The position numbers and the translations under genes were made by a program. The notes beneath the pieces were generated by a model. That model had not been told where the DNA came from and searched no databases. It was given only the letters and a program-made list of their open reading frames with translations. Below, one piece after another: positions 1 through 64,000 of a DNA stretch of 64,000 nt (position 1 is its first letter; each line of letters starts with the position of its first letter). Source of the stretch: Chitinophagales bacterium (GTDB lineage Bacteria; Bacteroidota; Bacteroidia; Chitinophagales; UBA10324); contig JAIBAY010000002.1 of the NCBI GenBank assembly GCA_019694975.1, forward strand, positions 571,252-635,251, in the 5' to 3' direction.

Positions 1-267
1 AAAATCAAGGTTGTACTCTTCTACCCTTTCGAGCAGGCCGAATTCATTGTACGTGCGCCAGATGCCCTGCTTCTTTCCGTTCAGCAACTTGCCGGCGCGG
101 TACAACCGCTGCGAAGGCATATAATAAATTTTCATATCCACGATGTTATAAGCATCCGGATCATGAACGGCCACGGTATCGTAACCGGTTACCGTATTAC
201 CTTCATCTTCCTGTGCGAAAAGGAAGGAAGGAAAGAAAACAACAATTGCAAGAAGCAGCTTTCTCAT
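1..267 (-). CDS. MORN-repeat-type secreted protein, 3' end cut by window edge
   Basis: The reading frame starts with ATG at 267 and stays open for 89 codons to the window edge, so only the N-terminal part is present. Residues 1-19 (MRKLLLAIVVFFPSFLFAQ) form a clear signal peptide. From about residue 53 the pattern 'Y-x-x-G-K-x-x-N-G-K-K-x-G-x-W-x-x-Y-x-x-x-G' matches the MORN-like repeats of the YwqK/toxin-antitoxin-like family common in Bacteroidota. It lies 27 bp downstream of the 449-aa outer-membrane-like gene on the same strand and probably ends the same operon. Molecular role unknown; such repeats are thought to mediate surface or protein contacts. Confidence 0.75.
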   Translation of the reverse strand, partial: MRKLLLAIVVFFPSFLFAQEDEGNTVTGYDTVAVHDPDAYNIVDMKIYYMPSQRLYRAGKLLNGKKQGIWRTYNEFGLLERVEEYNLDF

Positions 268-294
268 TTTACCTGTATCGTTTTTTTTATTGAA

Positions 295-1644
295 TCAGAA
301 TTGCCAGGAGGCCTGCAAAAATAAGGAAGTTGATGTAGTTTGAGAAGGCATTACCAGGCCCGGCACATTCTGTGATGCAACGGATAACCTGAAGGAACCG
401 TTTACCTGAATGATAGCTGTAAGCCCCAGCCCAAAGGCAGCACTGCCTCCATACGCGAATGAACAGCCGGCAGTCAGCCAGTCAGTTATCACATATTGTG
501 GCTGAATAAAAATGAGCGGCATCAGGTCCGGCATCGGGCGGTACGTGACACCGGCCACCGTCATGCAGCGATCACTCCACTTTTGAAAATAAACCAGTGA
601 GAAGCGCATCTTGAATGCTGTAGTAAACGTTCCATTGTTGACCGTTGCGCCGGTCTTGTCAAGCAACGTATCGCCACTGAACTGAAACAGCGATGAATCA
701 GCCTGCACCAACAAATCATTCACCTCCAGGCCTTCAAAATGCAAGGCGCTGTCGGCAGTATAAAGCAGTGAGTGTTTATTCCAGGCAATCAGCCCCGCAT
801 CATTCGCACTGAGTGTTAACCTCGACTTACCATCATGAAACAGGCACGACAGCAACAGGTCGGCCGCAGCGCCACGGCCATCAGTTTGCCAGGTTCCATG
901 ATTTGAAGTATCCGCTTCATGGTATTCTATGTTATAAACCGCGTCAAGGTATTCACCATTTTCTTCCGTATAGAGCGTGGCATGGTGCAGGAGAATTTCA
1001 TGACCCTTTTTTGCAGAGATGTAGGAAATGCCGATACCTGTCTCCCACTGCACTTCCTTGTTTAGCAACTGTTTTTGCAAACCCAGGCGCAGCTGACGGT
1101 AACTGTATTGCAGATCGTATGAACCGCTGAAATCGGCAGTTTTTCCCGCATAACCGGCATTGCCAAAGAAGATCACCTTGAAAAGATCTTCCGTGAATGT
1201 GGATTGCTGTACCGTTCCTATACGCATGCTGCAAGAAATCAACGACGGGCTGTGTAAGATGAATGAAGGTGCAAGAAACCGGTAACCGGCTTCCATATCA
1301 ACTGTATATTCAAATGCATTGGTGGCTGAAAGATCTTTTGCAACGGACTGTTTCATTTCCTCATCAATAAACTTATTGCGCAATGCCGCGGAACTGAATG
1401 CAAGGTTTACTGCATTTGAACCAATCATGCCCAGTCCTTTTACCTCGACCTCGTGACGGACCGAATCGGTAAAATTCGTCAGGGCAATGTCAGTGTATGT
1501 ATTAAATGACAGGTCCTGCCAGCCATTCAGGGAAACCGTATGAATCATTGATTGTTGCAGCTGCCCGTTTGCCGGCTCCTGTGCAACGGCATGTGTTGCA
1601 AAACATAGAAACAATATCATTGAGAGGAGACAGCGACTGTGCAT
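295..1644 (-). CDS. Outer-membrane beta-barrel-like protein (DUF5723-like)
   Basis: This 449-aa protein has a signal peptide (residues 1-21, ending VAQ). The rest is rich in alternating aromatic/polar strands, Gly-aromatic turns and Asn/Ser/Thr, ending in 'LFLQASWQF' with a terminal Phe, as in outer-membrane barrels. Overall style resembles the DUF5723 family of Bacteroidota, which I recall from general features and could not check. It starts 4 bp after the stop of the upstream lipoprotein gene, so the two are almost certainly cotranscribed and may form a surface complex. Function unknown. Confidence 0.75.
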   Translation of the reverse strand: MHSRCLLSMILFLCFATHAVAQEPANGQLQQSMIHTVSLNGWQDLSFNTYTDIALTNFTDSVRHEVEVKGLGMIGSNAVNLAFSSAALRNKFIDEEMKQSVAKDLSATNAFEYTVDMEAGYRFLAPSFILHSPSLISCSMRIGTVQQSTFTEDLFKVIFFGNAGYAGKTADFSGSYDLQYSYRQLRLGLQKQLLNKEVQWETGIGISYISAKKGHEILLHHATLYTEENGEYLDAVYNIEYHEADTSNHGTWQTDGRGAAADLLLSCLFHDGKSRLTLSANDAGLIAWNKHSLLYTADSALHFEGLEVNDLLVQADSSLFQFSGDTLLDKTGATVNNGTFTTAFKMRFSLVYFQKWSDRCMTVAGVTYRPMPDLMPLIFIQPQYVITDWLTAGCSFAYGGSAAFGLGLTAIIQVNGSFRLSVASQNVPGLVMPSQTTSTSLFLQASWQF

Positions 1645-1648
1645 ACTT

Positions 1649-3742
1649 TTAATAGCCGGTATAAAAAATAAATGAACCGGTCAGCTTGATGTCGAGCCGG
1701 TAATCATCATAAATCTTCAGGTAAGTACTGCAGGAAGAAGAGGTGGTGGTAGTGAATGACGTTTTTACCACCACTGATTTTGCTGCACGTATCCTGTTCA
1801 TTTTCGATTCATCCACCGGTATCGTCAATACTGATTTAGCGGATGATTGCACAAGGCATTGATCATTCAGTGTTCCTGCAATAATTTCCGCCTGCGAAGT
1901 GAAGAGGGAATCAACTACGTTAAACGCTTCATCGAGGAAATACAATTGTGGTGTTGCCATGAACGGAAATCCATTGTATGCGATAAGTGAAAAGGTTCCT
2001 TCCTTAATCGCCGGATCGCCTTCTTCCGAAGAGCCCAATGCAAAGTCAAAAGTATCCTGCAACACGAGCTTATCCGTTATCAGCGATAAAGGAATGGTGA
2101 GGTTCAGTCCCACATCAAGCCCGCTGGTGTCATAAGCAAAATCGTGGAAGAACGAACTGTTTCCCGACGGGTTCACGAAGAAATCCATCGCATACTTAAA
2201 TTTATCAGGAAGATTCTCCAGCAGTGCCTTTACATTGGAATTGGCATTGTTCAGTGAAAACACCGTGACGGAAGGCAAGAATGGTGAAAACGATGCTGCT
2301 GCAACCGCCAATGGCTTGTTCAGTTCATCCCATTGGAGCGAAACATTTTTTCCCGTATTCGAATTGATGGAAGTAAGCTCATATAGGTTCACCCTGCCGC
2401 TTACACCAATGCCATTCTTCACCGACAGGTCCACGGCAGCACTCTCCAAGCCAATGGAACCGCTCTTTATATTTTTCAATCCATCAAATAAGGTTTCCGA
2501 CGGCCCGATGGTAATGATTTGCTGTCCGAGATAACCGCTGACAAATTCGGGCACAATATCCTGCAGCGTGTAGCTGATCAGCACACTGTCATTTTTCGAG
2601 ATGGTTACGAGTTCACCGGTGGAATCAATGCTGGCTACAAGGAGGGTATAGTAAGTGTTGTAGGTATCTCCGTTTACGCCGGTGAGGTTAAAGGTGAAAC
2701 CTGAAAGGTCAAATGATTTCACAAGATTGCTTGCAGTGCCTTGCATCGCCGGCGGCAGATCTTCATCGAGATAGATGGTATTGCCAAAGGCATCCGTTGC
2801 AGAAGGAAGAGCGAATTCAAAATGCGATTGCTGCTGAATGGTGCTCTGCAGCTTGATGATGAGCATGCCTGACCTGACCTTCAGCTGATTCAGCAGTGCG
2901 CCGCCACTGAGGTTGTATGCGGTCTCTTTATTTTCATCAATGAGGTTTTGCGCCGGAAATATGGCGGTGGCCGAACTGACTACAAGGTCATGCGCCACCA
3001 TGGTAATCGTAAGTGCATCGGAAGTGTCAATGGGTGCCACTCCGCCCGGACTGTCGAGGTCAATGATGGATGCCACGAGTGTTCCTTCCACATGCTTACC
3101 TGCCAGGTCTATCACCTTGGTCTGCAGCTGACCGGGCAACAGGTTGAGAAAGGTATCCTGTGTGAGCAACTGCTGATCCATCTTATTCCTTACCTGGAAA
3201 ACAATGTTGGAAATAGTAATTGGCAAACCATTCTCCAGCATCATATCAATGGCACCCGACTCCAGGTCGGCCGTTTCAAAAAACTGTGTGGCGTCTATAT
3301 CATTATCACCCGTCGTAATGTTTTCAATAGCCGGTATCGGAAACACGCCGCCATTGGCTGCAATAATAAACTGTCCGAGCAGGCCAAGCTGCTGACACAT
3401 CTGCCCAAGCGTCAACGGGTAAACAATGGTCTGATTGGCAAGATTGAGATTCTGCAGCGAGAAACCTGCTTTTATCGTCGTATCCGGAATTTCCAGCGTG
3501 GCATCGGCAAAAGAAAAATGATACAGCGAATCGCTGAACACCAGCGAAATGGAATGATCATCATTCAGCTGCATCAGCGAATCGGCCAGCAAATCACCGA
3601 TCGTCAGCGATGCCTGCATCAACGGTGCCAGCATATTCGTTTCCCATGCCGGATGCGACTCCACTCCTTTTTTACAAGACGTGAAGGTTATTCCCGCCGG
3701 CAACAGCAACAGTAAAAGATACCTGGTGAACCGTCCGGCCAT
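1649..3742 (-). CDS. Large surface lipoprotein of unknown function
   Basis: The frame is open to 3811, but the ATG at 3742 is the better start because it gives a compact lipoprotein signal: MAGRFTRY, a run of six Leu, and lipobox FTSC with Cys23. Mature length is about 675 aa. The body has many beta-strand-like segments and Asp/Ser-rich loops but no catalytic motif that I recognise. It is the first gene of a probable operon with the 449-aa barrel-like protein (4-bp gap) and the MORN-type protein. A lipoprotein paired with a barrel suggests a surface-exposed assembly (inference). Confidence 0.8.
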   Translation of the reverse strand: MAGRFTRYLLLLLLPAGITFTSCKKGVESHPAWETNMLAPLMQASLTIGDLLADSLMQLNDDHSISLVFSDSLYHFSFADATLEIPDTTIKAGFSLQNLNLANQTIVYPLTLGQMCQQLGLLGQFIIAANGGVFPIPAIENITTGDNDIDATQFFETADLESGAIDMMLENGLPITISNIVFQVRNKMDQQLLTQDTFLNLLPGQLQTKVIDLAGKHVEGTLVASIIDLDSPGGVAPIDTSDALTITMVAHDLVVSSATAIFPAQNLIDENKETAYNLSGGALLNQLKVRSGMLIIKLQSTIQQQSHFEFALPSATDAFGNTIYLDEDLPPAMQGTASNLVKSFDLSGFTFNLTGVNGDTYNTYYTLLVASIDSTGELVTISKNDSVLISYTLQDIVPEFVSGYLGQQIITIGPSETLFDGLKNIKSGSIGLESAAVDLSVKNGIGVSGRVNLYELTSINSNTGKNVSLQWDELNKPLAVAAASFSPFLPSVTVFSLNNANSNVKALLENLPDKFKYAMDFFVNPSGNSSFFHDFAYDTSGLDVGLNLTIPLSLITDKLVLQDTFDFALGSSEEGDPAIKEGTFSLIAYNGFPFMATPQLYFLDEAFNVVDSLFTSQAEIIAGTLNDQCLVQSSAKSVLTIPVDESKMNRIRAAKSVVVKTSFTTTTSSSCSTYLKIYDDYRLDIKLTGSFIFYTGY

Positions 3743-3937
3743 ACAGAATAATAATATTGTTTTAATGAAGCTGGTGAAGTTACTTTTTTGATTACAATTA
3801 CTCAAAATCATATACCTGTCGCCGGCAACACGTGCTTCACGTCCGCTGTTTCAAGTCAAAAAATCTACCGGCTGTTTTCACAACACACTTATGCCTTCAT
3901 TCAACAAACAATCTGCTTCGTGGTACTATTTTTTAAA

Positions 3938-4053
3938 AGCTATCTCACAATAGGTTATTAATGCGGTCATGCCGAATTTATTTCGGCATCTGTCAATGAA
4001 TGGTGGAGATCCTTAAACAAGCACAGGATTATTCCAGGTATTTTGAGATAGCT
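3938..4053 (+). repeat. Palindromic interspersed repeat, copy R1 (116 bp)
   Basis: First of four copies in the window. Ends are inverted repeats (AGCTATCTCA at the left, TGAGATAGCT at the right). Inside lie one perfect hairpin (ATGCCGAA...TTCGGCAT) and a second, decayed one around 'ATCC...AGGAT'. The conserved core CATCTGTCAATGAATG is shared by all copies. R1 ends 40 bp before the start of the short-chain dehydrogenase gene. It has no coding capacity and looks like a MITE- or REP-type element. The rest of the 3743-4093 gap shows nothing recognisable. Confidence 0.85.
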
Positions 4054-4093
4054 TACAGATTTACAACCTTTACATCATCATGCATAGTCACAA

Positions 4094-4924
4094 TTGATTC
4101 CTTTGAATAAAGACAGTCTTCAGCATAAAGTAGTGGTGATTACCGGCGCTTCTTCCGGCATCGGAAAGGCCTGCGCATTTGCCTTCGCCACTGCCGGCGC
4201 AAAGGTGATGCTCGCTGCACGCAATGAAGAGAAGCTGCGCAGTGTTGCAACGGAACTAACACAACATGGCCATACTGCCGTTTATTGTGTTACCGATGTG
4301 AGTGTTGAAAATGATTGCCGTAAGCTGATGGAACAGACCGTGCGGGAATTCGGCACCATTCATATCCTCATCAACAATGCCGGTATTTCCATGCGCGCGG
4401 TTTTTCGCGATGTTGAACTGAAGGTGATCCGTCAGCTGATGGATATCAATTTCTGGGGAACGGTGTACTGCACCAAATATGCGATCAGTGAAATTCTGAA
4501 GAACAAAGGCAGCATTGCCGGCGTATCTTCCATTGCCGGATATAAAGGCTTGCCCGGCCGCACCGGTTATTCAGCTTCCAAATTCGCGATGAAAGGATTT
4601 CTTGATGCCTTACGGGTGGAGAACATAAAAACAGGCATACATATCATGGTCGTTTGTCCGGGTTACACTTCCTCCAATATCAGGAACACGGCACTCAATC
4701 AAATTGGTCAGCAACAGGGCGACAGTCCATTGGATGAAAACAACCTGATGAGCGCGGAAGCAGTGGCTGCACACATCGTGAACGGCATCATTCTCCGCAG
4801 GAGAACGGTAATACTGACATTGCAGGGCAAACTCACAGTACTGCTGAATAAGTTTTTTCCCTCGATGATGGACAGGATGGTGTATAATGTGGTGTCGAAA
4901 GAAAAAGACTCACCGTTCACCTAG
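4094..4924 (+). CDS. Short-chain dehydrogenase/reductase (SDR), classical type
   Basis: A 276-aa Rossmann-fold NAD(P)-dependent oxidoreductase. Visible motifs: cofactor loop TGASSGIG (17-24), NNAG (94-97), and the catalytic set Asn119, Ser146, Tyr159, Lys163 (YSASK). The basic Arg43 after the second strand suggests NADP(H) preference. Substrate unknown. There is no ATG in frame; translation must start at TTG 4094 or TTG 4103, since an in-frame TAG sits at 4085. The gene is squeezed between repeat copies R1 and R2, the latter starting 2 bp after the stop codon. Length is normal for the family. Confidence 0.9.
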   Translation: MIPLNKDSLQHKVVVITGASSGIGKACAFAFATAGAKVMLAARNEEKLRSVATELTQHGHTAVYCVTDVSVENDCRKLMEQTVREFGTIHILINNAGISMRAVFRDVELKVIRQLMDINFWGTVYCTKYAISEILKNKGSIAGVSSIAGYKGLPGRTGYSASKFAMKGFLDALRVENIKTGIHIMVVCPGYTSSNIRNTALNQIGQQQGDSPLDENNLMSAEAVAAHIVNGIILRRRTVILTLQGKLTVLLNKFFPSMMDRMVYNVVSKEKDSPFT

Positions 4925-4925
4925 C

Positions 4926-5046
4926 AGCTATCTAAAACAGGCAATCAATGCTGTCATGCCGTATTTATTTCGGCATCTGTCAATGAATGAAAGAGTTCCT
5001 GATCCTGATCAATCGGACAGGATGACTCCTGGTATTTTGAGATAGG
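4926..5046 (+). repeat. Palindromic interspersed repeat, copy R2 (~121 bp)
   Basis: Second copy, same orientation as R1, starting 2 bp after the SDR stop codon. Left end AGCTATCT, right end TGAGATAGG (last base diverged). The second hairpin is expanded relative to R1 and R3 (CCTGATCCTGATCAATCGGACAGGAT). Because it directly follows a stop codon and can fold into hairpins on either strand, it may also act as a transcription terminator between the convergent SDR and MORN-lipoprotein genes (inference). Confidence 0.85.
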
Positions 5047-5083
5047 TTCGATTCAGAAAAGCAATTTCCCATCTGATACTGCA

Positions 5084-5731
5084 TCACATACTATCAAAGT
5101 TTTCTTCGCTGATCATCTTGCCTTCTTCATCATAAGATTTCCAGCTGCCGGATTTAATGCCATGGGAATAGGCACCGGCAGCTTTCACCTTTCCCGATTT
5201 ATAAAATGACTGGTATTCACCGTTTTCTTCATTATTCGCAAATGTCACCACCTCCTTCAACTCGCCGGTGTCATAGTAATATTTCCATTTTCCGTCCATC
5301 ACATTGTTCACATACATACCTTCTTCCTTTTGCTGACCGTTTTCATAAAAAGATGCATACGGCCCTTCGAATTGATCTTCAGCATAATGCTCAACAATCA
5401 TCAAAGCACCGCTTTCAAAGTAAACGCGCCGCTCACCGTTTTGCTGTCCATTCACGAACAAAGTTTTCTCACTCACCTTTCCCGAAGGATAGTATTTAAT
5501 CAATGTATCCTGTATCTGATTGTGGCGGTAGTTACGTTTCTCCACCGGCTTCCCGTCTTTGCCATACAACATGTACACTCCTTCGCGAATGGCGGGACTG
5601 TCCGGCCTAACCGTAAAACTTTCACGCAGTTCCTTATTCTCAAGGTCATAGTAGGTATTCACTTGCTGCAATTCATGCTTGCAGGAAACCAGGAAAATGG
5701 CAGGCAACAAAAAACATATCAGGCTTTTCAT
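5084..5731 (-). CDS. MORN-repeat lipoprotein (YwqK-like)
   Basis: A 215-aa lipoprotein with a lipobox LVSC (Cys17). From about residue 50 onward it is built of roughly six repeats of about 23 residues with the pattern 'Y-x-x-G-x-x-x-x-x-x-x-x-x-x-x-G-x-W/Y-x-x-Y/F' (for example ENGQQKEEG, DTGELKEV, KSGKVKAAG). This is the MORN_2 pattern of the YwqK family. It probably faces the periplasm or cell surface. It converges on the SDR gene with R2 in between. It is related in style to the truncated protein at 1-267, but no close paralogy is visible. Confidence 0.85.
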   Translation of the reverse strand: MKSLICFLLPAIFLVSCKHELQQVNTYYDLENKELRESFTVRPDSPAIREGVYMLYGKDGKPVEKRNYRHNQIQDTLIKYYPSGKVSEKTLFVNGQQNGERRVYFESGALMIVEHYAEDQFEGPYASFYENGQQKEEGMYVNNVMDGKWKYYYDTGELKEVVTFANNEENGEYQSFYKSGKVKAAGAYSHGIKSGSWKSYDEEGKMISEENFDSM

Positions 5732-5899
5732 CTCACAAAAAATTTTGGCGAATTTAGGATGAAAGATTCCCGGAACAGAGGCTTCATTTGTTAACGATTT
5801 GAAAAACCGGTCTGCAGCAATGAAGTTGTTCTTTGCGTCATTTCCAGCGTGGCCAAATGTTCAGCAAACCGTGCCTGAACCATTGTTAATACCATAAAC

Positions 5900-5929
5900 T
5901 TGCCGGTTATCATTGCCGTAGTATCTTCG
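5900..5929 (+). promoter_or_regulatory. Bacteroidota-type promoter of pyrC
   Basis: TTG at 5900-5902 is followed after 19 bp by TATCTTCG at 5922-5929, one mismatch from the -7 consensus TAnnTTTG. The expected start of transcription falls within a few bases of the ATG at 5937, so the mRNA may be nearly leaderless. Assigned by pattern only. Confidence 0.5.
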
Positions 5930-5936
5930 CCATAGC

Positions 5937-7295
5937 ATGAAAAAGATCCTGATAAAAAACGCGCAGATCGTAAATGAAGGAAAAACGCTATCCGGCGATC
6001 TGCTGATGAAAAACGGGCGGATTGAACGGATTGACCCTGTCATTCAGGGTACCGGCGCCGAAACGGAAATTGATGCAGAGGGATCATACCTTCTTCCCGG
6101 TATCATCGACGATCAGGTACATTTCCGGGAACCCGGACTCACGCATAAAGCCAACATCTATTCCGAATCAAAGGCGGGCATTGCCGGTGGTGTTACCTCC
6201 TTCATGGAGATGCCGAATACTATTCCTCCGGCCGACACGCATGCAATTCTTGAACAGAAATACAGAACTGCGCAGGTAACCTCGCTGGCCAACTTTTCAT
6301 TTTACTTAGGCACTTCCAACACCAACCTCGAGGAAATCAAGAAAACGGATCCTGCCCGAATCTGCGGCATTAAGATTTTCATGGGCTCTTCCACCGGTAA
6401 GTTGGTGGTAGATGACAGCACCGCGCTTGAAAACATCTTCCGGCATGCTCCCACCCTGATCGCCACACACTGCGAAACCGATCCGCTCATCAAAGAGCAA
6501 GAGAACAACTACCGTGAAAAATACGGCGATGCGATTCCTGTTTCATTCCATCCCGTCATTCGCAACGAGGAGCAATGCCTCGCATCATCGCAGCTTGCCA
6601 TTTCACTGGCGAAAAAACATGATGCCCGGTTGCACATTCTCCATATCTCCACGGCGGAAGAAACGGCACTTTTTCAAAATACCGTGCCGCTGAAGGAGAA
6701 AAAGATAACGGCCGAAGTATGCGTTCATCACCTCTGGTTTGACAGCAATGACTATGAGCGATTGGGCCCGATGATAAAATGCAATCCCGCCATAAAAGCA
6801 GCACGCCACAAAGCGGCGTTGCTGCAAGCCCTGCTCGACGACAGGCTGGATGTGATTGCCACCGATCATGCACCGCATCTGTGGGAAGAAAAATTTACGC
6901 TGACGGCCGATGGAAAAATCAATTATTTCAAATCGCCTTCTGGACTTCCCTTGCTGCAGCATTCGTTTTACATAATGCTGGAATTTCACCGGCAGGGCAA
7001 AATTTCCATAGAGAAAATCGCGGAGAAAATGAGTCATGCACCTGCAACACTCTTCGGCATAAAACAGCGCGGTTTCCTGCGCGAGGGCTATGCCGCTGAT
7101 CTTTTCCTGGTGGATCCGAAAAAGCCGTTCACGGTTAACAAAAACAACATCCTGTATCAATGCGGATGGTCGCCGCTGGAAGGACAGGCGTTTCCCGGCA
7201 CCATCACCCATACATTCGTGAACGGCAGGCTTGTGTATGCCAACGGCATTTTCGATGAAAGCGTGAATGGCATGCGGCTGGAGTTTGAACGCTAA
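5937..7295 (+). CDS. pyrC: Dihydroorotase
   Basis: Cyclises N-carbamoyl-L-aspartate to L-dihydroorotate, third step of pyrimidine synthesis, in the cytosol. 452 aa, as expected for the long amidohydrolase-type enzyme. The metal and substrate loop reads D59-Q-V-H62-F-R-E-P-G; the first His of the usual HxH pair is Gln, as I recall for other Bacteroidota dihydroorotases. Other motifs: GIKIFMGSSTG with the carbamylated Lys near 145, ATHCE, LHILHIST, EVCVHHLWF, and ATDHAPH with the catalytic Asp near 305. It stands alone, followed by repeat R3. Allantoinase or hydantoinase is the alternative, but the HFREPG loop favours dihydroorotase. Confidence 0.93.
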   Translation: MKKILIKNAQIVNEGKTLSGDLLMKNGRIERIDPVIQGTGAETEIDAEGSYLLPGIIDDQVHFREPGLTHKANIYSESKAGIAGGVTSFMEMPNTIPPADTHAILEQKYRTAQVTSLANFSFYLGTSNTNLEEIKKTDPARICGIKIFMGSSTGKLVVDDSTALENIFRHAPTLIATHCETDPLIKEQENNYREKYGDAIPVSFHPVIRNEEQCLASSQLAISLAKKHDARLHILHISTAEETALFQNTVPLKEKKITAEVCVHHLWFDSNDYERLGPMIKCNPAIKAARHKAALLQALLDDRLDVIATDHAPHLWEEKFTLTADGKINYFKSPSGLPLLQHSFYIMLEFHRQGKISIEKIAEKMSHAPATLFGIKQRGFLREGYAADLFLVDPKKPFTVNKNNILYQCGWSPLEGQAFPGTITHTFVNGRLVYANGIFDESVNGMRLEFER

Positions 7296-7340
7296 TCGCC
7301 TGCAGGATAAAGGATGCCGTGCTCACCGGTAATAACTATA

Positions 7341-7456
7341 AGCTATCTCAGAACAGGCAATCCATGCGGTGATGCCGAATTTATTTCGGCATCTGTCAAT
7401 GAATGGAAGAGATCCTGAAACAAGTTCAGGATGACTACAAGTATTTTGCGATAGCT
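7341..7456 (+). repeat. Palindromic interspersed repeat, copy R3 (116 bp)
   Basis: Best preserved copy together with R1: left end AGCTATCTCA, right end TGCGATAGCT. Contains both internal hairpins (ATGCCGAA...TTCGGCAT and ATCCTGAA...TTCAGGAT). It sits 45 bp downstream of the pyrC stop codon. The rest of the 7296-7645 gap holds no gene that I can support; a 61-codon frame across R3 is repeat sequence. Confidence 0.85.
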
Positions 7457-7645
7457 GCTAATAATTTAGAACTATCAACCGCCGTAAAGTGCCTGCTGCC
7501 CAAGTCAGTTTTCATTTCAACCCTGAATCTTTGCCCTGCGCCCATATTCATGCCCCGTTTCACTTTGTGTATCGTTGCATGCCTGTAAAAAATGAGCTCA
7601 GCGGATCGCTTTTATTTTGATACATTCAACCAAAATTAAATCAAC

Positions 7646-8950
7646 ATGCGACTGTTCACCCTCCTTGCCATAGTGATTTTCACCCTGCTGCATTCAGTTG
7701 CTTGCTGTCAGAAAACAGATGCGATGATCGATCAGCAGGCTGCGGCCATACTGCCTAAAGTGGTTGAATGGCGCCGTTACCTGCACGAACATCCGGAGTT
7801 GTCGAACCGCGAATATGAGACGTCGAAGTTTGTAGCGGATTATCTTCGGTCACTTGGCCTCGAAGTGCAAACCGGCATTGCCAAAACAGGCGTGGTAGCG
7901 CTGCTAAAAGGCGGACGCCCCGGGCCGGTGGTGGCACTGCGCGCCGATATGGATGCACTGCCGGTGGAAGAACGAACCAATGTGCCGTTTGCTTCTAAAG
8001 TAAAGGGCGAATACATGGGCAGTGAAGTGCCGGTGATGCATGCCTGCGGACACGACTCACACATGGCTATCCTGCTGGGCACGGCACAGGTGCTTGCCTC
8101 CATGAAAAAAGACGTGCCCGGCACTGTCAAATTCATTTTTCAGCCGGCTGAAGAAGGTGCTCCCGGCAATGAAGAAGGCGGTGCGGCACTGATGATTAAA
8201 GAAGGGGTAATGAAAGATCCGAAGGTGGATGCCATCTTCGGGCTGCACATCAATTCGCAGACACCAACCGGCATCATCAAATACAAAAGCGGCGCGGAGA
8301 TGGCAGCTGCAGACATACTCATCATAAAAGTAAAAGGGAAAGGATCACATGGTTCACAACCCTGGAGCGGAATTGATCCGGTGATGGTATCCGCACAGAT
8401 TATTGAAGGGTTGCAAACCATAGTGAGCAGGCAGTCAAACCTCACCACAGCGCCGGTGGTGATCACGATCGGAAAAATCAATGGCGGGGTGCGCAATAAT
8501 ATTATTTCGGAAGAGGTGATCATGGAAGGCACCATCAGAACCCTCGACAGCGCCATGCAGGTAGATGTGCATGATAAAATCAGGCGCACCGTCACCAACA
8601 TTGCCGAAGCTTCCGGTGCCACCGCTGAGGTAACCATCATCACCAAAACAAGAGTTACCTATAATAATCTGAGGCTTACGGAAATGATGGCACCAAGCCT
8701 GGAGAAAGCGGCAGGCAAAGAAAATGTTCAACTTGCTGACTGGACTACCGGTGCTGAAGATTTCAGCTATTACGGCTCGCAAGCGCCGGCCTTCTTTTTT
8801 TTCCTCGGCGGCATGCCTGCAGGACAAGACCCTTCAACGGCTGCACCGCACCACACGCCTGACTTCTTTATTGATGACAGCCGGCTCGATGTGGGCGTGA
8901 AGGCATTCTGCCATCTGGTATTCGACTATGCTGCATTGTCTAAGCAATAG
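7646..8950 (+). CDS. Secreted M20 family amidohydrolase (N-acyl amino acid hydrolase type)
   Basis: 434 aa. A signal peptide (residues 1 to about 21, hydrophobic stretch then VACCQ) sends it to the periplasm; the Cys pair near 20 leaves lipoprotein anchoring possible. It matches the M20D amidohydrolase family (hippurate hydrolase/IAA-amino acid hydrolase type): R-A-D-M-D-A-L-P, metal motif H132-A-C-G-H136-D-S-H, general-base motif QPAEEG, FGLH, KGKGSHGSQP in the lid domain and a late TGAEDFSYY. It probably removes acyl groups from amino acids or acts on small peptides; the exact substrate cannot be read from sequence. Monocistronic. Confidence 0.9.
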   Translation: MRLFTLLAIVIFTLLHSVACCQKTDAMIDQQAAAILPKVVEWRRYLHEHPELSNREYETSKFVADYLRSLGLEVQTGIAKTGVVALLKGGRPGPVVALRADMDALPVEERTNVPFASKVKGEYMGSEVPVMHACGHDSHMAILLGTAQVLASMKKDVPGTVKFIFQPAEEGAPGNEEGGAALMIKEGVMKDPKVDAIFGLHINSQTPTGIIKYKSGAEMAAADILIIKVKGKGSHGSQPWSGIDPVMVSAQIIEGLQTIVSRQSNLTTAPVVITIGKINGGVRNNIISEEVIMEGTIRTLDSAMQVDVHDKIRRTVTNIAEASGATAEVTIITKTRVTYNNLRLTEMMAPSLEKAAGKENVQLADWTTGAEDFSYYGSQAPAFFFFLGGMPAGQDPSTAAPHHTPDFFIDDSRLDVGVKAFCHLVFDYAALSKQ

Positions 8951-9316
8951 CCGTTGCCACTACTTTGATAAAGGCATAGCAGGTTCATGACGCCTGCATG
9001 CATCAGAAAAAACCGCACAACCATTTGCGAGGTCGCACATCGGTGAAAACAGTCAGCCGCCGGGCAGCTTACCGTTCATCACCTCCCGCATCGGAACCAT
9101 TACAATCGGCGCTTCGTCTTCCACCGGCATATGCATACTGCTACCAGAGCAGCGTTTGATGCCGCGTAAACTGAAAAAACTCCATCATGTTTATTATCTT
9201 CAACCAAAGCAGGAACTGCTCCCGTTTACCCGGCCAATTGTTAAGGCAATGCCCGTGTATTCTTCAAACGGCAACCGCATAATCCATGTACAACAAAGTC
9301 AACTAACCGCACGCGT
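8951..9316 (+). other. Intergenic region with an ATG-poor open frame
   Basis: The 366-bp gap contains one frame, in phase with the small ORF at 9159-9320, that stays open for about 110 codons from a TGA near 8989, but it has no ATG before 9159. No promoter or hairpin was recognised. Confidence 0.4.
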
Positions 9317-9320
9317 ATGA
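9159..9320 (+). CDS. Possible 53-aa small protein coupled to the SnoaL-like gene
   Basis: ATG 9159 opens 53 codons whose TGA stop (9318-9320) overlaps the ATG of the next gene by four bases (ATGA). That overlap is the usual layout for translational coupling. The product is basic (PRKLKKLHHVYYLQPK) with no recognised domain. The frame continues open upstream for about 55 more codons without a start, so it may instead be the tail of a decayed gene. Chance is also possible. Confidence 0.25.
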   Translation: MPRKLKKLHHVYYLQPKQELLPFTRPIVKAMPVYSSNGNRIIHVQQSQLTARV

Positions 9321-9850
9321 AACATCTGCAACTAGCACTAATGCTGATAACAGGGCTGTCACTAATAACAGCCTGCAACAACTCCCAAACAAAAAATCAG
9401 ACCATAACCATGACAGACCATCAAGACAGTATTAAGCAATGGTTTCATCAATACATTGATGATGTTTGGAACAAGGGCGACTTTTCTCATGCCGACAAGT
9501 ATTGGGGCAAGGATTTCAGAAACGCCTTCGCACCACCGTTTGCACCCGGGCCCGAATCCATGAAAAACCAGGTAGCATACTTTCTCAACGCATTCAGTTC
9601 CTTCCATTTCGAAATCAAAGACATCATGATTGACGGCGATAAAATTTCAGTATGGGCGGAAATCACCGGCAGGCATACCGGCGAGTTGTTTGGTATTAAG
9701 CCAACAAACAAATCAGTGAAATTCAGAGAATCCGCCTGGTACAGCATGAAGGACGGTAAACTTGATGAAGTATATCCTTTTGTTGACTGGAATAGCTTGT
9801 TTGAACAACTGGGAGCATACCCGAAGCCTGACACGCACAGCGGTAACTGA
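9317..9850 (+). CDS. SnoaL-like / NTF2-fold lipoprotein
   Basis: 177 aa with lipobox ITAC (Cys20). The mature part has the NTF2/SnoaL-like ester cyclase pattern: W-F-x-x-Y-I-D-D-V-W-N-K-G-D near the start, a conserved G-x-E-S-M-K, 'FSSFHFEIKDIMIDGDKISVWAEITGRHTGE', and a final 'DGKLDEVYPFVDWNSLFEQLGA' typical of SnoaL-type polyketide-cyclase relatives. In these families the fold is a small alpha+beta barrel with varied functions; here it would act in the periplasm or at a membrane. No partner gene is evident. Confidence 0.8.
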   Translation: MKHLQLALMLITGLSLITACNNSQTKNQTITMTDHQDSIKQWFHQYIDDVWNKGDFSHADKYWGKDFRNAFAPPFAPGPESMKNQVAYFLNAFSSFHFEIKDIMIDGDKISVWAEITGRHTGELFGIKPTNKSVKFRESAWYSMKDGKLDEVYPFVDWNSLFEQLGAYPKPDTHSGN

Positions 9851-9874
9851 ACTACCCTAAAAATGATCAGGTAA

Positions 9875-9997
9875 ACATTTTATCTTCAAACATTCTTAAC
9901 CAGCAATAGTCTGATTCAGACCTATCCTAAAAATGGGGCGCTTACCAATGAAGCAATAAAGTTCAAAGCCATTTACAATCCTGCATTGAACAATTGA
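9875..9997 (+). pseudogene. Possible C-terminal gene remnant
   Basis: A 40-codon frame with no start codon ends in TGA 9995-9997. Its peptide (includes TYPKNGALTNEAIKFKAIY and ends NPALNN) looks protein-like rather than random. Family not recognised. It may be the tail of a gene lost when the AT-rich stretch was assembled. Confidence 0.25.
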
Positions 9998-10004
9998 TTA
10001 TTTT

Positions 10005-10220
10005 TTGGTACAGTCATTTGATGGACTCAACAAACTTCCGAATCCTAAAAAACCGAGTTTTCAGATGATGGTTGACTTTAATTTTATTCTCAAACAAATT
10101 CCCGGACAATACAAAGCTGCCGTTGTTCCGATTTTTATGCTCACATTTTTAGCAGCAATCGGCATATTTTTAACTAACCCGAAAGTTCAATCATTGACTG
10201 ATTATACAAAATCACTTTAA
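10005..10220 (+). CDS. Possible small single-pass membrane protein
   Basis: Open frame with TTG at 10005 (71 aa) or, better, ATG at 10065 (51 aa). One hydrophobic helix (AAVVPIFMLTFLAAIGIFL) is followed by a short polar tail. It ends 16 bp before the 208-aa membrane protein gene and could be cotranscribed with it. The lack of an ATG for the first 20 conserved-looking residues (LNKLPNPKKPSF) hints that it is a truncated gene instead. Family not recognised. Confidence 0.4.
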   Translation: MVQSFDGLNKLPNPKKPSFQMMVDFNFILKQIPGQYKAAVVPIFMLTFLAAIGIFLTNPKVQSLTDYTKSL

Positions 10221-10236
10221 CTAATCTAATACAATT

Positions 10237-10863
10237 ATGAAAAGACAACATTCACAAGAGCAACAAAAACTTATACATGTTACATGGGTTTCAGGATATT
10301 CATTCATTGGTTCAATTTTAACTTTCATTGCCGCTCTCATATTTATTCCGTTACCGGATTTTTCGCAAGACCCGCCTGTTATTCCGGCATTGCTCATGAC
10401 TTTCGGACAAATCGGAACTTCATTGCTGATAATAGGCTGTGTTGCTTATGCCACTAAATTAACAGAAGAAAGAAAAACGATGAGTTCCATTGGTTTTACT
10501 CTTATGTCAGTTGCCCAAGGAATTATTTTTGTGCTTTACATCATCTCCTTTAATGGAGAAGAAAAAATTGCAGAGGCTTACAGATTATTTTCAGCAAGTT
10601 TATATTTACTCATCGCAGCAATACTGCTGATTTCATTCTTCAGCGAGTTTCCAAAGTGGCTCAAGATAGTCGGAGTAATTTCCTGTTTGCCTTATGTCGT
10701 TGAGAACATCCTGTATTCCATTGAAGGAAAACTTTCTCCAAAACTCATGTATCTTGACGCAGCAGGAAATTTTCTTTTCAATTTCACGGTTGCATGCTGG
10801 GGGGTATTTGTTCTTCGCAGCTTAAAATCTGAACTGAACAAATTAAAGTCCCATGAGAAATGA
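10237..10863 (+). CDS. Polytopic membrane protein, unknown function
   Basis: 208 aa with about six predicted membrane segments (roughly residues 18-38, 50-72, 83-105, 120-138, 142-160, 180-198). The loops are short and there are no catalytic or transporter motifs. It ends in a Lys-rich cytosolic tail (LNKLKSHEK). Base composition is clearly more AT-rich than the genes before 9 kb, in line with the rest of this accessory stretch. I do not recognise the family. Confidence 0.75.
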   Translation: MKRQHSQEQQKLIHVTWVSGYSFIGSILTFIAALIFIPLPDFSQDPPVIPALLMTFGQIGTSLLIIGCVAYATKLTEERKTMSSIGFTLMSVAQGIIFVLYIISFNGEEKIAEAYRLFSASLYLLIAAILLISFFSEFPKWLKIVGVISCLPYVVENILYSIEGKLSPKLMYLDAAGNFLFNFTVACWGVFVLRSLKSELNKLKSHEK

Positions 10864-10965
10864 TCACTTGCACCAACACGATAATTACAACGTTTCTTTG
10901 ATACATTCGTGCAAATCGGCATCGTCATCGCCTGAGCACAGAGTAGAGCGGCAGCCAGCATAGAT

Positions 10966-11057
10966 TTAAACGAATTGGCGGGTGAAGTGCTTAGTCAAAC
11001 AGTTGTGCCTTCTATAAATATTTGTGGTAGGTTGACAGTTATCCGCCACTTCGTTAA
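10966..11057. repeat. Long imperfect hairpin H1 (attC-like)
   Basis: The arms TTAAACGAATTGGCGG (10966-10981) and CCGCCACTTCGTTAA (11043-11057) pair with one bulge and one mismatch around a ~60-base loop. The right arm runs into GTTAAGC, which fits the integron core GTTRRRY. The general form, GGCGG...CCGCC arms near a gene boundary, resembles gene-cassette recombination sites I recall from Bacteroidota; no integrase is in the window. Confidence 0.45.
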
Positions 11058-11229
11058 GCCCCGAAACGTCAGGCTGTGAAATAACGCAAAGCTCAAAACA
11101 ATTTCATAAAACAGATCCCGGGAATATGATTGCGGGTGCATTAGAAGCCATTTACCGGCATCGGTCTTTTATGCATCCAACTTTGGTTGAAAAATTTGCA
11201 TGCGTTTATAATCACTGTAACTTGGTGTT

Positions 11230-11486
11230 TCAAGTACACTTCTTCTCTAATCTCCGGCTGGAGCGGATGCCATTGAGGTAGCTATAAAAATATTTTTTAA
11301 TAATACTTCTGACACATAAGCCGGTCGTCCTTCGTTCTTCAATTCCGGTACCTTAAACCTGAGCTGCGCTAAGTCCAAATGCTCCACAAAGGCATCATTG
11401 AACCGGACCGGACTCTGTGCATCTACGCTGTCTTCAAGACTGCTAAAGGTTACCTGTGCTCAGATTTGGGGTTGCATGTACTGCAT
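11230..11486 (-). pseudogene. Decayed IS1182-type transposase, N-terminal fragment
   Basis: Read on the minus strand from ATG 11486: MQYMQPQI, an in-frame TGA, AQVTFSSLEDSVDAQSPV, then RFNDAFVEHLDLAQLRFKVP, ELKNEGRPAY, and, after a frameshift, YLNGIRSSRRLEKKC before a stop. The order 'SSLED...PVRF.DAFV..LDL..L.FKVP..K.EGRPAY......YLNGIRSSR.LE' is the N-terminal domain of IS1182/IS5-like transposases (InsH N-terminal type). At least one nonsense and one frameshift mutation are present, and the catalytic core is missing. No terminal inverted repeats were identified. Confidence 0.75.
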
Positions 11487-11653
11487 ATGTTAAAGATCTT
11501 TGTTCACCTGATCTTGGCACCATCTATTTCAATATCTTTATCAACGTAATTTGTAACATGATTGCTAATTGATTTTTTACAGACTGACGTTATCTGCAAT
11601 TTTAACGCACAGAACAAACAATAACGCTAACTCATAAATTATAAATATTAATT

Positions 11654-12319
11654 ATGAAAACAGTTAGAAGACACTGGTACAACATAGGAGGTATTGCAGG
11701 TTTAATATCAATTGGTACATTAATATATGCTTGGAATGACATGGTCGTTTTGCAACGACTACTGTTTATGAACTTCATTGCATTGCTAATTCATCAATAT
11801 GAAGAGTATGGATTTCCGGGTGGTGAACCTGCAATTATGAATATGGTTATTCAACCGAGTGACACACCAGACCGTTATCCCCTAAATCAAAACTCCGCAA
11901 TGATTATAAATGTTTTGGCTGCTTACTTTTTTTATTTAATACCTGTATTCTTTCCCGACATGATATGGCTAGGAATAGCTCCGACACTCTTTGGCTTTGG
12001 ACAATTTATAATTCACGGCATCGTGACGCCAAAAAAACTTGGACAATTTTACAATCCTGGGCTTGGAGCAGTTATTCTATTACATTTTCCAATAGGGGGA
12101 TTAATAATCTACCAAATAATTTCAAACCATCTCTCAACATCGGTTGACTGGATAGTGGGAGTTGTTTATATGTTTGCGTTTACGTTTATCACGCTAATGA
12201 AAATGACATACACATGGTTATCTGATAAAAATTCACCGTACATATTTCCAGCAGAAGAAATGAGACGCTTTAATGTTGAGGAAAAAATTATGAAACTTAA
12301 AAACAGAAAAGCAAATTAA
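11654..12319 (+). CDS. HXXEE domain membrane protein
   Basis: 221 aa, with six or so hydrophobic segments and the diagnostic H47-Q-Y-E50-E51 motif followed by YGFPGG, placing it in the HXXEE family (Pfam HXXEE). A second His (FIIHGIVTPKK) and downstream conserved N-P-G-L follow the family pattern. Function of the family is unknown; the HxxEE and later His suggest a metal-binding membrane enzyme (inference). AT-rich composition, standing alone between two long non-coding gaps, suggests recent acquisition. Confidence 0.88.
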   Translation: MKTVRRHWYNIGGIAGLISIGTLIYAWNDMVVLQRLLFMNFIALLIHQYEEYGFPGGEPAIMNMVIQPSDTPDRYPLNQNSAMIINVLAAYFFYLIPVFFPDMIWLGIAPTLFGFGQFIIHGIVTPKKLGQFYNPGLGAVILLHFPIGGLIIYQIISNHLSTSVDWIVGVVYMFAFTFITLMKMTYTWLSDKNSPYIFPAEEMRRFNVEEKIMKLKNRKAN

Positions 12320-12822
12320 ATATGTTGGCAAAGAAAAACTGCCGATAACAAAAAGATGTAATGTAATCCCCTCAGCAAGGCCATTACGATGTTAACCGTT
12401 TTTCTATTTCGTTTTCTTCAATTCATCTTTGTCGTTAGTAAGAGTGTTCAAATGTAGGAAACGACGGCTGCCTTTCCGGTTCTGCCCGATTTCCATATTT
12501 GAACACCATTTTCTTTTTAGGATCCTCGCTCAAGCTGCTATTTGTAGAACCCGGCGCGGTGGCCGCGATTACCAGTACCGGTGTAGGGTTGATGCCTTAA
12601 AAATGCAGCTGCCTGCTTAAACGGTGTGCTTATAGGGGCATAGCCGGTAATACGATTAGTAGTGCTTCTAACAAACAGTAGCGGTAATAAAAACAGTCGT
12701 GCTTCTAAACCGACATTTTTTAAACATTGTTATGTCATTCTTCGTTTAGCGGATATGCTAAGAATTGACAAACAGCAAATCGTGAACCGGAAAGATTTAT
12801 TTATAAATCAAAAGCAACAAAA
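12320..12822. other. 503-bp gap between HXXEE and S41 peptidase genes
   Basis: Holds the minus-strand remnant at 12435-12596 and, at about 12655-12705, two copies of GTGCTTCTAA 40 bp apart, similar to the GTGCCTTCTATAA inside H1. A weak sign that it is a degraded site of the same type. Nothing else is supported. Confidence 0.4.
12435..12596 (-). pseudogene. Possible gene remnant on the minus strand
   Basis: A 53-codon frame without a start codon, directly preceded by a stop. The peptide begins GINPTPVLVIAATAPGS, continues TNSSLSEDPKKKMVFKYGN and ends PTFEHSY. It reads like the C-terminal end of a real protein. Family not recognised. Confidence 0.3.
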
Positions 12823-14307
12823 ATGATAAGATTTTATCTATTCATTGCTGCCACATTGCTATTTTCTATAGCTGGAAAGCCGCAATCTATTCAAAGTTCA
12901 AAAACATTGACATCCACAGAACTTATTAAAGATTTTGAAGTTTTGAAAGGTGTTTTGCTAAATTATCACCCTGGGCTTTACAGGTTTCAGGACAGTTTAG
13001 CTGTAGGAAAGCTTTTTAATAATCTTGAACAACAATTAAAAAGTGATTTATCTCTTGCCGAGGCCTATTTATTGTTTTCCCGGTTTACTGCAAGCCTAAA
13101 ATGCGGACATACTTACTGCAACTTTTATAATCAAAGTAGTTTAACAAAAGACAGTCTTTTTAACAAAAAAGATAAAGTCCCATTTACATTTTTCTTGTTT
13201 GATAAAAAGATGTTCGTTGAAAAAAATGTTTCAGACAACGATGAACTAAACCAAGGAACTGAAGTTTTAGAAATCAATAATGTCCCGGTTGATATTATTA
13301 TCGATACCTTAATACAATATGTAAAGGGAGATGGAAACAATAATTTAAAAAGGCTAAATGACCTGAGCCTTTCCGGGCTGGGTAAATTTGAAGTATTTGA
13401 TATCTTTTATCCTTTATTATTTCCACTAGTCAGTAATTCCTATTCCCTTAAAGTTAAACAACCCGGCCAAAACGACATATTTTCAATTAAGGTTAATCCG
13501 GTTAGTCGTACTGAACGATTTAGCTTGATTGAAAGTAAATATGGTAGACAGCCTTCAAACTCAGATGATTTATGGAGTTTCAAAATAATAAATAATGAAA
13601 CAGGCTATTTAAAGATCGGGACATTTGTAACTAATAAATTAACCATTGACTGGAAGAAATTTTTAAATAATGCTTTTGATGAACTAGTTGAAAAAAATAT
13701 TCCAAATCTAATCATTGATATACGTGGAAATGAAGGTGGTGATGATGAAGTAAATCTTGTACTTGGAAAAAAGCTTGCTAAAAAGCAAATTGAGTTTCCG
13801 GCTTTTCAGGAATTGCTTCGATATGAAACTGTATCTGACGAATTCCGCCCCTACCTTAGTACATGGGATAAAAGTTTCTATAACAGAAGTGGACGATTGA
13901 TTAAACTCGAAAATGGTTTTTACACCTGGAAAAAAGATAGAGAAAAATCAGGCATTAAGCAAAACAGCAAAGCATTTCAAGGAAATACCTTTTTACTTGT
14001 TGATGCAGCAAATAGTTCTGCAACATTCTTTCTTACGGCAGGTTTACAAGAGAACAAGATTGCAACTGTTGTAGGTTCTGAAACCGGCGGTAACCTGAAA
14101 GGAACAAATGGTGGACAACTTTTCTTTCTTTGGCTACCCAATTCAAAAATAGAAATTGACATTCCGTTGATAGGTTATTACCCTTTTGCAGAACAACCTG
14201 ACAAGGGAATAAGTCCTGATATTGAAATTCCATTAACTGTTTCAGACATTCTATCTAATAAAGACTCTGTTTTAGAAATGACATTGGAATTAATAAATAA
14301 GAAGTAA
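12823..14307 (+). CDS. S41 family peptidase (C-terminal processing peptidase-like)
   Basis: 494 aa, with a signal peptide (1 to about 20) indicating export. The C-terminal half has the S41 core: IIDIRGNEGGDDE around residue 299, then LLVDAANSSATFF with the probable nucleophile Ser398 or Ser399, and GSETGGNLKGTNGG. The end, 'GYYPFAEQPDKGISPDIEI', matches the P-D-x-G-x-x-P-D-x-x-x tail common in Bacteroidota S41 proteins. No clear PDZ domain. It probably degrades periplasmic peptides. The gene is strikingly AT-rich and alone, part of the accessory stretch. Confidence 0.88.
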   Translation: MIRFYLFIAATLLFSIAGKPQSIQSSKTLTSTELIKDFEVLKGVLLNYHPGLYRFQDSLAVGKLFNNLEQQLKSDLSLAEAYLLFSRFTASLKCGHTYCNFYNQSSLTKDSLFNKKDKVPFTFFLFDKKMFVEKNVSDNDELNQGTEVLEINNVPVDIIIDTLIQYVKGDGNNNLKRLNDLSLSGLGKFEVFDIFYPLLFPLVSNSYSLKVKQPGQNDIFSIKVNPVSRTERFSLIESKYGRQPSNSDDLWSFKIINNETGYLKIGTFVTNKLTIDWKKFLNNAFDELVEKNIPNLIIDIRGNEGGDDEVNLVLGKKLAKKQIEFPAFQELLRYETVSDEFRPYLSTWDKSFYNRSGRLIKLENGFYTWKKDREKSGIKQNSKAFQGNTFLLVDAANSSATFFLTAGLQENKIATVVGSETGGNLKGTNGGQLFFLWLPNSKIEIDIPLIGYYPFAEQPDKGISPDIEIPLTVSDILSNKDSVLEMTLELINKK

Positions 14308-14329
14308 AGAGCACATCAGCTAACACGGA

Positions 14330-14434
14330 TTTGGCAAAAGTGGCGGTTGATTGCTTTGCAGAAACATTTGTGGCTGGTCAAATATTGGTTCTCCGCATTA
14401 ACGTTTGTGATGAAAATCGCACCTTCGCCAAGCC
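14330..14434. repeat. Long imperfect hairpin H2 (attC-like)
   Basis: The arms TTTGGCAAAAGTGGCGG (14330-14346) and CGCACCTTCGCCAAGCC (14418-14434) are partly complementary (TTGGC/GCCAA core plus extensions) around a ~70-base loop. GCATGCATAACC follows. It resembles H1 and begins about 20 bp after the S41 stop codon, where a cassette recombination site would lie. The other bases of the 14308-14627 gap show nothing further. Confidence 0.4.
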
Positions 14435-14627
14435 CGGGAACGGCATGCATAACCCGTTTGGCGACCTGCATACATGAAACGGTGGTGCTTACAACCTGAC
14501 ATAGGTTTACACTTAAATCAGTAATATCAACAAAACCAGTAAACTTTTTTCAGGACAGGTTACTCATATAATTTGCAATTTCGCCCCACTTACAACTCCA
14601 TCAACCGGTAACCGGCATAAATAGCGG

Positions 14628-15923
14628 ATGAAAAATCTTACAATACTTTTATGTTTGCTGTTCCCGCTAACTGCATACGGACAGCAGGATAATGACCGTT
14701 TGAATAATAATCTGGATGCGTATTTTTCCGCATTAACCGCTCTTGAAAATTTTAATGGCAACGTAATTGTTTCCATACATGGAAAAATACTGCTTGACAA
14801 AACGTATAACTTGGCAGGAGCTTCAGACAGTTTAAAAGTTACAAGAAACAGCAGGTTTATTATTGCTTCCGTCTCTAAGATTTTTATCAAGGTTGGCATC
14901 TTAAAACTGGTCGAACAGCATAAAATTCAGCTGACGGACCATCTAAGCCGGTTCATCCCCGATTTTCCAAACGGGGAAAAAATTACGGTGGAACAGTTAA
15001 TGCTTCACCAATCCGGCTTGCCGAGAGAACTCACAAATTTCCAGGACTACGATAGCTTATCCCTTACACAAATCGTTGCATTGGCAAAACTGGAGAAGCT
15101 GCAATTTGAACCCGGAACGGAGACACTCTATTCCAATGTTGGCTACTTCCTGTTGCACTACATCATTGATCAGACTTCAGGCATCGGCTATTTTGCCTTT
15201 ATGCAACAGGAAGTTTTCAATAGAATGAAATTGAAACACACCTCGGAGTTCAACGCAACAAAGCGGATTCCCGGATTTGCCTTCGGATTTGATCATGAGG
15301 ATGGAAGAATCATTGCTGCGCCTTTCAAGTCCATCAACCAGTTTGAAACAGGCAATTACCTTTCCACCATTGGTGATTTGTATAGTTTTAGCCGGCAAAT
15401 GGTCTCCGGCAAAGTCCTGCCAGCTCCACTCATGACTGAACTATTCGGGCAAGACAGCACGCTTATTCAGGCAGGCGGCAGGCCCGGATACAGGGCCTAT
15501 TTTTACATGAATCTGAAAACAGGCGTAACCTTCATCTTTCTGTCAAACTATACCGACATTCCCATTCAGGAAGCGACCGCTGACGTCCTCAACATACTTG
15601 CCGATAAACCATACGAGGTTCCCCATAAAATCAATCGGACCGCCATTCAACTGTCCGCTGAAACACTAAAAAACTATACCGGCAGATTTGCGCTGGAGGC
15701 CGATATAACGCAAATAATAACGATTCAGTTAATCGGCGATAAATTATTTGATGTTGATGCAAGTGGTGAAAAAACGGAACTCTTTCCCGAAAGTGAAACC
15801 ACCTTCTTTATCAGCCCGGAGTCAAAAGACGGCTATGTATTTACACTGAATCCGCAAACGCACCGATATGACCTGACCATCATTTCTTCAGGGTTGCAAC
15901 TTAAAACCAACCGCATTGAATAA
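14628..15923 (+). CDS. Serine hydrolase of the class C beta-lactamase / DD-peptidase family
   Basis: 431 aa, signal peptide 1-19. It has the beta-lactamase (PF00144) motifs: S81-V-S-K84 (nucleophile and general base), 'LMLHQSGLPRE', and Y168-S-N170. The KTG-type motif is less obvious; 'AGGRPGYRAYFY' near residue 285 (HxG equivalent) takes its place. A C-terminal extension of about 100 residues is likely a lipocalin-like domain. Such proteins are usually periplasmic esterases or peptidases, not antibiotic-resistance enzymes. It is less AT-rich than its upstream neighbours. Confidence 0.88.
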   Translation: MKNLTILLCLLFPLTAYGQQDNDRLNNNLDAYFSALTALENFNGNVIVSIHGKILLDKTYNLAGASDSLKVTRNSRFIIASVSKIFIKVGILKLVEQHKIQLTDHLSRFIPDFPNGEKITVEQLMLHQSGLPRELTNFQDYDSLSLTQIVALAKLEKLQFEPGTETLYSNVGYFLLHYIIDQTSGIGYFAFMQQEVFNRMKLKHTSEFNATKRIPGFAFGFDHEDGRIIAAPFKSINQFETGNYLSTIGDLYSFSRQMVSGKVLPAPLMTELFGQDSTLIQAGGRPGYRAYFYMNLKTGVTFIFLSNYTDIPIQEATADVLNILADKPYEVPHKINRTAIQLSAETLKNYTGRFALEADITQIITIQLIGDKLFDVDASGEKTELFPESETTFFISPESKDGYVFTLNPQTHRYDLTIISSGLQLKTNRIE

Positions 15924-16032
15924 TAATTGCAGGGTTGCCGATACCGAACGTGTTTCAGGCCATTTTGCCGTACACAAAACAAATACCGGATAAGCGCCCA
16001 TTCATAACACGCTTTGTTATTCATGCGCGCTG

Positions 16033-16956
16033 TCAGTATTTCTCAAACCACTCAAACTTATCTCTGATAATATGCTGCTTTTCCTTTTTAAGATGACTTA
16101 AATAAGCAGCTGCTGCGGTTGACAGCTTCTTCCCTTTCCTCCAAATCAAAGACCAGGTAGATTTTATCGGAAATCCTCTGACCGGAATTATCTGCAACTG
16201 ATGATTCTCCAATTCGTTCTTAATGCCAATCAGCGGCATGATGCTGTAACCGAGTCCTGCAATGACAGCCTGCTTGACCGCTTCGTTACTCGTCAGCTCC
16301 ATTTTCTTTTGCACCGGCAGATTATTCTTATAAATGCATTTTTCCATCACATGCCTTGTGCCGGAACCTTGCTCCCGGTATATTAACGGTATGGTTTCAA
16401 AAATTGTTTTGTCGTATTGTTTACGATCAAACCTCCTGTCGTTGTTGCCGACCACAAAGAGTTTATTTTGCATAAGTTCTACCTTATCAATCCGCAAATG
16501 TTCCGGTAATACGCTTACCAGGGAGAAATCCACTTCATTCCTTTCCAAACTGTCTATTACCTTATTCTTATTGGTCACATCCATCTGCAGCTCCACTCCG
16601 CCATTCTGTTTAATAAAATCAGCCAGGAAATACGGCGCCACATACTTTCCGGTGGACACGACAGATATTTTCAGCTTGCCCGTTACATTTCCCCGGTGCG
16701 CTTGCATTTTATAATTAATGGCATGTACTTCCGAAAGGATGATTTCAGCCGCCTGCGCTATTTCTTTTCCGAATTCAGTCACAAAAATCCGCTTGTTGAT
16801 CACTTCGATCAGCGGAATGTCAAACTGTTGCTGAAAGTTTTTCAACTGAATGGATACGGCAGGTTGGGTAAGATGCAATGCTTCTGCAGCTTTGGTAACG
16901 CTATTTGCCTGTACCACTTTCAGATAAATACGCAATTGATTGAGCGTGTAGTTCAT
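16033..16956 (-). CDS. LysR-type transcriptional regulator, CbbR/CmpR-like
   Basis: 307 aa. Residues 1-60 carry the LysR helix-turn-helix (LRIYLKVVQANSVTKAAEAL, HLTQPAVSIQLKNFQQQF) and the rest a type 2 periplasmic-binding fold effector domain. It is divergent from the carbonic anhydrase gene, 93 bp away, and the bicarbonate permease lies beyond. Regulators of this group (CbbR, CmpR, CcmR) control carbon-fixation or bicarbonate-uptake genes, so control of these two genes by inorganic carbon state is likely (inference). A perfect palindrome overlaps its start codon, suggesting autoregulation. Confidence 0.9.
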   Translation of the reverse strand: MNYTLNQLRIYLKVVQANSVTKAAEALHLTQPAVSIQLKNFQQQFDIPLIEVINKRIFVTEFGKEIAQAAEIILSEVHAINYKMQAHRGNVTGKLKISVVSTGKYVAPYFLADFIKQNGGVELQMDVTNKNKVIDSLERNEVDFSLVSVLPEHLRIDKVELMQNKLFVVGNNDRRFDRKQYDKTIFETIPLIYREQGSGTRHVMEKCIYKNNLPVQKKMELTSNEAVKQAVIAGLGYSIMPLIGIKNELENHQLQIIPVRGFPIKSTWSLIWRKGKKLSTAAAAYLSHLKKEKQHIIRDKFEWFEKY

Positions 16957-16970
16957 AAATATAATTTATG
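16954..16970. promoter_or_regulatory. Candidate LysR operator, perfect palindrome
   Basis: CATAAAT-ATA-ATTTATG, 7-3-7 perfect inverted repeat, overlapping the ATG of the LysR gene. The extended half-site GTTCATAAATA (16951-16961) recurs in the same orientation at 17023-17033, just before the carbonic anhydrase gene. LysR regulators normally use a palindromic recognition site plus a second activation half-site. Confidence 0.55.
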
Positions 16971-17013
16971 CTTTCCATTGTAAAGTTAAATAAATACTTA
17001 TCTGCGAGCTTGT

Positions 17014-17021
17014 TACTTTTG
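17014..17021 (+). promoter_or_regulatory. -7 box of the carbonic anhydrase promoter
   Basis: TACTTTTG fits TAnnTTTG. No convincing -33 TTTG lies 19-21 bp upstream, which would suit an activator-dependent promoter. The repeated half-site GTTCATAAATA (17023-17033) begins 1 bp downstream. Confidence 0.45.
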
Positions 17022-17049
17022 CGTTCATAAATAAAAACAAACCCTTAAA

Positions 17050-17781
17050 ATGAACTTAAAAGTCATTGTAACTGCCCTTGCGTTAACGATTGTATTGAGC
17101 ACTTCGGTTTTCGCGCAAACTCAACCCCACAGTAAAAAAGGAGGTGTAAAAAATGAACCTGAACTGCTGATGACAAAAGAACTGCAGCAGGATATGACTC
17201 CCCTCCAGGTGCTGCAGAAACTGAAAGACGGGAATAAACGATTTGCAGCGGGAAAAAGCCTTCAGCATAACTACCGCGACGCCATGCATCAAACCTCAGG
17301 CGGGCAATATCCCGCGGCGATTATACTGAGCTGCATTGATTCCCGCACTCCATCTGAAATAATATTTGATCAGAACATCGGCGATGTTTTTAATGCCCGG
17401 ATTGCCGGCAACTTTGTAAATACCGATATACTGGGCAGTATGGAATTTGCCTGCAAAGTGGCAGGGGCCAAATTAATTCTGGTGGTAGGCCATAGCAAAT
17501 GCGGCGCGGTTAAAGGTGCCTGCGACCATGTGCAACTGGGTAATCTTTCCAGCGTAATCAATGAAATCACCCCTGCCGTTGATGCAGTAAAGAATATTGA
17601 AGGTGAACGCAACTCGAAAAACGATGCCTTCGTGGAGGCCGTGGCCAGGGAAAATGTGCTGCTCGCCATCAAAGAAATAAGAGATAAAAGCGACATTCTC
17701 AGCGAGATGGAAGCTAAAGGTGAAATAGTAATCGCCGGAGCCATGTATGATTTGAAAACAGGAGTCGTAGAATTTTATTAA
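17050..17781 (+). CDS. Exported beta-class carbonic anhydrase
   Basis: Interconverts CO2 and bicarbonate. 243 aa, signal peptide 1-22 (VFAQ cleavage), so it acts in the periplasm. The beta-class zinc site is complete: C95-x-D97-S-R99 and H148-S-K-C151-G-A. The typical 'NIGDVFNARIAGNFVN' segment is present. Divergent from the LysR regulator and upstream of an SbtA-type permease, it likely supplies bicarbonate for uptake or traps leaked CO2 (inference). The normal cytosolic beta enzyme lacks a signal peptide, although exported forms are known in Bacteroidota. Confidence 0.94.
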   Translation: MNLKVIVTALALTIVLSTSVFAQTQPHSKKGGVKNEPELLMTKELQQDMTPLQVLQKLKDGNKRFAAGKSLQHNYRDAMHQTSGGQYPAAIILSCIDSRTPSEIIFDQNIGDVFNARIAGNFVNTDILGSMEFACKVAGAKLILVVGHSKCGAVKGACDHVQLGNLSSVINEITPAVDAVKNIEGERNSKNDAFVEAVARENVLLAIKEIRDKSDILSEMEAKGEIVIAGAMYDLKTGVVEFY

Positions 17782-18182
17782 CCAACCGAAACATTGAAAA
17801 AAGTCGCTCAAAAAAAGAACATGGAATGCCTCATTGGCAACAGTGATTTGTGCATGACTGTCAGCGTAAAGGTGGAAATTGGTTATTGCGAAAAACGCCT
17901 CGCTATCTGATTTGATCCCGGTACGCCGTATGAAACAATGGAAAATTCATAGGGTTGGGTCCGTTTTTCAATGTGCTTTCAGTCATGATACACTTTTTCG
18001 CGGTTTATAGTGCGGGCCTTCCGCTGTTAGGGTTGTTGTTGCTTTCAGATGCTGCGGGCTGATTTCTGCAGAATACCGGTGACTTATTCCCTAAAAATCA
18101 TCACTATCATTTTGGCCATACGCATTTTGTTTTCAGTCTTGATAAAAAACCCAATCGCTAACCCTGTAAAGTAGCTGCACGC
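17782..18182 (+). other. 401-bp gap between carbonic anhydrase and permease genes
   Basis: No gene, clear promoter or terminator found. Short hydrophobic frames (for example around 17958-18063) lack starts and are not supported. No PII-like sbtB gene, the usual SbtA partner, is present here. Confidence 0.5.
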
Positions 18183-19154
18183 ATGGAATTTCAGATTTTA
18201 CTCAGCAACTTAACCAATCCTACCCTATTGTTTTTTGTGTTGGGTATTGCAGCCGCCAGATTAAAAAGTGATCTGGAAATACCGGCCAGCAGCAGCAAAT
18301 TCATTTCCCTTTACTTATTATTTTCTATCGGTTTCAAGGGCGGGCAGGAACTTGCACACAGCGGTTTTACCGATGAAATACTCTACTCACTTGCGTTCGG
18401 ACTGGCCATTGCATCACTCATCCCGCTGTACACGTTTTCCATCCTAAAAAGAAAACTCAGCATCAGCGACGCCGGCGCGGTGGCTGCTGCGTATGGCTCT
18501 GTGAGTGCTGTAACCTTTGTGGCAGCCATAGCTTTCTTGGAAGGACAAAATATTGTATCCGGCGGGCACATGGTCGCAGTGATGGCATTAATGGAATCAC
18601 CCGCCATTATTGTGGGCGTTATTCTGATGCTGCAGTTTGACAAGGAAAGAACAGCAGGCGAGAAAATAGATATGAAATCCATTATACATCATTCCTTTAC
18701 CAATGGAAGTGTGCTGATGATTCTTGGCAGCCTGATTATTGGCTTAATCGCTGACACAAAGCAAGCTGAAGGCATCAAACCATTTACCACAGACATCTTT
18801 AAGGGCTTCCTGGCCATATTCCTGTTAGAGATGGGCATGGTAACAGCCAAACGGTTTTCTGCATTCGTACAATACGGCTGGTTTGTTTCCATCTTCGCCA
18901 TACTTGTTCCCGCCATCAACGGTTGCGTGGTGGCATTCATCAGCCAATACATTACAGCCGATGCCGGCAACCGTTTTATCTTCGCCATACTGGCTGCAAG
19001 CGCATCATATATCGCAGTGCCTGCCGCCATGCGACTGGCTGCGCCCAAAGCTGATCCTGGCTTGTATGTGCCGATGGCATTGGGTGTTACCTTTCCCTTC
19101 AACATAACTATCGGAATGCCGCTGTATTTCCTCATAGTAAATGCAACAACCTGA
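18183..19154 (+). CDS. SbtA-type sodium-dependent bicarbonate permease
   Basis: 323 aa, about ten membrane segments in two inverted halves. Its sequence follows the SbtA/DUF897 family: 'NPTLLFFVLGIAAARLKSDL' at the start, 'ISLYLLFSIGFKGGQEL', 'DAGAVAAAYGSVSAVTF' and the second-half 'ASASYIAVPAAMRLAAPKA' followed by 'ADPGLYVPMALGVTFPFNI'. Cyanobacterial SbtA imports bicarbonate with sodium and binds the PII-like SbtB, which is absent here. The neighbouring exported carbonic anhydrase and LysR gene support an inorganic-carbon role. The downstream lipocalin gene starts 3 bp after its stop, implying cotranscription. Confidence 0.92.
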   Translation: MEFQILLSNLTNPTLLFFVLGIAAARLKSDLEIPASSSKFISLYLLFSIGFKGGQELAHSGFTDEILYSLAFGLAIASLIPLYTFSILKRKLSISDAGAVAAAYGSVSAVTFVAAIAFLEGQNIVSGGHMVAVMALMESPAIIVGVILMLQFDKERTAGEKIDMKSIIHHSFTNGSVLMILGSLIIGLIADTKQAEGIKPFTTDIFKGFLAIFLLEMGMVTAKRFSAFVQYGWFVSIFAILVPAINGCVVAFISQYITADAGNRFIFAILAASASYIAVPAAMRLAAPKADPGLYVPMALGVTFPFNITIGMPLYFLIVNATT

Positions 19155-19157
19155 TCC

Positions 19158-19685
19158 ATGCGGGCAATTTTTCTGTTCTTATTTTCTGCATTTTTGCTGA
19201 TCAATTCAATAAAAATGAATGCGCAGGCCCTTCAAACAGTACTGTACGTTGACCTGGATAAATATGCCGGCAAATGGTACGAGATTGCATCGTATCCACA
19301 GCGGTTTCAGAAAGGTTGTTATTGCACAACGGCAGTCTATACGTTGAGCAGCAAGGGATATGTAATAGTGGAAAATCGCTGCAATCTCAATAGCATCAAC
19401 GGAAAGCAATCCTATATTAAGGGGAAAGCTTTCGTTGAGAAAAATTCAGGCAATGCAAAACTGAAAGTGCAGTTCTTCTGGCCCTTCACTGCCAAGTACT
19501 GGATCATTGAACTGGCTGAGGACTACAGTTATGCGGTGGTCAGCCACCCAAACCAGAAGTATCTGTGGATACTATCACGAACACCGGCAATGGATGAAGC
19601 TCTCTACGCGCAAATCCTGAATCGCCTGCACGAAAAGAATTTTGATGTTACCAAACTTCAGCGAACCATTCAACAACAAAACTGA
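19158..19685 (+). CDS. Blc-type lipocalin
   Basis: 175 aa; N-terminal signal peptide (about 1-22, ending MNAQ). The lipocalin signature YAGKWYEIASYPQRFQKGC (G-x-W motif), the CTTAVY strand, the 'NRCNL' turn and 'YSYAVVSHPNQKYLWILSRT' identify the bacterial Blc/apolipoprotein D group. These bind fatty acids or lysophospholipids at the periplasmic face of the outer membrane. No lipobox is visible, so it is probably soluble. It lies 3 bp after the permease gene. Confidence 0.93.
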   Translation: MRAIFLFLFSAFLLINSIKMNAQALQTVLYVDLDKYAGKWYEIASYPQRFQKGCYCTTAVYTLSSKGYVIVENRCNLNSINGKQSYIKGKAFVEKNSGNAKLKVQFFWPFTAKYWIIELAEDYSYAVVSHPNQKYLWILSRTPAMDEALYAQILNRLHEKNFDVTKLQRTIQQQN

Positions 19686-19777
19686 AATAAACGATCGCGT
19701 AAATATGCAGGTTGCTGCTACTGTTACTGCTGTCTTTATACCCGATTTCCAATCAAATAAAAACAGACTGATTTAAT

Positions 19778-20260
19778 ATGAGAAATACAATCATTGCCTG
19801 TTTGCTGCTGTTTTTTCCGTGTCTGGCCATGACGCAAACACCGCTTTACGATTTTCAGCACCTGATGAATGCGCTTCAATCCGGAAAGGAAGTCAGTGCT
19901 GTTATTTATTACGGCAAGTGTGATTTGTATTCCAAAGGAGTGAAAGAGGAAAAATCACCCAATGCAATAGGCGGGCTGAAACTCAATACCTACGAATATT
20001 TTGACAGCAGCATGTTCCACGGCAAAGTTCCGTCATTCGTAACCACCTCAGAAACGGTATTGATTAATCATCCCCGCTATGGGTATGTTTTCAACTACGT
20101 TAAAATAAAAATCAAGATGGATGGTTCTGTAGAAATAACAGCAAGGTATCTGAGGGAGAAAAAATTATCATCGAAGTATAAAGTGCTGATGGATGAAACT
20201 TTTAAAGGAAAGATGAATGACGGCATGAATGATGGTGCCATTTTTCTATATGCAGAATAA
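19778..20260 (+). CDS. VirK-like secreted protein
   Basis: 160 aa, with a signal peptide ending about residue 20 (AMTQ). The segment 'FQHLMNALQSGKEVSAVIYYGKC', followed by a middle 'IGGLKLNTYEYF' and a late 'GYVFNYVKIKIKMDGSVEITARYL', matches the VirK family. Its function is not well defined; one member is a plant-pathogen virulence-region protein. It precedes the oxidoreductase gene by 20 bp and may be cotranscribed with it. Confidence 0.75.
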   Translation: MRNTIIACLLLFFPCLAMTQTPLYDFQHLMNALQSGKEVSAVIYYGKCDLYSKGVKEEKSPNAIGGLKLNTYEYFDSSMFHGKVPSFVTTSETVLINHPRYGYVFNYVKIKIKMDGSVEITARYLREKKLSSKYKVLMDETFKGKMNDGMNDGAIFLYAE

Positions 20261-20280
20261 CTTTTTAAAACGTCTTTTTT

Positions 20281-20898
20281 ATGAAAATTGCAATCATCGG
20301 CAGTGGAAATGTAGGCAGTGCGTTGGCGCAATCGCTCATCAAAGCTAAGCACACCGTTTTAATTGGAGCAAAGCTTCCGTTCAGTGAAAGATCAGTTAAA
20401 CTTGCCACTATCATTGGCGAAGACCGCTTTTCTTCCGTTACCAATGCCGCGAAACAATGTGAAGTGATCATCATCACCACTCCGCCTGACAGCGTGCCCA
20501 GCATCATTCCCCTGCTAGGTGATACCACCGGAAAAATAATTGTGGATGCCACCAATTCCATACGCAGCAAACCGGAAGGTTATGCTACCGTTTTCCATGC
20601 GATCAGGGCGATGACCAATTCATCTGCTGTCGTAAAATGTTTTAACACTACCGGTTTTGAAAACATGCTTAATCCCATTTATCATGGTGAAGGCATTGAT
20701 ATGTTTTGTGCCGGCAACGATAAAAACGCCAAGCAGGCAGTTCAACAGCTTTGCACCGATATGGGCTTTGCAAACTGCTACGACTTTGGCGGAGATGATA
20801 AGGTGGAACTGCTTGAAAAACTGGCACTCAGCTGGATAAATCTCGCTATCATGCAAGGGCATGGCAGAAATCTGGCCATTAAGATACTTAAGCGGTAA
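20281..20898 (+). CDS. F420-dependent NADP reductase-like oxidoreductase
   Basis: 205 aa. N-terminal Rossmann fold with GSGNVGSALAQSL (8-20) and 'VLIGAKLP', then 'CEVIIITTPP', 'GKIIVDATNS', 'VVKCFNTTGFENM', matching the NADPH-dependent F420 reductase-like/NAD-binding family used broadly for small dinucleotide-binding oxidoreductases. The usual acidic or basic loop after strand 2 reads GAKLPFSERS. Coenzyme F420 itself is unlikely in this lineage, so the actual substrate is unknown. Confidence 0.88.
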   Translation: MKIAIIGSGNVGSALAQSLIKAKHTVLIGAKLPFSERSVKLATIIGEDRFSSVTNAAKQCEVIIITTPPDSVPSIIPLLGDTTGKIIVDATNSIRSKPEGYATVFHAIRAMTNSSAVVKCFNTTGFENMLNPIYHGEGIDMFCAGNDKNAKQAVQQLCTDMGFANCYDFGGDDKVELLEKLALSWINLAIMQGHGRNLAIKILKR

Positions 20899-21214
20899 AG
20901 TAAAGCTGCCAGCTTATTGATATAATCAATGTACTTATTGTTTCAGTGCTCATGCTCGTTGCTGACTTTAGATGACCGCTTTCATTGTTTACTGCTCTTA
21001 TTTATCAAGGTATGTTACTTTGCCATAACGGCATCCATGATTAGTGGCACAGTAGCCTTAGACTTCTCATGGTAGAACAATCTCCTGCATATCCATACAG
21101 TAGTCCCTTATTTTAAAGAGTTGCCGCTAATCGCTTATATGAATACTGAATGAAAAAATCCATTCATGATATAGATCATTTTATATCAGGCAATTAAGGG
21201 TTCAAATTTGTATT
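20899..21214. other. 316-bp intergenic region
   Basis: No gene or hairpin is supported. The last 60 bp are AT-rich and probably carry the promoter of the M43 protease gene (AAATTTG at 21205-21211 is a poor -7 match). Confidence 0.4.
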
Positions 21215-23377
21215 ATGAAAACCATCATTGTTATGAAAACGAATTTCCATATAAACAAACCTTACACTTTGCTTTGCCAGCGTGAGAAGTTGCTTTCCAT
21301 TTTAGCAGTAATGCTACTGTTCCTGCTTACGGCATTAAGTCAAAATGCAAAAGCGCAGATCACCAATTGGACCGGTAAAAATATTTGCGGAACTGTTCAG
21401 CCTGCTCCAGTTCCAGTCATAAACCCGGATACTATTTTAAATGGTGATTCGGTCGTTATCATACCTGTCGTGTTTCACATACTCACCCAGGGAGGAGCAG
21501 AAAACATTTCAAATAGTCAGGTTCTTCGTGCATTGCAATTCCTCAATAATGACTTTAACCGGCTAAACCCTGACACCTCCGGTATACCGGAACCATTCCA
21601 TTTACTGCGTGGCAATCCAAAAATTGAATTCCGGCTGGCGCGTTTGGACCCGCAAGGCAACTGCACGGAAGGTATTGAAAGAATCTATACCCCATTAACA
21701 GGTGCCTTCAATAATTTTCTTCAAATGCAACCGAGTTTCTCCTGGGATCATACCCGGTATATCAACATCTATATCGCGAAGTGGATTGACTATCAAAGCA
21801 GCCCCTTATACTCCGGTATAAGTTACCAGGCACCGGTTGACAGTGATCAGAATCTTCCGGAACAATATGATGCAACAATGGTTCTTTACGAGCGTTTCGG
21901 CGCCTGGATGAATGGAGCGCCTACCGGCATGCCGGATCATTTGCTCGCTCATGAAATAGGGCATGATTTAGGATTAAAACATACATGGGGCTTAGCTTCC
22001 GGCTGTGGTGATGATGACGATGTTGAAGATACTCCGTTACAGGACGATGCCAGTGATGGTTGCGCGGTTTTTCCGCAAATCAGCTGCAACAATGGTCCCA
22101 ACGGGGATATGTTCAATAATCTCATGGATTATGGGTGCAGAAATATGCTTTCGCAAGGTCAGTCTGATCGCATGCGCATCTGCCTGGAAAATAATGAATG
22201 GCGTACATCACTGTGGAAACCGTCGAATCTTGCAGCAACAGGCGTTGATGCAGTTTATCCCTCTTGTACCCATCCTCCGATAGCTGACTTTGGTTATGGT
22301 AATGATGCGGCATGGTTATGCGCGGGAACGCCTGTCTATTTTAATGAAGCGGCATCCTGGAGCCCAACAAATTTTCAGTGGCAATTCACAGGGGGCATAC
22401 CGGCAACTTCCACCGATAGTTTTCCCACCATTATATTTCCCGAAAGCGGATCGCATCTCGTAAGACTGATTGTGACGAATACTCTTGGATCTGATACCAT
22501 GGAGAAACCGGTGTGGATAGCTCCTGCAGAAGTGACTTACGCTTTCAGTAATAATTCCATGACTGAATCCTTTGAAGAACCGGTTTTCAATCAACAGATT
22601 CCGCAATGGCAGCTGGCCGGTAAAAAATGGTCGGTAACCAATCTCGCTGCCTATTCAGGAAATAACTCCATACGGTTAGACAGCAGCTTACGGTACTTCA
22701 GTACATTTTTCACACATTCATTTGATCTGAACCAGATTACAGGAACAGGGCGGAAACTTGAGTTCAAGGTAGCCTGTGGTTTAAGCTCGTCAGGAATAAT
22801 TGCCGGTGGATTACGTGTTACCTGGAAGCGACCATGCGCATATAGCAAAGGTGATGTAGTTGGAGATCCAACTAATGCTGATTGCGGACCACTGCAACCC
22901 GGCGATGCCATCTTGCCTGATTCTTTACGAACAGCTTTTATTAATACCCCTTTTATTCCGGACAGCAGTCAATGGAAAACAATAACCATGGATATCCCGG
23001 ATAGTCTTGCTGGTTTAATTCAGATCGGTTTTGATTGGGGAAGTTTTACGGTGACTAACAAACTTAAAGGTATTTACCTGGATGATATCAAAATATATTC
23101 AGTTTCATCAGGCATTGCAGATAATATGACCGGGTCATGCTGGAACTTATATCCCAATCCGGCCAATGATTTATTATTCATCAGCTGCCCGCAATTTCAC
23201 GGCCACACAATTACCGTCACCATAACCGGCATAACCGGTAACCAGGTTTATGTTGTCAAGAACATCAATGCGCAACAGTTAACGATCAATACCCGTGATT
23301 TTGCAGATGGCATGTATATGGTAAGCGTACAAACAGAGAATTTTAAGGATACAAAGAGAGTTCTGATACAAAAATGA
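21215..23377 (+). CDS. Secreted M43 zinc metalloprotease with PKD and T9SS type A sorting domain
   Basis: 720 aa; exported by Sec (hydrophobic segment near 29-44, NAKAQ) and then by T9SS. The protease domain (about 60-340) has H246-E-I-G-H-D-L-G-L-K-H256, the zinc motif HExxHxxGxxH of the pappalysin/M43 family. A PKD-type domain follows (about 350-430), then a middle beta-sandwich and a C-terminal sorting domain of about 80 residues starting LYPNPAND and ending 'FKDTKRVLIQK'. ATG 21230 is an alternative start that removes five residues. It probably digests extracellular protein. Confidence 0.92.
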   Translation: MKTIIVMKTNFHINKPYTLLCQREKLLSILAVMLLFLLTALSQNAKAQITNWTGKNICGTVQPAPVPVINPDTILNGDSVVIIPVVFHILTQGGAENISNSQVLRALQFLNNDFNRLNPDTSGIPEPFHLLRGNPKIEFRLARLDPQGNCTEGIERIYTPLTGAFNNFLQMQPSFSWDHTRYINIYIAKWIDYQSSPLYSGISYQAPVDSDQNLPEQYDATMVLYERFGAWMNGAPTGMPDHLLAHEIGHDLGLKHTWGLASGCGDDDDVEDTPLQDDASDGCAVFPQISCNNGPNGDMFNNLMDYGCRNMLSQGQSDRMRICLENNEWRTSLWKPSNLAATGVDAVYPSCTHPPIADFGYGNDAAWLCAGTPVYFNEAASWSPTNFQWQFTGGIPATSTDSFPTIIFPESGSHLVRLIVTNTLGSDTMEKPVWIAPAEVTYAFSNNSMTESFEEPVFNQQIPQWQLAGKKWSVTNLAAYSGNNSIRLDSSLRYFSTFFTHSFDLNQITGTGRKLEFKVACGLSSSGIIAGGLRVTWKRPCAYSKGDVVGDPTNADCGPLQPGDAILPDSLRTAFINTPFIPDSSQWKTITMDIPDSLAGLIQIGFDWGSFTVTNKLKGIYLDDIKIYSVSSGIADNMTGSCWNLYPNPANDLLFISCPQFHGHTITVTITGITGNQVYVVKNINAQQLTINTRDFADGMYMVSVQTENFKDTKRVLIQK

Positions 23378-23429
23378 TTTACCTATCCGAAATACTGCAT
23401 TCCAATACACGAAATAAAATATCCGGGCC

Positions 23430-25052
23430 ATGCAACATGCAACCGACATCAGGTGGATGGTGACAGGCATCATCATCTTGCTTGCCGGCCTTTCCACCGG
23501 CAGCAATTATGCACAGGAGGCAGGTACTATAGACTCCACATTCGGTACAAACGGAGTGGTGTATTGCACGACAAATTTTGCTCCGTTCAATGATACATAT
23601 TGTGCATTTGATGACCAGGAAAACATTATTTCTGTTTCAAATTTTAATGACAATTCCGGTTTTTTACTGATGCGACATACTATTGACGGTCTCATTGATT
23701 CCTCGTTCGGGCTGCAGGGCAGTACTGCTTATTGCTCACCGGTTAACTGTGGTGTTAATTGCATGAAATTGGATGGTAATAATCGCATACTGGTTGGCGG
23801 TTATATTAAACATATCCCTGACACATTACCACTCAACTATTACGATTTTTGCATTACCCGTTTCCTTCCCAACGGTAATCTTGATTCATCTTTCGGATTG
23901 CACGGGCAAACTGCCATAGATTTGGGAGAAACGGAAATGGTGAATGACCTGGCACTGCAAAACGACAGCCTGATTCTGATATCCGGAAATTCAGGATTTA
24001 ATGCATTCGGATATGGCAATACTGATGTTGTTTTAATACGGTTACAGGAAAACGGAACTCCGGATTCCTCCTTTGGAACAAACAGTGTAGTAATTACTGA
24101 TCTTATACACAGAGGTTTTGACCAGGACTACGGCAGCTCGCTCCTGGTTCAGCCTGATGGAAAAATCCTGCAAATTGCTCTCAATGGTCCGGGAATAAAC
24201 GTTGTCGGCCAAATGTGCCTGCTCAGGTATCAGCACAACGGAATGATGGACTCCACCTTTGCGAAGCATGGAAAATTCATTGAATCCCATAGCAACAGCT
24301 ATAATGCTCATGGCAATTATATTGGTCTAAAAACCGATGGTACTATTGTTGTTGCCTGTAATGATGGCGACGTCTTTGGAGGAGGCTACTTTTATACCAT
24401 CAGGCAGTTGACTCCATCAGGTTTTGCAGACAGTTCCTTTGCGGATAACGGCATTATAGAGTCTATGCACGGATATGCAGGGCCGGGTATCTATGCGATG
24501 CAATTACAGCCTGACAACAAGATTGTTGCATTCACCAGGGAATATGATATGTCAACGCAGGAATATTTTACCACGCTTACCCGGTTCACGGCGCAGGGAT
24601 TCCCTGATCCTGGTTTCGGCTCCATGGGAAGAACATTGGTTGACGTCAATTGCCTGTATGCAAATACTTTGTATGATATCTGTATGAAACCTGCTGACAA
24701 GATTACTTTACTTGCGCTGACCGGCGACTTCCCCGGCAAAGAGCTCATTTTTATCGCCAGGTACAATAACGATAATACCAGTGACATACATAATGAAGCG
24801 TCAGTGTACCCGGAAGAATGGTTTGTATATCCAAATCCTTCATCCGGTTTTTTGATCATTGCATGGTACGGAAAAGTAAAAAATGTTGATGTCACCATCA
24901 CCGGCATTACCGGAAAAATCATGTATAGATCATCAGCTCTTTATTCAGCTGAAATGATATTGAACATCTCTGATTTTCCGGATGGTTTATATATGGTGCA
25001 GCTGAGCGCAGGTGATTTTATACAAACAAAAAAGATACTAGTTGAAAATTAA
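23430..25052 (+). CDS. Delta-60 repeat protein with T9SS type A sorting domain
   Basis: 540 aa with a signal sequence (about 10-30, NYAQ). It has about seven delta-60 repeats of 50-60 residues, each marked by 'D-S-S/T-F-G-x-x-G' (IDSTFGTNGVV, IDSSFGLQG, LDSSFGLHGQ, PDSSFGTNS, MDSTFAKHG, ADSSFADNG, PDPGFGSMG). The set forms a beta-propeller-like surface domain. The C-terminal 80 residues are a sorting domain (VYPEEWFVYPNPSSGF ... TKKILVEN), nearly the same in type as that of the upstream M43 protease. Probably a secreted or surface protein of unknown task. Confidence 0.9.
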   Translation: MQHATDIRWMVTGIIILLAGLSTGSNYAQEAGTIDSTFGTNGVVYCTTNFAPFNDTYCAFDDQENIISVSNFNDNSGFLLMRHTIDGLIDSSFGLQGSTAYCSPVNCGVNCMKLDGNNRILVGGYIKHIPDTLPLNYYDFCITRFLPNGNLDSSFGLHGQTAIDLGETEMVNDLALQNDSLILISGNSGFNAFGYGNTDVVLIRLQENGTPDSSFGTNSVVITDLIHRGFDQDYGSSLLVQPDGKILQIALNGPGINVVGQMCLLRYQHNGMMDSTFAKHGKFIESHSNSYNAHGNYIGLKTDGTIVVACNDGDVFGGGYFYTIRQLTPSGFADSSFADNGIIESMHGYAGPGIYAMQLQPDNKIVAFTREYDMSTQEYFTTLTRFTAQGFPDPGFGSMGRTLVDVNCLYANTLYDICMKPADKITLLALTGDFPGKELIFIARYNNDNTSDIHNEASVYPEEWFVYPNPSSGFLIIAWYGKVKNVDVTITGITGKIMYRSSALYSAEMILNISDFPDGLYMVQLSAGDFIQTKKILVEN

Positions 25053-25221
25053 CCTGCTCTGATTTACCATGGATATTACGGCAACAGACGTCCGTTATGT
25101 CAGTCAAAAGATCACAGGTCAATCTCACCATTAAACCTATTGGCTGGTGAATTCATGGCGAAATTGATTTTCCCTTCCAAATCTTCAGGAAACAATATCT
25201 TGGAAATCGAATCCGCAGTGA

Positions 25222-26007
25222 ATGAACATCCTTCTTTACATCGGGCTGGCATGGCTGGCAGTATGTGTCATCATCTATCTTGTACAGGAGCGTTTTATTT
25301 TTCATCCTGAAAAGCTTCCGCAGGATTTCCGGTTTCAATATGACCGGCCTTTCACGGAACTGTTTTTTGATGTTGAACGCAATGTCCGGATCAATGCGCT
25401 GCACTTTGCAGTGGAAAACCCGAAAGGTATCATCCTCTATTTCCATGGCAACACCAGGAGCATCAAAGGCTGGGCTAAATATTCAAAAGACTTTACGAGG
25501 TATCAGTATGATCTGATCATGATCGACTATCGCGGCTTCGGAAAAAGCACCGGAAAACGATCAGAGGATGTGATGCTTAAAGATGCGCAATTTGTGTATG
25601 AGGAAATGAAGAAAAAATACCGGGAAGATCAGATTATCGTGTATGGAAGAAGCATCGGCAGCGGTTTTGCCGTACGTGTTGCCAGCCTGAATATGCCCCG
25701 TTTCTGTATCCTTGATGCGCCATATTACAGCTTTCAGCATATCTCCAGCCGTTACCTGCCTTTCCTGCCGATGCCCTTCCTGCTGAAATATCCGATCAGG
25801 GCGGACCTGTGGATGGAATATGTGAAGTGCCATACTTACATCCTGCATGGTACAAAAGACAAACTGATTCCCATCAGCAGCAGCGAGAAGCTGGCAGCCA
25901 TTGCACCAAAACGAATCACGCTTATCAGGATTGAAGGAGGCAAGCATAACAACCTGCCTTCATTTCCGCAATATCATGCATTTTTGCGCGACATCTTATT
26001 GTACTAA
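25222..26007 (+). CDS. Membrane-anchored alpha/beta hydrolase, copy 1
   Basis: 261 aa. An N-terminal membrane anchor (residues 3-21) is followed by 'FHPEKLP' and an alpha/beta hydrolase fold of the YfhR/ABHD13 group: oxyanion loop YFHGN (about 73-77), nucleophile elbow G-R-S144-I-G, a late Asp in 'HGTKDKLIP' and a His in 'GGKHNNLP'. Function of the group is unknown, probably esterase or peptidase-like activity at the membrane. A paralog follows 12 bp downstream. Confidence 0.9.
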   Translation: MNILLYIGLAWLAVCVIIYLVQERFIFHPEKLPQDFRFQYDRPFTELFFDVERNVRINALHFAVENPKGIILYFHGNTRSIKGWAKYSKDFTRYQYDLIMIDYRGFGKSTGKRSEDVMLKDAQFVYEEMKKKYREDQIIVYGRSIGSGFAVRVASLNMPRFCILDAPYYSFQHISSRYLPFLPMPFLLKYPIRADLWMEYVKCHTYILHGTKDKLIPISSSEKLAAIAPKRITLIRIEGGKHNNLPSFPQYHAFLRDILLY

Positions 26008-26019
26008 ATAACCGTGCGC

Positions 26020-26814
26020 ATGATTTGGATAATCGTAAGCTGCATTGCTCTCTATATTTTATATTGCCTTGCATTCATCGTGTTTCAACGCTACTTTATT
26101 TTCCGGCCGCAAAAGCTAACGGATTCCTATGTATTTAATGCTGCAACCGCTTTCCGAGAAATTAATATCGAAGCAAATGACCATACACGCCTGAACGGCG
26201 TTTTACTGCAGCCACAAGCAACAAAGGGCATCGTCATCTACTTTCACGGCAACTGGAAAAACCTTGACAACTATCTCCCGTTCACAAAAAAATTTACCGA
26301 CCTCGGTTTCAGCGTACTGTTGCCGGATTACAGGAGCTTCGGTAAGAGTGGCGGCAGGCTGACTGAACAAAATTTTTATGCCGATACGGAACTGTGGTTT
26401 GCTGTTGCAAGGCAATATTTTGATGAAAACAAGATATTGATCTATGGCCGGTCACTCGGCACAACAGCCGCCGCCTGCCTTGCTGCCCGTCAGCAATGCC
26501 ATCAGCTCATTCTGGAAACACCGTTTGCCAACATGTATGACATCGGCAGGCGGTTTGGCATGTTGCTCCCTGATGGAAATTATCTCTCCTTTGGCTTCCG
26601 GACCGATCTTTTTTTGCAGTCAGTGAAGGTTCCCATTCTTATCCTGCATGGTAATAAAGATGAAACAGTTTCTATCCATTCAGGAAAAAAACTGAAGCAA
26701 TACCTGAAACCCGGTGACCGTTTTGTGGAGATTGAAAATGGAAAGCATAAGAATCTGCATCAGTTTGAAACGTATCATGATGCATTGAATGATTTCCTGG
26801 CAGCAGGAGGATGA
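26020..26814 (+). CDS. Membrane-anchored alpha/beta hydrolase, copy 2
   Basis: 264 aa from ATG 26020; the frame also allows GTG 26014. Same plan as its upstream neighbour: membrane anchor (2-22), 'YFIFRPQKL', YFHGN, G-R-S145-L-G, 'HGNKDETV' (Asp) and 'NGKHKNLH' (His), a full catalytic triad. The gene pair is a tandem duplication that has diverged considerably, so the copies probably have different substrates. Cotranscribed with copy 1 (12-bp gap). Confidence 0.9.
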   Translation: MIWIIVSCIALYILYCLAFIVFQRYFIFRPQKLTDSYVFNAATAFREINIEANDHTRLNGVLLQPQATKGIVIYFHGNWKNLDNYLPFTKKFTDLGFSVLLPDYRSFGKSGGRLTEQNFYADTELWFAVARQYFDENKILIYGRSLGTTAAACLAARQQCHQLILETPFANMYDIGRRFGMLLPDGNYLSFGFRTDLFLQSVKVPILILHGNKDETVSIHSGKKLKQYLKPGDRFVEIENGKHKNLHQFETYHDALNDFLAAGG

Positions 26815-26852
26815 TTGCCGGTGATGGTGTATTTAATTCCGCTGTCTTTTGA

Positions 26853-28130
26853 CTATTGACCGGCGACCTGCATATTTCTTTTAAGCGAGAAATTGATAGC
26901 AGCATGCACACCAAGCAGGAAGTTGTGCGGATCATCAAACTCCAGATTTTCCGGCGTGTCTTTTACGAACAGGTTAGAACCAATGGAAGTGCGGATACCA
27001 ACGGTAACAAAGGATGACTTCCGGCTGATAAAATCATAATCCAGCGCCGCCACCAATGCATATTCATTCTTGCGGAAAAGCTGCTGATTCGATACTCTCT
27101 CTTTGCTTTCATCAACACTGTAGGAAACAAGCCTGCCATACTGAACACCCAATGAATAATTGACAAAGAAGGGTGATTCCGTTATGCCTGACCAGCCTTG
27201 CAGCTTGTGGCGAAACAGCAATGGGAATTGCATGTAGTTGAATGAAATATGTTTCTGTATATATTCCAGGCTTGTGGTCCGGTTATTAGTGGGAAGGTAT
27301 TTATAACGCTGCCCTTCCTGCGAATGAATGATCCACGCACCTTCCAGTCCCCACTTATTATTGAAATTGTATCCGCCCTGAATCATCAGTGCAATGCCGA
27401 ACGTAGGTGAGAATCGCAGATTTTCATCATGATATGCTTTGCTGTCTGCAATAAATGTGGTGTTGAATGTTTGTCCGAATCCGGCATAGAATCCTTTTGC
27501 ATCAGCTATATAAAAATCAGGATTTTTCGCTGCAGCCGGATAAACCTGCTGATTATCATTGATTCCTTTTGCAAAGACAGCAGACGGTCTTGAAATCTCC
27601 GCAAATTGTAAATGCAGCGGCTCCATCTGTTCATTTTCCGCCTGCCAGCCAAAGGGTACCTGTGAATCATTGCTGAGTGCAGGGAAAGAAGCAGTCTGCA
27701 TACCGTATGATTCATCAGTTAAATTATCTGGATCATTCGTGAAACTAAATGCCTCACTATGCAATGGCAGATTGACTGTTCCAGATCCCAAATCAGCAAC
27801 ATTTTTATTTTGCAGAATAGTTGCAGCTGCCAATGTATGTTTTGAAGAAAGAGATTTTTCAGGTAATGCACCTTTAGTTACCTTCAGCTGTTTTCCGGCC
27901 TTGTCATTATTACCCGGCTGCAGCGTAGAGGTAAGCCAGTAGGTACCGAAACCAAGCAGTAACAACAATGCAAACAGCAAGCCGCGCCTGGCCGCAGGAT
28001 TGACATGCCTTTCGAGTTGAAGGCTGCCGGAAAGCCGGTTCCATACCCTGCCCGACGGCTGTGCCTTAAAATGACGCAACTTCCTGCTGAACTGTTCATC
28101 AACAATATGTCTATCAGAAGACAGCGGCAT
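26853..28130 (-). CDS. Membrane-anchored outer-membrane-barrel-like protein, putative anti-sigma partner
   Basis: 425 aa. Residues 1 to about 48 are a charged cytosolic segment (HIVDEQFSRKLRHFKAQPSG), followed by one membrane helix (about 49-67, GLLFALLLLLGFGTYWL), a low-complexity linker, and a C-terminal region (about 200-425) with the features of an outer membrane beta-barrel domain (GFGQTFNTTF, GGYNFNNKWGLEGAW, FPLLFRHKL, GVQYGRL). It overlaps the ECF sigma factor gene upstream by 17 bp, so it is likely translated with it and may act as its anti-sigma factor. The barrel-on-an-inner-membrane-anchor plan is odd but recurs in Bacteroidota. Confidence 0.8.
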   Translation of the reverse strand: MPLSSDRHIVDEQFSRKLRHFKAQPSGRVWNRLSGSLQLERHVNPAARRGLLFALLLLLGFGTYWLTSTLQPGNNDKAGKQLKVTKGALPEKSLSSKHTLAAATILQNKNVADLGSGTVNLPLHSEAFSFTNDPDNLTDESYGMQTASFPALSNDSQVPFGWQAENEQMEPLHLQFAEISRPSAVFAKGINDNQQVYPAAAKNPDFYIADAKGFYAGFGQTFNTTFIADSKAYHDENLRFSPTFGIALMIQGGYNFNNKWGLEGAWIIHSQEGQRYKYLPTNNRTTSLEYIQKHISFNYMQFPLLFRHKLQGWSGITESPFFVNYSLGVQYGRLVSYSVDESKERVSNQQLFRKNEYALVAALDYDFISRKSSFVTVGIRTSIGSNLFVKDTPENLEFDDPHNFLLGVHAAINFSLKRNMQVAGQ

Positions 28131-28689
28131 ATTTTTGTATTCTTTGAGAATTTAAAACCATTTTTTGCAGAAGATATCTTGCCCTGGCCAGTTGCGATTT
28201 GGAGGTTCCGATATTAATGGAAAGCATCTCGGCAATCTCCTGGTGTGAATAACCTTCAATGGCGTAGAGGTTGAAAACAGTACGGTAACCCGGTGACAGC
28301 CGTTGTACCATGTTGATCAGATCATTGGCCGACAAATGATGAAAATCATCCTGCTGCACAAGATCGTTCTTCATATCTTCCACTTCCATCATGTTTCTCA
28401 CAGATTGATTTTTCCGGTATCCCTCAATAGCCGTATTCACGAAAATCCGTTTCATCCAGCCTTCGAATGATCCTTCATTCCTGAATTTATGCAGATTGGA
28501 ATAGGCCCTGATAAAACCTTCCTGCAGCATATCCTCAGCCTGGTAATAGTCACCGGCATACCGAAGGCAGATCGGAAACATGCGGGGAGCAAATACTTTG
28601 TAAAATACCTCCTGCATTTTTCGGTCTCCCCTGACACAACCATCAATCAGTTGCTGCTCGCTGACTTTATGTTTACCCCAGAGTCGCAT
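28114..28689 (-). CDS. ECF-type RNA polymerase sigma factor
   Basis: 191 aa from ATG 28689 (TTG 28692 also possible). Region 2 is seen in 'AEDMLQEGFIRAYSNLHKF' with 'FEGWMKRIFVNTAIEGYRK', and region 4 in 'LSPGYRTVFNLYAIEGYSHQ...AEMLSINIGTSKSQLARAR' (residues about 125-175). It matches the Bacteroidota sigma-70 ECF group. The membrane-anchored gene that overlaps its 3' end is the probable regulator. Confidence 0.93.
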   Translation of the reverse strand: MRLWGKHKVSEQQLIDGCVRGDRKMQEVFYKVFAPRMFPICLRYAGDYYQAEDMLQEGFIRAYSNLHKFRNEGSFEGWMKRIFVNTAIEGYRKNQSVRNMMEVEDMKNDLVQQDDFHHLSANDLINMVQRLSPGYRTVFNLYAIEGYSHQEIAEMLSINIGTSKSQLARARYLLQKMVLNSQRIQKYAAVF

Positions 28690-28824
28690 CAATGGTTATT
28701 TATTGACTTAAAAATAGAAAGAATAGTTGCATTACGGAAAAAACATTATCCCTATCGTTCCTGCAAATTTGTTGATCTCTATGAAATATCCACTATGTCG
28801 TTGTCGGCCTGGTAAAATCCGGTG

Positions 28825-29406
28825 CTATTGGTCCCTGTCCTTTAAAAACCGGATCATCTTATCAATAGCCTTCCGGCGGTGACTGACGGCATTTTTCTCT
28901 TCCTGGGTCATGACAGCAAAGGTCCGGTCACTGCCTTCAGGAATAAAGACAGGATCATAGCCGAAACCATAACTACCGGAAGGCGAATTGGCGATACTTC
29001 CATTCACAATACCTTCAAAATAATAAGGCCGCTGCTGCATATACAGGCAAATGACCGTCCTGAATCTTGCCCTTCGGTTAGCATTACCTCCCAGGTTATG
29101 CAGCAACAAACGGATGTTATCTTCTGCTTGCTTGCCTTCCCCGGCATACCTCGCGGAATAAACACCGGGCGCCCCCTGCAGGCTTTCCACTTCAAGTCCG
29201 GTATCCTCAGCAAAGCAATCCATGCCAAACCTGTTACTGATGAACATGGCTTTCTCCAGCGCATTTTCTTCCAGTGTGGCATGCGTTTCAGCCAGGTCTT
29301 CACTGAAATGCAAATCAGCAAGCGAGGTAACAATGATTTCACCCCCGAGCAGCGATTGCACCTCATCACGTTTATGAAGATTCTGTGTGGCGAAAATCAG
29401 CTTCAA
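28825..29406 (-). CDS. rdgB: dITP/XTP pyrophosphatase (RdgB/HAM1)
   Basis: Hydrolyses deaminated purine triphosphates (dITP, XTP) to monophosphates, keeping them out of DNA. 193 aa, typical length. Motifs: FATQNLHKRDEV at the N-terminus, 'TLEENALEKA', 'AEDTGLEVESLQGAPGVYSA', 'GSYGFGYDPVFIPEG' and 'NAVSHRRKA'. There is no ATG; the first codon is TTG 29406, overlapping the TGA of the upstream 165-aa gene (TTGA). This layout points to translational coupling. Confidence 0.93.
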   Translation of the reverse strand: MKLIFATQNLHKRDEVQSLLGGEIIVTSLADLHFSEDLAETHATLEENALEKAMFISNRFGMDCFAEDTGLEVESLQGAPGVYSARYAGEGKQAEDNIRLLLHNLGGNANRRARFRTVICLYMQQRPYYFEGIVNGSIANSPSGSYGFGYDPVFIPEGSDRTFAVMTQEEKNAVSHRRKAIDKMIRFLKDRDQ

Positions 29407-29900
29407 TGGCTGCCATTCTTTAGATGGCTGAAGAAAAGTTTAACCTGCTCAAAAAATAACTTTTTCATGGCTTCATTTTTCTGCACTTCAGCAAAAGATG
29501 ACGTGAAGAGTATGTTGCAACCTAAAAATTGTATGGTCCGGTTCAGCTGATAATCCATATTCAATCCCAAATCAGCCGGTGTAGCACCATAGCAGATAAT
29601 GTTTTCCACTTTATACTTTAATTTCAGGTCGTTGAAGGCGATTGTTGCTTCCGCCATTAAATGCCATGCAACCTTGTCATTTGCTACACCAAGCCACTCA
29701 GTAAGTTTTCTGAGCAAGACAAAATCACTCTCTGCAATCTCCTGGTTAAACGCATTCTTCAGCACCAGCAGCAATACCGGATATTCAACCGGCTGCCGGT
29801 TAAGATTAAGCAATGAAGGAGTCGCGGGCTCAGTTGCCAGGTAAACCGGGTGCGGATACAAATGTGTTAACCATGCTGTTCCTGTTGCGTTTTCATTCAT
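29403..29900 (-). CDS. Conserved-looking protein of unknown function, coupled to rdgB
   Basis: 165 aa, cytosolic, no signal or membrane segment. Its stop codon overlaps the rdgB start. Segments such as 'LTEWLGVANDKVAWHLMAEA', 'ENIICYGATPADLGLNMDYQ' and 'LNRTIQFLGCNILFTSSFAE' look like a compact alpha/beta protein. I cannot assign a family. Coupling to rdgB hints at a nucleotide or DNA-replication-related role (weak inference). Confidence 0.75.
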   Translation of the reverse strand: MNENATGTAWLTHLYPHPVYLATEPATPSLLNLNRQPVEYPVLLLVLKNAFNQEIAESDFVLLRKLTEWLGVANDKVAWHLMAEATIAFNDLKLKYKVENIICYGATPADLGLNMDYQLNRTIQFLGCNILFTSSFAEVQKNEAMKKLFFEQVKLFFSHLKNGSH

Positions 29901-29923
29901 TGTAACATGACTTGTTTATGGCT

Positions 29924-29931
29924 CAAACATA
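29924..29931 (-). promoter_or_regulatory. -7 box upstream of the 165-aa gene/rdgB
   Basis: Minus strand TATGTTTG, a perfect TAnnTTTG match, 23 bp before the ATG at 29900. No clear -33 element. Confidence 0.4.
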
Positions 29932-30064
29932 TCAAACATTTAAGACTCCTCCTTCCGTGCATTATTCATTCGTCGAATAGTTTCTTTACGAGGGAAGTAT
30001 TTTTTAATTTTATGCCACCATTTATTATTGATCCGGCTGCCACCGCCGCATAAATTCCTTACTT

Positions 30065-31150
30065 ATGAAATATCCGTTTCACATTGAACAAACTGAGACA
30101 TCCCGCCTCGGAACAGTTAATTTCAAAGAGCTTGCTTTCGGTAAATTGTATGGCGATCACATGTTCGTTGCGGAATGCAAGCAGGGCCGGTGGTCTGACT
30201 GCAAGATCATTCCCTATGGAAACCTGTATTTCAGCCCTGCATCCTCCGCACTGCATTATGGGCAGATAATTTTTGAAGGTATGAAAGCCTACAAAGATCC
30301 TTATGGAAATGCGCAATTATTCAGACCTGAAAAAAACCACAGGCGATTCAACAAATCGGCGGCGAGAATGGGCATGGCCGAAGTGCCGGAAGAACTCTGG
30401 CATGACGCATTGCATGAACTGATCAACCTCGACCATGAATGGATACCGGAGGAACAGGGCTGTTCATTGTATGTTCGGCCTTTCATGTTCGCCACTGATC
30501 GCTTTATCGGCATCCGCCCAACGGAATTCTTCAAGTTCCTGATTATTACTTCACCTGCCGGCTCTTATTATTCCAAGCCGGTGAAAGTGCTGGCCTCTGA
30601 TCATTATGTAAGGGCATTTATCGGCGGAGTTGGATTTGCCAAGGCTGCAGGTAATTACGGGGCTACCATGTTACCATTGAAAGAAGCACAGAAGCAAGGA
30701 TTCGACCAGGTTTTATGGACAGACGGGATTGAACATAAGTATGCACAGGAAATCGGCACGATGAATGTTTTCTTTGTGGTTGACGGCATTGCAATTACAC
30801 CAAACCTCGACGGCACCATATTAGACGGAGTGACACGCGACAGCGTTATTCAGTTGCTAAAAAGCTATGGCGTCACGGTGGAAGAACGCAAAATATCGCT
30901 CGATGAACTTGCTGATGCACATAAAAAAGGCCTTTTCATGGAAGCTTTCGGTACAGGCACTGCAGCCTCTATTACTGCAATCTCGCATATCGGTTACAAA
31001 GGTGCCGTAATGGAATTGCCACCCATCAATGAGAAGAATTATTCATCGAAGCTGAAGCAGGACCTGGAAGATATTAAAACCAGCAGGGTGCCCGATCCTT
31101 TCGGCTGGGTAGTTAAGGTCAAGAGTAAACTCGTGCCGGAGGAAGTTTAA
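30065..31150 (+). CDS. ilvE: Branched-chain amino acid aminotransferase
   Basis: Transfers amino groups between glutamate and the keto acids of leucine, isoleucine and valine. 361 aa, the length of the type II enzyme. PLP-binding Lys193 lies in GFAKAAGNYGA; other motifs are 'QIIFEGMKAYKDPYGN', 'LFRPEKNHRRFNKSA', 'EEQGCSLYVRPFMFATD' and 'MEAFGTGTAASITAI'. Stands alone, with no other ilv or leu gene in the window. Confidence 0.95.
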   Translation: MKYPFHIEQTETSRLGTVNFKELAFGKLYGDHMFVAECKQGRWSDCKIIPYGNLYFSPASSALHYGQIIFEGMKAYKDPYGNAQLFRPEKNHRRFNKSAARMGMAEVPEELWHDALHELINLDHEWIPEEQGCSLYVRPFMFATDRFIGIRPTEFFKFLIITSPAGSYYSKPVKVLASDHYVRAFIGGVGFAKAAGNYGATMLPLKEAQKQGFDQVLWTDGIEHKYAQEIGTMNVFFVVDGIAITPNLDGTILDGVTRDSVIQLLKSYGVTVEERKISLDELADAHKKGLFMEAFGTGTAASITAISHIGYKGAVMELPPINEKNYSSKLKQDLEDIKTSRVPDPFGWVVKVKSKLVPEEV

Positions 31151-31226
31151 TACCTGCCAACCGGCCCGGAAGACCATACAACACTAACAACTTCACCTGT
31201 CAGCAAACAATAATATCAGTAGCTGA

Positions 31227-31946
31227 TTACGCCTTTTTACTTTTTTTCCTTTCTCTCATATTCAGGAATTCTACGAGGAAGGAGAATGCCATGGCGAAAT
31301 AGAGGTATTTTTTCTCTATGTGATAATGCAGGCCATCTGCTACCAATAACACACCGATCATTAATAAAAATGAAAGTGCAAGCATTTTAATCGTGGGATG
31401 CCTGTTGATGAACTCACTGACAATCTTGGAAAACAGCAGCATAAAGAACATTGCTCCGGTTACTGCAATAATCATGATAATGACGTTATCTACCAGCCCC
31501 ACAGCCGTCAGGATAGAATCAACGGAGAATACCACATCAATCAAAATGATCTGCAGGATCACCGATCCGAAAGTGTTTCTACCCTTCAGCTTCGTCCCGT
31601 GCTCATCTTCGTGTTCAATTTTCTGATGTATTTCCAGGGTGGTCTTGTATAGCAGGAATATGCCTCCTGCCATTAGAATGATATCCCTTGCGCTGAGTGA
31701 GAAAGTGCCAATGGTTGCAATTGGATCGGTGAGATGCGTCAGCCAAGAAATGGAAAACAACAGCATAATCCTCACCACCAGCGCTATGGCCAACCCGATG
31801 GCACGGCCTTGCTGTTGCTGATTTTTCGGCAGTCGCTCGGCAATCAGTGAAATGAAAATGATGTTGTCAATGCCGAGGATAATTTCCATGAAAATCAGCG
31901 TCAGCAGACTCGCCCAGCCATCGGCAGTAAGAAGAAAATCAAACAT
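31227..31946 (-). CDS. TerC family integral membrane protein
   Basis: 239 aa, seven or so membrane segments. Family signatures: 'IMEIILGIDNIIFISLIAER', and 'ILIDVVFSVDSILTAVGLVD', whose acidic residues within the membrane are typical for TerC. Such proteins are linked to metal (manganese, calcium) homeostasis and metalation of exported proteins, or tellurite resistance in some hosts. The C-terminus is Arg/Lys rich (MRERKKSKKA). Confidence 0.93.
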   Translation of the reverse strand: MFDFLLTADGWASLLTLIFMEIILGIDNIIFISLIAERLPKNQQQQGRAIGLAIALVVRIMLLFSISWLTHLTDPIATIGTFSLSARDIILMAGGIFLLYKTTLEIHQKIEHEDEHGTKLKGRNTFGSVILQIILIDVVFSVDSILTAVGLVDNVIIMIIAVTGAMFFMLLFSKIVSEFINRHPTIKMLALSFLLMIGVLLVADGLHYHIEKKYLYFAMAFSFLVEFLNMRERKKSKKA

Positions 31947-32133
31947 GGTTCTTTGATAAATTTAGCGCGTAAAAATAAAAAGTGATTCGATTCATTGGCG
32001 ACAAAATATGATTTACGTCTTCCGGGTGCCGACTGCAACCTTCCTCACTCGCTTAAGCTGCAGAACTGAAAACGTCAAACAGATGCTCTGTTTGAGCGTG
32101 CAATAGTTTGAAAAAAATCCTGTAAAAAATGCG

Positions 32134-33432
32134 CTATCCGCTGTATAACATGCCGGCAATTACGGCCGTCATAAAACAGGCAATTGTTCCGCCAATGAGC
32201 GATTTAATACCTAAGGATGAAAGATTCTGCCGTTGATTGGAAGCAAGTGCACCAATGCCGCCTATCTGTATGCCAATTGAAGAAAAATTGGCAAATCCGC
32301 ATAAGGCATACGTGGCAATTACTATCGACCTCGGGTCGGTCAGAAGGCCCTCCTTCATTAAATTACCCATGGAGATGTATGCGACAAATTCATTGATCAC
32401 GGTTTTTTCACCCAACAACTGACCGATAGCCAGCATGTCGTGGGACGAAACGCCCATTAACCAGGCAAGCGGGGCAAACAGGTAACCAAATAAAAACTGG
32501 AGTGACAATCCATCATAGCGGTTATCAGTCATTGAAATGATCTGCGTATTTAATCCGCCTATACCGCCAAACAAATGAAGGAGGTAATTCAGCACAGCCA
32601 TCAGGGCAATAAAAACGACGAGCATACCTGCTACATTGATGGCAAGTTTTAAACCATCCGTGGTGCCGTTGGCTATCGCATCAAGCACGTTACTTCCCAC
32701 TTTTTCCTTAGGCACATGAAGATCTTTAGCAACCTTATCCATTTCAGTTTGCGGGAATAAAATTTTTGCACAAACAATGGCTGCCGGAGCTGACATAATA
32801 GACTGCGACAACATGTGCAGTGCATAAAACTCCTGTTGCGTGCGGTCGGCACCACCTAAAAAACTCACATAAGCAGCGAGTACGCTTCCGGCTGTATTCG
32901 CCATTCCGCCAATCATGATGCAGAGAATCTCACTCTTCGTCATGCCTGCCAGGTAGGGTTTTACCATTAACGGTGCTTCTGTTTGGCCGAGAAATATATT
33001 GGCTGCTGTTGACATACTTTCGGCACCCGAGATCTGTTTCATGGTTTTGCTCATTACCCAGGCAAAACCATATACGATGATCTGCAGGATGCCGAGGTAA
33101 TAGAGGAGTGCGGAGAGTGCAGCAAAAAAAACGATGTTGGGCAGTACCTGTACTGCAAAAACATAGGCCCACGACTGCGACTGATCGGCAAGGTTTCCAA
33201 AAAGGAATTCTGTTCCTTTATGCGATAAATTGATGAGTGTTACGAATCCCTGTGAGATATACTGAAAGATGTCGCGGAAAAAGGGAACATGCAAAATCCC
33301 GATGGCAAACAACAGCTGAAGTACTAATCCGGCCGCTACAAGTTTCCAGTCGATAGCTTTCCTGTTATTGCTGAAAATTACACAGATAAGTATAAGTGAT
33401 GCGAGCCCTACAAGCCCCCGGACTATTTCCAT
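32134..33432 (-). CDS. Concentrative nucleoside transporter (NupC/CNT family)
   Basis: 432 aa from ATG 33432. It imports nucleosides with proton or sodium. The CNT hallmarks are present: 'VLPNIVFFAALSALLYYLGI', 'SAANIFLGQTEAPLMVKPYL' (G-Q-T-E-A-P), 'SEILCIMIGGMANTAGSVLA', and 'INEFVAYISMGNL' near the end. About ten membrane segments. It may feed salvage for pyrimidine and purine synthesis. It lies downstream of the nuclease/etf block in the opposite orientation to the DCC gene. Confidence 0.94.
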   Translation of the reverse strand: MEIVRGLVGLASLILICVIFSNNRKAIDWKLVAAGLVLQLLFAIGILHVPFFRDIFQYISQGFVTLINLSHKGTEFLFGNLADQSQSWAYVFAVQVLPNIVFFAALSALLYYLGILQIIVYGFAWVMSKTMKQISGAESMSTAANIFLGQTEAPLMVKPYLAGMTKSEILCIMIGGMANTAGSVLAAYVSFLGGADRTQQEFYALHMLSQSIMSAPAAIVCAKILFPQTEMDKVAKDLHVPKEKVGSNVLDAIANGTTDGLKLAINVAGMLVVFIALMAVLNYLLHLFGGIGGLNTQIISMTDNRYDGLSLQFLFGYLFAPLAWLMGVSSHDMLAIGQLLGEKTVINEFVAYISMGNLMKEGLLTDPRSIVIATYALCGFANFSSIGIQIGGIGALASNQRQNLSSLGIKSLIGGTIACFMTAVIAGMLYSG

Positions 33433-33688
33433 CAAAAACTGATTTGTCGGAAAGATGATAATTTATCCGCTGAAATTGAAATATGTTCACTGCAATACCC
33501 ATGCTATGCTGACTAAAAGCCACTGCCTGGATTATGGCTGTATAAGTAAGCTCAGGATAAAAAGAGCAATACATTGGCGCGGCGTACCTTTATATTAATT
33601 CTGCCTTCTGTAAGTAATGCTATCGAATTGCAACCATAGTTTTAATCAGCAGTAGTATGGCGAAAAAGAATCAGGTTATCGAGCAGGA

Positions 33689-34114
33689 ATGCAAAAAATG
33701 AAAACAGTGAAAGAGCCAAACACATATTACCTCCTCTTTGACGGCGTGTGTAATTTGTGCAATGGTTTTGTTCAGTTCATCATCAAACGTGATAAGAAAA
33801 AACAGTTTCTATTCAGCTCATTGCAGTCACCGGTTGCTGTAAAGCTGCTTGCTGAACACATGTCCGACACACGAAAATCGGATTCCGTGGTATTGATTGA
33901 GCAGGGTACCATGTATACAAAGTCAACTGCGGTTTTAAGAATTGCCAGGCAGCTTGGCGGCGGATGGCCGCTATTGTATGGTTTTATCATCATACCTCCG
34001 TTTATCAGGGACGGCATCTATGATATTGTTGCAAAATACCGTTACCGAATTTTTGGAAAGCGGGAACACTGCATGGTGCCATCGGCAGCGATAAAAAGGA
34101 GATTCCTCGAATAA
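33689..34114 (+). CDS. Thiol-disulfide oxidoreductase DCC family protein
   Basis: 141 aa (or 139 aa from ATG 33698). 'YYLLFDGVCNLCNGFVQFII' contains the D-G-x-C-x-x-C redox motif for which the DCC family is named, and 'SDSVVLIEQGTMYTKSTAVL' followed by 'RIARQLGGGWPLLYG' completes the pattern. A thioredoxin-like, possibly cytosolic protein; substrate unknown. TACCTTTA at about 33587 could be part of its promoter, but this is weak. Confidence 0.93.
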   Translation: MQKMKTVKEPNTYYLLFDGVCNLCNGFVQFIIKRDKKKQFLFSSLQSPVAVKLLAEHMSDTRKSDSVVLIEQGTMYTKSTAVLRIARQLGGGWPLLYGFIIIPPFIRDGIYDIVAKYRYRIFGKREHCMVPSAAIKRRFLE

Positions 34115-34177
34115 AAAGAAGGGATAGCGGAACAAATGAAAACAGTACAAGCATAATCTGCAGGGGAGACAGCGTGG

Positions 34178-34789
34178 TCAGGATTGCTTTTTCCGGCGCG
34201 TTATCTCATCCCTCACCTTGATAGCCTGCTCGTAGTCTTCTCTTTCAAGTAATGTCTGGAGCAAGGTATTCAACTCAGGCAACGACTGTCGGGCAAGATC
34301 CATAGACTTCACTGCTGCTGCGCCCGGTTTTTTTTCCGCCTTGCGTTCTTTGATCTCCAACTTCTCTTCTTTCGCAGGTTCCTCCAGGATCAATCCGGCT
34401 GAATCGAGAATAAATTCATAAGTATATATCGGGCAGTCAAATCTCACGGCAAGGGCCAGTGCATCTGACGTACGGGAATCCACCTCCATTAACTCATTGC
34501 CGCGTTTGCAAACCAGCTGGGAGTAGAAGATACCGTCGAGCAGGTTATTGATAACTACTTCCTTCACTTCAATATTAAATGACTGGCAGATGCTGCGCAT
34601 CAGGTCATGCGTCAGCGGCCGTGTTGGATTCATCTTTTCCAGTGCGACGGCAATGGCCTGTGCTTCAAATCCTCCGATAACGATCGGCAAACGCCGTATG
34701 CCACCCACTTCTCCCAATACCACGGCATAAGAATGCGATTGCGTGATGCTATGTGACAAGGCGACAATTTCCAGTTCAATCTTCTTCAT
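34178..34789 (-). CDS. Bifunctional nuclease family protein (DUF151) with UVR domain
   Basis: 203 aa. The DUF151 domain (about 2-130) shows 'VVLGEVGGIRRLPIVIGGFE', 'PTRPLTHDLMRSI' and 'VDSRTSDALALAVRFDCPIY'. A charged linker rich in Lys/Glu (about 137-157) leads to a C-terminal UVR-like helix pair ('LPELNTLLQTLLEREDYEQAI', residues about 170-203). Family members have DNase/RNase activity in plants and bacteria. Its gene is placed 24 bp after etfA, so it is in the same operon; this order is common in Bacteroidota as I recall it. Confidence 0.92.
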   Translation of the reverse strand: MKKIELEIVALSHSITQSHSYAVVLGEVGGIRRLPIVIGGFEAQAIAVALEKMNPTRPLTHDLMRSICQSFNIEVKEVVINNLLDGIFYSQLVCKRGNELMEVDSRTSDALALAVRFDCPIYTYEFILDSAGLILEEPAKEEKLEIKERKAEKKPGAAAVKSMDLARQSLPELNTLLQTLLEREDYEQAIKVRDEITRRKKQS

Positions 34790-34813
34790 GCTAACCCGGC
34801 GATTATTAACCCG

Positions 34814-35791
34814 TTAATTTCCTGCTTTAAATTTTCGCAATGCCTCATTCAGCTTTGGCACCACTTCAAAAGCGTCACCCACAATTCCATAATCAGCAGC
34901 TTTGAAAAAAGGAGCTTCCGGATCTTTATTAATTACCACCATCACTTTACTGCCATTCACTCCGGCCAGGTGCTGAATAGCTCCTGAAATACCTATTGCA
35001 ATATACAAATTCGGGCGGATAGCAATTCCTGTCTGGCCCACGTGCTCCGTATGCGGCCGCCAGTGTATGTCGGCAACTGGCCTCGAACAGGCAGTAGCCG
35101 CACCAAGCAGATTTGCCATCTCTTCCAGCATGCCCCAGTTCTCAGGGCCTTTCAGTCCGCGACCACCTGACACGACAATCTCCGCGTCCGACAGCGAAAT
35201 GCTCCCAGCTGCCTTTACTACTTCTTTCACTGTCACCTTAAAATCTGTGTCACTCAATACAGGTTTAAACTCTTGCACGGTTGCGAGGTTTTCTGTTTTC
35301 TGCGGAGCAACCGTGTTGGGCATCAGCGAGATTATCTTCTTTGGGGAATGCATTTCGTAAGTTGCATAAGCCTTACCGGAAAACACATTTTTCTTCACTA
35401 AAAACGAATCTCCTTCAATAACCGGCAACTCAATTGCACCGGCAACAAGCCCCGCACGTAATTTCGCAGCTAAAACAGGTGCAATAGCTTTGCCATTATA
35501 GTTCTGTATCAGTACCAGCACATCTGCATTGGTTTGCGATTCGGCCTGTGCAATTACCTTAGCATAGACCATAGGATCAAAGTTCCGGAGACGGGCATCT
35601 TTCACCACCCAAACCTTTTTGATGCCATAATCGCCTAACGATTTCAATGACTCCTCTTCGGCTTCTCCAACGCACAAAGCATGGGCTTCAACACCCAGCA
35701 TGGCGCCAACCTTTGCACCATACGTGGAGGCTTCATAGGCAGGTTTCCGGAACTTTCCTTCCGCTGCTTCAACATAAACAAGTACACTCAT
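34814..35791 (-). CDS. etfA: Electron transfer flavoprotein alpha subunit
   Basis: 325 aa. Binds FAD and passes electrons from acyl-CoA dehydrogenases to the quinone pool, as a dimer with EtfB. Seen: N-terminal domain (about 1-190) and a C-terminal FAD domain with 'VSGGRGLKGPENWGMLEEMA', 'GATACSRPVADIHWRPHTEHVGQTG' (here split) and the conserved 'YIAIGISGAIQHLAGVNGSK' near residue 260. Downstream partner of etfB, 30-bp gap. Confidence 0.95.
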   Translation of the reverse strand: MSVLVYVEAAEGKFRKPAYEASTYGAKVGAMLGVEAHALCVGEAEEESLKSLGDYGIKKVWVVKDARLRNFDPMVYAKVIAQAESQTNADVLVLIQNYNGKAIAPVLAAKLRAGLVAGAIELPVIEGDSFLVKKNVFSGKAYATYEMHSPKKIISLMPNTVAPQKTENLATVQEFKPVLSDTDFKVTVKEVVKAAGSISLSDAEIVVSGGRGLKGPENWGMLEEMANLLGAATACSRPVADIHWRPHTEHVGQTGIAIRPNLYIAIGISGAIQHLAGVNGSKVMVVINKDPEAPFFKAADYGIVGDAFEVVPKLNEALRKFKAGN

Positions 35792-35821
35792 TCAACGATT
35801 GCTTTAAATGTTAATATTTTT

Positions 35822-36568
35822 TCAGATCACCCGCGCTTCATTATGGAGCAGTGATACAAGCTCTTCCGGATGATCGGCCGAAATCATTTTAGGGCCTGCT
35901 TTCTCCTTCGGAACATCATACTTCTTCACAGAAGTGAGCTTCGCAGACGCAAACGGTGGAAGTACTTTGATCGGCTTGGTACGGGCTGCCATGATGCCGC
36001 GCATATTGGGAATCCTCGCTTCTGCCATACCTTTTGAAGCGCTGACCACAAAAGGAACCTGCACACTTAAGACTTCCTTTCCGCCTGAAATATCGCGCTC
36101 TACCGTAGCGCTGTTGCCTTCGAGATCCAGCGAGGAGGCCAGCGAGATGAAAGGAAGATCGAGCAATCCCGCAATCATGCCGCCAACCTGTGATCCATTG
36201 TAGTCGATTGTTTCTTTACCAAGCAAAATGATGTCATACTGTTCGTTGCGGGCAAATTGTGCGATCTGATCTGCCACGAAGAAGGCATCGTCCGGTTCGG
36301 CATCAATCCTCACTGCATCATCACCACCGATCGCTAATGCTTTTCGGATGATGGCATCGTTATCAGCACCACCAACATTGATCACTGTTACCGTAACCGC
36401 TGCTGATGGCTTTTCTTTTAATTCAATGGCCCTCACCAGTGCATACCATTCATCGTAAGGATTGATGATGAACTGCACTTTGTCATTATTGAATTTCGTA
36501 CTGTTTTCAGTAAACGAGATTTTTGTTGTCGTGTCCGGTGTTTTACTGATACAAACTAAAATCTTCAT
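35822..36568 (-). CDS. etfB: Electron transfer flavoprotein beta subunit
   Basis: 248 aa, AMP-binding partner of EtfA. 'YDEWYALVRAIELKEK', 'AIGGDDAVRI', 'DIILLGKETIDYNGSQVGGM' and 'PFVVSASKGMAEARIPNMRG' with 'RGIMAARTKPI' follow the family closely. First gene of the etfB-etfA-nuclease operon. A strong -7 box lies 63 bp upstream. Confidence 0.95.
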   Translation of the reverse strand: MKILVCISKTPDTTTKISFTENSTKFNNDKVQFIINPYDEWYALVRAIELKEKPSAAVTVTVINVGGADNDAIIRKALAIGGDDAVRIDAEPDDAFFVADQIAQFARNEQYDIILLGKETIDYNGSQVGGMIAGLLDLPFISLASSLDLEGNSATVERDISGGKEVLSVQVPFVVSASKGMAEARIPNMRGIMAARTKPIKVLPPFASAKLTSVKKYDVPKEKAGPKMISADHPEELVSLLHNEARVI

Positions 36569-36630
36569 GTCTATCTTTGTATGTTTTTAGCTGAAAGATG
36601 CCCGTATCTTCAGCATCATTGAAAGAACCG

Positions 36631-36638
36631 CAAAGGTA
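36631..36638 (-). promoter_or_regulatory. -7 box of the etfB operon
   Basis: Minus strand TACCTTTG followed by C, an exact TAnnTTTG match, about 63 bp upstream of the etfB ATG. A -33 TTTG at the right spacing was not found. It also lies within the 96-bp gap shared with the divergent TPR gene. Confidence 0.5.
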
Positions 36639-36664
36639 GCCAAAAAAGTTTTTCCTGATATACC

Positions 36665-36985
36665 ATGAATGAAAGCCGGATCAGTCAGTTATTAAAATTT
36701 CTGTCGGCAAACCCGAAAGACAGCTTCGTAAAATTTGCGCTGGCGCTGGAATACGGAAAACTCGGTGATGAAGAGCAGATGCTTTCCTACTTCAGGGAGA
36801 TATTGGCAGATGATCCTGATTACTCCGGTACTTACTACCATTTAGGCAAACTGTATGAACGCCGCAATGAACTGGCCACCGCCGGGCAAATTTACCGCGA
36901 AGGCATAAAGCGAACGGCAGGAAAAGAACAAAAGGCCCACCAGGAATTACAGGAAGCCCTTCATCAATTACTGGATGAAGATTAA
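36665..36985 (+). CDS. Small tetratricopeptide-repeat protein
   Basis: 106 aa of helical repeats. Two TPR-like units can be seen: 'DSFVKFALALEYGKLGDEEQ' (about 20-40) and 'GTYYHLGKLYERRNELATAG' (about 60-80), each with the W/L-G-Y-A-type small residues. No signal peptide; likely a cytosolic scaffold or adaptor. It precedes the MmcQ/YjbR gene by 35 bp on the same strand. Confidence 0.82.
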   Translation: MNESRISQLLKFLSANPKDSFVKFALALEYGKLGDEEQMLSYFREILADDPDYSGTYYHLGKLYERRNELATAGQIYREGIKRTAGKEQKAHQELQEALHQLLDED

Positions 36986-37020
36986 GCGGAATCACCACAT
37001 GCATTAACTGCTATCAACAA

Positions 37021-37401
37021 ATGACGCACGCCTTTATACGTGAATTTTGTCTGCAAAAGAAAGGCGTCACTGAAGAATTCCCTTTCGACAGTGAAACCCT
37101 GGTGTTTAAAGTGATGAATAAAATGTTTTTGCTGACAGGCCTGGAGACGCTGCCGGTCCGTATTAATCTGAAATGTGATCCTGAGCTGGCTGTTGAACTG
37201 CGCGAAAAATACCAGGCTGTCACACCGGCCTTTCACATGAATAAAACACACTGGAACAGCGTGGAAGATGATGGAAGCATACCGCAACAGGAAATCATAC
37301 AAATGATTGATCACTCCTATCAGCTGGTAGTTGCAGGCTTATCAAAAAAAATCAGGCAGCAGCTGGAAGAACTCCCGCCAGCATCTTCAACAGCCAACTG
37401 A
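37021..37401 (+). CDS. MmcQ/YjbR family protein
   Basis: 126 aa. 'VTEEFPFDSETLVFKVMNKM' near the start, 'INLKCDPELAVELREKYQAV', 'PAFHMNKTHWNSV' and 'LIDHSYQLVVAGLSKK' (here MIDHSYQLVVAGL) match the MmcQ/YjbR family (cytosolic alpha/beta fold described as DNA-binding-like). Length is usual. Function is not firmly known. Confidence 0.92.
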   Translation: MTHAFIREFCLQKKGVTEEFPFDSETLVFKVMNKMFLLTGLETLPVRINLKCDPELAVELREKYQAVTPAFHMNKTHWNSVEDDGSIPQQEIIQMIDHSYQLVVAGLSKKIRQQLEELPPASSTAN

Positions 37402-37552
37402 AAACATGATTAGCGACGATCCATAGTACATGCATGCAGTGATGTAACTTCACATGCACATCATGGATAAATAAACAGAACTTCAATTGCCTGAGAAAGG
37501 GAATTGCACGGATGCTCTACACTTTTAGGAAGGTATTTATTACGGTACGATG

Positions 37553-37951
37553 CTAATTGCCGGCCGGCTTAACAGTGAACTCCGATTTAGTCAGCAATTT
37601 ATCTTTTTCATCATATACATATACACGGTACAACCCGGCATCATACAGCGTAATTGACTTTGAAACCCAGTTTTTGCCGGGCGTAACAACCTGTTTTAAG
37701 GTAGACTGAAAGACCTCATTTCCCTTTTCTGCTTTGTACAGATCATAACTGATGGAGGCAGGTTTTGCATTGCCGAATTGAAAAAGTAATACGATGGCTG
37801 CACCTGTTTTTGTAAGGGTAAATTCCTTTGCTGTACTCACCGCTTGCCCATCACTATCGGCAGCTTTACAGAAAGTAATGTTTTGCGCCACAGCTGTCCG
37901 CATTCCGGAAACAATCAGCATCAGCCAAAAAATAAATACCTGCTTTTTCAT
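37553..37951 (-). CDS. Small secreted protein, unknown function
   Basis: The frame is open to 37981, but ATG 37951 gives a clean signal peptide (MKKQVFIFWLMLIVSG... AVAQ, about 23 residues) and a mature protein of about 109 aa. The mature sequence is a predicted beta-sandwich: 'FTLTKTGAAIVLLFQFGN', 'SISYDLYKAEKG', 'SKSITLYDAGLYRVYVYDEK'. No known motif. Resembles small periplasmic beta-proteins of Bacteroidota, but no family can be named. Confidence 0.75.
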   Translation of the reverse strand: MKKQVFIFWLMLIVSGMRTAVAQNITFCKAADSDGQAVSTAKEFTLTKTGAAIVLLFQFGNAKPASISYDLYKAEKGNEVFQSTLKQVVTPGKNWVSKSITLYDAGLYRVYVYDEKDKLLTKSEFTVKPAGN

Positions 37952-38066
37952 GGAATGAAATTTAACCATCCGGCAAACCAAAAACCGTTCCTCATTTTAG
38001 TAATGATAAATTGTGAACAAACCGGCAATTTTATAGTTACAATACTAACTTTAATAAAATAAAGCT

Positions 38067-38615
38067 ATGAAAAAAATTCCTTTGTTATTCAGCATTCCCT
38101 TATTCTTCCTGATGCCTTCCTGCGGCGGTGGTGACAACCAGTCAAATCAGGCAACAAACGCTGACACGGCAGGCACCTATGTTACTGAACAACCTGCTGC
38201 TGCCTATGATGCAACAAAGATTGATGCCAATGCACCCGTGATGGAGATTTCGCTGGAAGCACTGGGCAACACTATGGATGTTATGTCGTTTTCCACCGCT
38301 GAGATACGGGTAAAAAGCGGTACCACTGTTAAGATTCATTTTGTAAATAAAGCGACCGACGCTGCCATGAAGCATAACTTCTTTATTGTGAAAAACGGCA
38401 AGGCGGAAGCAGTTGCCACGGCTGCCATCAGTGCAGGCCCGGATAAGAACTTTGTACCCGACGACAAGTCCGACATTCTGTTCACCTCCAATGTACTCGA
38501 TCCCGGACAATCTGAAGAGTTAATGTTCGCTGCGCCACCTGCCGGCACCTATCAGTTCGTCTGCACTTACCCCGGACACTGGCAAAGAATGAATGGAAAA
38601 TTCATTGTGGAATAG
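38067..38615 (+). CDS. Azurin/plastocyanin-like blue copper lipoprotein
   Basis: 182 aa lipoprotein (MPSC, Cys19) with a low-complexity linker then a cupredoxin domain (about 60-182). Copper ligands are visible: H103 in MKHNFFIV, and C166-T-Y-P-G-H171-W-Q-R-M175 in the final loop, with azurin-like spacing (C+5=H, H+4=M). It would carry single electrons at the periplasmic side of the inner or outer membrane. Azurin-like lipoproteins are common in Bacteroidota respiratory chains; no oxidase gene is adjacent. Confidence 0.93.
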   Translation: MKKIPLLFSIPLFFLMPSCGGGDNQSNQATNADTAGTYVTEQPAAAYDATKIDANAPVMEISLEALGNTMDVMSFSTAEIRVKSGTTVKIHFVNKATDAAMKHNFFIVKNGKAEAVATAAISAGPDKNFVPDDKSDILFTSNVLDPGQSEELMFAAPPAGTYQFVCTYPGHWQRMNGKFIVE

Positions 38616-38985
38616 TCACCAAAACTGAAGCGTTGACGGGTGGGAATTGCAATGGTCGAAAAAACTACCGGTAGGAATTCCCGAACGTCTCTGATTCTTT
38701 CGGTACAATGATTCATTGCTGATGTAAAATCATTGACTGTCGGAATTATTGTGTGAGTCGTTGTGAAATATGATTGCAGATCATAAATGCCAGCTGGTAA
38801 TGTTCAGCCTTAGGCATAATGATAAGTCCGGCCGCAGGTTAAAATTACCGTCCGCATGAATGAGTAACCAGGATGATTTGAACATCAGGCTAAAGAACAT
38901 TTTCCCGCATACAAATCCAAGGCCGCAACATAAGGTTTCGCGGAGGCTTTCACAGGCGCGTGCTGAAAATACTCTGTAAATAAAT
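38616..38985. other. 370-bp intergenic region between convergent genes
   Basis: Nothing supported except one weak inverted repeat (GGGAATT at about 38642 / AATTCCC at about 38677). No clear terminator. Confidence 0.4.
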
Positions 38986-41097
38986 TCAGGATGCAGCCTG
39001 TCTCAGATCGGGTTCAATACTACCGGTTACAGCACTTTGGGCATTCCTTATAGCCTCGCCTCTGCTCTTCAGGAAATAATAAATCTCATCCTGTGAACGG
39101 CAGGGTGGGTTATTGTCCTTTCGGTAATGATTCTGCTGATCGGCATCCATCAGCCGTGCTTTAACATTATCGCGAAACTGAATGTTAAAATAATCCCTGA
39201 TCTCCCTGCTTATTTCCTTATCAAGCACAGGGCAGGCCATTTCCACCCTGCTGTTCAGGTTTCGTACCATCCAGTCGGCTGAAGTGAGATAAACCAGTTC
39301 TTCGCCATCGTTATGAAAGATGAGCATCCGGGAATGCTCGAGGAATTTATCTACAATGCTGATAATTTCAATGTTGGCACGAAGCTCTTCCGGCAAGATC
39401 CCCAGGGTACTGGTTCCCCTGATCAGCATCCTGATTTTAACGCCGGCCCTTGCGGCATCAATGATCTTTTCCACCATACCCTGATCGGCGAAATTGTTCA
39501 GCTTGATATCAATGCGGGCCGTTTTTCCCTTCTGTGCGGATTCTATCTCATGCTGAATGAGCTTTTCCAACCGCTTGCGCATTTGTATAGGCGACATCAC
39601 GAGAAACTTATAATCTGGCACTTTATAAGTATTCTGAAAAAACTCAAACATCAGCTGTAACTCCTGTGTAATCCGCTGATCGGCGGTGAATAAACTGTGA
39701 TCAGCATAGACCCCGGCAGTTGATTCATTGTAGTTGCCTGTTGAAATATTCGCGTATTGAACAATCTCTCCTTTCTCCTTCCTGGATATCAGGCAGACCT
39801 TGCTGTGTACCTTGAGACCCTGGATGCCAAAAATAACATGCGCACCTTCGTCACGCAGCGTGTCGCTCCACAAAATGTTATGCTCTTCATCAAACCTTGC
39901 CTGCAATTCCATTACCACGAGCACATGCTTGCCGTTTCTGACTGCATTGATCAGCGCATTGGCCACCTTGGAATTTTTTGCAAGCCGGTAGAGGGTGATT
40001 TTTATCTCCGTCACCTTCGGATCAATCGCCGCTTCTCGCAGAAAATCTATAAATGAATCGAAAGAATGGTAGGGAAAATGCAACAACACGTCCTTTCCGC
40101 GGATCACCTGGAGGATGCTTTTGTTCGGTTTCAGATCAGGGTGCTGCAGCCTTTGAAGCTGCGGATATAATAAGTGCGTCTTGCCTAAAGACGGGAACCG
40201 CTGAAAATCCTTAAAGTTATGATACCGGGCTCCTGCCACCAGGTTATTGGTACCCTTCTTCAAATGCATTCTTTTCAGGATGTAATCAAGCATGTCGGAA
40301 TCAATGGCTGCATCATATATAAACCTTACAGGCGTACCTCTTTTTCTTTGCTTGATTCCTTTCTCGATTTTCTCCGTCACACTCTGATTAAAGTCTTCCA
40401 GCAAATCCAGTTCAGCATCACGGGTAAGTTTGATGGTGGCTGCTTTGTAGGTGTCGTGTGGAAAAATATAGAACACATCAGCCAGGCAATACCGGATCAC
40501 ATCATCCAGCAGTATCACAAAATTACGCTCGCCATGTTTCGGCAAAACAAGGAAACGCGGAAGCCTGTCGGTGGGAATTTCTATCACCGAATACTTTGGT
40601 TTATGATCATGCCCGCTGTGTGAAAGCAATACGGCAAGGTAGATGGCATGATCTTTCAGATAGGGAAATTCAACGATGGCATCCACCATAATTGGAACCA
40701 GGGCCGCCCTCACCTCCTGCTGAAAATAGCTTCTCACAAATACTCCCTGCTCCTCTGTAAGCTGTGTTTCATTCACGATAAAAACCCCCTCCTGCTCCAA
40801 TTCATGCACAATCCCCTGGTAAATCTGGTTAAATTTATTCTGCAGTGTGATCACCCTGTCAAAAATCTCCGCAAGGATCCGCTTCGGCGAATCACCGATG
40901 GTTTTCTTTACCCGCTTACCGAGTACAGTCATCCTTTTCAGCGAGGCTACCCGTACGCGGAAAAATTCATCAAGATTTGAAGAGAAGATCCCCAGGAACC
41001 GGAGCCTTTCTAGCAATGGCACTGCAGGATCCTGCGCTTCCTGTAACACACGTTCATTAAAAGATAACCAGCTTATTTCCCTGTTAATCAGCTTCAC
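38986..41097 (-). CDS. ppk1: Polyphosphate kinase 1
   Basis: Makes inorganic polyphosphate from ATP reversibly at the membrane. 703 aa, normal length. The two histidines of the active site are in place: H431 in LKVHSKVCL (phosphorylated) and H588 in FLEHSRMLIF. N-terminal 'NREISWLSFNERVLQEAQD' and 'SSNLDEFFRVRVASLK' are also typical. The start is GTG 41097, since an in-frame TAA lies just upstream. Monocistronic. Confidence 0.95.
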   Translation of the reverse strand: MKLINREISWLSFNERVLQEAQDPAVPLLERLRFLGIFSSNLDEFFRVRVASLKRMTVLGKRVKKTIGDSPKRILAEIFDRVITLQNKFNQIYQGIVHELEQEGVFIVNETQLTEEQGVFVRSYFQQEVRAALVPIMVDAIVEFPYLKDHAIYLAVLLSHSGHDHKPKYSVIEIPTDRLPRFLVLPKHGERNFVILLDDVIRYCLADVFYIFPHDTYKAATIKLTRDAELDLLEDFNQSVTEKIEKGIKQRKRGTPVRFIYDAAIDSDMLDYILKRMHLKKGTNNLVAGARYHNFKDFQRFPSLGKTHLLYPQLQRLQHPDLKPNKSILQVIRGKDVLLHFPYHSFDSFIDFLREAAIDPKVTEIKITLYRLAKNSKVANALINAVRNGKHVLVVMELQARFDEEHNILWSDTLRDEGAHVIFGIQGLKVHSKVCLISRKEKGEIVQYANISTGNYNESTAGVYADHSLFTADQRITQELQLMFEFFQNTYKVPDYKFLVMSPIQMRKRLEKLIQHEIESAQKGKTARIDIKLNNFADQGMVEKIIDAARAGVKIRMLIRGTSTLGILPEELRANIEIISIVDKFLEHSRMLIFHNDGEELVYLTSADWMVRNLNSRVEMACPVLDKEISREIRDYFNIQFRDNVKARLMDADQQNHYRKDNNPPCRSQDEIYYFLKSRGEAIRNAQSAVTGSIEPDLRQAAS

Positions 41098-41352
41098 AAA
41101 TACAACTTTTGTTTAGAATCGGGCGGCGATTTTTCCATCATATACCAATGCCACCTTTCGGATTTTCCTGCCACAGCAGGTGATTTATCCGCATTGGGAG
41201 ATGCAAAGTAGTAACTTCCCAAAAATTTTCAATAAATCTTAATATAATAAGCACCGGAAATTGTTTGAAGTAAATTTTGTATTGCTGAACTTTATTTGGA
41301 GGGAAGACTGCATCTTTAACACTTCACGCGCAACAACTGCCGGAGATTGCCT

Positions 41353-41952
41353 ATGGATGCAACATTGAAATTCCTTCCCTACCTGAAGCCTGATGAAGAA
41401 ATCCTTTGGTGCGGGCAGCCCAAGCGGGGCATTCAGTTGCGTGATGCCGATATCATCCTGATACCGATGAGTATTATCCTGGCAGGTTTTTCCATCATCC
41501 TCGACTACACGCTTTTGCATTATGATGCAGGTATTGTGCTGAAGTTTTTTGGTGTACTGTTAGGATTAGCTGGCCTCTACATGGGGCTGATCAGGTTCTT
41601 CACCGATGCTTCAAAAAGGGCACACACTTTTTACTGTATCACCACCAAACGGGTGATTGTATTAACGGGAAGAAAAAGGCCTGTGATAAAAACATTGCCG
41701 CTAAAAAATATTGACAGGATGGAAACAACAGATGAAAAAGATGGTTCGGGGTTTATCATATTCGGCAATACCAATCCATTGTATCCCTGGCTGTTGGGTG
41801 GATTCTATTTTGCGCACGATGCAGTGCCCGGATTGGAGATGCTGCATGATGTGAAGCAGGTATACAATATCATCAACAACCAGATAAAAGTGGAATTGCC
41901 GGCTGCACTTATCTCCAGTATCAGCAAAGAAAATACGAACGATTTAAACTGA
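41353..41952 (+). CDS. PH-like domain membrane protein
   Basis: 199 aa from ATG 41353 (TTG 41347 also in frame). The N-terminal segment 'LPYLKPDEEILWCGQPKRG' with two membrane helices (about 37-53, 63-84), and the C-terminal half, 'AHTFYCITTKRVIVLTG...LPLKNIDRMETT', which looks like the bacterial PH domain used in YdbT/DUF304-type proteins. Probably a membrane-associated protein; function unknown. Confidence 0.75.
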   Translation: MDATLKFLPYLKPDEEILWCGQPKRGIQLRDADIILIPMSIILAGFSIILDYTLLHYDAGIVLKFFGVLLGLAGLYMGLIRFFTDASKRAHTFYCITTKRVIVLTGRKRPVIKTLPLKNIDRMETTDEKDGSGFIIFGNTNPLYPWLLGGFYFAHDAVPGLEMLHDVKQVYNIINNQIKVELPAALISSISKENTNDLN

Positions 41953-41997
41953 TTTTCACCGTCATGTTTTCCGTGTTGAGGCAACAATACAACCAGA

Positions 41998-42120
41998 AGT
42001 TATCTAAAATACCCGGAGTCATTCTTTCCTGATTGATCGGGAGCAGTATCTCTTCAATTCATTGACAGATGCCGGAATAAATTCGGTTTGACCGCATTGA
42101 TTGCCTGTTTTGAGATAGCT
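41998..42120 (-). repeat. Palindromic interspersed repeat, copy R4 (inverted, ~123 bp)
   Basis: On the minus strand this copy reads AGCTATCTCAAAACAGG ... ATTTTAGATAACT, in line with R1-R3 over most of its length; the conserved CATCTGTCAATGAATT core and the CCGAA...CCGGCAT hairpin (partly decayed) are recognisable. It lies 45 bp after the PH-like gene and just ahead of the GNAT gene, whose apparent upstream codons fall inside it. Confidence 0.85.
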
Positions 42121-42207
42121 TCTTCTTATCAGCTACTAATGAATATCCGGAAACGGCGGAATTCAGTTTACCCGGCAAGTTTTTTTAATGAAATGCATAA
42201 AGGCGAT

Positions 42208-42807
42208 ATGAAGAAATCATTTCCGAAAGCTGATGCCATAAAAATTGCACCCGTTTCCGGCGACAGCCAGTTGGACGAAATTCTGCAATTACAGCAAAGT
42301 AACCTGGCTTTATCACTGGATGAAAAGGAAATACAGGAGCAGGGCTTTGTGACGGTGCAGCATGATTTTGCAACACTGAAAGATATGCATGCCGAAGCTC
42401 CATCCATCGTGGCGCTCGATGAGCAGCGAGTTGTTGGCTATGCACTGGTGATGCCCGCTTCTTTTCGCAATAAGATACCTGTACTGGTTCCCATGTTCAA
42501 CATGATTGACGCACTCGAATACCTTCATTATCCACTTCCCTCCTTCACCTATTTCGTGATGGGGCAGGTTTGCATTGCAAAAGATTACCGGGGGCATGGA
42601 ATTTTTGGCCTGCTGTATGATGGACTAAAACGAGAATATGCATCCTGCTACAGGCTCCTCATTACTGAAGTCGCCAGCAGGAATAAACGTTCAATAAATG
42701 CCCACCTGCGGGTTGGACTGAAAGTGATACATCGCTATACAGATCCTTTCGGTGAAACATGGGAATTAATGCTGCTTGACTGGCACGCAACAGGCAAGTC
42801 AGCATAG
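42208..42807 (+). CDS. GNAT family N-acetyltransferase
   Basis: 199 aa from ATG 42208. Longer frames upstream run into repeat R4, so a start before 42120 is unlikely; ATG 42193 or 42139 are also possible. The GNAT core is seen in 'VMGQVCIAKDYRGHGIFGLL' (acetyl-CoA loop R-G-x-G) and 'LLITEVASRNKRSINAHLRV' (residues about 145-165). 'GETWELMLLDW' closes the domain. Acceptor substrate unknown. Confidence 0.85.
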   Translation: MKKSFPKADAIKIAPVSGDSQLDEILQLQQSNLALSLDEKEIQEQGFVTVQHDFATLKDMHAEAPSIVALDEQRVVGYALVMPASFRNKIPVLVPMFNMIDALEYLHYPLPSFTYFVMGQVCIAKDYRGHGIFGLLYDGLKREYASCYRLLITEVASRNKRSINAHLRVGLKVIHRYTDPFGETWELMLLDWHATGKSA

Positions 42808-43106
42808 AAGCCGGCCGATATTTATGCATAAACAATGATCATAACACTCGAAGTGCTGACCGTTTTTAGAAATAAAGTTGCTGATGCGTTGGTTTTTGCT
42901 ATATGACTGCAGGCCGGCTAAAAGCCATTTCTGAGATGATCCGTATTAAGAATGTTGAAATGTTGATCTGTTGCTGCGATAGTTGTGCCTAGGCATGCAA
43001 ACAAACGGCTATTAAGCCTTTTAGAACAGTGCCAGATTGTGCATTGCTTTATTTTGTAATCAAGATCATTTTTAACTATTTTTGAACTCAAACTAAATCC
43101 CTACTC
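42808..43106. other. 299-bp intergenic region
   Basis: Contains an 8-bp inverted repeat (AGCCGGCC near 42809, GGCCGGCT near 42912) and TTTATTTTG at about 43048, a partial promoter-like match for the next gene. No gene seen. Confidence 0.35.
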
Positions 43107-43919
43107 ATGAAAAAAGAACGCTCTACACTTTCCAAAAAAATTACCAGTTACTCTTCCCTGGCAGCATCCTTACTGACAGTATCAAATCTGGTAAATGCCC
43201 AGATTGTATATACAGATGTAAACCCGGATGATGCACAGGCAAATAATGGAGCTGAATATGATCTTGATCTTAATAATGACGCAACTGTTGATTTCAAAAT
43301 AACGATCTCATCAACAGGCGGTGCTGTTAAGATGGCTGCTGAAGCTATAGGAGATAATGCCATTGCAGGCACCTATTACAGTCCATATATATACCCTTCA
43401 GCCTTTGCACTGAATGAAACTATCGGCGATAGCCGCACCTGGAATTCCGGTGCCGGGCAAACCTTAGCCAGCTCAGGTTATTTCCAGGGCGCTTATGGCC
43501 ATTGGTTTGGAGCAGTGGATAAATACATGGGACTCAGGCTGAAAGTGGGAACTGATAATTTTTATGGCTGGATGCGGATGGATGTAGCGGAAGATGGCAA
43601 GTCGTTCGTAATAAAGGATTATGCTTATGAATCAGAGGAAGGCACAGCCATCAATGCCGGAGATGTGGGAAACGTTGGCATCACACCGGTACCTGCTTCC
43701 GGTATCAGGGTGTTTGCTGCTGATCAGCAGGTGCATGTTCAGCTCAGCAATAATGCAGAAGGAGATGTTATATTTTCCAACCTTGTTGGTCAGACTATCA
43801 AGGCAGTAAAAATTGATGCTGCTGAAATGACGATAGACATGGCCGGTCAGCCTACAGGTATTTATATGGTAACGGTTCGCCAGAATGGACAGGTTTTTTC
43901 TCAGAAAGTGGCACTCTGA
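43107..43919 (+). CDS. T9SS-sorted secreted protein, paralog A
   Basis: 270 aa. Signal peptide ends near residue 31 (NLVNAQ). Starts with IVYTDVNPDD and the Asp-rich 'YDLDLNNDATVDFKI' (like a calcium-binding D-x-D-x-N-x-D loop), then a beta domain with 'MGLRLKVGTDNFYGWMRMDV'. The last ~75 residues form a T9SS type A-like sorting domain ('FAADQQVHVQLSN ... TGIYMVTVRQNGQVFSQKVAL') that lacks the usual YPNP start. The next gene on the same strand is a close paralog. Function unknown. Confidence 0.85.
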   Translation: MKKERSTLSKKITSYSSLAASLLTVSNLVNAQIVYTDVNPDDAQANNGAEYDLDLNNDATVDFKITISSTGGAVKMAAEAIGDNAIAGTYYSPYIYPSAFALNETIGDSRTWNSGAGQTLASSGYFQGAYGHWFGAVDKYMGLRLKVGTDNFYGWMRMDVAEDGKSFVIKDYAYESEEGTAINAGDVGNVGITPVPASGIRVFAADQQVHVQLSNNAEGDVIFSNLVGQTIKAVKIDAAEMTIDMAGQPTGIYMVTVRQNGQVFSQKVAL

Positions 43920-43946
43920 TAACTGATAATTCTAATTACTTTACAG

Positions 43947-43979
43947 GAGGCTATCCACAGATGATAGCCTCTTTTTTTT
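43947..43979 (+). terminator. Intrinsic terminator of paralog A
   Basis: Stem GAGGCTATC / GATAGCCTC (43947-43955 with 43963-43971) and a run of eight T. A classic rho-independent terminator. Confidence 0.9.
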
Positions 43980-44174
43980 GCCCCGAATGTTGCGTGACTT
44001 TATAAATGGACTATGTGCCCAAAGCAACCTTGAGAGATGCAGCTAAACTTTCAGATATAATCGCCGGTATTGTAAAAACGATGATCAGGTGTGCAAGGAT
44101 GCCCTGGTATACTTCCTCATAAAACATTTACTTGGCACCATTATAAAGTATTTGCTGAAAACACATGCAGTTTG

Positions 44175-44206
44175 TTTGAATTGCTTTATCTGATTTTTTA
44201 GCTTTG
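44175..44206 (+). promoter_or_regulatory. Bacteroidota promoter of paralog B
   Basis: TTTG (44175-44178), 20-bp spacer, TAGCTTTG (44199-44206): near-perfect match to the TTTG-N19-21-TAnnTTTG consensus. The ATG follows 22 bp later. Confidence 0.7.
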
Positions 44207-44228
44207 TGATTCACCAACCCATCCGTCA

Positions 44229-45050
44229 ATGAAAAAGAACGCTACAGGTTTAAGTAAAAAAATCAAAGCCTATTCTTCCATGGCAGTGTCATTGTTCGCT
44301 GTATCCAATATGGCGAATGCACAGGTTATCTATACTGATATAGATCCTGATTATGCCGGTGCGGAGAATGGAGCAACCTACGACCTCGATCTGAATAATG
44401 ACGGAACCGTAGATTTCAAAATCAACTACACCAGCAACGGACCGAGCTTTAAGCTGCTGATCAATGCCAACAGCAGCAATGCCATCGCAGGTACCTATCT
44501 GAATCCGCCTTACAAATACCCATCGGTACTGGAAGCCAATGCGGAGATCGGCGCTGACTTTCCTTTCACCTGGGTGACAGGTAATTATCAGACACTGGCC
44601 ACCTCAGGATATTTCGGTGCTCCATACGGCTATTGGTTTGGAGCGGTGGATGGCTATATGGGGCTTAGGCTGAAATTGGGAACATCAGACTATTATGGCT
44701 GGCTGCGTATGGATGTGGCAGAAAATGGCCGGTCTTTCCTGGTTAAGGACTATGCTTATGAAAGCACGCCGGGAGATTCCATCCTGGCAGGCAATACCGG
44801 TAATGTTGGTATAGGATCATTCAGTGAATCAATATATAAAATATTTGCAGCGGATCAGCAAGTACATGTTCAGGTGCCACAGCATACCGCAGGAGCGATA
44901 ACCATAACCAACCTGCTTGGCAGCACGGTTATATCAATACCCATAAATGCAACGGAGATGACTATTAATCTTGCAAACCAGCCGGCTGGCATCTACCTCG
45001 TTTCCATTTTTCAAGACGGCGAAACCTATACAAGGAAAATCAGGTTATAG
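44229..45050 (+). CDS. T9SS-sorted secreted protein, paralog B
   Basis: 273 aa, same architecture as the gene at 43107: signal peptide ending NMANAQ, 'VIYTDIDPDYAGAENGATYD' with 'DLDLNNDGTVDFKI', 'MGLRLKLGTSDYYGWLRMDV', and a terminal sorting-like domain ('FAADQQVHVQVPQ ... AGIYLVSIFQDGETYTRKIRL'). The two proteins are about half identical by eye, with the aspartate-rich loop and FAADQQVHVQ kept. The gene has its own promoter and terminator, so the copies are regulated separately. Confidence 0.85.
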   Translation: MKKNATGLSKKIKAYSSMAVSLFAVSNMANAQVIYTDIDPDYAGAENGATYDLDLNNDGTVDFKINYTSNGPSFKLLINANSSNAIAGTYLNPPYKYPSVLEANAEIGADFPFTWVTGNYQTLATSGYFGAPYGYWFGAVDGYMGLRLKLGTSDYYGWLRMDVAENGRSFLVKDYAYESTPGDSILAGNTGNVGIGSFSESIYKIFAADQQVHVQVPQHTAGAITITNLLGSTVISIPINATEMTINLANQPAGIYLVSIFQDGETYTRKIRL

Positions 45051-45071
45051 ATTGCATTATGCACCGGTCAT

Positions 45072-45101
45072 AAAAGCAGCTAAAAAACAGCTGCTTTTTT
45101 T
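45072..45101 (+). terminator. Intrinsic terminator of paralog B
   Basis: Stem AGCAGCT / AGCTGCT (45075-45081 with 45089-45095) followed by T-run; 22 bp after the stop codon. Confidence 0.85.
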
Positions 45102-45311
45102 ATGGAAATAATATCCTGTTCAAGCTTGGTGAATGCAAGATTGAATGACTAATCAGGAAGCGGTTTAAAAGCGCAGCAGGTGCAATGGCGAAGTCGTCGA
45201 TTGCAACACTTTTAAATCATTGCAGTTTACAAACAGTAGTAAGTTTTTCCTCTGAATTTCCTTCACATTTCAGCTGATTATTTTTAACCGGAACACCGAT
45301 TCACCCATTCC

Positions 45312-45350
45312 AAAAAAAAAGCGAGCTGCCTGCAACAGGCAACTCGCTTT
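45312..45350 (-). terminator. Intrinsic terminator of the susD gene
   Basis: On the minus strand: stem GCGAGTTGCCTG / CAGGCAGCTCGC with a small loop, then nine T. It closes the SusC-SusD operon 20 bp after the SusD stop. The stretch 45102-45311 shows nothing else. Confidence 0.88.
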
Positions 45351-45370
45351 CGGATTATTGTAAAAACAAC

Positions 45371-46711
45371 CTATAACACTTCGCTGGCAGGCCTTGGAAA
45401 CTGAACCCACACATCATCGCCCGGACGGTCAATCGGTAATTCGCCAAGCTTATTATACCTTCTCATATCCACCCAACGATGGCCTTCACCAAACAGTGAA
45501 TACCGGCGTTGCTTCAGGATCTCATTAGTAACCTCGTCCTGCGAAGTGCCGCCGGTATAAGGAGAAAGGCCGGCAGCTGCACGAATTATGTTAACCGCAT
45601 CAATTGCAGAACCGGAATTGCCGGTCTGATTTTTAGCTTCAGCATAAATCAGTAACAGCTCTTCATTGCGAATGATGCAAACCGGATCTGTATTGGACTT
45701 GTAAACCCATACATCGTAGTCACTGGTCAGATCATCAGCAAAAGCCGGTGCATCTCTCAGCACTGTCTTAGATGCCACCCTTGCATCGCCGGCTTCCGCA
45801 TCCGTTATAAAGGAAGGCTGCGCGCATCTTGCATTGGAACCCGGCGAAGAATTTAGTGGAGTAAATGCATCATTTAGCAGGTCACCACCGGAAGTTGAAT
45901 ACACCATGTACACGCCCGTAGCGAGTTCACCTGACATGTCAAAAAATGATTCATTGAGTAATCCTTCAACATTAGTAAAATCGCCCTTATAAAGTGTAAC
46001 CCTTGCGGCCAGTGCACGGTTAAACTTTGCAAAAGTTTCGGGTGTATCAAAACCAGTGAAGCCGCTTGTCAAAACAAAACGGAATACATCACCGGCATTG
46101 GTCAGATCATTATAACCTTCATCCAGCAGTTCCAGGATACCCTGAAGAGATGCATCATAACTTAAGAACGGACCGGGATTATCGGGATCTTCCACATCTA
46201 CCCTGATACCATTCTGGTATTGCATATTCAGCGAATTCAGCATCTGCTGTGCCTGCATCGTTTTGGCAAAACCGAGGTAACCATTTTTCTCCTCATCAGT
46301 GATTGCAGCTGAAGTGTTTGCAATGGCATGGCGAAGAATCCATCCATTCCTTACAACGCGGTACTGATCGGCCCAGGGATTGGTGGTGTAAAAAGTATTC
46401 GGATCAAGCACCGAAGCTTCCTTTCCCAACAAGTCGGAGGTGAAGCGTGGATCTGAACCTGAATAACGATAGTAATCACGACCAATCACCGACACATCAT
46501 CCAGGTAGGTATCGAAACGGTTACGCATACCGGAAAGCATGCCTGTTACAAGGTTGTTTAATTCATCAACCGTTGCATTGGCTTCAATGCCTTCCAGTGA
46601 AGGATTATTCGGGTCAACCTGCTCATCAATTTTGCAAGAGCTGAAACCCGCCACTAACATGACAACGACCATGGTGTTGAACATGTGTGATTTGATATGA
46701 TTGAATTTCAT
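45371..46711 (-). CDS. SusD/RagB family nutrient-binding lipoprotein
   Basis: 446 aa; lipobox FSSC (Cys26). SusD-like sequence: 'DEQVDPNNPSLEGIEANATV', TPR helices, 'RNEELLLIYAEAKNQTGNS' with 'AIDAVNIIRAAAGLSPYTG', and 'ILKQRRYSLFGEGHRWVDMR', the conserved SusD C-terminal part. It caps the TonB-dependent SusC partner upstream (20-bp gap) and captures a substrate at the cell surface. It is shorter than many SusD proteins. No glycan enzyme or sensor gene is near, so the substrate is unknown. Confidence 0.93.
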   Translation of the reverse strand: MKFNHIKSHMFNTMVVVMLVAGFSSCKIDEQVDPNNPSLEGIEANATVDELNNLVTGMLSGMRNRFDTYLDDVSVIGRDYYRYSGSDPRFTSDLLGKEASVLDPNTFYTTNPWADQYRVVRNGWILRHAIANTSAAITDEEKNGYLGFAKTMQAQQMLNSLNMQYQNGIRVDVEDPDNPGPFLSYDASLQGILELLDEGYNDLTNAGDVFRFVLTSGFTGFDTPETFAKFNRALAARVTLYKGDFTNVEGLLNESFFDMSGELATGVYMVYSTSGGDLLNDAFTPLNSSPGSNARCAQPSFITDAEAGDARVASKTVLRDAPAFADDLTSDYDVWVYKSNTDPVCIIRNEELLLIYAEAKNQTGNSGSAIDAVNIIRAAAGLSPYTGGTSQDEVTNEILKQRRYSLFGEGHRWVDMRRYNKLGELPIDRPGDDVWVQFPRPASEVL

Positions 46712-46731
46712 GTGCTGAAATTTTTTACTGT

Positions 46732-49728
46732 TTAGAAATTAACGGTTACTGAAGCATAGAATCTCTTGGCAGAAGGGAATGGATTCACTTCCACACCGCT
46801 TGAAATTCCATTTCTTCCGAAGTTGGATACTTCCGGGTCGTAGCTCCTGTATTTAAAGAAGTTCAGCGCATTGTAAGCCGACAGTCCCACTTTTACCGAT
46901 TGAATGGTATTATTGGTCTTGTTGCTCAGATCGCCGAAAGTGTAATACAATCCTGCTTCGCGCAGCCTAACATAACTGGCATCCTGTACAAAAACTTCAG
47001 CCGATGTGCCGAGCAGGCCCAGACGGTATGGTCCATTTGGCGTCACGCCTGCCGGATCAAGATCCACATCGTCAAAATCAGGACTTGTACCAAAAATATC
47101 GGTCAGCAGTGTAGTCAGGTTGATGTTGTCGCCTCCTTGCTTCCAGTGCAGTACAAATGCGAGTTCCCAGTTTTTCCAGTGCAGGTTTTCATTGAAAGAA
47201 ACCTGGAAGTCAGGTTCTGCATCTCCCCAAACAACAAGTCCGTTATCCGATGTGTCTTTGCCCTCCGGATCTCCAATTCCCACAATTTGAGTAGCACTTG
47301 CTCCTTGCTGAATATAAAATGTGCCGAGCGTAGCGCCAAACGATCCTACCGCGTATGACGGAATGTCGAGGCGGGTGATCTCTGATTTGTTAAACCAGAA
47401 GTTGGTCTGGTTAAACCAGCTGAAGTTTTCCTTCTTGATGATGTCAACGCCTATGCCTAATTCAAGCCCTTTGTTTCTCAGCTCTGCTGCATTGGTAACC
47501 TTGGTGGTAAATCCGGTTGAGGAAGGCACCTGTGAAACGAGCAGCAAATCCGAAACATTCTTGATGTAATAAGTTGCTTCCACCGTGATACGACTGTCCA
47601 GGAATCCCATATCCGTACCGAATTCCAGTTCACTCTGGCGTTCCGGACCAACATCGCTGTTACCCTGGGTCGTATTGATCAGAGAGCCTGCTGTACCTTC
47701 AATGATCGTGCTGCCCAATGAAGTGAAGGCCGAGCCGAAGGGAGCAAAGTTACCCGACTGACCATAGGCTATACGCAGTTTAAACTGATTCATGTTTTCA
47801 GCATTCCAGAATGCAAACTCCGACAGGTTTAATGCTGCCGATGCTTTCGGATAGTAATAAACCTTATTCACGTCTCCGTTATTCGACGATTTATCGCCGC
47901 GCAAACCGGCAGTTAATATCACTTTATCATTCAGATTAAATTCAACCTGGCCAAAGCCGCCAAGATCCAGTTGCTTGCTCCTGAACTGATACATATCAAC
48001 AGCGCCGGCCTGGCTTACATTGGTTTGTGCACCGATCAGTTGTGTTGCAGAGGCAATAATGGTGTTACGGTCGAAACTTTCGCGCGTCAACCCCGCCTGT
48101 GCGCGCACGTTAAAGCCGGCAGATGCCGGAAAGAAGGAATACACCAGGAAGGCAGATTCATTATCATTGAAACTCGTCGTAGTTCCTTGTATAGATGCTC
48201 CATTGGTACCATTGCCATTCTTTTCAAACTGCAGCTCTTTAGGAAATATAGCTGTGGTTTTAAAGGTATAAGCATCCAATCCGGCATTCATAATCAATTT
48301 CAGGGAATGACGTTCATTGCTGACAATCTTGGTCGTGAGGTTACCACCACCGATAAAGCGGTCTACAGCTTCATTATTCGTCATCAGATCGCGGGTCTGT
48401 AAAAAATTAGCAGCACTGTATGGATTATCAGGATAGTTACCTTCTGCATCCGCCTGCAGTTGCGCCCATGCCGGAGTGCCGGCAAAAGAGATACCCATCG
48501 TGGTGCTGGTATTGTCATTGTTGAAGTATCCGCGATCGGCAGAGCTCTTGATATAATTCGTGCTTACTGCCAGGTCAATACGCTGACTTACCTTATGATC
48601 AAGATTCAGGCGGACACTGGTTTTGTTGTAACCGGTATTTTCCACAATTCCGTCTTCCGCTTTATGGGCTATGCTGGCATAAAACGAAGATCTGTCAGTG
48701 GCATTGGCAAATGACAGCCTGGTATCAGATAAGAAACCAACGTTACCATACAACTCATTTTCATAATCGTGCAGTGTACCGGTTGCTTCCGCATCGAGGA
48801 AATTCTGCACTTCACCTTCGCCAAAACTACCGGCTACCTTGTCTGCATCCCATTGACGTGTACCCTGAGGATTCAACATGTTCTGAAAGCCTATAGATTG
48901 TGAGAACTCCACGTTGGCATGGTCATGAATGGATGATTTGCCTCTCTTTGTTGTAATAATCACCACACCGGAAGAAGCTCTTGATCCATAGATGGCTGCC
49001 GCGGATGCGCCTTTAAGAATTTCAATGGATTCAATATCCCCCGGATCAATGTCCGCGATGCGGTTGGAAGGATTATCCTGATCAAATTGCGCCGCATTTC
49101 CTCCGCCTGCAGCATTCGAAACAAGATTCAGCCCTGCGGCAATGGAAGAGTTGTCGACGTAAATGCCATCGACAATAAATAATGGTTGTGCCGGAGCATT
49201 AATAGAAGTGATACCACGCATACGAATGCCGATACCACCACCGGGAGCACCAGAACTCTGTGTAATCTGAGCCCCGGTGAATTTACCATAAATGGCACCG
49301 TCAAGGGTGGATTGCGTGGTAATTCCATTCAATTGCTTGGCATTGATAGATGCCACTGCATTCGCCGAATTGGTTCGTTTCACGCTCGTTGCCAAACCCG
49401 ATACAATTACCTCATCGAGCTCCGTATTGGTTTCTTCAAGCGTCACATTGACCGTGCCCGCTGAAGACACAGATTTTTCCTGTGTCCGGTAACCCAGGTA
49501 AGAGTATACCAAGGTGGCGGAAGCGCCTGATACACGGATGGTATAATACCCGTTTTCATCAGTTACTGCACCCGTGTTGGTATTTTTAACGGAAACGGTA
49601 ACCCCAATGAGCTGTTCGCCCTTATCGCTGGTTACGGTGCCGTTGACATCAAACTGTGCAAATACCGCATTACAAAACGCAGGTATTGCAATCAGTGTGA
49701 CGCATAACTTGTACATAATCTGTTTCAT
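46732..49728 (-). CDS. SusC/RagA family TonB-dependent outer-membrane transporter
   Basis: 998 aa, first gene of the SusC-SusD pair. Signal peptide (1-24, AVFAQ), a carboxypeptidase-regulatory-like domain (about 27-105: GEQLIGVTVSVKNTNTGAV), the plug (about 115-245: 'GAAGGNAAQFDQDNPSNRIA', 'IESIEILKGASAAAIYGSRA' and 'SGVVIITTKRGK') and the C-terminal 22-strand barrel ending 'FYASVTVNF'. Pumps substrate captured by SusD into the periplasm. Confidence 0.95.
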   Translation of the reverse strand: MKQIMYKLCVTLIAIPAFCNAVFAQFDVNGTVTSDKGEQLIGVTVSVKNTNTGAVTDENGYYTIRVSGASATLVYSYLGYRTQEKSVSSAGTVNVTLEETNTELDEVIVSGLATSVKRTNSANAVASINAKQLNGITTQSTLDGAIYGKFTGAQITQSSGAPGGGIGIRMRGITSINAPAQPLFIVDGIYVDNSSIAAGLNLVSNAAGGGNAAQFDQDNPSNRIADIDPGDIESIEILKGASAAAIYGSRASSGVVIITTKRGKSSIHDHANVEFSQSIGFQNMLNPQGTRQWDADKVAGSFGEGEVQNFLDAEATGTLHDYENELYGNVGFLSDTRLSFANATDRSSFYASIAHKAEDGIVENTGYNKTSVRLNLDHKVSQRIDLAVSTNYIKSSADRGYFNNDNTSTTMGISFAGTPAWAQLQADAEGNYPDNPYSAANFLQTRDLMTNNEAVDRFIGGGNLTTKIVSNERHSLKLIMNAGLDAYTFKTTAIFPKELQFEKNGNGTNGASIQGTTTSFNDNESAFLVYSFFPASAGFNVRAQAGLTRESFDRNTIIASATQLIGAQTNVSQAGAVDMYQFRSKQLDLGGFGQVEFNLNDKVILTAGLRGDKSSNNGDVNKVYYYPKASAALNLSEFAFWNAENMNQFKLRIAYGQSGNFAPFGSAFTSLGSTIIEGTAGSLINTTQGNSDVGPERQSELEFGTDMGFLDSRITVEATYYIKNVSDLLLVSQVPSSTGFTTKVTNAAELRNKGLELGIGVDIIKKENFSWFNQTNFWFNKSEITRLDIPSYAVGSFGATLGTFYIQQGASATQIVGIGDPEGKDTSDNGLVVWGDAEPDFQVSFNENLHWKNWELAFVLHWKQGGDNINLTTLLTDIFGTSPDFDDVDLDPAGVTPNGPYRLGLLGTSAEVFVQDASYVRLREAGLYYTFGDLSNKTNNTIQSVKVGLSAYNALNFFKYRSYDPEVSNFGRNGISSGVEVNPFPSAKRFYASVTVNF

Positions 49729-49940
49729 GCGCGTTTGGTTTTAGTGTAACAATTGTAGTGAAATTTTTATTGATTTGTACCCGTCACTATTAAAAGATAT
49801 ATACAATGATTTTTTGAAAGTATGCTGAAAAGGGCAATTGACAAGATGTTCAGTATTCATTCACTTAATTTATTATACAGCAATGCTACAGGTCTATAAA
49901 CTTGCTGCATCATAATTAATCTCAACGCAATCAGCGGTTC

Positions 49941-50411
49941 ATGCAGGATCAAAAAACAAGTCCGGAAAAATTCACCATCAGGGTGTACGGCATTCTGATA
50001 GATGTAGCCAAAGGCATTCTGGTTGCAGATGAGATTCAACGTGGGCTTCGCATTACAAAATTCCCGGGAGGCGGGCTCGAGCACGGTGAAGGTACAAGGG
50101 ATTGCCTCGTGCGTGAATGGATGGAAGAACTTAATCAGCGCATCAGGGTCACCAACCATCTGTATACCACAGACTTCTTTCAGCCTTCATCATTTGATCC
50201 GCGGCAGCAGGTTATCAGTATCTATTATCTGGTGGAAGAACTGGAGCAAACCACTATCCGTATAGCAAGCCGCCCATTCGATTTTGATGAAGTGAAGGAA
50301 GATGCTCAATCTTTCCGATGGATTTCTTTTAAAGAATTTCATCCGGACATGCTGACGTTGCCGATTGACAGGATCGCAGGACAAATTATCCAGCAGCAAT
50401 GGTGCCTGTAG
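49941..50411 (+). CDS. Nudix hydrolase
   Basis: 156 aa. The Nudix box reads G-G-L-E-H-G-E-G-T-R-D-C-L-V-R-E-W-M-E-E (residues about 46-65), giving the catalytic REWMEE; the normally next Gly is Asn (EELNQ). This minor change does not remove any metal ligand. It removes a nucleoside diphosphate linked to an unknown group. It is divergent from the SusC gene and lies upstream of the TonB-dependent receptor but shows no clear link to either. Confidence 0.9.
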   Translation: MQDQKTSPEKFTIRVYGILIDVAKGILVADEIQRGLRITKFPGGGLEHGEGTRDCLVREWMEELNQRIRVTNHLYTTDFFQPSSFDPRQQVISIYYLVEELEQTTIRIASRPFDFDEVKEDAQSFRWISFKEFHPDMLTLPIDRIAGQIIQQQWCL

Positions 50412-50664
50412 TGCCGGCTAATCTCCGGCTGCAGTACGCTGCTGTTTATTAATTAGCTGAAAAACCGTTACTGAAAATTTATTTCATTTGAATATTGGTA
50501 ATTGATGTCCATCAGGATGAATGTCCGTCGCAGGCTGACTAAGGCCAGGTGCATGCTTTCATGAAAAGCCATGTTGAAAAACCTGTTATCAAAAAACTGC
50601 CGACAGCAATATTTATTGCAATTAAAACCCATACATTACTCACCCATCAAAAAAATAAGCACTC

Positions 50665-53268
50665 ATGAAAAAACTATTTCTTCTCCTGGTTGCCCTGGTT
50701 TTTTGCCATTTCATGGTAATGGCGCAGTCGAATATCACCGGAAAAATCACCGATAAGAACAAGGAAGTTCTGATTGGTGTAACCGTTGCTGAAAAAGGCA
50801 CAACCAATGGCGACTACACTGATGAAAATGGTAATTACAGCATTACCGTAAAAAAACTGCCGGCAGCTTTGGTATTCAGTTACATTGGTTATGTGACACA
50901 GGAAATTACTGTAACCGGTGCCACTAATCTTGATGTTATCATGAATGATGCTGCCACAGAACTGGCCGCTATTGAAGTGGTCGGCAGCCGTTCACTGAAC
51001 CGTTCTATCACGAACACGCCAGTTCCGATTGATTACATTGACATTCAAAAAATCTCCAACAGTATGGGCCAGCTCGATGTCAATCAGTTGCTCCATTACC
51101 TTGCTCCTTCCTTTAATGCCAATAAGCAGTCCGGATCGGATGGTGCCGATCACACCGATCCTGCAACATTGCGCGGATTAGGACCTGACCAAACGCTCGT
51201 GCTCATTAACGGTAAACGACAGCATCAGTCTTCGCTCATCAATATTTACGGAACACGCGGACGTGGCAATACTGGAACTGACCTGGACGCTATTCCAATA
51301 TCATCGATTGATCATATAGAAATTTTGCGCGACGGTGCGTCGGCGCAATACGGCTCTGATGCCATAGCCGGTGTCATTAATATTGTACTGAAAAAATCAA
51401 CCGGTGAGTTTACCGGCAATGTGAATGCAGGTACCAATCTCGCTCAATACCGTTTTGATGATAAAAATTTTGATGGCGGAAAAGTGACACTGGGTGCCAA
51501 CTATGGTTTCGCATTAGCCAAAAAAGGATACCTCAACCTTTCGGCAGATTATCTCAACAGCGGACATACTAACCGCGCCAATATTCCCGCCGACTGGTAC
51601 CCGGGGAATACCGATGTCAGAAATGAGTTTGGCCAGGCAGCAGCGCAGGGGGCCGGATTTATGGTGAACTTCGAACTTCCGCTGAGTGACAGAACCGATG
51701 TCTACGCATTTGGAGGCTATAACTACCGCAAGACCGATGCTTATGCTTTCACCCGTGTTGCCGATGATGCACGCAACGTCATCAGCATTTATCCGGATGG
51801 CTTTGATCCCATTATCCAGTCAAAAATCGGAGACCTTACTTCAGCAGCAGGCATCCGCACCATGTTTGGCGAATGGAAATTTGACCTGAGTGATGCATAC
51901 GGATCCAATAAGTTTCATTTTTTCGGCGATCATACATTAAACGCATCTCTTGAAGGTAGCTCGCCTACCTCCTTTGATGACGGAGGCACACAGCTTTCGC
52001 AGAATACACTTACACTGGATGCAAGCCGTTACTATAAGGATGTCATGAGCGGTTTCAATCTTGCTTTCGGTGCTGAATTCAGGACAGAGAATTACCAGAT
52101 CTTCGCCGGTGAAGAAGGTTCATGGCAAACCTATGGCCCAGTAATCTTCTCGATAGATTCCGAAACCGGTGACACCACCTTCAGGCCGGGCGGCTCACAG
52201 GGTTTTCCCGGGTTCAGGCCGGCCAATGAAGTGAATGAGAACCGTAATAATATCGGCGGGTATGCAGACGCTGAACTGGACATCACGGATGACTTTATGA
52301 TTGACGTCGCATTACGTGCTGAAAATTACAGCGATTTCGGTGCTACCATAAACGGGAAACTTGCCGCACGATATGCCATCAGCAACAATTTCTCATTGCG
52401 AGGTTCTGCGAGCACCGGCTTCAGGGCTCCGTCACTTGCACAGGTGTATTTCAACCAGACATTTACGAATGTGCAGAACGGAAAAATTTTTGATGCAGTA
52501 ATTGCCAATAATGTTGATCCGATTACTGTGGCCCTTGGTATTCCACCATTAAAAGAAGAAACGGCCTTCACGGGAAGCCTTGGATTCACTGCCGGCAACG
52601 GTAAAGGATTTACCGCAACCGTAGATGGTTATTATGTTCAGATCAAAGACCGTATCGTGCTCACCGGTCAGTTTGACAACAGCGATCCTATCATTGGCCC
52701 AACACTCGACGCACTCAACGTCACGGCAGCACAGTTTTTCACGAATGCAGTGAATACCACAACGCTTGGCCTGGATGTGGTGCTGAACTATTTCCTTCAC
52801 CTGAATAACAACGATCACCTGACATTCTCACTCGTTGGCAATATCAACAATATGAAGGTTGATGCGGTAAATACTACCGGATTGCTGGAAGGAAAACAGG
52901 ATTCCTACTTTGGACCGCGCGACAGCGCCTTCCTCGTTAATTCAGCTCCTCCTTCCAAATTTAACCTCGGAGTTGCCTACGATCACAAGCGATTCAGCGC
53001 CAACCTGCACATCAACGAATGGGCGCCGCTCACTTTTTATGATTATGATCCCAAGCCTTATACCTACGACATGAAGTTTACGGTAGATCTGACACTGGGA
53101 TATAACATTACCGATAATATTGCATTGAACATTGGTGGAGTCAACTTATTTAATACGTATCCCGATTACTACGACCCGTATCAGACAGAAACCGGCGGAG
53201 CATGGGATGCAGTGCAAATGGGTTTTGACGGTACCTTCCTTTTCGCAAAAGTCGGCTTGAAGTTTTAG
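50665..53268 (+). CDS. TonB-dependent receptor with carboxypeptidase-like N-domain
   Basis: 867 aa. Signal peptide 1-20 (VMAQ), a carboxypeptidase-regulatory-like domain (about 23-95: 'NKEVLIGVTVAEKGTTNG'), plug (about 105-225: 'LRGLGPDQTLVLINGKRQHQ', 'IEILRDGASAQYGSDAIAGV') and a C-terminal barrel ending 'LFAKVGLKF'. The 'AQYGSDAIAGVINIVLKK' loop is like siderophore/iron-complex receptors. It has no SusD partner here. Substrate unknown. Confidence 0.93.
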   Translation: MKKLFLLLVALVFCHFMVMAQSNITGKITDKNKEVLIGVTVAEKGTTNGDYTDENGNYSITVKKLPAALVFSYIGYVTQEITVTGATNLDVIMNDAATELAAIEVVGSRSLNRSITNTPVPIDYIDIQKISNSMGQLDVNQLLHYLAPSFNANKQSGSDGADHTDPATLRGLGPDQTLVLINGKRQHQSSLINIYGTRGRGNTGTDLDAIPISSIDHIEILRDGASAQYGSDAIAGVINIVLKKSTGEFTGNVNAGTNLAQYRFDDKNFDGGKVTLGANYGFALAKKGYLNLSADYLNSGHTNRANIPADWYPGNTDVRNEFGQAAAQGAGFMVNFELPLSDRTDVYAFGGYNYRKTDAYAFTRVADDARNVISIYPDGFDPIIQSKIGDLTSAAGIRTMFGEWKFDLSDAYGSNKFHFFGDHTLNASLEGSSPTSFDDGGTQLSQNTLTLDASRYYKDVMSGFNLAFGAEFRTENYQIFAGEEGSWQTYGPVIFSIDSETGDTTFRPGGSQGFPGFRPANEVNENRNNIGGYADAELDITDDFMIDVALRAENYSDFGATINGKLAARYAISNNFSLRGSASTGFRAPSLAQVYFNQTFTNVQNGKIFDAVIANNVDPITVALGIPPLKEETAFTGSLGFTAGNGKGFTATVDGYYVQIKDRIVLTGQFDNSDPIIGPTLDALNVTAAQFFTNAVNTTTLGLDVVLNYFLHLNNNDHLTFSLVGNINNMKVDAVNTTGLLEGKQDSYFGPRDSAFLVNSAPPSKFNLGVAYDHKRFSANLHINEWAPLTFYDYDPKPYTYDMKFTVDLTLGYNITDNIALNIGGVNLFNTYPDYYDPYQTETGGAWDAVQMGFDGTFLFAKVGLKF

Positions 53269-53286
53269 ATAGGTTTTTGGGCGTTA

Positions 53287-53337
53287 ACCGGCCTGTAATC
53301 ATCGCGGAGTTTACTGCTCCGCTGATTGCAGGCCGGT
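53287..53337 (+). terminator. Two-tier hairpin after the TonB receptor gene
   Basis: Outer stem ACCGGCCTGTAATCA / TGATTGCAGGCCGGT (53287-53301 with 53323-53337) encloses an inner stem GCGGAG...CTCCGC. No T-run follows, so this is a strong structure that may stop transcription, protect the 3' end, or both. Confidence 0.5.
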
Positions 53338-53575
53338 GTATTTATGGGTCAATCCAATTTGTATTTGTCCTGCGTTCAACCGTTGGCTGCAATCTGTTTC
53401 CATATTGTGCATGCCACCTGCAGAACGGATTCCTGAACAAAAAAATACCTCTCCGGATGGAATAACAGCCAAATCAATAATGCGTGATTGATCGCTGTCA
53501 TGGCCAGTTAGCACGAAAGGCTTCATCCTGTGAATAACTTTCAATCCGATATCGCTAATGACACCTCCATAATTG

Positions 53576-53583
53576 TACCTTTG
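53576..53583 (+). promoter_or_regulatory. -7 box of parA
   Basis: TACCTTTG followed by G, an exact TAnnTTTG match, 49 bp before the parA ATG. Same sequence as the etfB box. No clear -33 TTTG. Confidence 0.45.
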
Positions 53584-53632
53584 GCAATAGGCCACCCGTA
53601 AAGGAAAATCGGGCGGATGAAACATCCTGAAC

Positions 53633-54445
53633 ATGGGAAAAGTTATAGCCATAGCCAATCAGAAAGGCGGTGTGGGAAAAACCACTTCGGCCATTAACCT
53701 GGCCTCTTCGCTGGCCGTTCTCGAATATAAGACCCTGCTCATTGATGCAGATCCACAGTCAAATGCCACCTCTGGAATCGGCTTTGATCCAAAAAATATT
53801 ACCACCAGCATCTATGAATGCCTGATCGGTGAACAGAAAATCAAGGATATCATCCTGAAGACACAGACGCCCAACCTTTTCCTGGTGCCGGCACACCTCG
53901 ACCTGGTAGGTGCAGAAATAGAACTCATCAACCATCCAAACCGCGAACGTATCATGCGGCAGGTGCTGGAGGATATACGCGACCAGTTTGACTATATCAT
54001 CATCGACTGTTCACCATCACTTGGTCTGATAACGGTAAATGCGCTCACCGCTGCTGATGCTGTACTCGTTCCTGTGCAATGTGAATACTTTGCACTGGAA
54101 GGACTTGGTAAATTGCTCAATACCATAAAAATCATACAGACACGGCTGAATCCGGATCTTGAAATTGAAGGCATCGTACTCACCATGTATGACAGCAGGT
54201 TGCGGCTCAGTAACCAGGTGGTGGAAGAGGTACGTCGTCACTTCGGCGACCTTGCATTTGATACTATCATTCACCGCAATACCCGCTTGGGTGAAGCTCC
54301 CAGCTTCGGCAAGTCAGTGATCATGTATGATGCAGATAGCAAAGGTGCCATCAACTACCTTAATCTTGCACGTGAAATCCTGCAGAAGAACGATAGCACC
54401 AAGATGAAATCAGCGGAAAAAATTATTGATTTCAACCATGACTAA
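53633..54445 (+). CDS. parA: ParA/Soj chromosome-partitioning ATPase
   Basis: 270 aa. Deviant Walker A motif K11-G-G-V-G-K-T-T18 near the N-terminus, 'LLIDADPQSNATSGIG', 'YDYIIIDCSPSLGLITVNAL' (here FDYIIIDCSPSLGL) and 'NTRLGEAPSFGKSVIMYD' are all typical of Soj-type ParA. It moves chromosome origins with ParB. The first gene of the parAB-DUF5683-dapB-lepB block. No parS site was spotted nearby. Confidence 0.96.
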   Translation: MGKVIAIANQKGGVGKTTSAINLASSLAVLEYKTLLIDADPQSNATSGIGFDPKNITTSIYECLIGEQKIKDIILKTQTPNLFLVPAHLDLVGAEIELINHPNRERIMRQVLEDIRDQFDYIIIDCSPSLGLITVNALTAADAVLVPVQCEYFALEGLGKLLNTIKIIQTRLNPDLEIEGIVLTMYDSRLRLSNQVVEEVRRHFGDLAFDTIIHRNTRLGEAPSFGKSVIMYDADSKGAINYLNLAREILQKNDSTKMKSAEKIIDFNHD

Positions 54446-55310
54446 TAAACGACCTGATTTAGGCAAGGGCATCCGTGCGTTGCTTGAAAATATGGATTCT
54501 TCTGTGAGTAACGAAGCATCCATTCTTGGCAGCACTACCAATATTCCCATGGATCAGATTGAGGTAAATCCGTTTCAGCCAAGACACGACTTTGACGAAG
54601 TGGCGCTGCAGGAACTTTCTGATTCTATCAAAGTGCATGGTGTAATTCAACCTATAACGGTAAGAAAAATTGCGGCGAAGAAATACCAGATTATTGCGGG
54701 TGAACGCCGGCTGCGTGCAGCTAAATCCGCCGGACTAACCGAGATTCCCGCCTTCATCCGGTCGGCCGATGATGAACAGATGCTCGAGATGGCATTAATT
54801 GAAAACACGCATCGTGAAGATCTTAATGCCATGGAAGTGGCTATTAACTACAAAAGACTGATTGATGAATGTAACCTGAAACAGGAAGACCTGGCGGAAA
54901 AAGTTGGTAAAAACCGCACTACGGTAACCAACTACCTGCGGCTGCTGAAACTGCCGCCGGAAATACAGCAGGCCATTAAAAGCAAAGTGATTAGCATGGC
55001 ACACGCCCGCGCCATTATTAATGTTGAAGATCCGCTTGTTCAATTGCATATTTATAAGGAAACCGTTAAGCATGATTTATCGGTACGCGCTGTTGAAACC
55101 CTTGTGCGCGAATACACAAGGGTTAAGAAACCCACAGAAAAAAAATCGGCTACTTTGCCTTTCGCTTATCAGCGGCTGCAGGAAAAGATAGCTTCCCATC
55201 TTGCTACAAAAGTGGTGATTCAGCGTAAACGGCTTGGAAAAGGTGAAATAGTTATTTCTTTCTTTTCCGATACAGATCTTGAGCGTTTAACCGATCTCCT
55301 GAGCGAGTAA
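54438..55310 (+). CDS. parB: ParB/Spo0J partition protein
   Basis: 290 aa from ATG 54438 (the frame also allows TTG 54426). It overlaps the parA 3' end by 8 bp, implying coupling. Motifs: 'IPMDQIEVNPFQPRHDFDEV' and 'YQIIAGERRLRAAKSAGLTE' (CTPase/ParB-N, GERR), 'ALIENTHREDLNAMEVAINY' (E-N-x-x-R-x-D-L-N), helix-turn-helix 'LAEKVGKNRTTVTNYLRLLK'. Binds parS and spreads as a CTP-dependent clamp. Confidence 0.96.
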   Translation: MTNKRPDLGKGIRALLENMDSSVSNEASILGSTTNIPMDQIEVNPFQPRHDFDEVALQELSDSIKVHGVIQPITVRKIAAKKYQIIAGERRLRAAKSAGLTEIPAFIRSADDEQMLEMALIENTHREDLNAMEVAINYKRLIDECNLKQEDLAEKVGKNRTTVTNYLRLLKLPPEIQQAIKSKVISMAHARAIINVEDPLVQLHIYKETVKHDLSVRAVETLVREYTRVKKPTEKKSATLPFAYQRLQEKIASHLATKVVIQRKRLGKGEIVISFFSDTDLERLTDLLSE

Positions 55311-55481
55311 TTCAAATCGCATCTCAATTAACAGCATGAACTCTCCCTATGCTGATTTAACCCATTGTACGGGTTAACCCTGTCAATGCTTTCTCCCTGC
55401 TTTCGATTGAGTTTCAGGTCATGAATAATTCTTTCCTTTTCTTTGCGTTATCGTAACCCTACACTAGATAGAGCCCGGGCA

Positions 55482-56138
55482 TTGACACAGACTTTTATTT
55501 TTCGTTTTGCGCTGAAAGGACTTTTGCCTTTCATCCTGTCATGGAGCGCCCTCAGTTTATCGGCAAAGGCGCAGGATACCTTGCAGTTGTCATCACCGGA
55601 TACCACCAAACTGAAAAGTGCACAGACATTCCACTTGTTTCCGGATGTTCACTCGCCCAAAGCTGCCGGCATTGCCTCCGCAGTGCTCCCGGGCCTTGGT
55701 CAGGCCTACAACAGGAAATACTGGAAGATTCCAATCATTTATGCTGGCCTCGCCACCGCCGGTTATTTTATCTACTATAATTACACCATATATAATAACT
55801 TCCAAAAAGCATATGAGTTACGCAACGACGGGGATACATCTACCAACCTTAGTTCATTCGAAGTCTGGTATATTACCAGCACGCAAACGATTTATACCGA
55901 TGGCTATGAAAGCACCCAATTGTCTGAACTGAGCAATATCTATCGCCGTAATACCGACCTTTCCATCATTGTGGCAGCCGGAATCTATGCGCTGAATATC
56001 ATCGATGCCGTTGTTGATGCACATCTTTTTCAGTTTGATGTAAGTGATAACCTCAGCATGAACCTGCAGCCATTCTACGCACCCGGCGTCACAGGAAAGG
56101 CACGTGGCGGTGTGATGCTGACAATGAATTTGAAGTAA
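55482..56138 (+). CDS. DUF5683 domain-containing protein
   Basis: About 218 aa. No ATG in frame until the C-terminus; TTG 55482 is my choice because it gives a sensible signal peptide (FALKGLLPFILSWSALSLSAKA), with TTG 55443 as an alternative. Mature sequence: 'HSPKAAGIASAVLPGLGQAY', 'NRKYWKIPIIYAGLATAGYF', 'YYNYTIYNNFQKAY' and 'TNLSSFEVWYITSTQTIYTD', as in the DUF5683 family that sits between parB and dapB in Bacteroidota. Function unknown; it probably has two membrane segments. Confidence 0.88.
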   Translation: MTQTFIFRFALKGLLPFILSWSALSLSAKAQDTLQLSSPDTTKLKSAQTFHLFPDVHSPKAAGIASAVLPGLGQAYNRKYWKIPIIYAGLATAGYFIYYNYTIYNNFQKAYELRNDGDTSTNLSSFEVWYITSTQTIYTDGYESTQLSELSNIYRRNTDLSIIVAAGIYALNIIDAVVDAHLFQFDVSDNLSMNLQPFYAPGVTGKARGGVMLTMNLK

Positions 56139-56201
56139 CAAAAATAAATTTTCAATACAGGAGTCACATTACGTAAACCACACTCAATAACCTGCAAACT
56201 G

Positions 56202-56945
56202 ATGAAAATTGCATTACTCGGATATGGAAAAATGGGGAAGATGATTGAAAAATGTGCTACCGGAAACAGAGAATACTCAATCAGTCTGAAGATCAATACC
56301 GCAAACCGCCATTCAATCTCGAAGGAACAATTGCAGCAAGCAGATGTTGTCATTGAATTTTCATCTCCGGATGCAGTCATTGAAAACATTAATTGGTGCC
56401 TGGAGGCGGGAATGCCGATGGTTATTGGCACCACCGGCTGGTATGATGATCTCGAAAATGTTAAACGCTGGTGCAGAGAAAAGAAAGGAGCCATCGTTTA
56501 TGCCAGCAATTTCAGCATCGGCGTCAATATCATGTTTGAACTCAACCGCAAGCTGGCACAACTGATGAGGTCAAAGCAGGAATATGATGTCAGTTTGGAG
56601 GAGGTGCATCATGTCCATAAAAAAGATGCTCCCAGCGGAACGGCCATCACCCTTGCGAATGACCTGTTGAAAGAATCAACAGTTAAAAAATCATGGTTAA
56701 GCATACGGGACAACGATTCAGCAGCAAAAAATCATAATCCATCTGAATTGATAATTTTGTCGCGCCGTGAAGACGCTGTAGTAGGAACGCATACTGTGGA
56801 ATACGGTTCATCCGCTGATAGGATTTCCATCAGGCATGAAGCATTTTCACGGGAAGGCTTTGCAAAAGGCGCCCTCGCTGCGGCAAACTGGATCAGGGAT
56901 AAAAAAGGCATTTTTGAATTTTCGGAAATATTAAAAGAGATATGA
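56202..56945 (+). CDS. dapB: 4-hydroxy-tetrahydrodipicolinate reductase
   Basis: 247 aa. Reduces the dihydrodipicolinate-level intermediate with NAD(P)H, giving lysine and the diaminopimelate for peptidoglycan. Motifs: 'IALLGYGKMGKMIEKCA' (nucleotide loop), 'VIEFSSPDAVIENINWCLEA', 'MVIGTTGWYDDLE', 'IVYASNFSIGVNIMFELNRK', and the catalytic 'LEEVHHVHKKDAPSGTAITL'. Follows the DUF5683 gene by 63 bp, and lepB follows 125 bp later. Confidence 0.96.
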   Translation: MKIALLGYGKMGKMIEKCATGNREYSISLKINTANRHSISKEQLQQADVVIEFSSPDAVIENINWCLEAGMPMVIGTTGWYDDLENVKRWCREKKGAIVYASNFSIGVNIMFELNRKLAQLMRSKQEYDVSLEEVHHVHKKDAPSGTAITLANDLLKESTVKKSWLSIRDNDSAAKNHNPSELIILSRREDAVVGTHTVEYGSSADRISIRHEAFSREGFAKGALAAANWIRDKKGIFEFSEILKEI

Positions 56946-57070
56946 AGTGCAAAAAAAACAGCGATGGTTGCGCGGGTTTCATTCCTGCGGCATCACTGCT
57001 TTGCTGGTGCCTGTCATATTCCGGAAATCAATTGTAAACACTTCTCCGCTAAAAGTAAAATCAGTCGTCA

Positions 57071-58177
57071 ATGAATTGGAAATTCTGGCAAAATAGCGCC
57101 GCTAAAAAAACAAAGGTTAAAAAGTCAAAGACAAGAGAATGGATTGACGCATTGATTTTTGCGGTGATTGCTGCAACAATCATCCGCACTTTTGTATTGG
57201 AAGCCTATACCATACCCACGCCCTCCATGGAAAAATCATTGATGGTAGGTGATTTTCTCTTTGTCAGCAAGATGCATTATGGTGCGCGCATTCCGCAGAC
57301 GCCGCTTTCCTTTCCATTCGCCCATCATACCATGCCATTAATTGGCGGAAAATCATACCTGGAATGGATTCATCTCCCCTATTATCGCCTGCCCGGCTTT
57401 CAGCAGATCAAAAACAATGATGTGGTGGTTTTTAATTACCCTATGGAAGACTTCAGGCCTGTAGATAAACGTGAAAATTATATTAAGCGCTGTATCGGCA
57501 TTCCCGGAGATACCCTGGAAATCAGGGATGCTGAAGTGTTTATTAATGGCCGGAAAAATACAGATTGGCCAGGGCAGCAGACAGACTACCTTATTACAAC
57601 AGACGGCACCGGCATTAATGAAAGATTACGTAAGGATCTTGATATTCCTGAATTGGAACCTACCAATAACCCGGGCCAATTTCGGGTGAAGTTGTCAGTT
57701 AATAATTATGCGGCACTGTCTAAACTTAAGAATGTAAAATCGATTGAACCTCTGATATGGTCTAAGGGTCTCGTACCGGAAGCGTTATTCCCGGGCGACA
57801 CAAAAGATTTTCCTTATAACATTGATAATTTCGGGCCGGTCTGGATTCCGAAAAAAGGGGTGACAGTAGGTATCGACAAAAAAAATATACGGTTATATCA
57901 GCGGCTCATCACGATTTATGAAGGTCATAATCTCGATGTCACTAAAGATGGCAAGGTAATTCTTGATGGAAAAGAAATTACATCCTACACTTTTCAGATG
58001 AATTATTATTGGATGATGGGTGATAACCGCCACGATTCTTTTGACTCAAGGTTTTGGGGATTTGTACCCGAAGACCATATTGTCGGCAAAGCATGGTTTG
58101 TCTGGATGTCATGGAATAAAAACGGTTCATTCATCGACAAAATCAGGTGGAGCAGGTTGTTTCATGGCATACATTAA
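57071..58177 (+). CDS. lepB: Signal peptidase I, copy 1
   Basis: 368 aa inner-membrane enzyme that removes signal peptides from Sec-exported proteins. Membrane segment at about 25-45, then the catalytic S52 (PTPSMEKS), K139 in YIKRCIGIPGDT, and late 'WMMGDNRHDSFDSRFWGFVP' with 'GKAWFVWMSW'. About 170 residues lie between the Lys and the GDN motif, longer than in the E. coli type, as commonly seen in Bacteroidota. Confidence 0.95.
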   Translation: MNWKFWQNSAAKKTKVKKSKTREWIDALIFAVIAATIIRTFVLEAYTIPTPSMEKSLMVGDFLFVSKMHYGARIPQTPLSFPFAHHTMPLIGGKSYLEWIHLPYYRLPGFQQIKNNDVVVFNYPMEDFRPVDKRENYIKRCIGIPGDTLEIRDAEVFINGRKNTDWPGQQTDYLITTDGTGINERLRKDLDIPELEPTNNPGQFRVKLSVNNYAALSKLKNVKSIEPLIWSKGLVPEALFPGDTKDFPYNIDNFGPVWIPKKGVTVGIDKKNIRLYQRLITIYEGHNLDVTKDGKVILDGKEITSYTFQMNYYWMMGDNRHDSFDSRFWGFVPEDHIVGKAWFVWMSWNKNGSFIDKIRWSRLFHGIH

Positions 58178-58273
58178 CTGCCATGCTTTTTGCACTGCGT
58201 AAGCACAACTGCTTAAATAAATCCTCCATAATTTCCGGCATGCCGGGCAACCTGCAGGATCTCACTTAATGCA

Positions 58274-59392
58274 ATGGCAATTGCCAAAATGTTCAGATTC
58301 AGATCAAAGGATAACAGGGCTGCTGCAAGGCAAAAAAAATCCCGCCTGCGCGAATGGACGGAAGCAGTTTTGTTTGCTGTGATCGCCGCCATTGTCATTC
58401 GCACTTTTGTGGTGGAAGCTTACACTATTCCAACAGCATCCATGGAGAAAACTTTGCTGATCGGAGATTTTTTGTTTGTAAGCAAATTGCATTATGGCGC
58501 CAGGATACCGGTAACACCACTCAGCGTTCCGTTTGTTCATAATACACTTCCGTTTACCAATGGAAATTCATACACCGAGTGGATCAGTATCCCGTATAAG
58601 AGGCTTCCCGGTTTTCAGAAGATCAAGCGTAATGATATCATAGTCTTTAACTATCCGCTGGAAGACTCCCGGCCTGTTGACAAAAAGGAAAACTACATTA
58701 AGCGATGTGTGGCTGTTGCAGGCGATACGCTGGAAATCAGGAATGCTGAAATATTCATTAATGGAAAAAGAAGCAGCGGCTTTCCAGGGCAGCAGCAGGA
58801 ATATTCCGTAATCACTGATGGTACCGATATCAAACAGTATTTTCTCGAATCACTTGACATTACCGAATTTTCCCGGCTCTCTAACCCGGGTGAGTTTCGT
58901 GCAAGCCTTACAAAGTCAGCCGTTGATTCAGTGCTTGCGTTAAAAAATGTGCAATCTGTTACAACGGTAATTCAACAGAAAAGTCATGCGCCGGAAGTCA
59001 TTTTTCCGCAAGATCAATTGCATTTCGACTGGTCTGTAGATAATCTCGGGCCGATATGGATTCCAAGTAAAGGATCGACAATCACCCTCGATTCAGGCAA
59101 CATTGCGCTTTATCAAAGAATCATTTCCAGGTATGAAAAGCATGTTCTTACAATTGATAAAGACGGCCATATTCTGATTGACGGTAAAGCAACTGCACAA
59201 TATACCTTCACCATGAATTATTATTGGATGATGGGCGATAACCGTCATAATTCGCTCGATTCGCGCTATTGGGGATTCGTTCCCGAGGATCATATTGTCG
59301 GAAAAGCCTGGTTTATCTGGATGTCGCTGAAGTCGGAAGCAACCGGCTTTGACAAAGTAAGATGGGACCGGATCTTTCAAAGTATTCACTAG
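58274..59392 (+). CDS. lepB: Signal peptidase I, copy 2
   Basis: 372 aa, a tandem paralog of the upstream gene. Ser-Lys dyad S56 (PTASMEKT) and K143 (YIKRCVAVAGDT), with 'WMMGDNRHNSLDSRYWGFVP' near the C-terminus. Same domain layout and the same insertion; roughly half of residues agree by eye. Both copies keep all catalytic residues, so both are probably active, maybe with different substrates. Confidence 0.95.
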   Translation: MAIAKMFRFRSKDNRAAARQKKSRLREWTEAVLFAVIAAIVIRTFVVEAYTIPTASMEKTLLIGDFLFVSKLHYGARIPVTPLSVPFVHNTLPFTNGNSYTEWISIPYKRLPGFQKIKRNDIIVFNYPLEDSRPVDKKENYIKRCVAVAGDTLEIRNAEIFINGKRSSGFPGQQQEYSVITDGTDIKQYFLESLDITEFSRLSNPGEFRASLTKSAVDSVLALKNVQSVTTVIQQKSHAPEVIFPQDQLHFDWSVDNLGPIWIPSKGSTITLDSGNIALYQRIISRYEKHVLTIDKDGHILIDGKATAQYTFTMNYYWMMGDNRHNSLDSRYWGFVPEDHIVGKAWFIWMSLKSEATGFDKVRWDRIFQSIH

Positions 59393-59500
59393 CCGGAAAT
59401 CTTATCGGCAATAATTCCTGATCATATCAGCTGTAGCGGTGTACCTGCTAAGTCGCAAAAACCTTGCACAGATTCCAGGATCAGCCAATTTGAGTTCAGC

Positions 59501-59531
59501 AAAAAAAAATCCCTGGAGAGAGCAGGGATTT
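59501..59531 (-). terminator. Intrinsic terminator of the DoxX-like gene
   Basis: On the minus strand: AAATCCCTG / CAGGGATTT stem with a 7-base loop and nine T. It lies 25 bp after the stop of the DoxX-like gene. Confidence 0.88.
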
Positions 59532-59555
59532 GACCTAAATTTATGAAGAATGCTG

Positions 59556-59921
59556 TCAGGATTTCTTACCTATACCTGCTACCATCAGCGCTGCTGCTGC
59601 CATCGCAGTATCCTTCACCACCATGCTCACCGACATTTGTGCCGTTGCAGGATCTGAAAGACCCGGCATATGAACGGTAATGACAATGATGATGAGAAAA
59701 ACAGCCAATAAAATCCCGGAGTAATAAGTATAACGGTTAATGATAAAACTAACCGCAGCAGCAAGCAGGCAGATACCGGTTAGATAAACCATCGGTACTG
59801 CAATACCTGAAAGGAAGGAAGGTATCATGCCGCTCATTGCATCAGCGCTGGTTAAGTGACCTACGCCAAAGAAAGCAACGGTTAATCCAAAGAGAATGCG
59901 TCCAATAGTAGTTAGATTCAT
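59556..59921 (-). CDS. DoxX-like small membrane protein
   Basis: 121 aa, four hydrophobic helices (about 5-21, 37-60, 67-84, 103-118). 'IGRILFGLTVAFFGVGHLTS' and the short loops fit the DoxX/DoxD-like family, which includes thiosulfate-quinone oxidoreductase-related and stress-linked proteins. Function cannot be told from sequence. It has its own terminator. Confidence 0.7.
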   Translation of the reverse strand: MNLTTIGRILFGLTVAFFGVGHLTSADAMSGMIPSFLSGIAVPMVYLTGICLLAAAVSFIINRYTYYSGILLAVFLIIIVITVHMPGLSDPATAQMSVSMVVKDTAMAAAALMVAGIGKKS

Positions 59922-60084
59922 GTTAGTTTGGTTTTTGATGAATAAATGAAAAATGACAATGCATGCGGAATATATTTAGTTCCCGGTCAACCAAGTTACA
60001 CAGCATATCATATAACAAATTAGTTTGCTGCAAATTGTTTTCAACATTAACTTTCAGCACCGGAGGCAGATACCTGAAAAAATA

Positions 60085-60092
60085 TAACTTTG
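60085..60092 (+). promoter_or_regulatory. -7 box of the adhesin-like gene
   Basis: TAACTTTG, exact TAnnTTTG match, 56 bp before the ATG at 60149; no clear -33 element. Confidence 0.4.
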
Positions 60093-60148
60093 AGCACATT
60101 ACAACTACTGATTAGTAACAAATACGTCCTGATTTTTACACTTGTTGT

Positions 60149-62575
60149 ATGATAAAAAAAATACTGCCTGTTCTTCTTTTGCTTAGTTGTGTCCGGTTGG
60201 CTTCCGGTCAGAACATCAGTGGCATCATCAACAGTTATGCACAGGTTACCGCAATTGCAGGCACTACCTTCACCACGGTATCTTCTGCCGGATTCGCGGT
60301 TGGCGATAAGATTATTGTGATTCAGATGAAAGGTGCGTCAATTACCACCGCCAATACATCCGCTTACGGTGATATCACGAACCTCAACAATGCCGGCAAC
60401 TGGGAATTTGCCACTATTTCCGCTATCAATGGCAACGACATTACAGTTGCATCGCCTTTAGTAAAGACTTATACGGTGAATGCAAAAGTTCAGCTGGTAA
60501 CTGTTCCTACATATTGTTCGGTGAATATCATTGATACATTAACCTGCAAAGCCTGGGATGGGTTAACCGGTGGAGTGCTGGCCTTTGTATCAGGCGGCAC
60601 GGTTAACATGAATGCAGATATCAATGTAAGCGGAAAAGGTTTCCGGCCGGGTACTGCCTGTAATACGGGTTTCTTTGCCTGCAATAATGCTAACTGGTTT
60701 ATTAATCCAACCAATTGCCTTGGGGGCTGGAAAGGTGAAGGCATTGCTGAATATGTCAATAATCCTCAGAGCGGTGGACGTGCTAAACTCGCCAATGGCG
60801 GTGGCGGTGCAAATCCCGGAAACAATGGCGGCGGTGGTGGTGGAAATGCCGGTGCAGGCGGATTAGGAGGATTTGAGGATAACAGTTGCGGTGCAACCAC
60901 CGTACAGGGTATTGGAGGTTTGGGATTAAACTATACGCTGGGTAAGATTTTTTTAGGCGGTGCTGGCGGCAATGGAACCGGCAACGATGCGCAACCTATT
61001 TTTCCCGGTACACACGGCGGTGGAATCGTGATGATTTCAGCCAATACGATTGAACCTAATGGATTTTCTATCAGGGCAGAAGGTGCTGATCAGCTCAATC
61101 TGACAAGCGATGAGGGTGCGGGCGGAGGTGGTGGTGGCGGCGTGGTGGTGCTCGATGTACAAAATGTGCTTTCACCATTGATAGTTTCTGCCAATGGAGG
61201 CGATGGCGGATCAATATCCAATAACCTGGTACTTACCGGATGCCAGGGACCTGGCGGTGGTGGTGGAGGTGGTGTGCTGTGGACTTCCGGTGCAGCAGTA
61301 CCGGCCAATGTATTATTCTCCGCGAATGGCGGTGCTGCAGGACTTATCGTTCAGCCATTCAGTTTCTGTTATCTCACTACCTATGGGGCAACGGATGGTG
61401 AACCCGGAACAACCATCTTCAACTTTCCGCCTCAGCCACTTCCGCTGTCGTCAAATCCGGTGAGTTTAGGCAGTGATTTTAATATTTGTCCGCTTGGCAG
61501 TGATACCATTGCCCCCGGACCCGGATACAGCTCTTTTACCTGGCAGGATGGCTCCACTGATTCCTTTTATGTAGTCACCGATTCGGGCAGCTATATTCTC
61601 ACGGCCGCTGATATGGGAGGATGTTTCAGCTCCGATACCATACACATCGGTTTCCTGCCGCCATCAACGTACAGCATGGGCAATGATACGGTGGTTTGCA
61701 AAGGACAACTGGTGATACTCGATGCCGGCGCCGGTTTTGCCACTTACCTGTGGCAGGATATGTCAACTAATCAGACTTACAATGCGATCAATGCAGGAAC
61801 ATACTCAGTAACTGTTACTGATACGGATGGTTGTATCAAACTCAGTACCATCAAGGTTAACAATTTCGGAATAGCACCGCTCGAAATCGGCAACGACACT
61901 TCGCTTTGCGTTGGCGACAAAGTGATCTTTAATGGAGGTGCCTTTTCTGATTATGTCTGGCAGGATGGCTCCAAAGGGCCCATTTTCACTGCAACGGCTC
62001 CGGGAATTTATTATGTCACGGTAACAGATTTTAACGGTTGTGTTCAATCAGATACAGCAGAAATAATCTCCTTCTATCCGCAGCCGCCGGATGCCTTCTT
62101 AACCGACACGGTACTCTGCACCAGTGAGTTTATCCTGCTGGAAGGTCCGCTTGGGTATGCCAGCTACTTGTGGACAGATGGTTCTACAACGAGTGCTATC
62201 ACCGTAGTAAAACCCGATGTATACGGCCTCACCATAACGTCATCAGATGGCTGTTCGAGCAGCGACAGTACCATCGTTTCCCTGAAATGCCCAACCAGTA
62301 TTTATATGCCTACTGCATTTACGCCCAATGGCGATGGTATTAATGACACCTATATTCCAATAGGTTACAACATCACTTCCTATAATATAATCATCTATAA
62401 CCGATGGGGAAAAGTTGTTTATGTTTCTTCTGATTTCACTGTTGGCTGGGATGGCAGATCAAAGGATATAAAGTGTGAAACCGGAACATATATCTATTCA
62501 GTCAGCTGGACCGGCTCACTCGATGGCAAGCCATCATCGGGTACGTTAAAAGGTAATTTGACTCTGATCAGATAA
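60149..62575 (+). CDS. Large secreted Gly-rich protein with T9SS type B (gliding-motility) C-terminal domain
   Basis: 808 aa. Signal peptide 1-20. N-terminal part (about 25-430) is beta-helix-like with long Gly-rich stretches (GGGANPGNNGGGGGG, GAGGGGGGGVVVLD, GPGGGGGGGVLWTS). Residues about 440-700 hold four Ig-like repeats of ~60 residues, each with 'Y/F-x-W-Q/T-D-G/M-S-T...G-Y/T-Y-x-L/V-T...D' (YSSFTWQDGSTDSF, FATYLWQDMSTNQT, FSDYVWQDGSKGPI, YASYLWTDGSTTSA). The C-terminus 'PTAFTPNGDGINDTYIPIGY ... IIIYNRWGKVVYVSSDF' is the CHU-type sorting domain. Probably a surface adhesin or glycan-binding protein. Confidence 0.92.
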   Translation: MIKKILPVLLLLSCVRLASGQNISGIINSYAQVTAIAGTTFTTVSSAGFAVGDKIIVIQMKGASITTANTSAYGDITNLNNAGNWEFATISAINGNDITVASPLVKTYTVNAKVQLVTVPTYCSVNIIDTLTCKAWDGLTGGVLAFVSGGTVNMNADINVSGKGFRPGTACNTGFFACNNANWFINPTNCLGGWKGEGIAEYVNNPQSGGRAKLANGGGGANPGNNGGGGGGNAGAGGLGGFEDNSCGATTVQGIGGLGLNYTLGKIFLGGAGGNGTGNDAQPIFPGTHGGGIVMISANTIEPNGFSIRAEGADQLNLTSDEGAGGGGGGGVVVLDVQNVLSPLIVSANGGDGGSISNNLVLTGCQGPGGGGGGGVLWTSGAAVPANVLFSANGGAAGLIVQPFSFCYLTTYGATDGEPGTTIFNFPPQPLPLSSNPVSLGSDFNICPLGSDTIAPGPGYSSFTWQDGSTDSFYVVTDSGSYILTAADMGGCFSSDTIHIGFLPPSTYSMGNDTVVCKGQLVILDAGAGFATYLWQDMSTNQTYNAINAGTYSVTVTDTDGCIKLSTIKVNNFGIAPLEIGNDTSLCVGDKVIFNGGAFSDYVWQDGSKGPIFTATAPGIYYVTVTDFNGCVQSDTAEIISFYPQPPDAFLTDTVLCTSEFILLEGPLGYASYLWTDGSTTSAITVVKPDVYGLTITSSDGCSSSDSTIVSLKCPTSIYMPTAFTPNGDGINDTYIPIGYNITSYNIIIYNRWGKVVYVSSDFTVGWDGRSKDIKCETGTYIYSVSWTGSLDGKPSSGTLKGNLTLIR

Positions 62576-62887
62576 TTTCCCTGACTGCCGCAGCTTTCAA
62601 TGCCTTATTTTTTCATCGTGTAGAGACTGCAACCTATGAGCTATCAGCAGTAAAATATATTGGGCAGCATAACAATTGCTCGCACAACATTATTCCACCA
62701 GGCAAGTCAGCAACATTTTTTCTCCTGTTTTCAATAATGAAATTTAAATGGCTGTTTTCTGCCGTGAATAGTCAGGTATGATGTAACATCAGCTAACCTG
62801 AAATTATTAATCGCTACAGCAAAATATGTTGCAGAAAAATACAATCGGAGTTCACATGTGCACAATCCTTCCGGGATAAAACACCAG
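62576..62887. other. 312-bp gap between convergent genes
   Basis: No gene, hairpin terminator or known repeat seen. Confidence 0.4.
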
Positions 62888-63484
62888 TTAAGGTTTTCCG
62901 GCGGTTAAAGAATCCTCAGGTGATGCATTCAACTCCGGCATTGCAGGCGGTGAATAGCTTTCCGATACCTTCTTCAGGTCAGACAATCCTTTTTCAAAAT
63001 CGGCGCCGATCATCTGATCCATAAACAAACCAAGATACTTTGCTACAGGGTTCATACCCATATCCATATCCATACCCCAGATAATCTTTGTACTACCATT
63101 CACCGGCTCGAATGTAAAAGTACCGGTTGCTTCTCCGTTTTCGGTAAAATTCATTGAAGTGGTTATGGATTCATTTTGCTTACTCTCTGTAATAGAGAGT
63201 TTCCCCTTCCCTACCTGACTGTTTTCACTTGTCCACGAGTAACCTGATCCTGCGCCTTCTTCAGGTCCGTAATATTTGATCTTCATATCGGGATCAAGCT
63301 TATTCCATGGCATCCAGCTGTTCCAGTTATGCAGATTATTCACCTGCTTAAAGACGATCTCAGGCTGCGCATTGATAACCGCCATGCGTTCCACATGTAC
63401 TTTGGACGGCAGGAAAAATGAGATGACCAGCAGTATCGCCAAAAACACCACCAGGAAAATTCCGATTCGCTTTAAGGTTTTCAT
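62888..63484 (-). CDS. SRPBCC (polyketide cyclase/START-like) membrane-anchored protein
   Basis: The frame is open to 63550, but ATG 63484 gives a natural start: MKTLKRIGIF then a membrane helix (about 8-25, FLVVFLAILLVISFFLP). Total 198 aa. The following ~140 residues show the SRPBCC pattern 'VHVERMAVINAQPEIVFKQV', 'NLHNWNSWMPW', 'MKIKYYGPEEGAGSGYSWTS', and 'GWVFEPV'-type turn. Ligand unknown; C-terminal tail is Pro/Glu rich. Protein of this type is often near sensor or stress genes but no link is visible here. Confidence 0.85.
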   Translation of the reverse strand: MKTLKRIGIFLVVFLAILLVISFFLPSKVHVERMAVINAQPEIVFKQVNNLHNWNSWMPWNKLDPDMKIKYYGPEEGAGSGYSWTSENSQVGKGKLSITESKQNESITTSMNFTENGEATGTFTFEPVNGSTKIIWGMDMDMGMNPVAKYLGLFMDQMIGADFEKGLSDLKKVSESYSPPAMPELNASPEDSLTAGKP

Positions 63485-63653
63485 ATGTATTTTTTCTACT
63501 AAGATAATAAATACTAAATGTGGCGCAATCAGGAGTACAATATCATGCATGTATCATTCTTGCCACTGAGGCCGGTTGCATCATGCTGGCATGATGTTCA
63601 TCATTTCTTTCCATCCAAATAGTCAGCTAAAGCAGTCACCGTTAATCATTGAG

Positions 63654-64000
63654 CTATTCCTCCGACAATATCGTGAACTGCTGTTCCATTGGGTCAAGAT
63701 GCAACTTCAAAGCTGAAATAAACTGGTCTCCATATTTCGCATAGTAAGTCAGAAAACTATCATGGCGTTCCTGCAGGCTGCCGGTGGGAAATAATTTTTC
63801 CTTCAGTGTTCTCAATTGCTGCACCGCCACTTCTTCTTTTCGCCTGGCAGCCTTCTTCATTTTCTCTTCCAGTGACTCCAGAGATTTTTGCGTTTTCACA
63901 TTTTCCGCCTCCACCGCGCTTTTCAATCCGGCATCGAGCTGCAAGGCCTGCTTCATCACCTGCTCCATCAACATATTCAATTGCTGCTTTTCTTTTGCCA
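63654..64000 (-). CDS. bshC: Bacillithiol biosynthesis cysteine-adding enzyme BshC, C-terminal part
   Basis: The frame stays open to the window edge (…GKEKQQLNMLMEQ), so only the last ~115 residues are present. The tail is a long coiled coil (SLESLEEKMKKAARRKEEVA) followed by 'QLRTLKEKLFPTGSLQERHD', 'YYAKYGDQFISALKLHLDP', the characteristic end of BshC, which adds Cys to GlcN-malate in bacillithiol synthesis. Bacillithiol is found in many Bacteroidota. The 5' part lies outside the window. Confidence 0.78.
   Translation of the reverse strand, partial: AKEKQQLNMLMEQVMKQALQLDAGLKSAVEAENVKTQKSLESLEEKMKKAARRKEEVAVQQLRTLKEKLFPTGSLQERHDSFLTYYAKYGDQFISALKLHLDPMEQQFTILSEE

Follow-up and report, generated by a model that had tools for sequence, protein, structure and literature searches.

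The palindromic repeat that occurs four times in the window (the whole 64,000-nt stretch of DNA analysed, from a Chitinophagales bacterium) belongs to a family of 85 copies in this genome, which we interpret as MITE with a pair of REP-like palindromes inside. These elements have probably been mobilized in trans by a transposase, most likely an IS5-family, IS427-like enzyme, that is now absent from this genome or undetected in it. The initial description of the copies as "MITE or REP-type" elements, made from the sequence alone, is borne out in both halves: the ends and the dispersal are MITE-like, and the palindromes inside are REP-like. Whether a transposase moves the copies or they act as RNA signals had been left open; the balance now leans to transposition, in view of a match between the family's ends and those of an IS5-type element, and of stems that show no sign of selection on pairing.

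Copies in the window

All four copies (R1-R4) lie at the positions first assigned to them, and their end-to-end alignment holds. The limits drawn for them were too short: the copies reach ∼3 bp further on each side. Their coordinates, and those of the two hairpins within each, are as follows.

3935..4056, plus strand: copy R1, short-hairpin type, 115.9 bits (the initial 3938-4053 plus 3 bp per side)
3969..3989, plus strand: R1 hairpin 1, REP-like unit, ATGCCGAA-TTTAT-TTCGGCAT (from the sequence and the profile)
4009..4029, plus strand: R1 hairpin 2, decayed, ATCCTTAAACAAGCACAGGAT
4923..5049, plus strand: copy R2, long-hairpin type, 120.8 bits
4956..4976, plus strand: R2 hairpin 1
4996..5023, plus strand: R2 hairpin 2, long type
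7338..7459, plus strand: copy R3, short-hairpin type, 131.8 bits
7372..7392, plus strand: R3 hairpin 1
7412..7432, plus strand: R3 hairpin 2, ATCCTGAA-ACAAG-TTCAGGAT
41995..42123, minus strand: copy R4, long-hairpin type, 117.5 bits
42069..42089, minus strand: R4 hairpin 1, decayed, AAACCGAATTTATTCCGGCAT
42021..42049, minus strand: R4 hairpin 2, long type

Against the family profile, the four copies score 115.9-131.8 bits (E 4e-35 to 5e-40); the profile was built from 32 copies that include R1-R4, so these scores are not independent. No other site in the window reaches 2 bits or more, barring R1-R4 themselves on the opposite strand. When the conserved core alone was searched, allowing up to 3 mismatches, there were five matches in the window, compared with 0.38 expected from shuffles, one of which (at 27823) is unrelated to the family.

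Genome-wide copy number and anatomy

A search of the whole genome (4,295,313 bases, i.e. 4.3 Mb, in 14 contigs), proposed in the sequence-only reading as a check on whether there are just four copies, revealed many more. With one copy as a query there were at least 40 matches, the best 40 of 126 candidates having been scored, and a profile search with E up to 1 yielded 117, second-strand matches and matches in tandem arrays among them. Re-scoring of the fetched sites with the HMM built from 32 copies yielded the 85 copies, 79 at 88 bits or more and six weaker. Any profile match that fell in the arrays on contigs C7, C12, and C1 (431-433 kb), and any that scored below 40 bits, was excluded from this count. 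Allowing up to 3 mismatches, the core CATCTGTCAATGAATG is matched 154 times in the genome vs 15 times for a reversed control. Both ends are spanned in 77 of the 79 best copies; the other two, which have no recognizable left end, were kept in the flank tests described below. Copies are spread over 13 of the 14 contigs, on both strands (49 minus, 36 plus), with 28 on contig C2, where 15.7 would be expected by length.

The terminal inverted repeats, first described as 15 bp long, do exist and are longer: the consensus ends are perfect inverted repeats over ∼20 bp, with weakly conserved outermost bases (38-75%). Inwards from the left, the consensus contains hairpin 1, GTC-ATGCCG(G/A)A-TTTAT-TTCGGCAT-CTGTC, which a spacer separates from a second hairpin of opposite sense; the right end follows. 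Elements are mostly 116-125 bp between AGCT ends (one measures 130 bp) and contain no transposase gene. They fall into two length groups, 60 copies of 122-130 bp with a long second stem and 19 copies of 116-118 bp with a shorter one. Among the shorter copies, 11 have an ACAAG loop, as counted by reading the copy list (two further ACAAG matches fall outside the hairpin), and six are, by appearance, long-type copies with a 6-7-base deletion. Three mini copies of ∼76 bp with one hairpin each (C2:276678, C4:120105, and C1:773025) are among the six weaker matches. Differences between the hairpins of R1-R4 had been attributed to independent change. This is true in part, as there is ordinary decay (on average, copies of the two length groups differ from their group consensus by 13 and 14%), and in part they are instead length variants of hairpin 2. 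Because the median pairwise identity is 79% and only the closest pair reaches 97.6% (the next is at 93.5%), most copies are old.

Two sites on contig C6 deserve separate mention. A fragment (L126 1994-2072) matches the family on both strands and is apparently an inverted partial duplication. The interval C6:57468-58594, considered as a candidate autonomous element, is instead a family copy, one of the six weaker ones, that is split by the remnant of an IS4-family element (NF033592, E 9e-7, below the cut-off of this model; no Pfam match); as judged by eye, each junction carries the 9-bp repeat GATCAATCG.

A pair of REP-like palindromes inside the element

The interior resembles the CGTC-type REPs described in PMC3733652, which also consist of GTC followed by an 8-bp stem beginning with AT and a 5-base loop, and form inverted pairs. 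REP stems of this kind measure 8-9 bp, begin with AT, and enclose loops of 4-5 bases; hairpin 1 has a stem of 8 and a loop of 5 in the consensus and in three window units, and the long-type hairpin 2 has a longer stem. According to the same source, these REPs are also present in Bacteroidetes, mostly form HH dimers, and are reported to lack a dedicated or associated transposase gene (PMC3733652). Our family's likeness to them in pairing lies in the inverted arrangement, and the match to their HH orientation is putative. The two differ in the tag, which is CGTC, TGTC, or CCTC in the REPs and GGTC or AGTC in the MITE consensus, in the tail, which is CCA-like in the former and CTG and CTC in the latter, and in the terminal inverted repeats, which our family has and which that account does not describe for CGTC-type REPs (PMC3733652).

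Closely similar palindrome pairs without the MITE ends are found in this genome as tandem arrays on C7, C12, and C1. The C7 array unit has CGTCATGCCGAATTTATTTCGGCATCT and then TTCAAT, where the MITE has GTCAAT, and the free-standing C7 and C12 arrays do carry CGTC before one palindrome. Of 59 other genomes searched, 7 contain parts of such pairs, in matches confined to positions 24-106 of the 116-position query; the full element was found in none. Because the pair occurs where the ends do not, it would be older than the MITE; the multiplied unit itself is a MITE carrying the REP-like pair.

The arrays have features of their own. Two inverted tandem arrays on C7 (108348-110100 and 118035-118855, with periods of 175 and 193 bp) flank ∼8 kb that include a pyruvate:ferredoxin oxidoreductase gene (Pfam POR_N, 4e-83) among other genes. 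On C12, the arrays at 73.3-74.7 kb and 87.8-89.4 kb are mixed with 21-bp tandem units of the CATGCCAGCACACAATCACGT type, and one of them extends to the contig end.

The ends match those of an IS5-family element

The 17-nt end TAGAAGCTATCTCAAAA, searched with up to one mismatch in 396 genomes of the order, has 56 outside matches in 45 genomes, compared with 20 for the reversed pattern used as a control. From these 56 matches, 20 stretches of surrounding sequence were examined. In genome G287, which belongs to another family of the order, three exact matches all lead into the same sequence. One belongs to a complete 841-bp element that reaches a contig end and has an imperfect inverted copy of the end on its other side; the remaining two continue into contig ends, and the right end of the element also opens a further G287 contig. 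The element has two frames, 153 and 161 codons long and overlapping, that match IS5-family models (DUF4096, E 4e-27; DDE_Tnp_1, 4e-20; NF033580, 4e-31, just under the cut-off, and 1e-35, over the cut-off). The 17-nt end of the MITE is identical to the left end of this 841-bp IS5-family IS. In size and two-frame layout, the IS is like members of the IS427 group, which are described as 832-865 bp long, have two frames that overlap, and mostly make duplications of 2 bp (PMC3281130); its assignment to this group rests on size, layout, and NF033580 rather than on ISfinder.

A DNA search with the G287 IS gave matches in 2 of the 396 genomes, and related IS fragments with 16 of the 17 end bases were found in G367 (68% over 350 columns) and G215 (64% over 227). 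In addition, palindromic elements of 164-165 bp with similar ends but interiors unlike that of our family are present in G024 (L153 508-671) and G367 (L154 2025-2189). These two, from two other taxonomic families, are 68% alike, and a further 79% relative is located at G367:C67:8765-8923. The remaining fetched sites, which have a single close end, may be due to chance; they include an exact 17-nt match in G185 that could be linked to no IS seen.

A transposase gene bounded by the same ends, which had been put forward as something to look for, was not found in this genome. Transposase models PF01609, NF033580, and PF01797 were applied to it, and the two IS5-type models gave no matches (PF01609 at E up to 0.1 and NF033580 at E up to 0.01). 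Among the first 100 of 133 end matches listed, one kilobase-size interval with two ends was inspected and is the interrupted copy on C6 described above. A parental element with the same ends is thus present in other genomes of the order and was not detected in this one, and no genome examined has both the MITE family and the matching IS. Because the assembly is in 14 contigs, a repeated IS could be hidden in an assembly gap.

Target sites

A target-site duplication, the other sign of transposition that it had been proposed to look for, was seen at none of the boundaries or lengths tested. The largest z in a scan for direct duplications across seven boundaries and 11 lengths (77 combinations) was 2.1. 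Flanks of the 79 copies scoring 88 or more, to which these flank tests were limited among the 85, follow the pattern AYY^RRT, the last base on the left being a pyrimidine in 67 and the first base on the right a purine in 71. In a 2-bp test, identical bases stand on the left and the right in 34 and 44 of 79 copies, vs 36.2 and 42.0 when shuffled, and a left dinucleotide other than TA, seen in 51 copies, is duplicated in just four. At copies whose edge forms a stop codon (see below), the far side was readable in 11 of 12, and TA is present there in one; together with the null flank scans, this does not support a TA duplication, and TA was rejected as a clean target duplication. Seven of these 11 copies, or eight if one base was lost in R2, are compatible with insertion into a stop codon right after its T, ahead of its last two bases. 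As the background rate for this pattern is 42-47 of 79, the fit is suggestive only.

These flanks are what would be expected of a mover of an unidentified class that makes no duplication and inserts between a pyrimidine and a purine, its IS5-like ends being due to convergence or to shared recognition. AYY^RRT sites without duplication indeed misfit the 2-bp duplication usual in the IS427 group (PMC3281130). We nevertheless consider this explanation unlikely, since all 17 nt are identical to the end of a multi-copy IS5 element, and related ISs share 16 of the 17 end bases. The most likely mover remains an IS5-family, IS427-like transposase, against which stand the missing duplications, where the IS427 group is described as mostly making 2-bp ones (PMC3281130), and the fact that the matching IS sits in another taxonomic family. 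Target duplications are described as frequent but not universal in MITEs (PMC4596501).

Y1 transposases of this genome

A REP/REPIN-type family could also be moved by a Y1 tyrosine transposase (RAYT or TIRYT), which acts on single-stranded hairpin DNA and makes no target duplication. The REP-like palindromes inside the element and the missing duplication would suit such an enzyme, and this genome has three Y1 genes. At all three loci, however, the family profile has no matches, even at E up to 10, and the loci end in other repeats; a Y1 gene flanked by the repeat, by which RAYT-type systems are recognized, was therefore not found. The same ends occur, moreover, on an IS5-family element, and CGTC-type REPs are reported as not transposase-associated (PMC3733652). 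A Y1 transposase was consequently rejected as the mover and is, in our view, decidedly improbable. One Y1 transposase element is present twice (C4:456082 and C4:460854), 99.9% identical over 752 bp and with GGCGCAAGCGTCCGCTTGTGCC hairpins at its ends, and is probably a recently mobile element of another type.

Location relative to genes

As claimed at the outset, the copies are intergenic. None of the 85 copy midpoints lies in a called gene, genes having been called with a crude, simple hexamer-based caller. Four called gene starts extend 2-37 bp into a copy; these starts may have been miscalled. The further claim that copies sit close to gene ends is right overall, since they are nearer to ends than to starts, but does not apply to R1, which sits between two gene starts. 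Measured from the copies, gene ends are a median of 58 bp away (90 cases) and gene starts 126 bp (75 cases), and 39 of the 90 gene ends vs 8 of the 75 gene starts are within 40 bp. Neighbouring genes converge on 22 copies, diverge from 16, and are in series around 42, as classified for 80 of the 85 copies, the other five having one neighbour missing.

In 12 of the 90 cases, the gene terminates precisely with the TAG at the edge of the element as its stop codon, and no called gene ends deeper within a copy. Had genes been truncated at random, stops further inside would be expected as well. In the window, the left edge of R2 forms the stop TAG (4922-4924) of a short-chain dehydrogenase gene (4094-4924). 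This dehydrogenase stops at the same residue in G002, a genome of the same genus (∼66-69% DNA identity), where the 105 bases after the stop contain no element, i.e. half an empty site.

Stem decay and the RNA signal explanation

Finally, the copies might be a transcribed RNA signal for processing, stabilization, or termination, kept by selection on its fold. The predicted fold is strong, with z-scores for R3 of -4.5 on the plus strand and -4.1 on the minus strand; exceeding shuffles on both strands is what is expected of any inverted-repeat element. The greater proximity of copies to gene ends than to gene starts would also fit, but they have no single facing relative to the gene ending there (36 opposite, 32 same). 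An Rfam search of the window gave no match, and the number of terminator-like sites around R1-R3 does not clearly exceed that in shuffles (6 vs 4.3, sd 2.5), with one of the sites in R2.

Selection on pairing was assessed in two trimmed alignments split by length (60 long copies; 19 shorter, mixed ones). In the long copies, compensatory changes number 33 in the ends (33.1 in shuffles), two in hairpin 1 (1.6), one in the outer part of hairpin 2 (1.1), and five in its inner part (3.7); the corresponding counts in the shorter copies are 6 vs 6.9, 0 vs 0.7, and 1 vs 1.8. Single stem changes that keep pairing in the long copies amount to 42 of 171 in the ends (44.4 expected without selection, using the inner 16 pairs), 13 of 56 in hairpin 1 (14.4 expected), and 26 of 138 in hairpin 2 (37.5 expected). 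Neither compensatory changes nor kept pairs are therefore clearly above shuffles or the unselected expectation. In the same copies, hairpin 1 changes at 0.118 per site vs 0.099 for unpaired core sites, the end regions at 0.177 per site, weakly conserved outermost bases included, and hairpin 2 at 0.137 and 0.237 changed cells per pair, i.e. ∼0.07 and 0.12 per site. The shorter copies, a small mixed sample of 19, run against the reading of MITE decay, since their hairpin 1 changes less than unpaired sites (0.069 vs 0.125). An RNAalifold consensus of one copy alignment was weak and missed the hairpins, and the model built on it served as a sequence profile only. Because paired and unpaired sites change at similar rates and base pairing survives no more often than expected by chance, a conserved RNA role is not supported; stems that evolve without sign of selection on pairing led us to reject a selected RNA signal, which appears very improbable.

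Discussion

The family has several hallmarks of MITE, being short and devoid of a transposase gene, with inverted ends and 77 dispersed two-ended copies; another hallmark, the target-site duplication, was not found. Among the closest known systems, MITEs with IS5 ends in Porphyromonas gingivalis, which like our bacterium belongs to Bacteroidota, are likewise non-autonomous, with inverted ends equal or near-equal to those of IS5-family ISs, and their duplications are variable or missing (PMC4596501). They differ in their end sequence, in having IS5 elements in the same genomes, where we found none, and in their interior, the REP-like pair being a feature of our family (PMC4596501). MITECca01 of Cardinium is similarly lineage-restricted, mostly intergenic, and present in many copies (169), but it is larger (∼240 bp), derives from the IS982 family, and still coexists with intact IS copies (PMC9769881).

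No description of our MITE family was found in the literature searched. In a species-genome collection, the exact core has one match, in Aquitalea, which by estimate is about what chance would give; very near genomes may be absent from the collection. The family, which was not found in the other genomes searched, is probably extinct.

From these comparisons we infer mobilization by an IS5-type transposase, capture of the palindrome pair, and loss of the transposase. The ∼20-bp terminal inverted repeats would have been recognized by a transposase acting in trans, most likely an IS427-like member of the IS5 family. The inverted pair of REP-like palindromes would have existed on its own before its capture and, within a unit with these ends, would have multiplied to ∼85 copies. 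The transposase would then have been lost from this genome, and the surviving intergenic copies would have decayed without selection on folding.

A more specific version of this scenario is put forward tentatively, as one that may well prove wrong. The element would be a chimera, in which a REP pair was captured between the ends of an unrelated DDE IS and multiplied by an IS5-type transposase that makes no target duplications, chooses AYY^RRT sites, and re-creates a TAG upon entering stop codons. How REP pairs without a transposase spread is left open in the portion of PMC3733652 available to us, and such a chimera, if true, would provide a concrete spreading route for REP pairs of a type without a known transposase. 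The TAG-supplying edge shows how elements of this kind can lie at the end of a gene and leave the protein neither longer nor shorter. More generally, the comparison of stem decay with change at unpaired sites is a reusable test, by which an ambiguous repeat was here settled as a mobile-element family.
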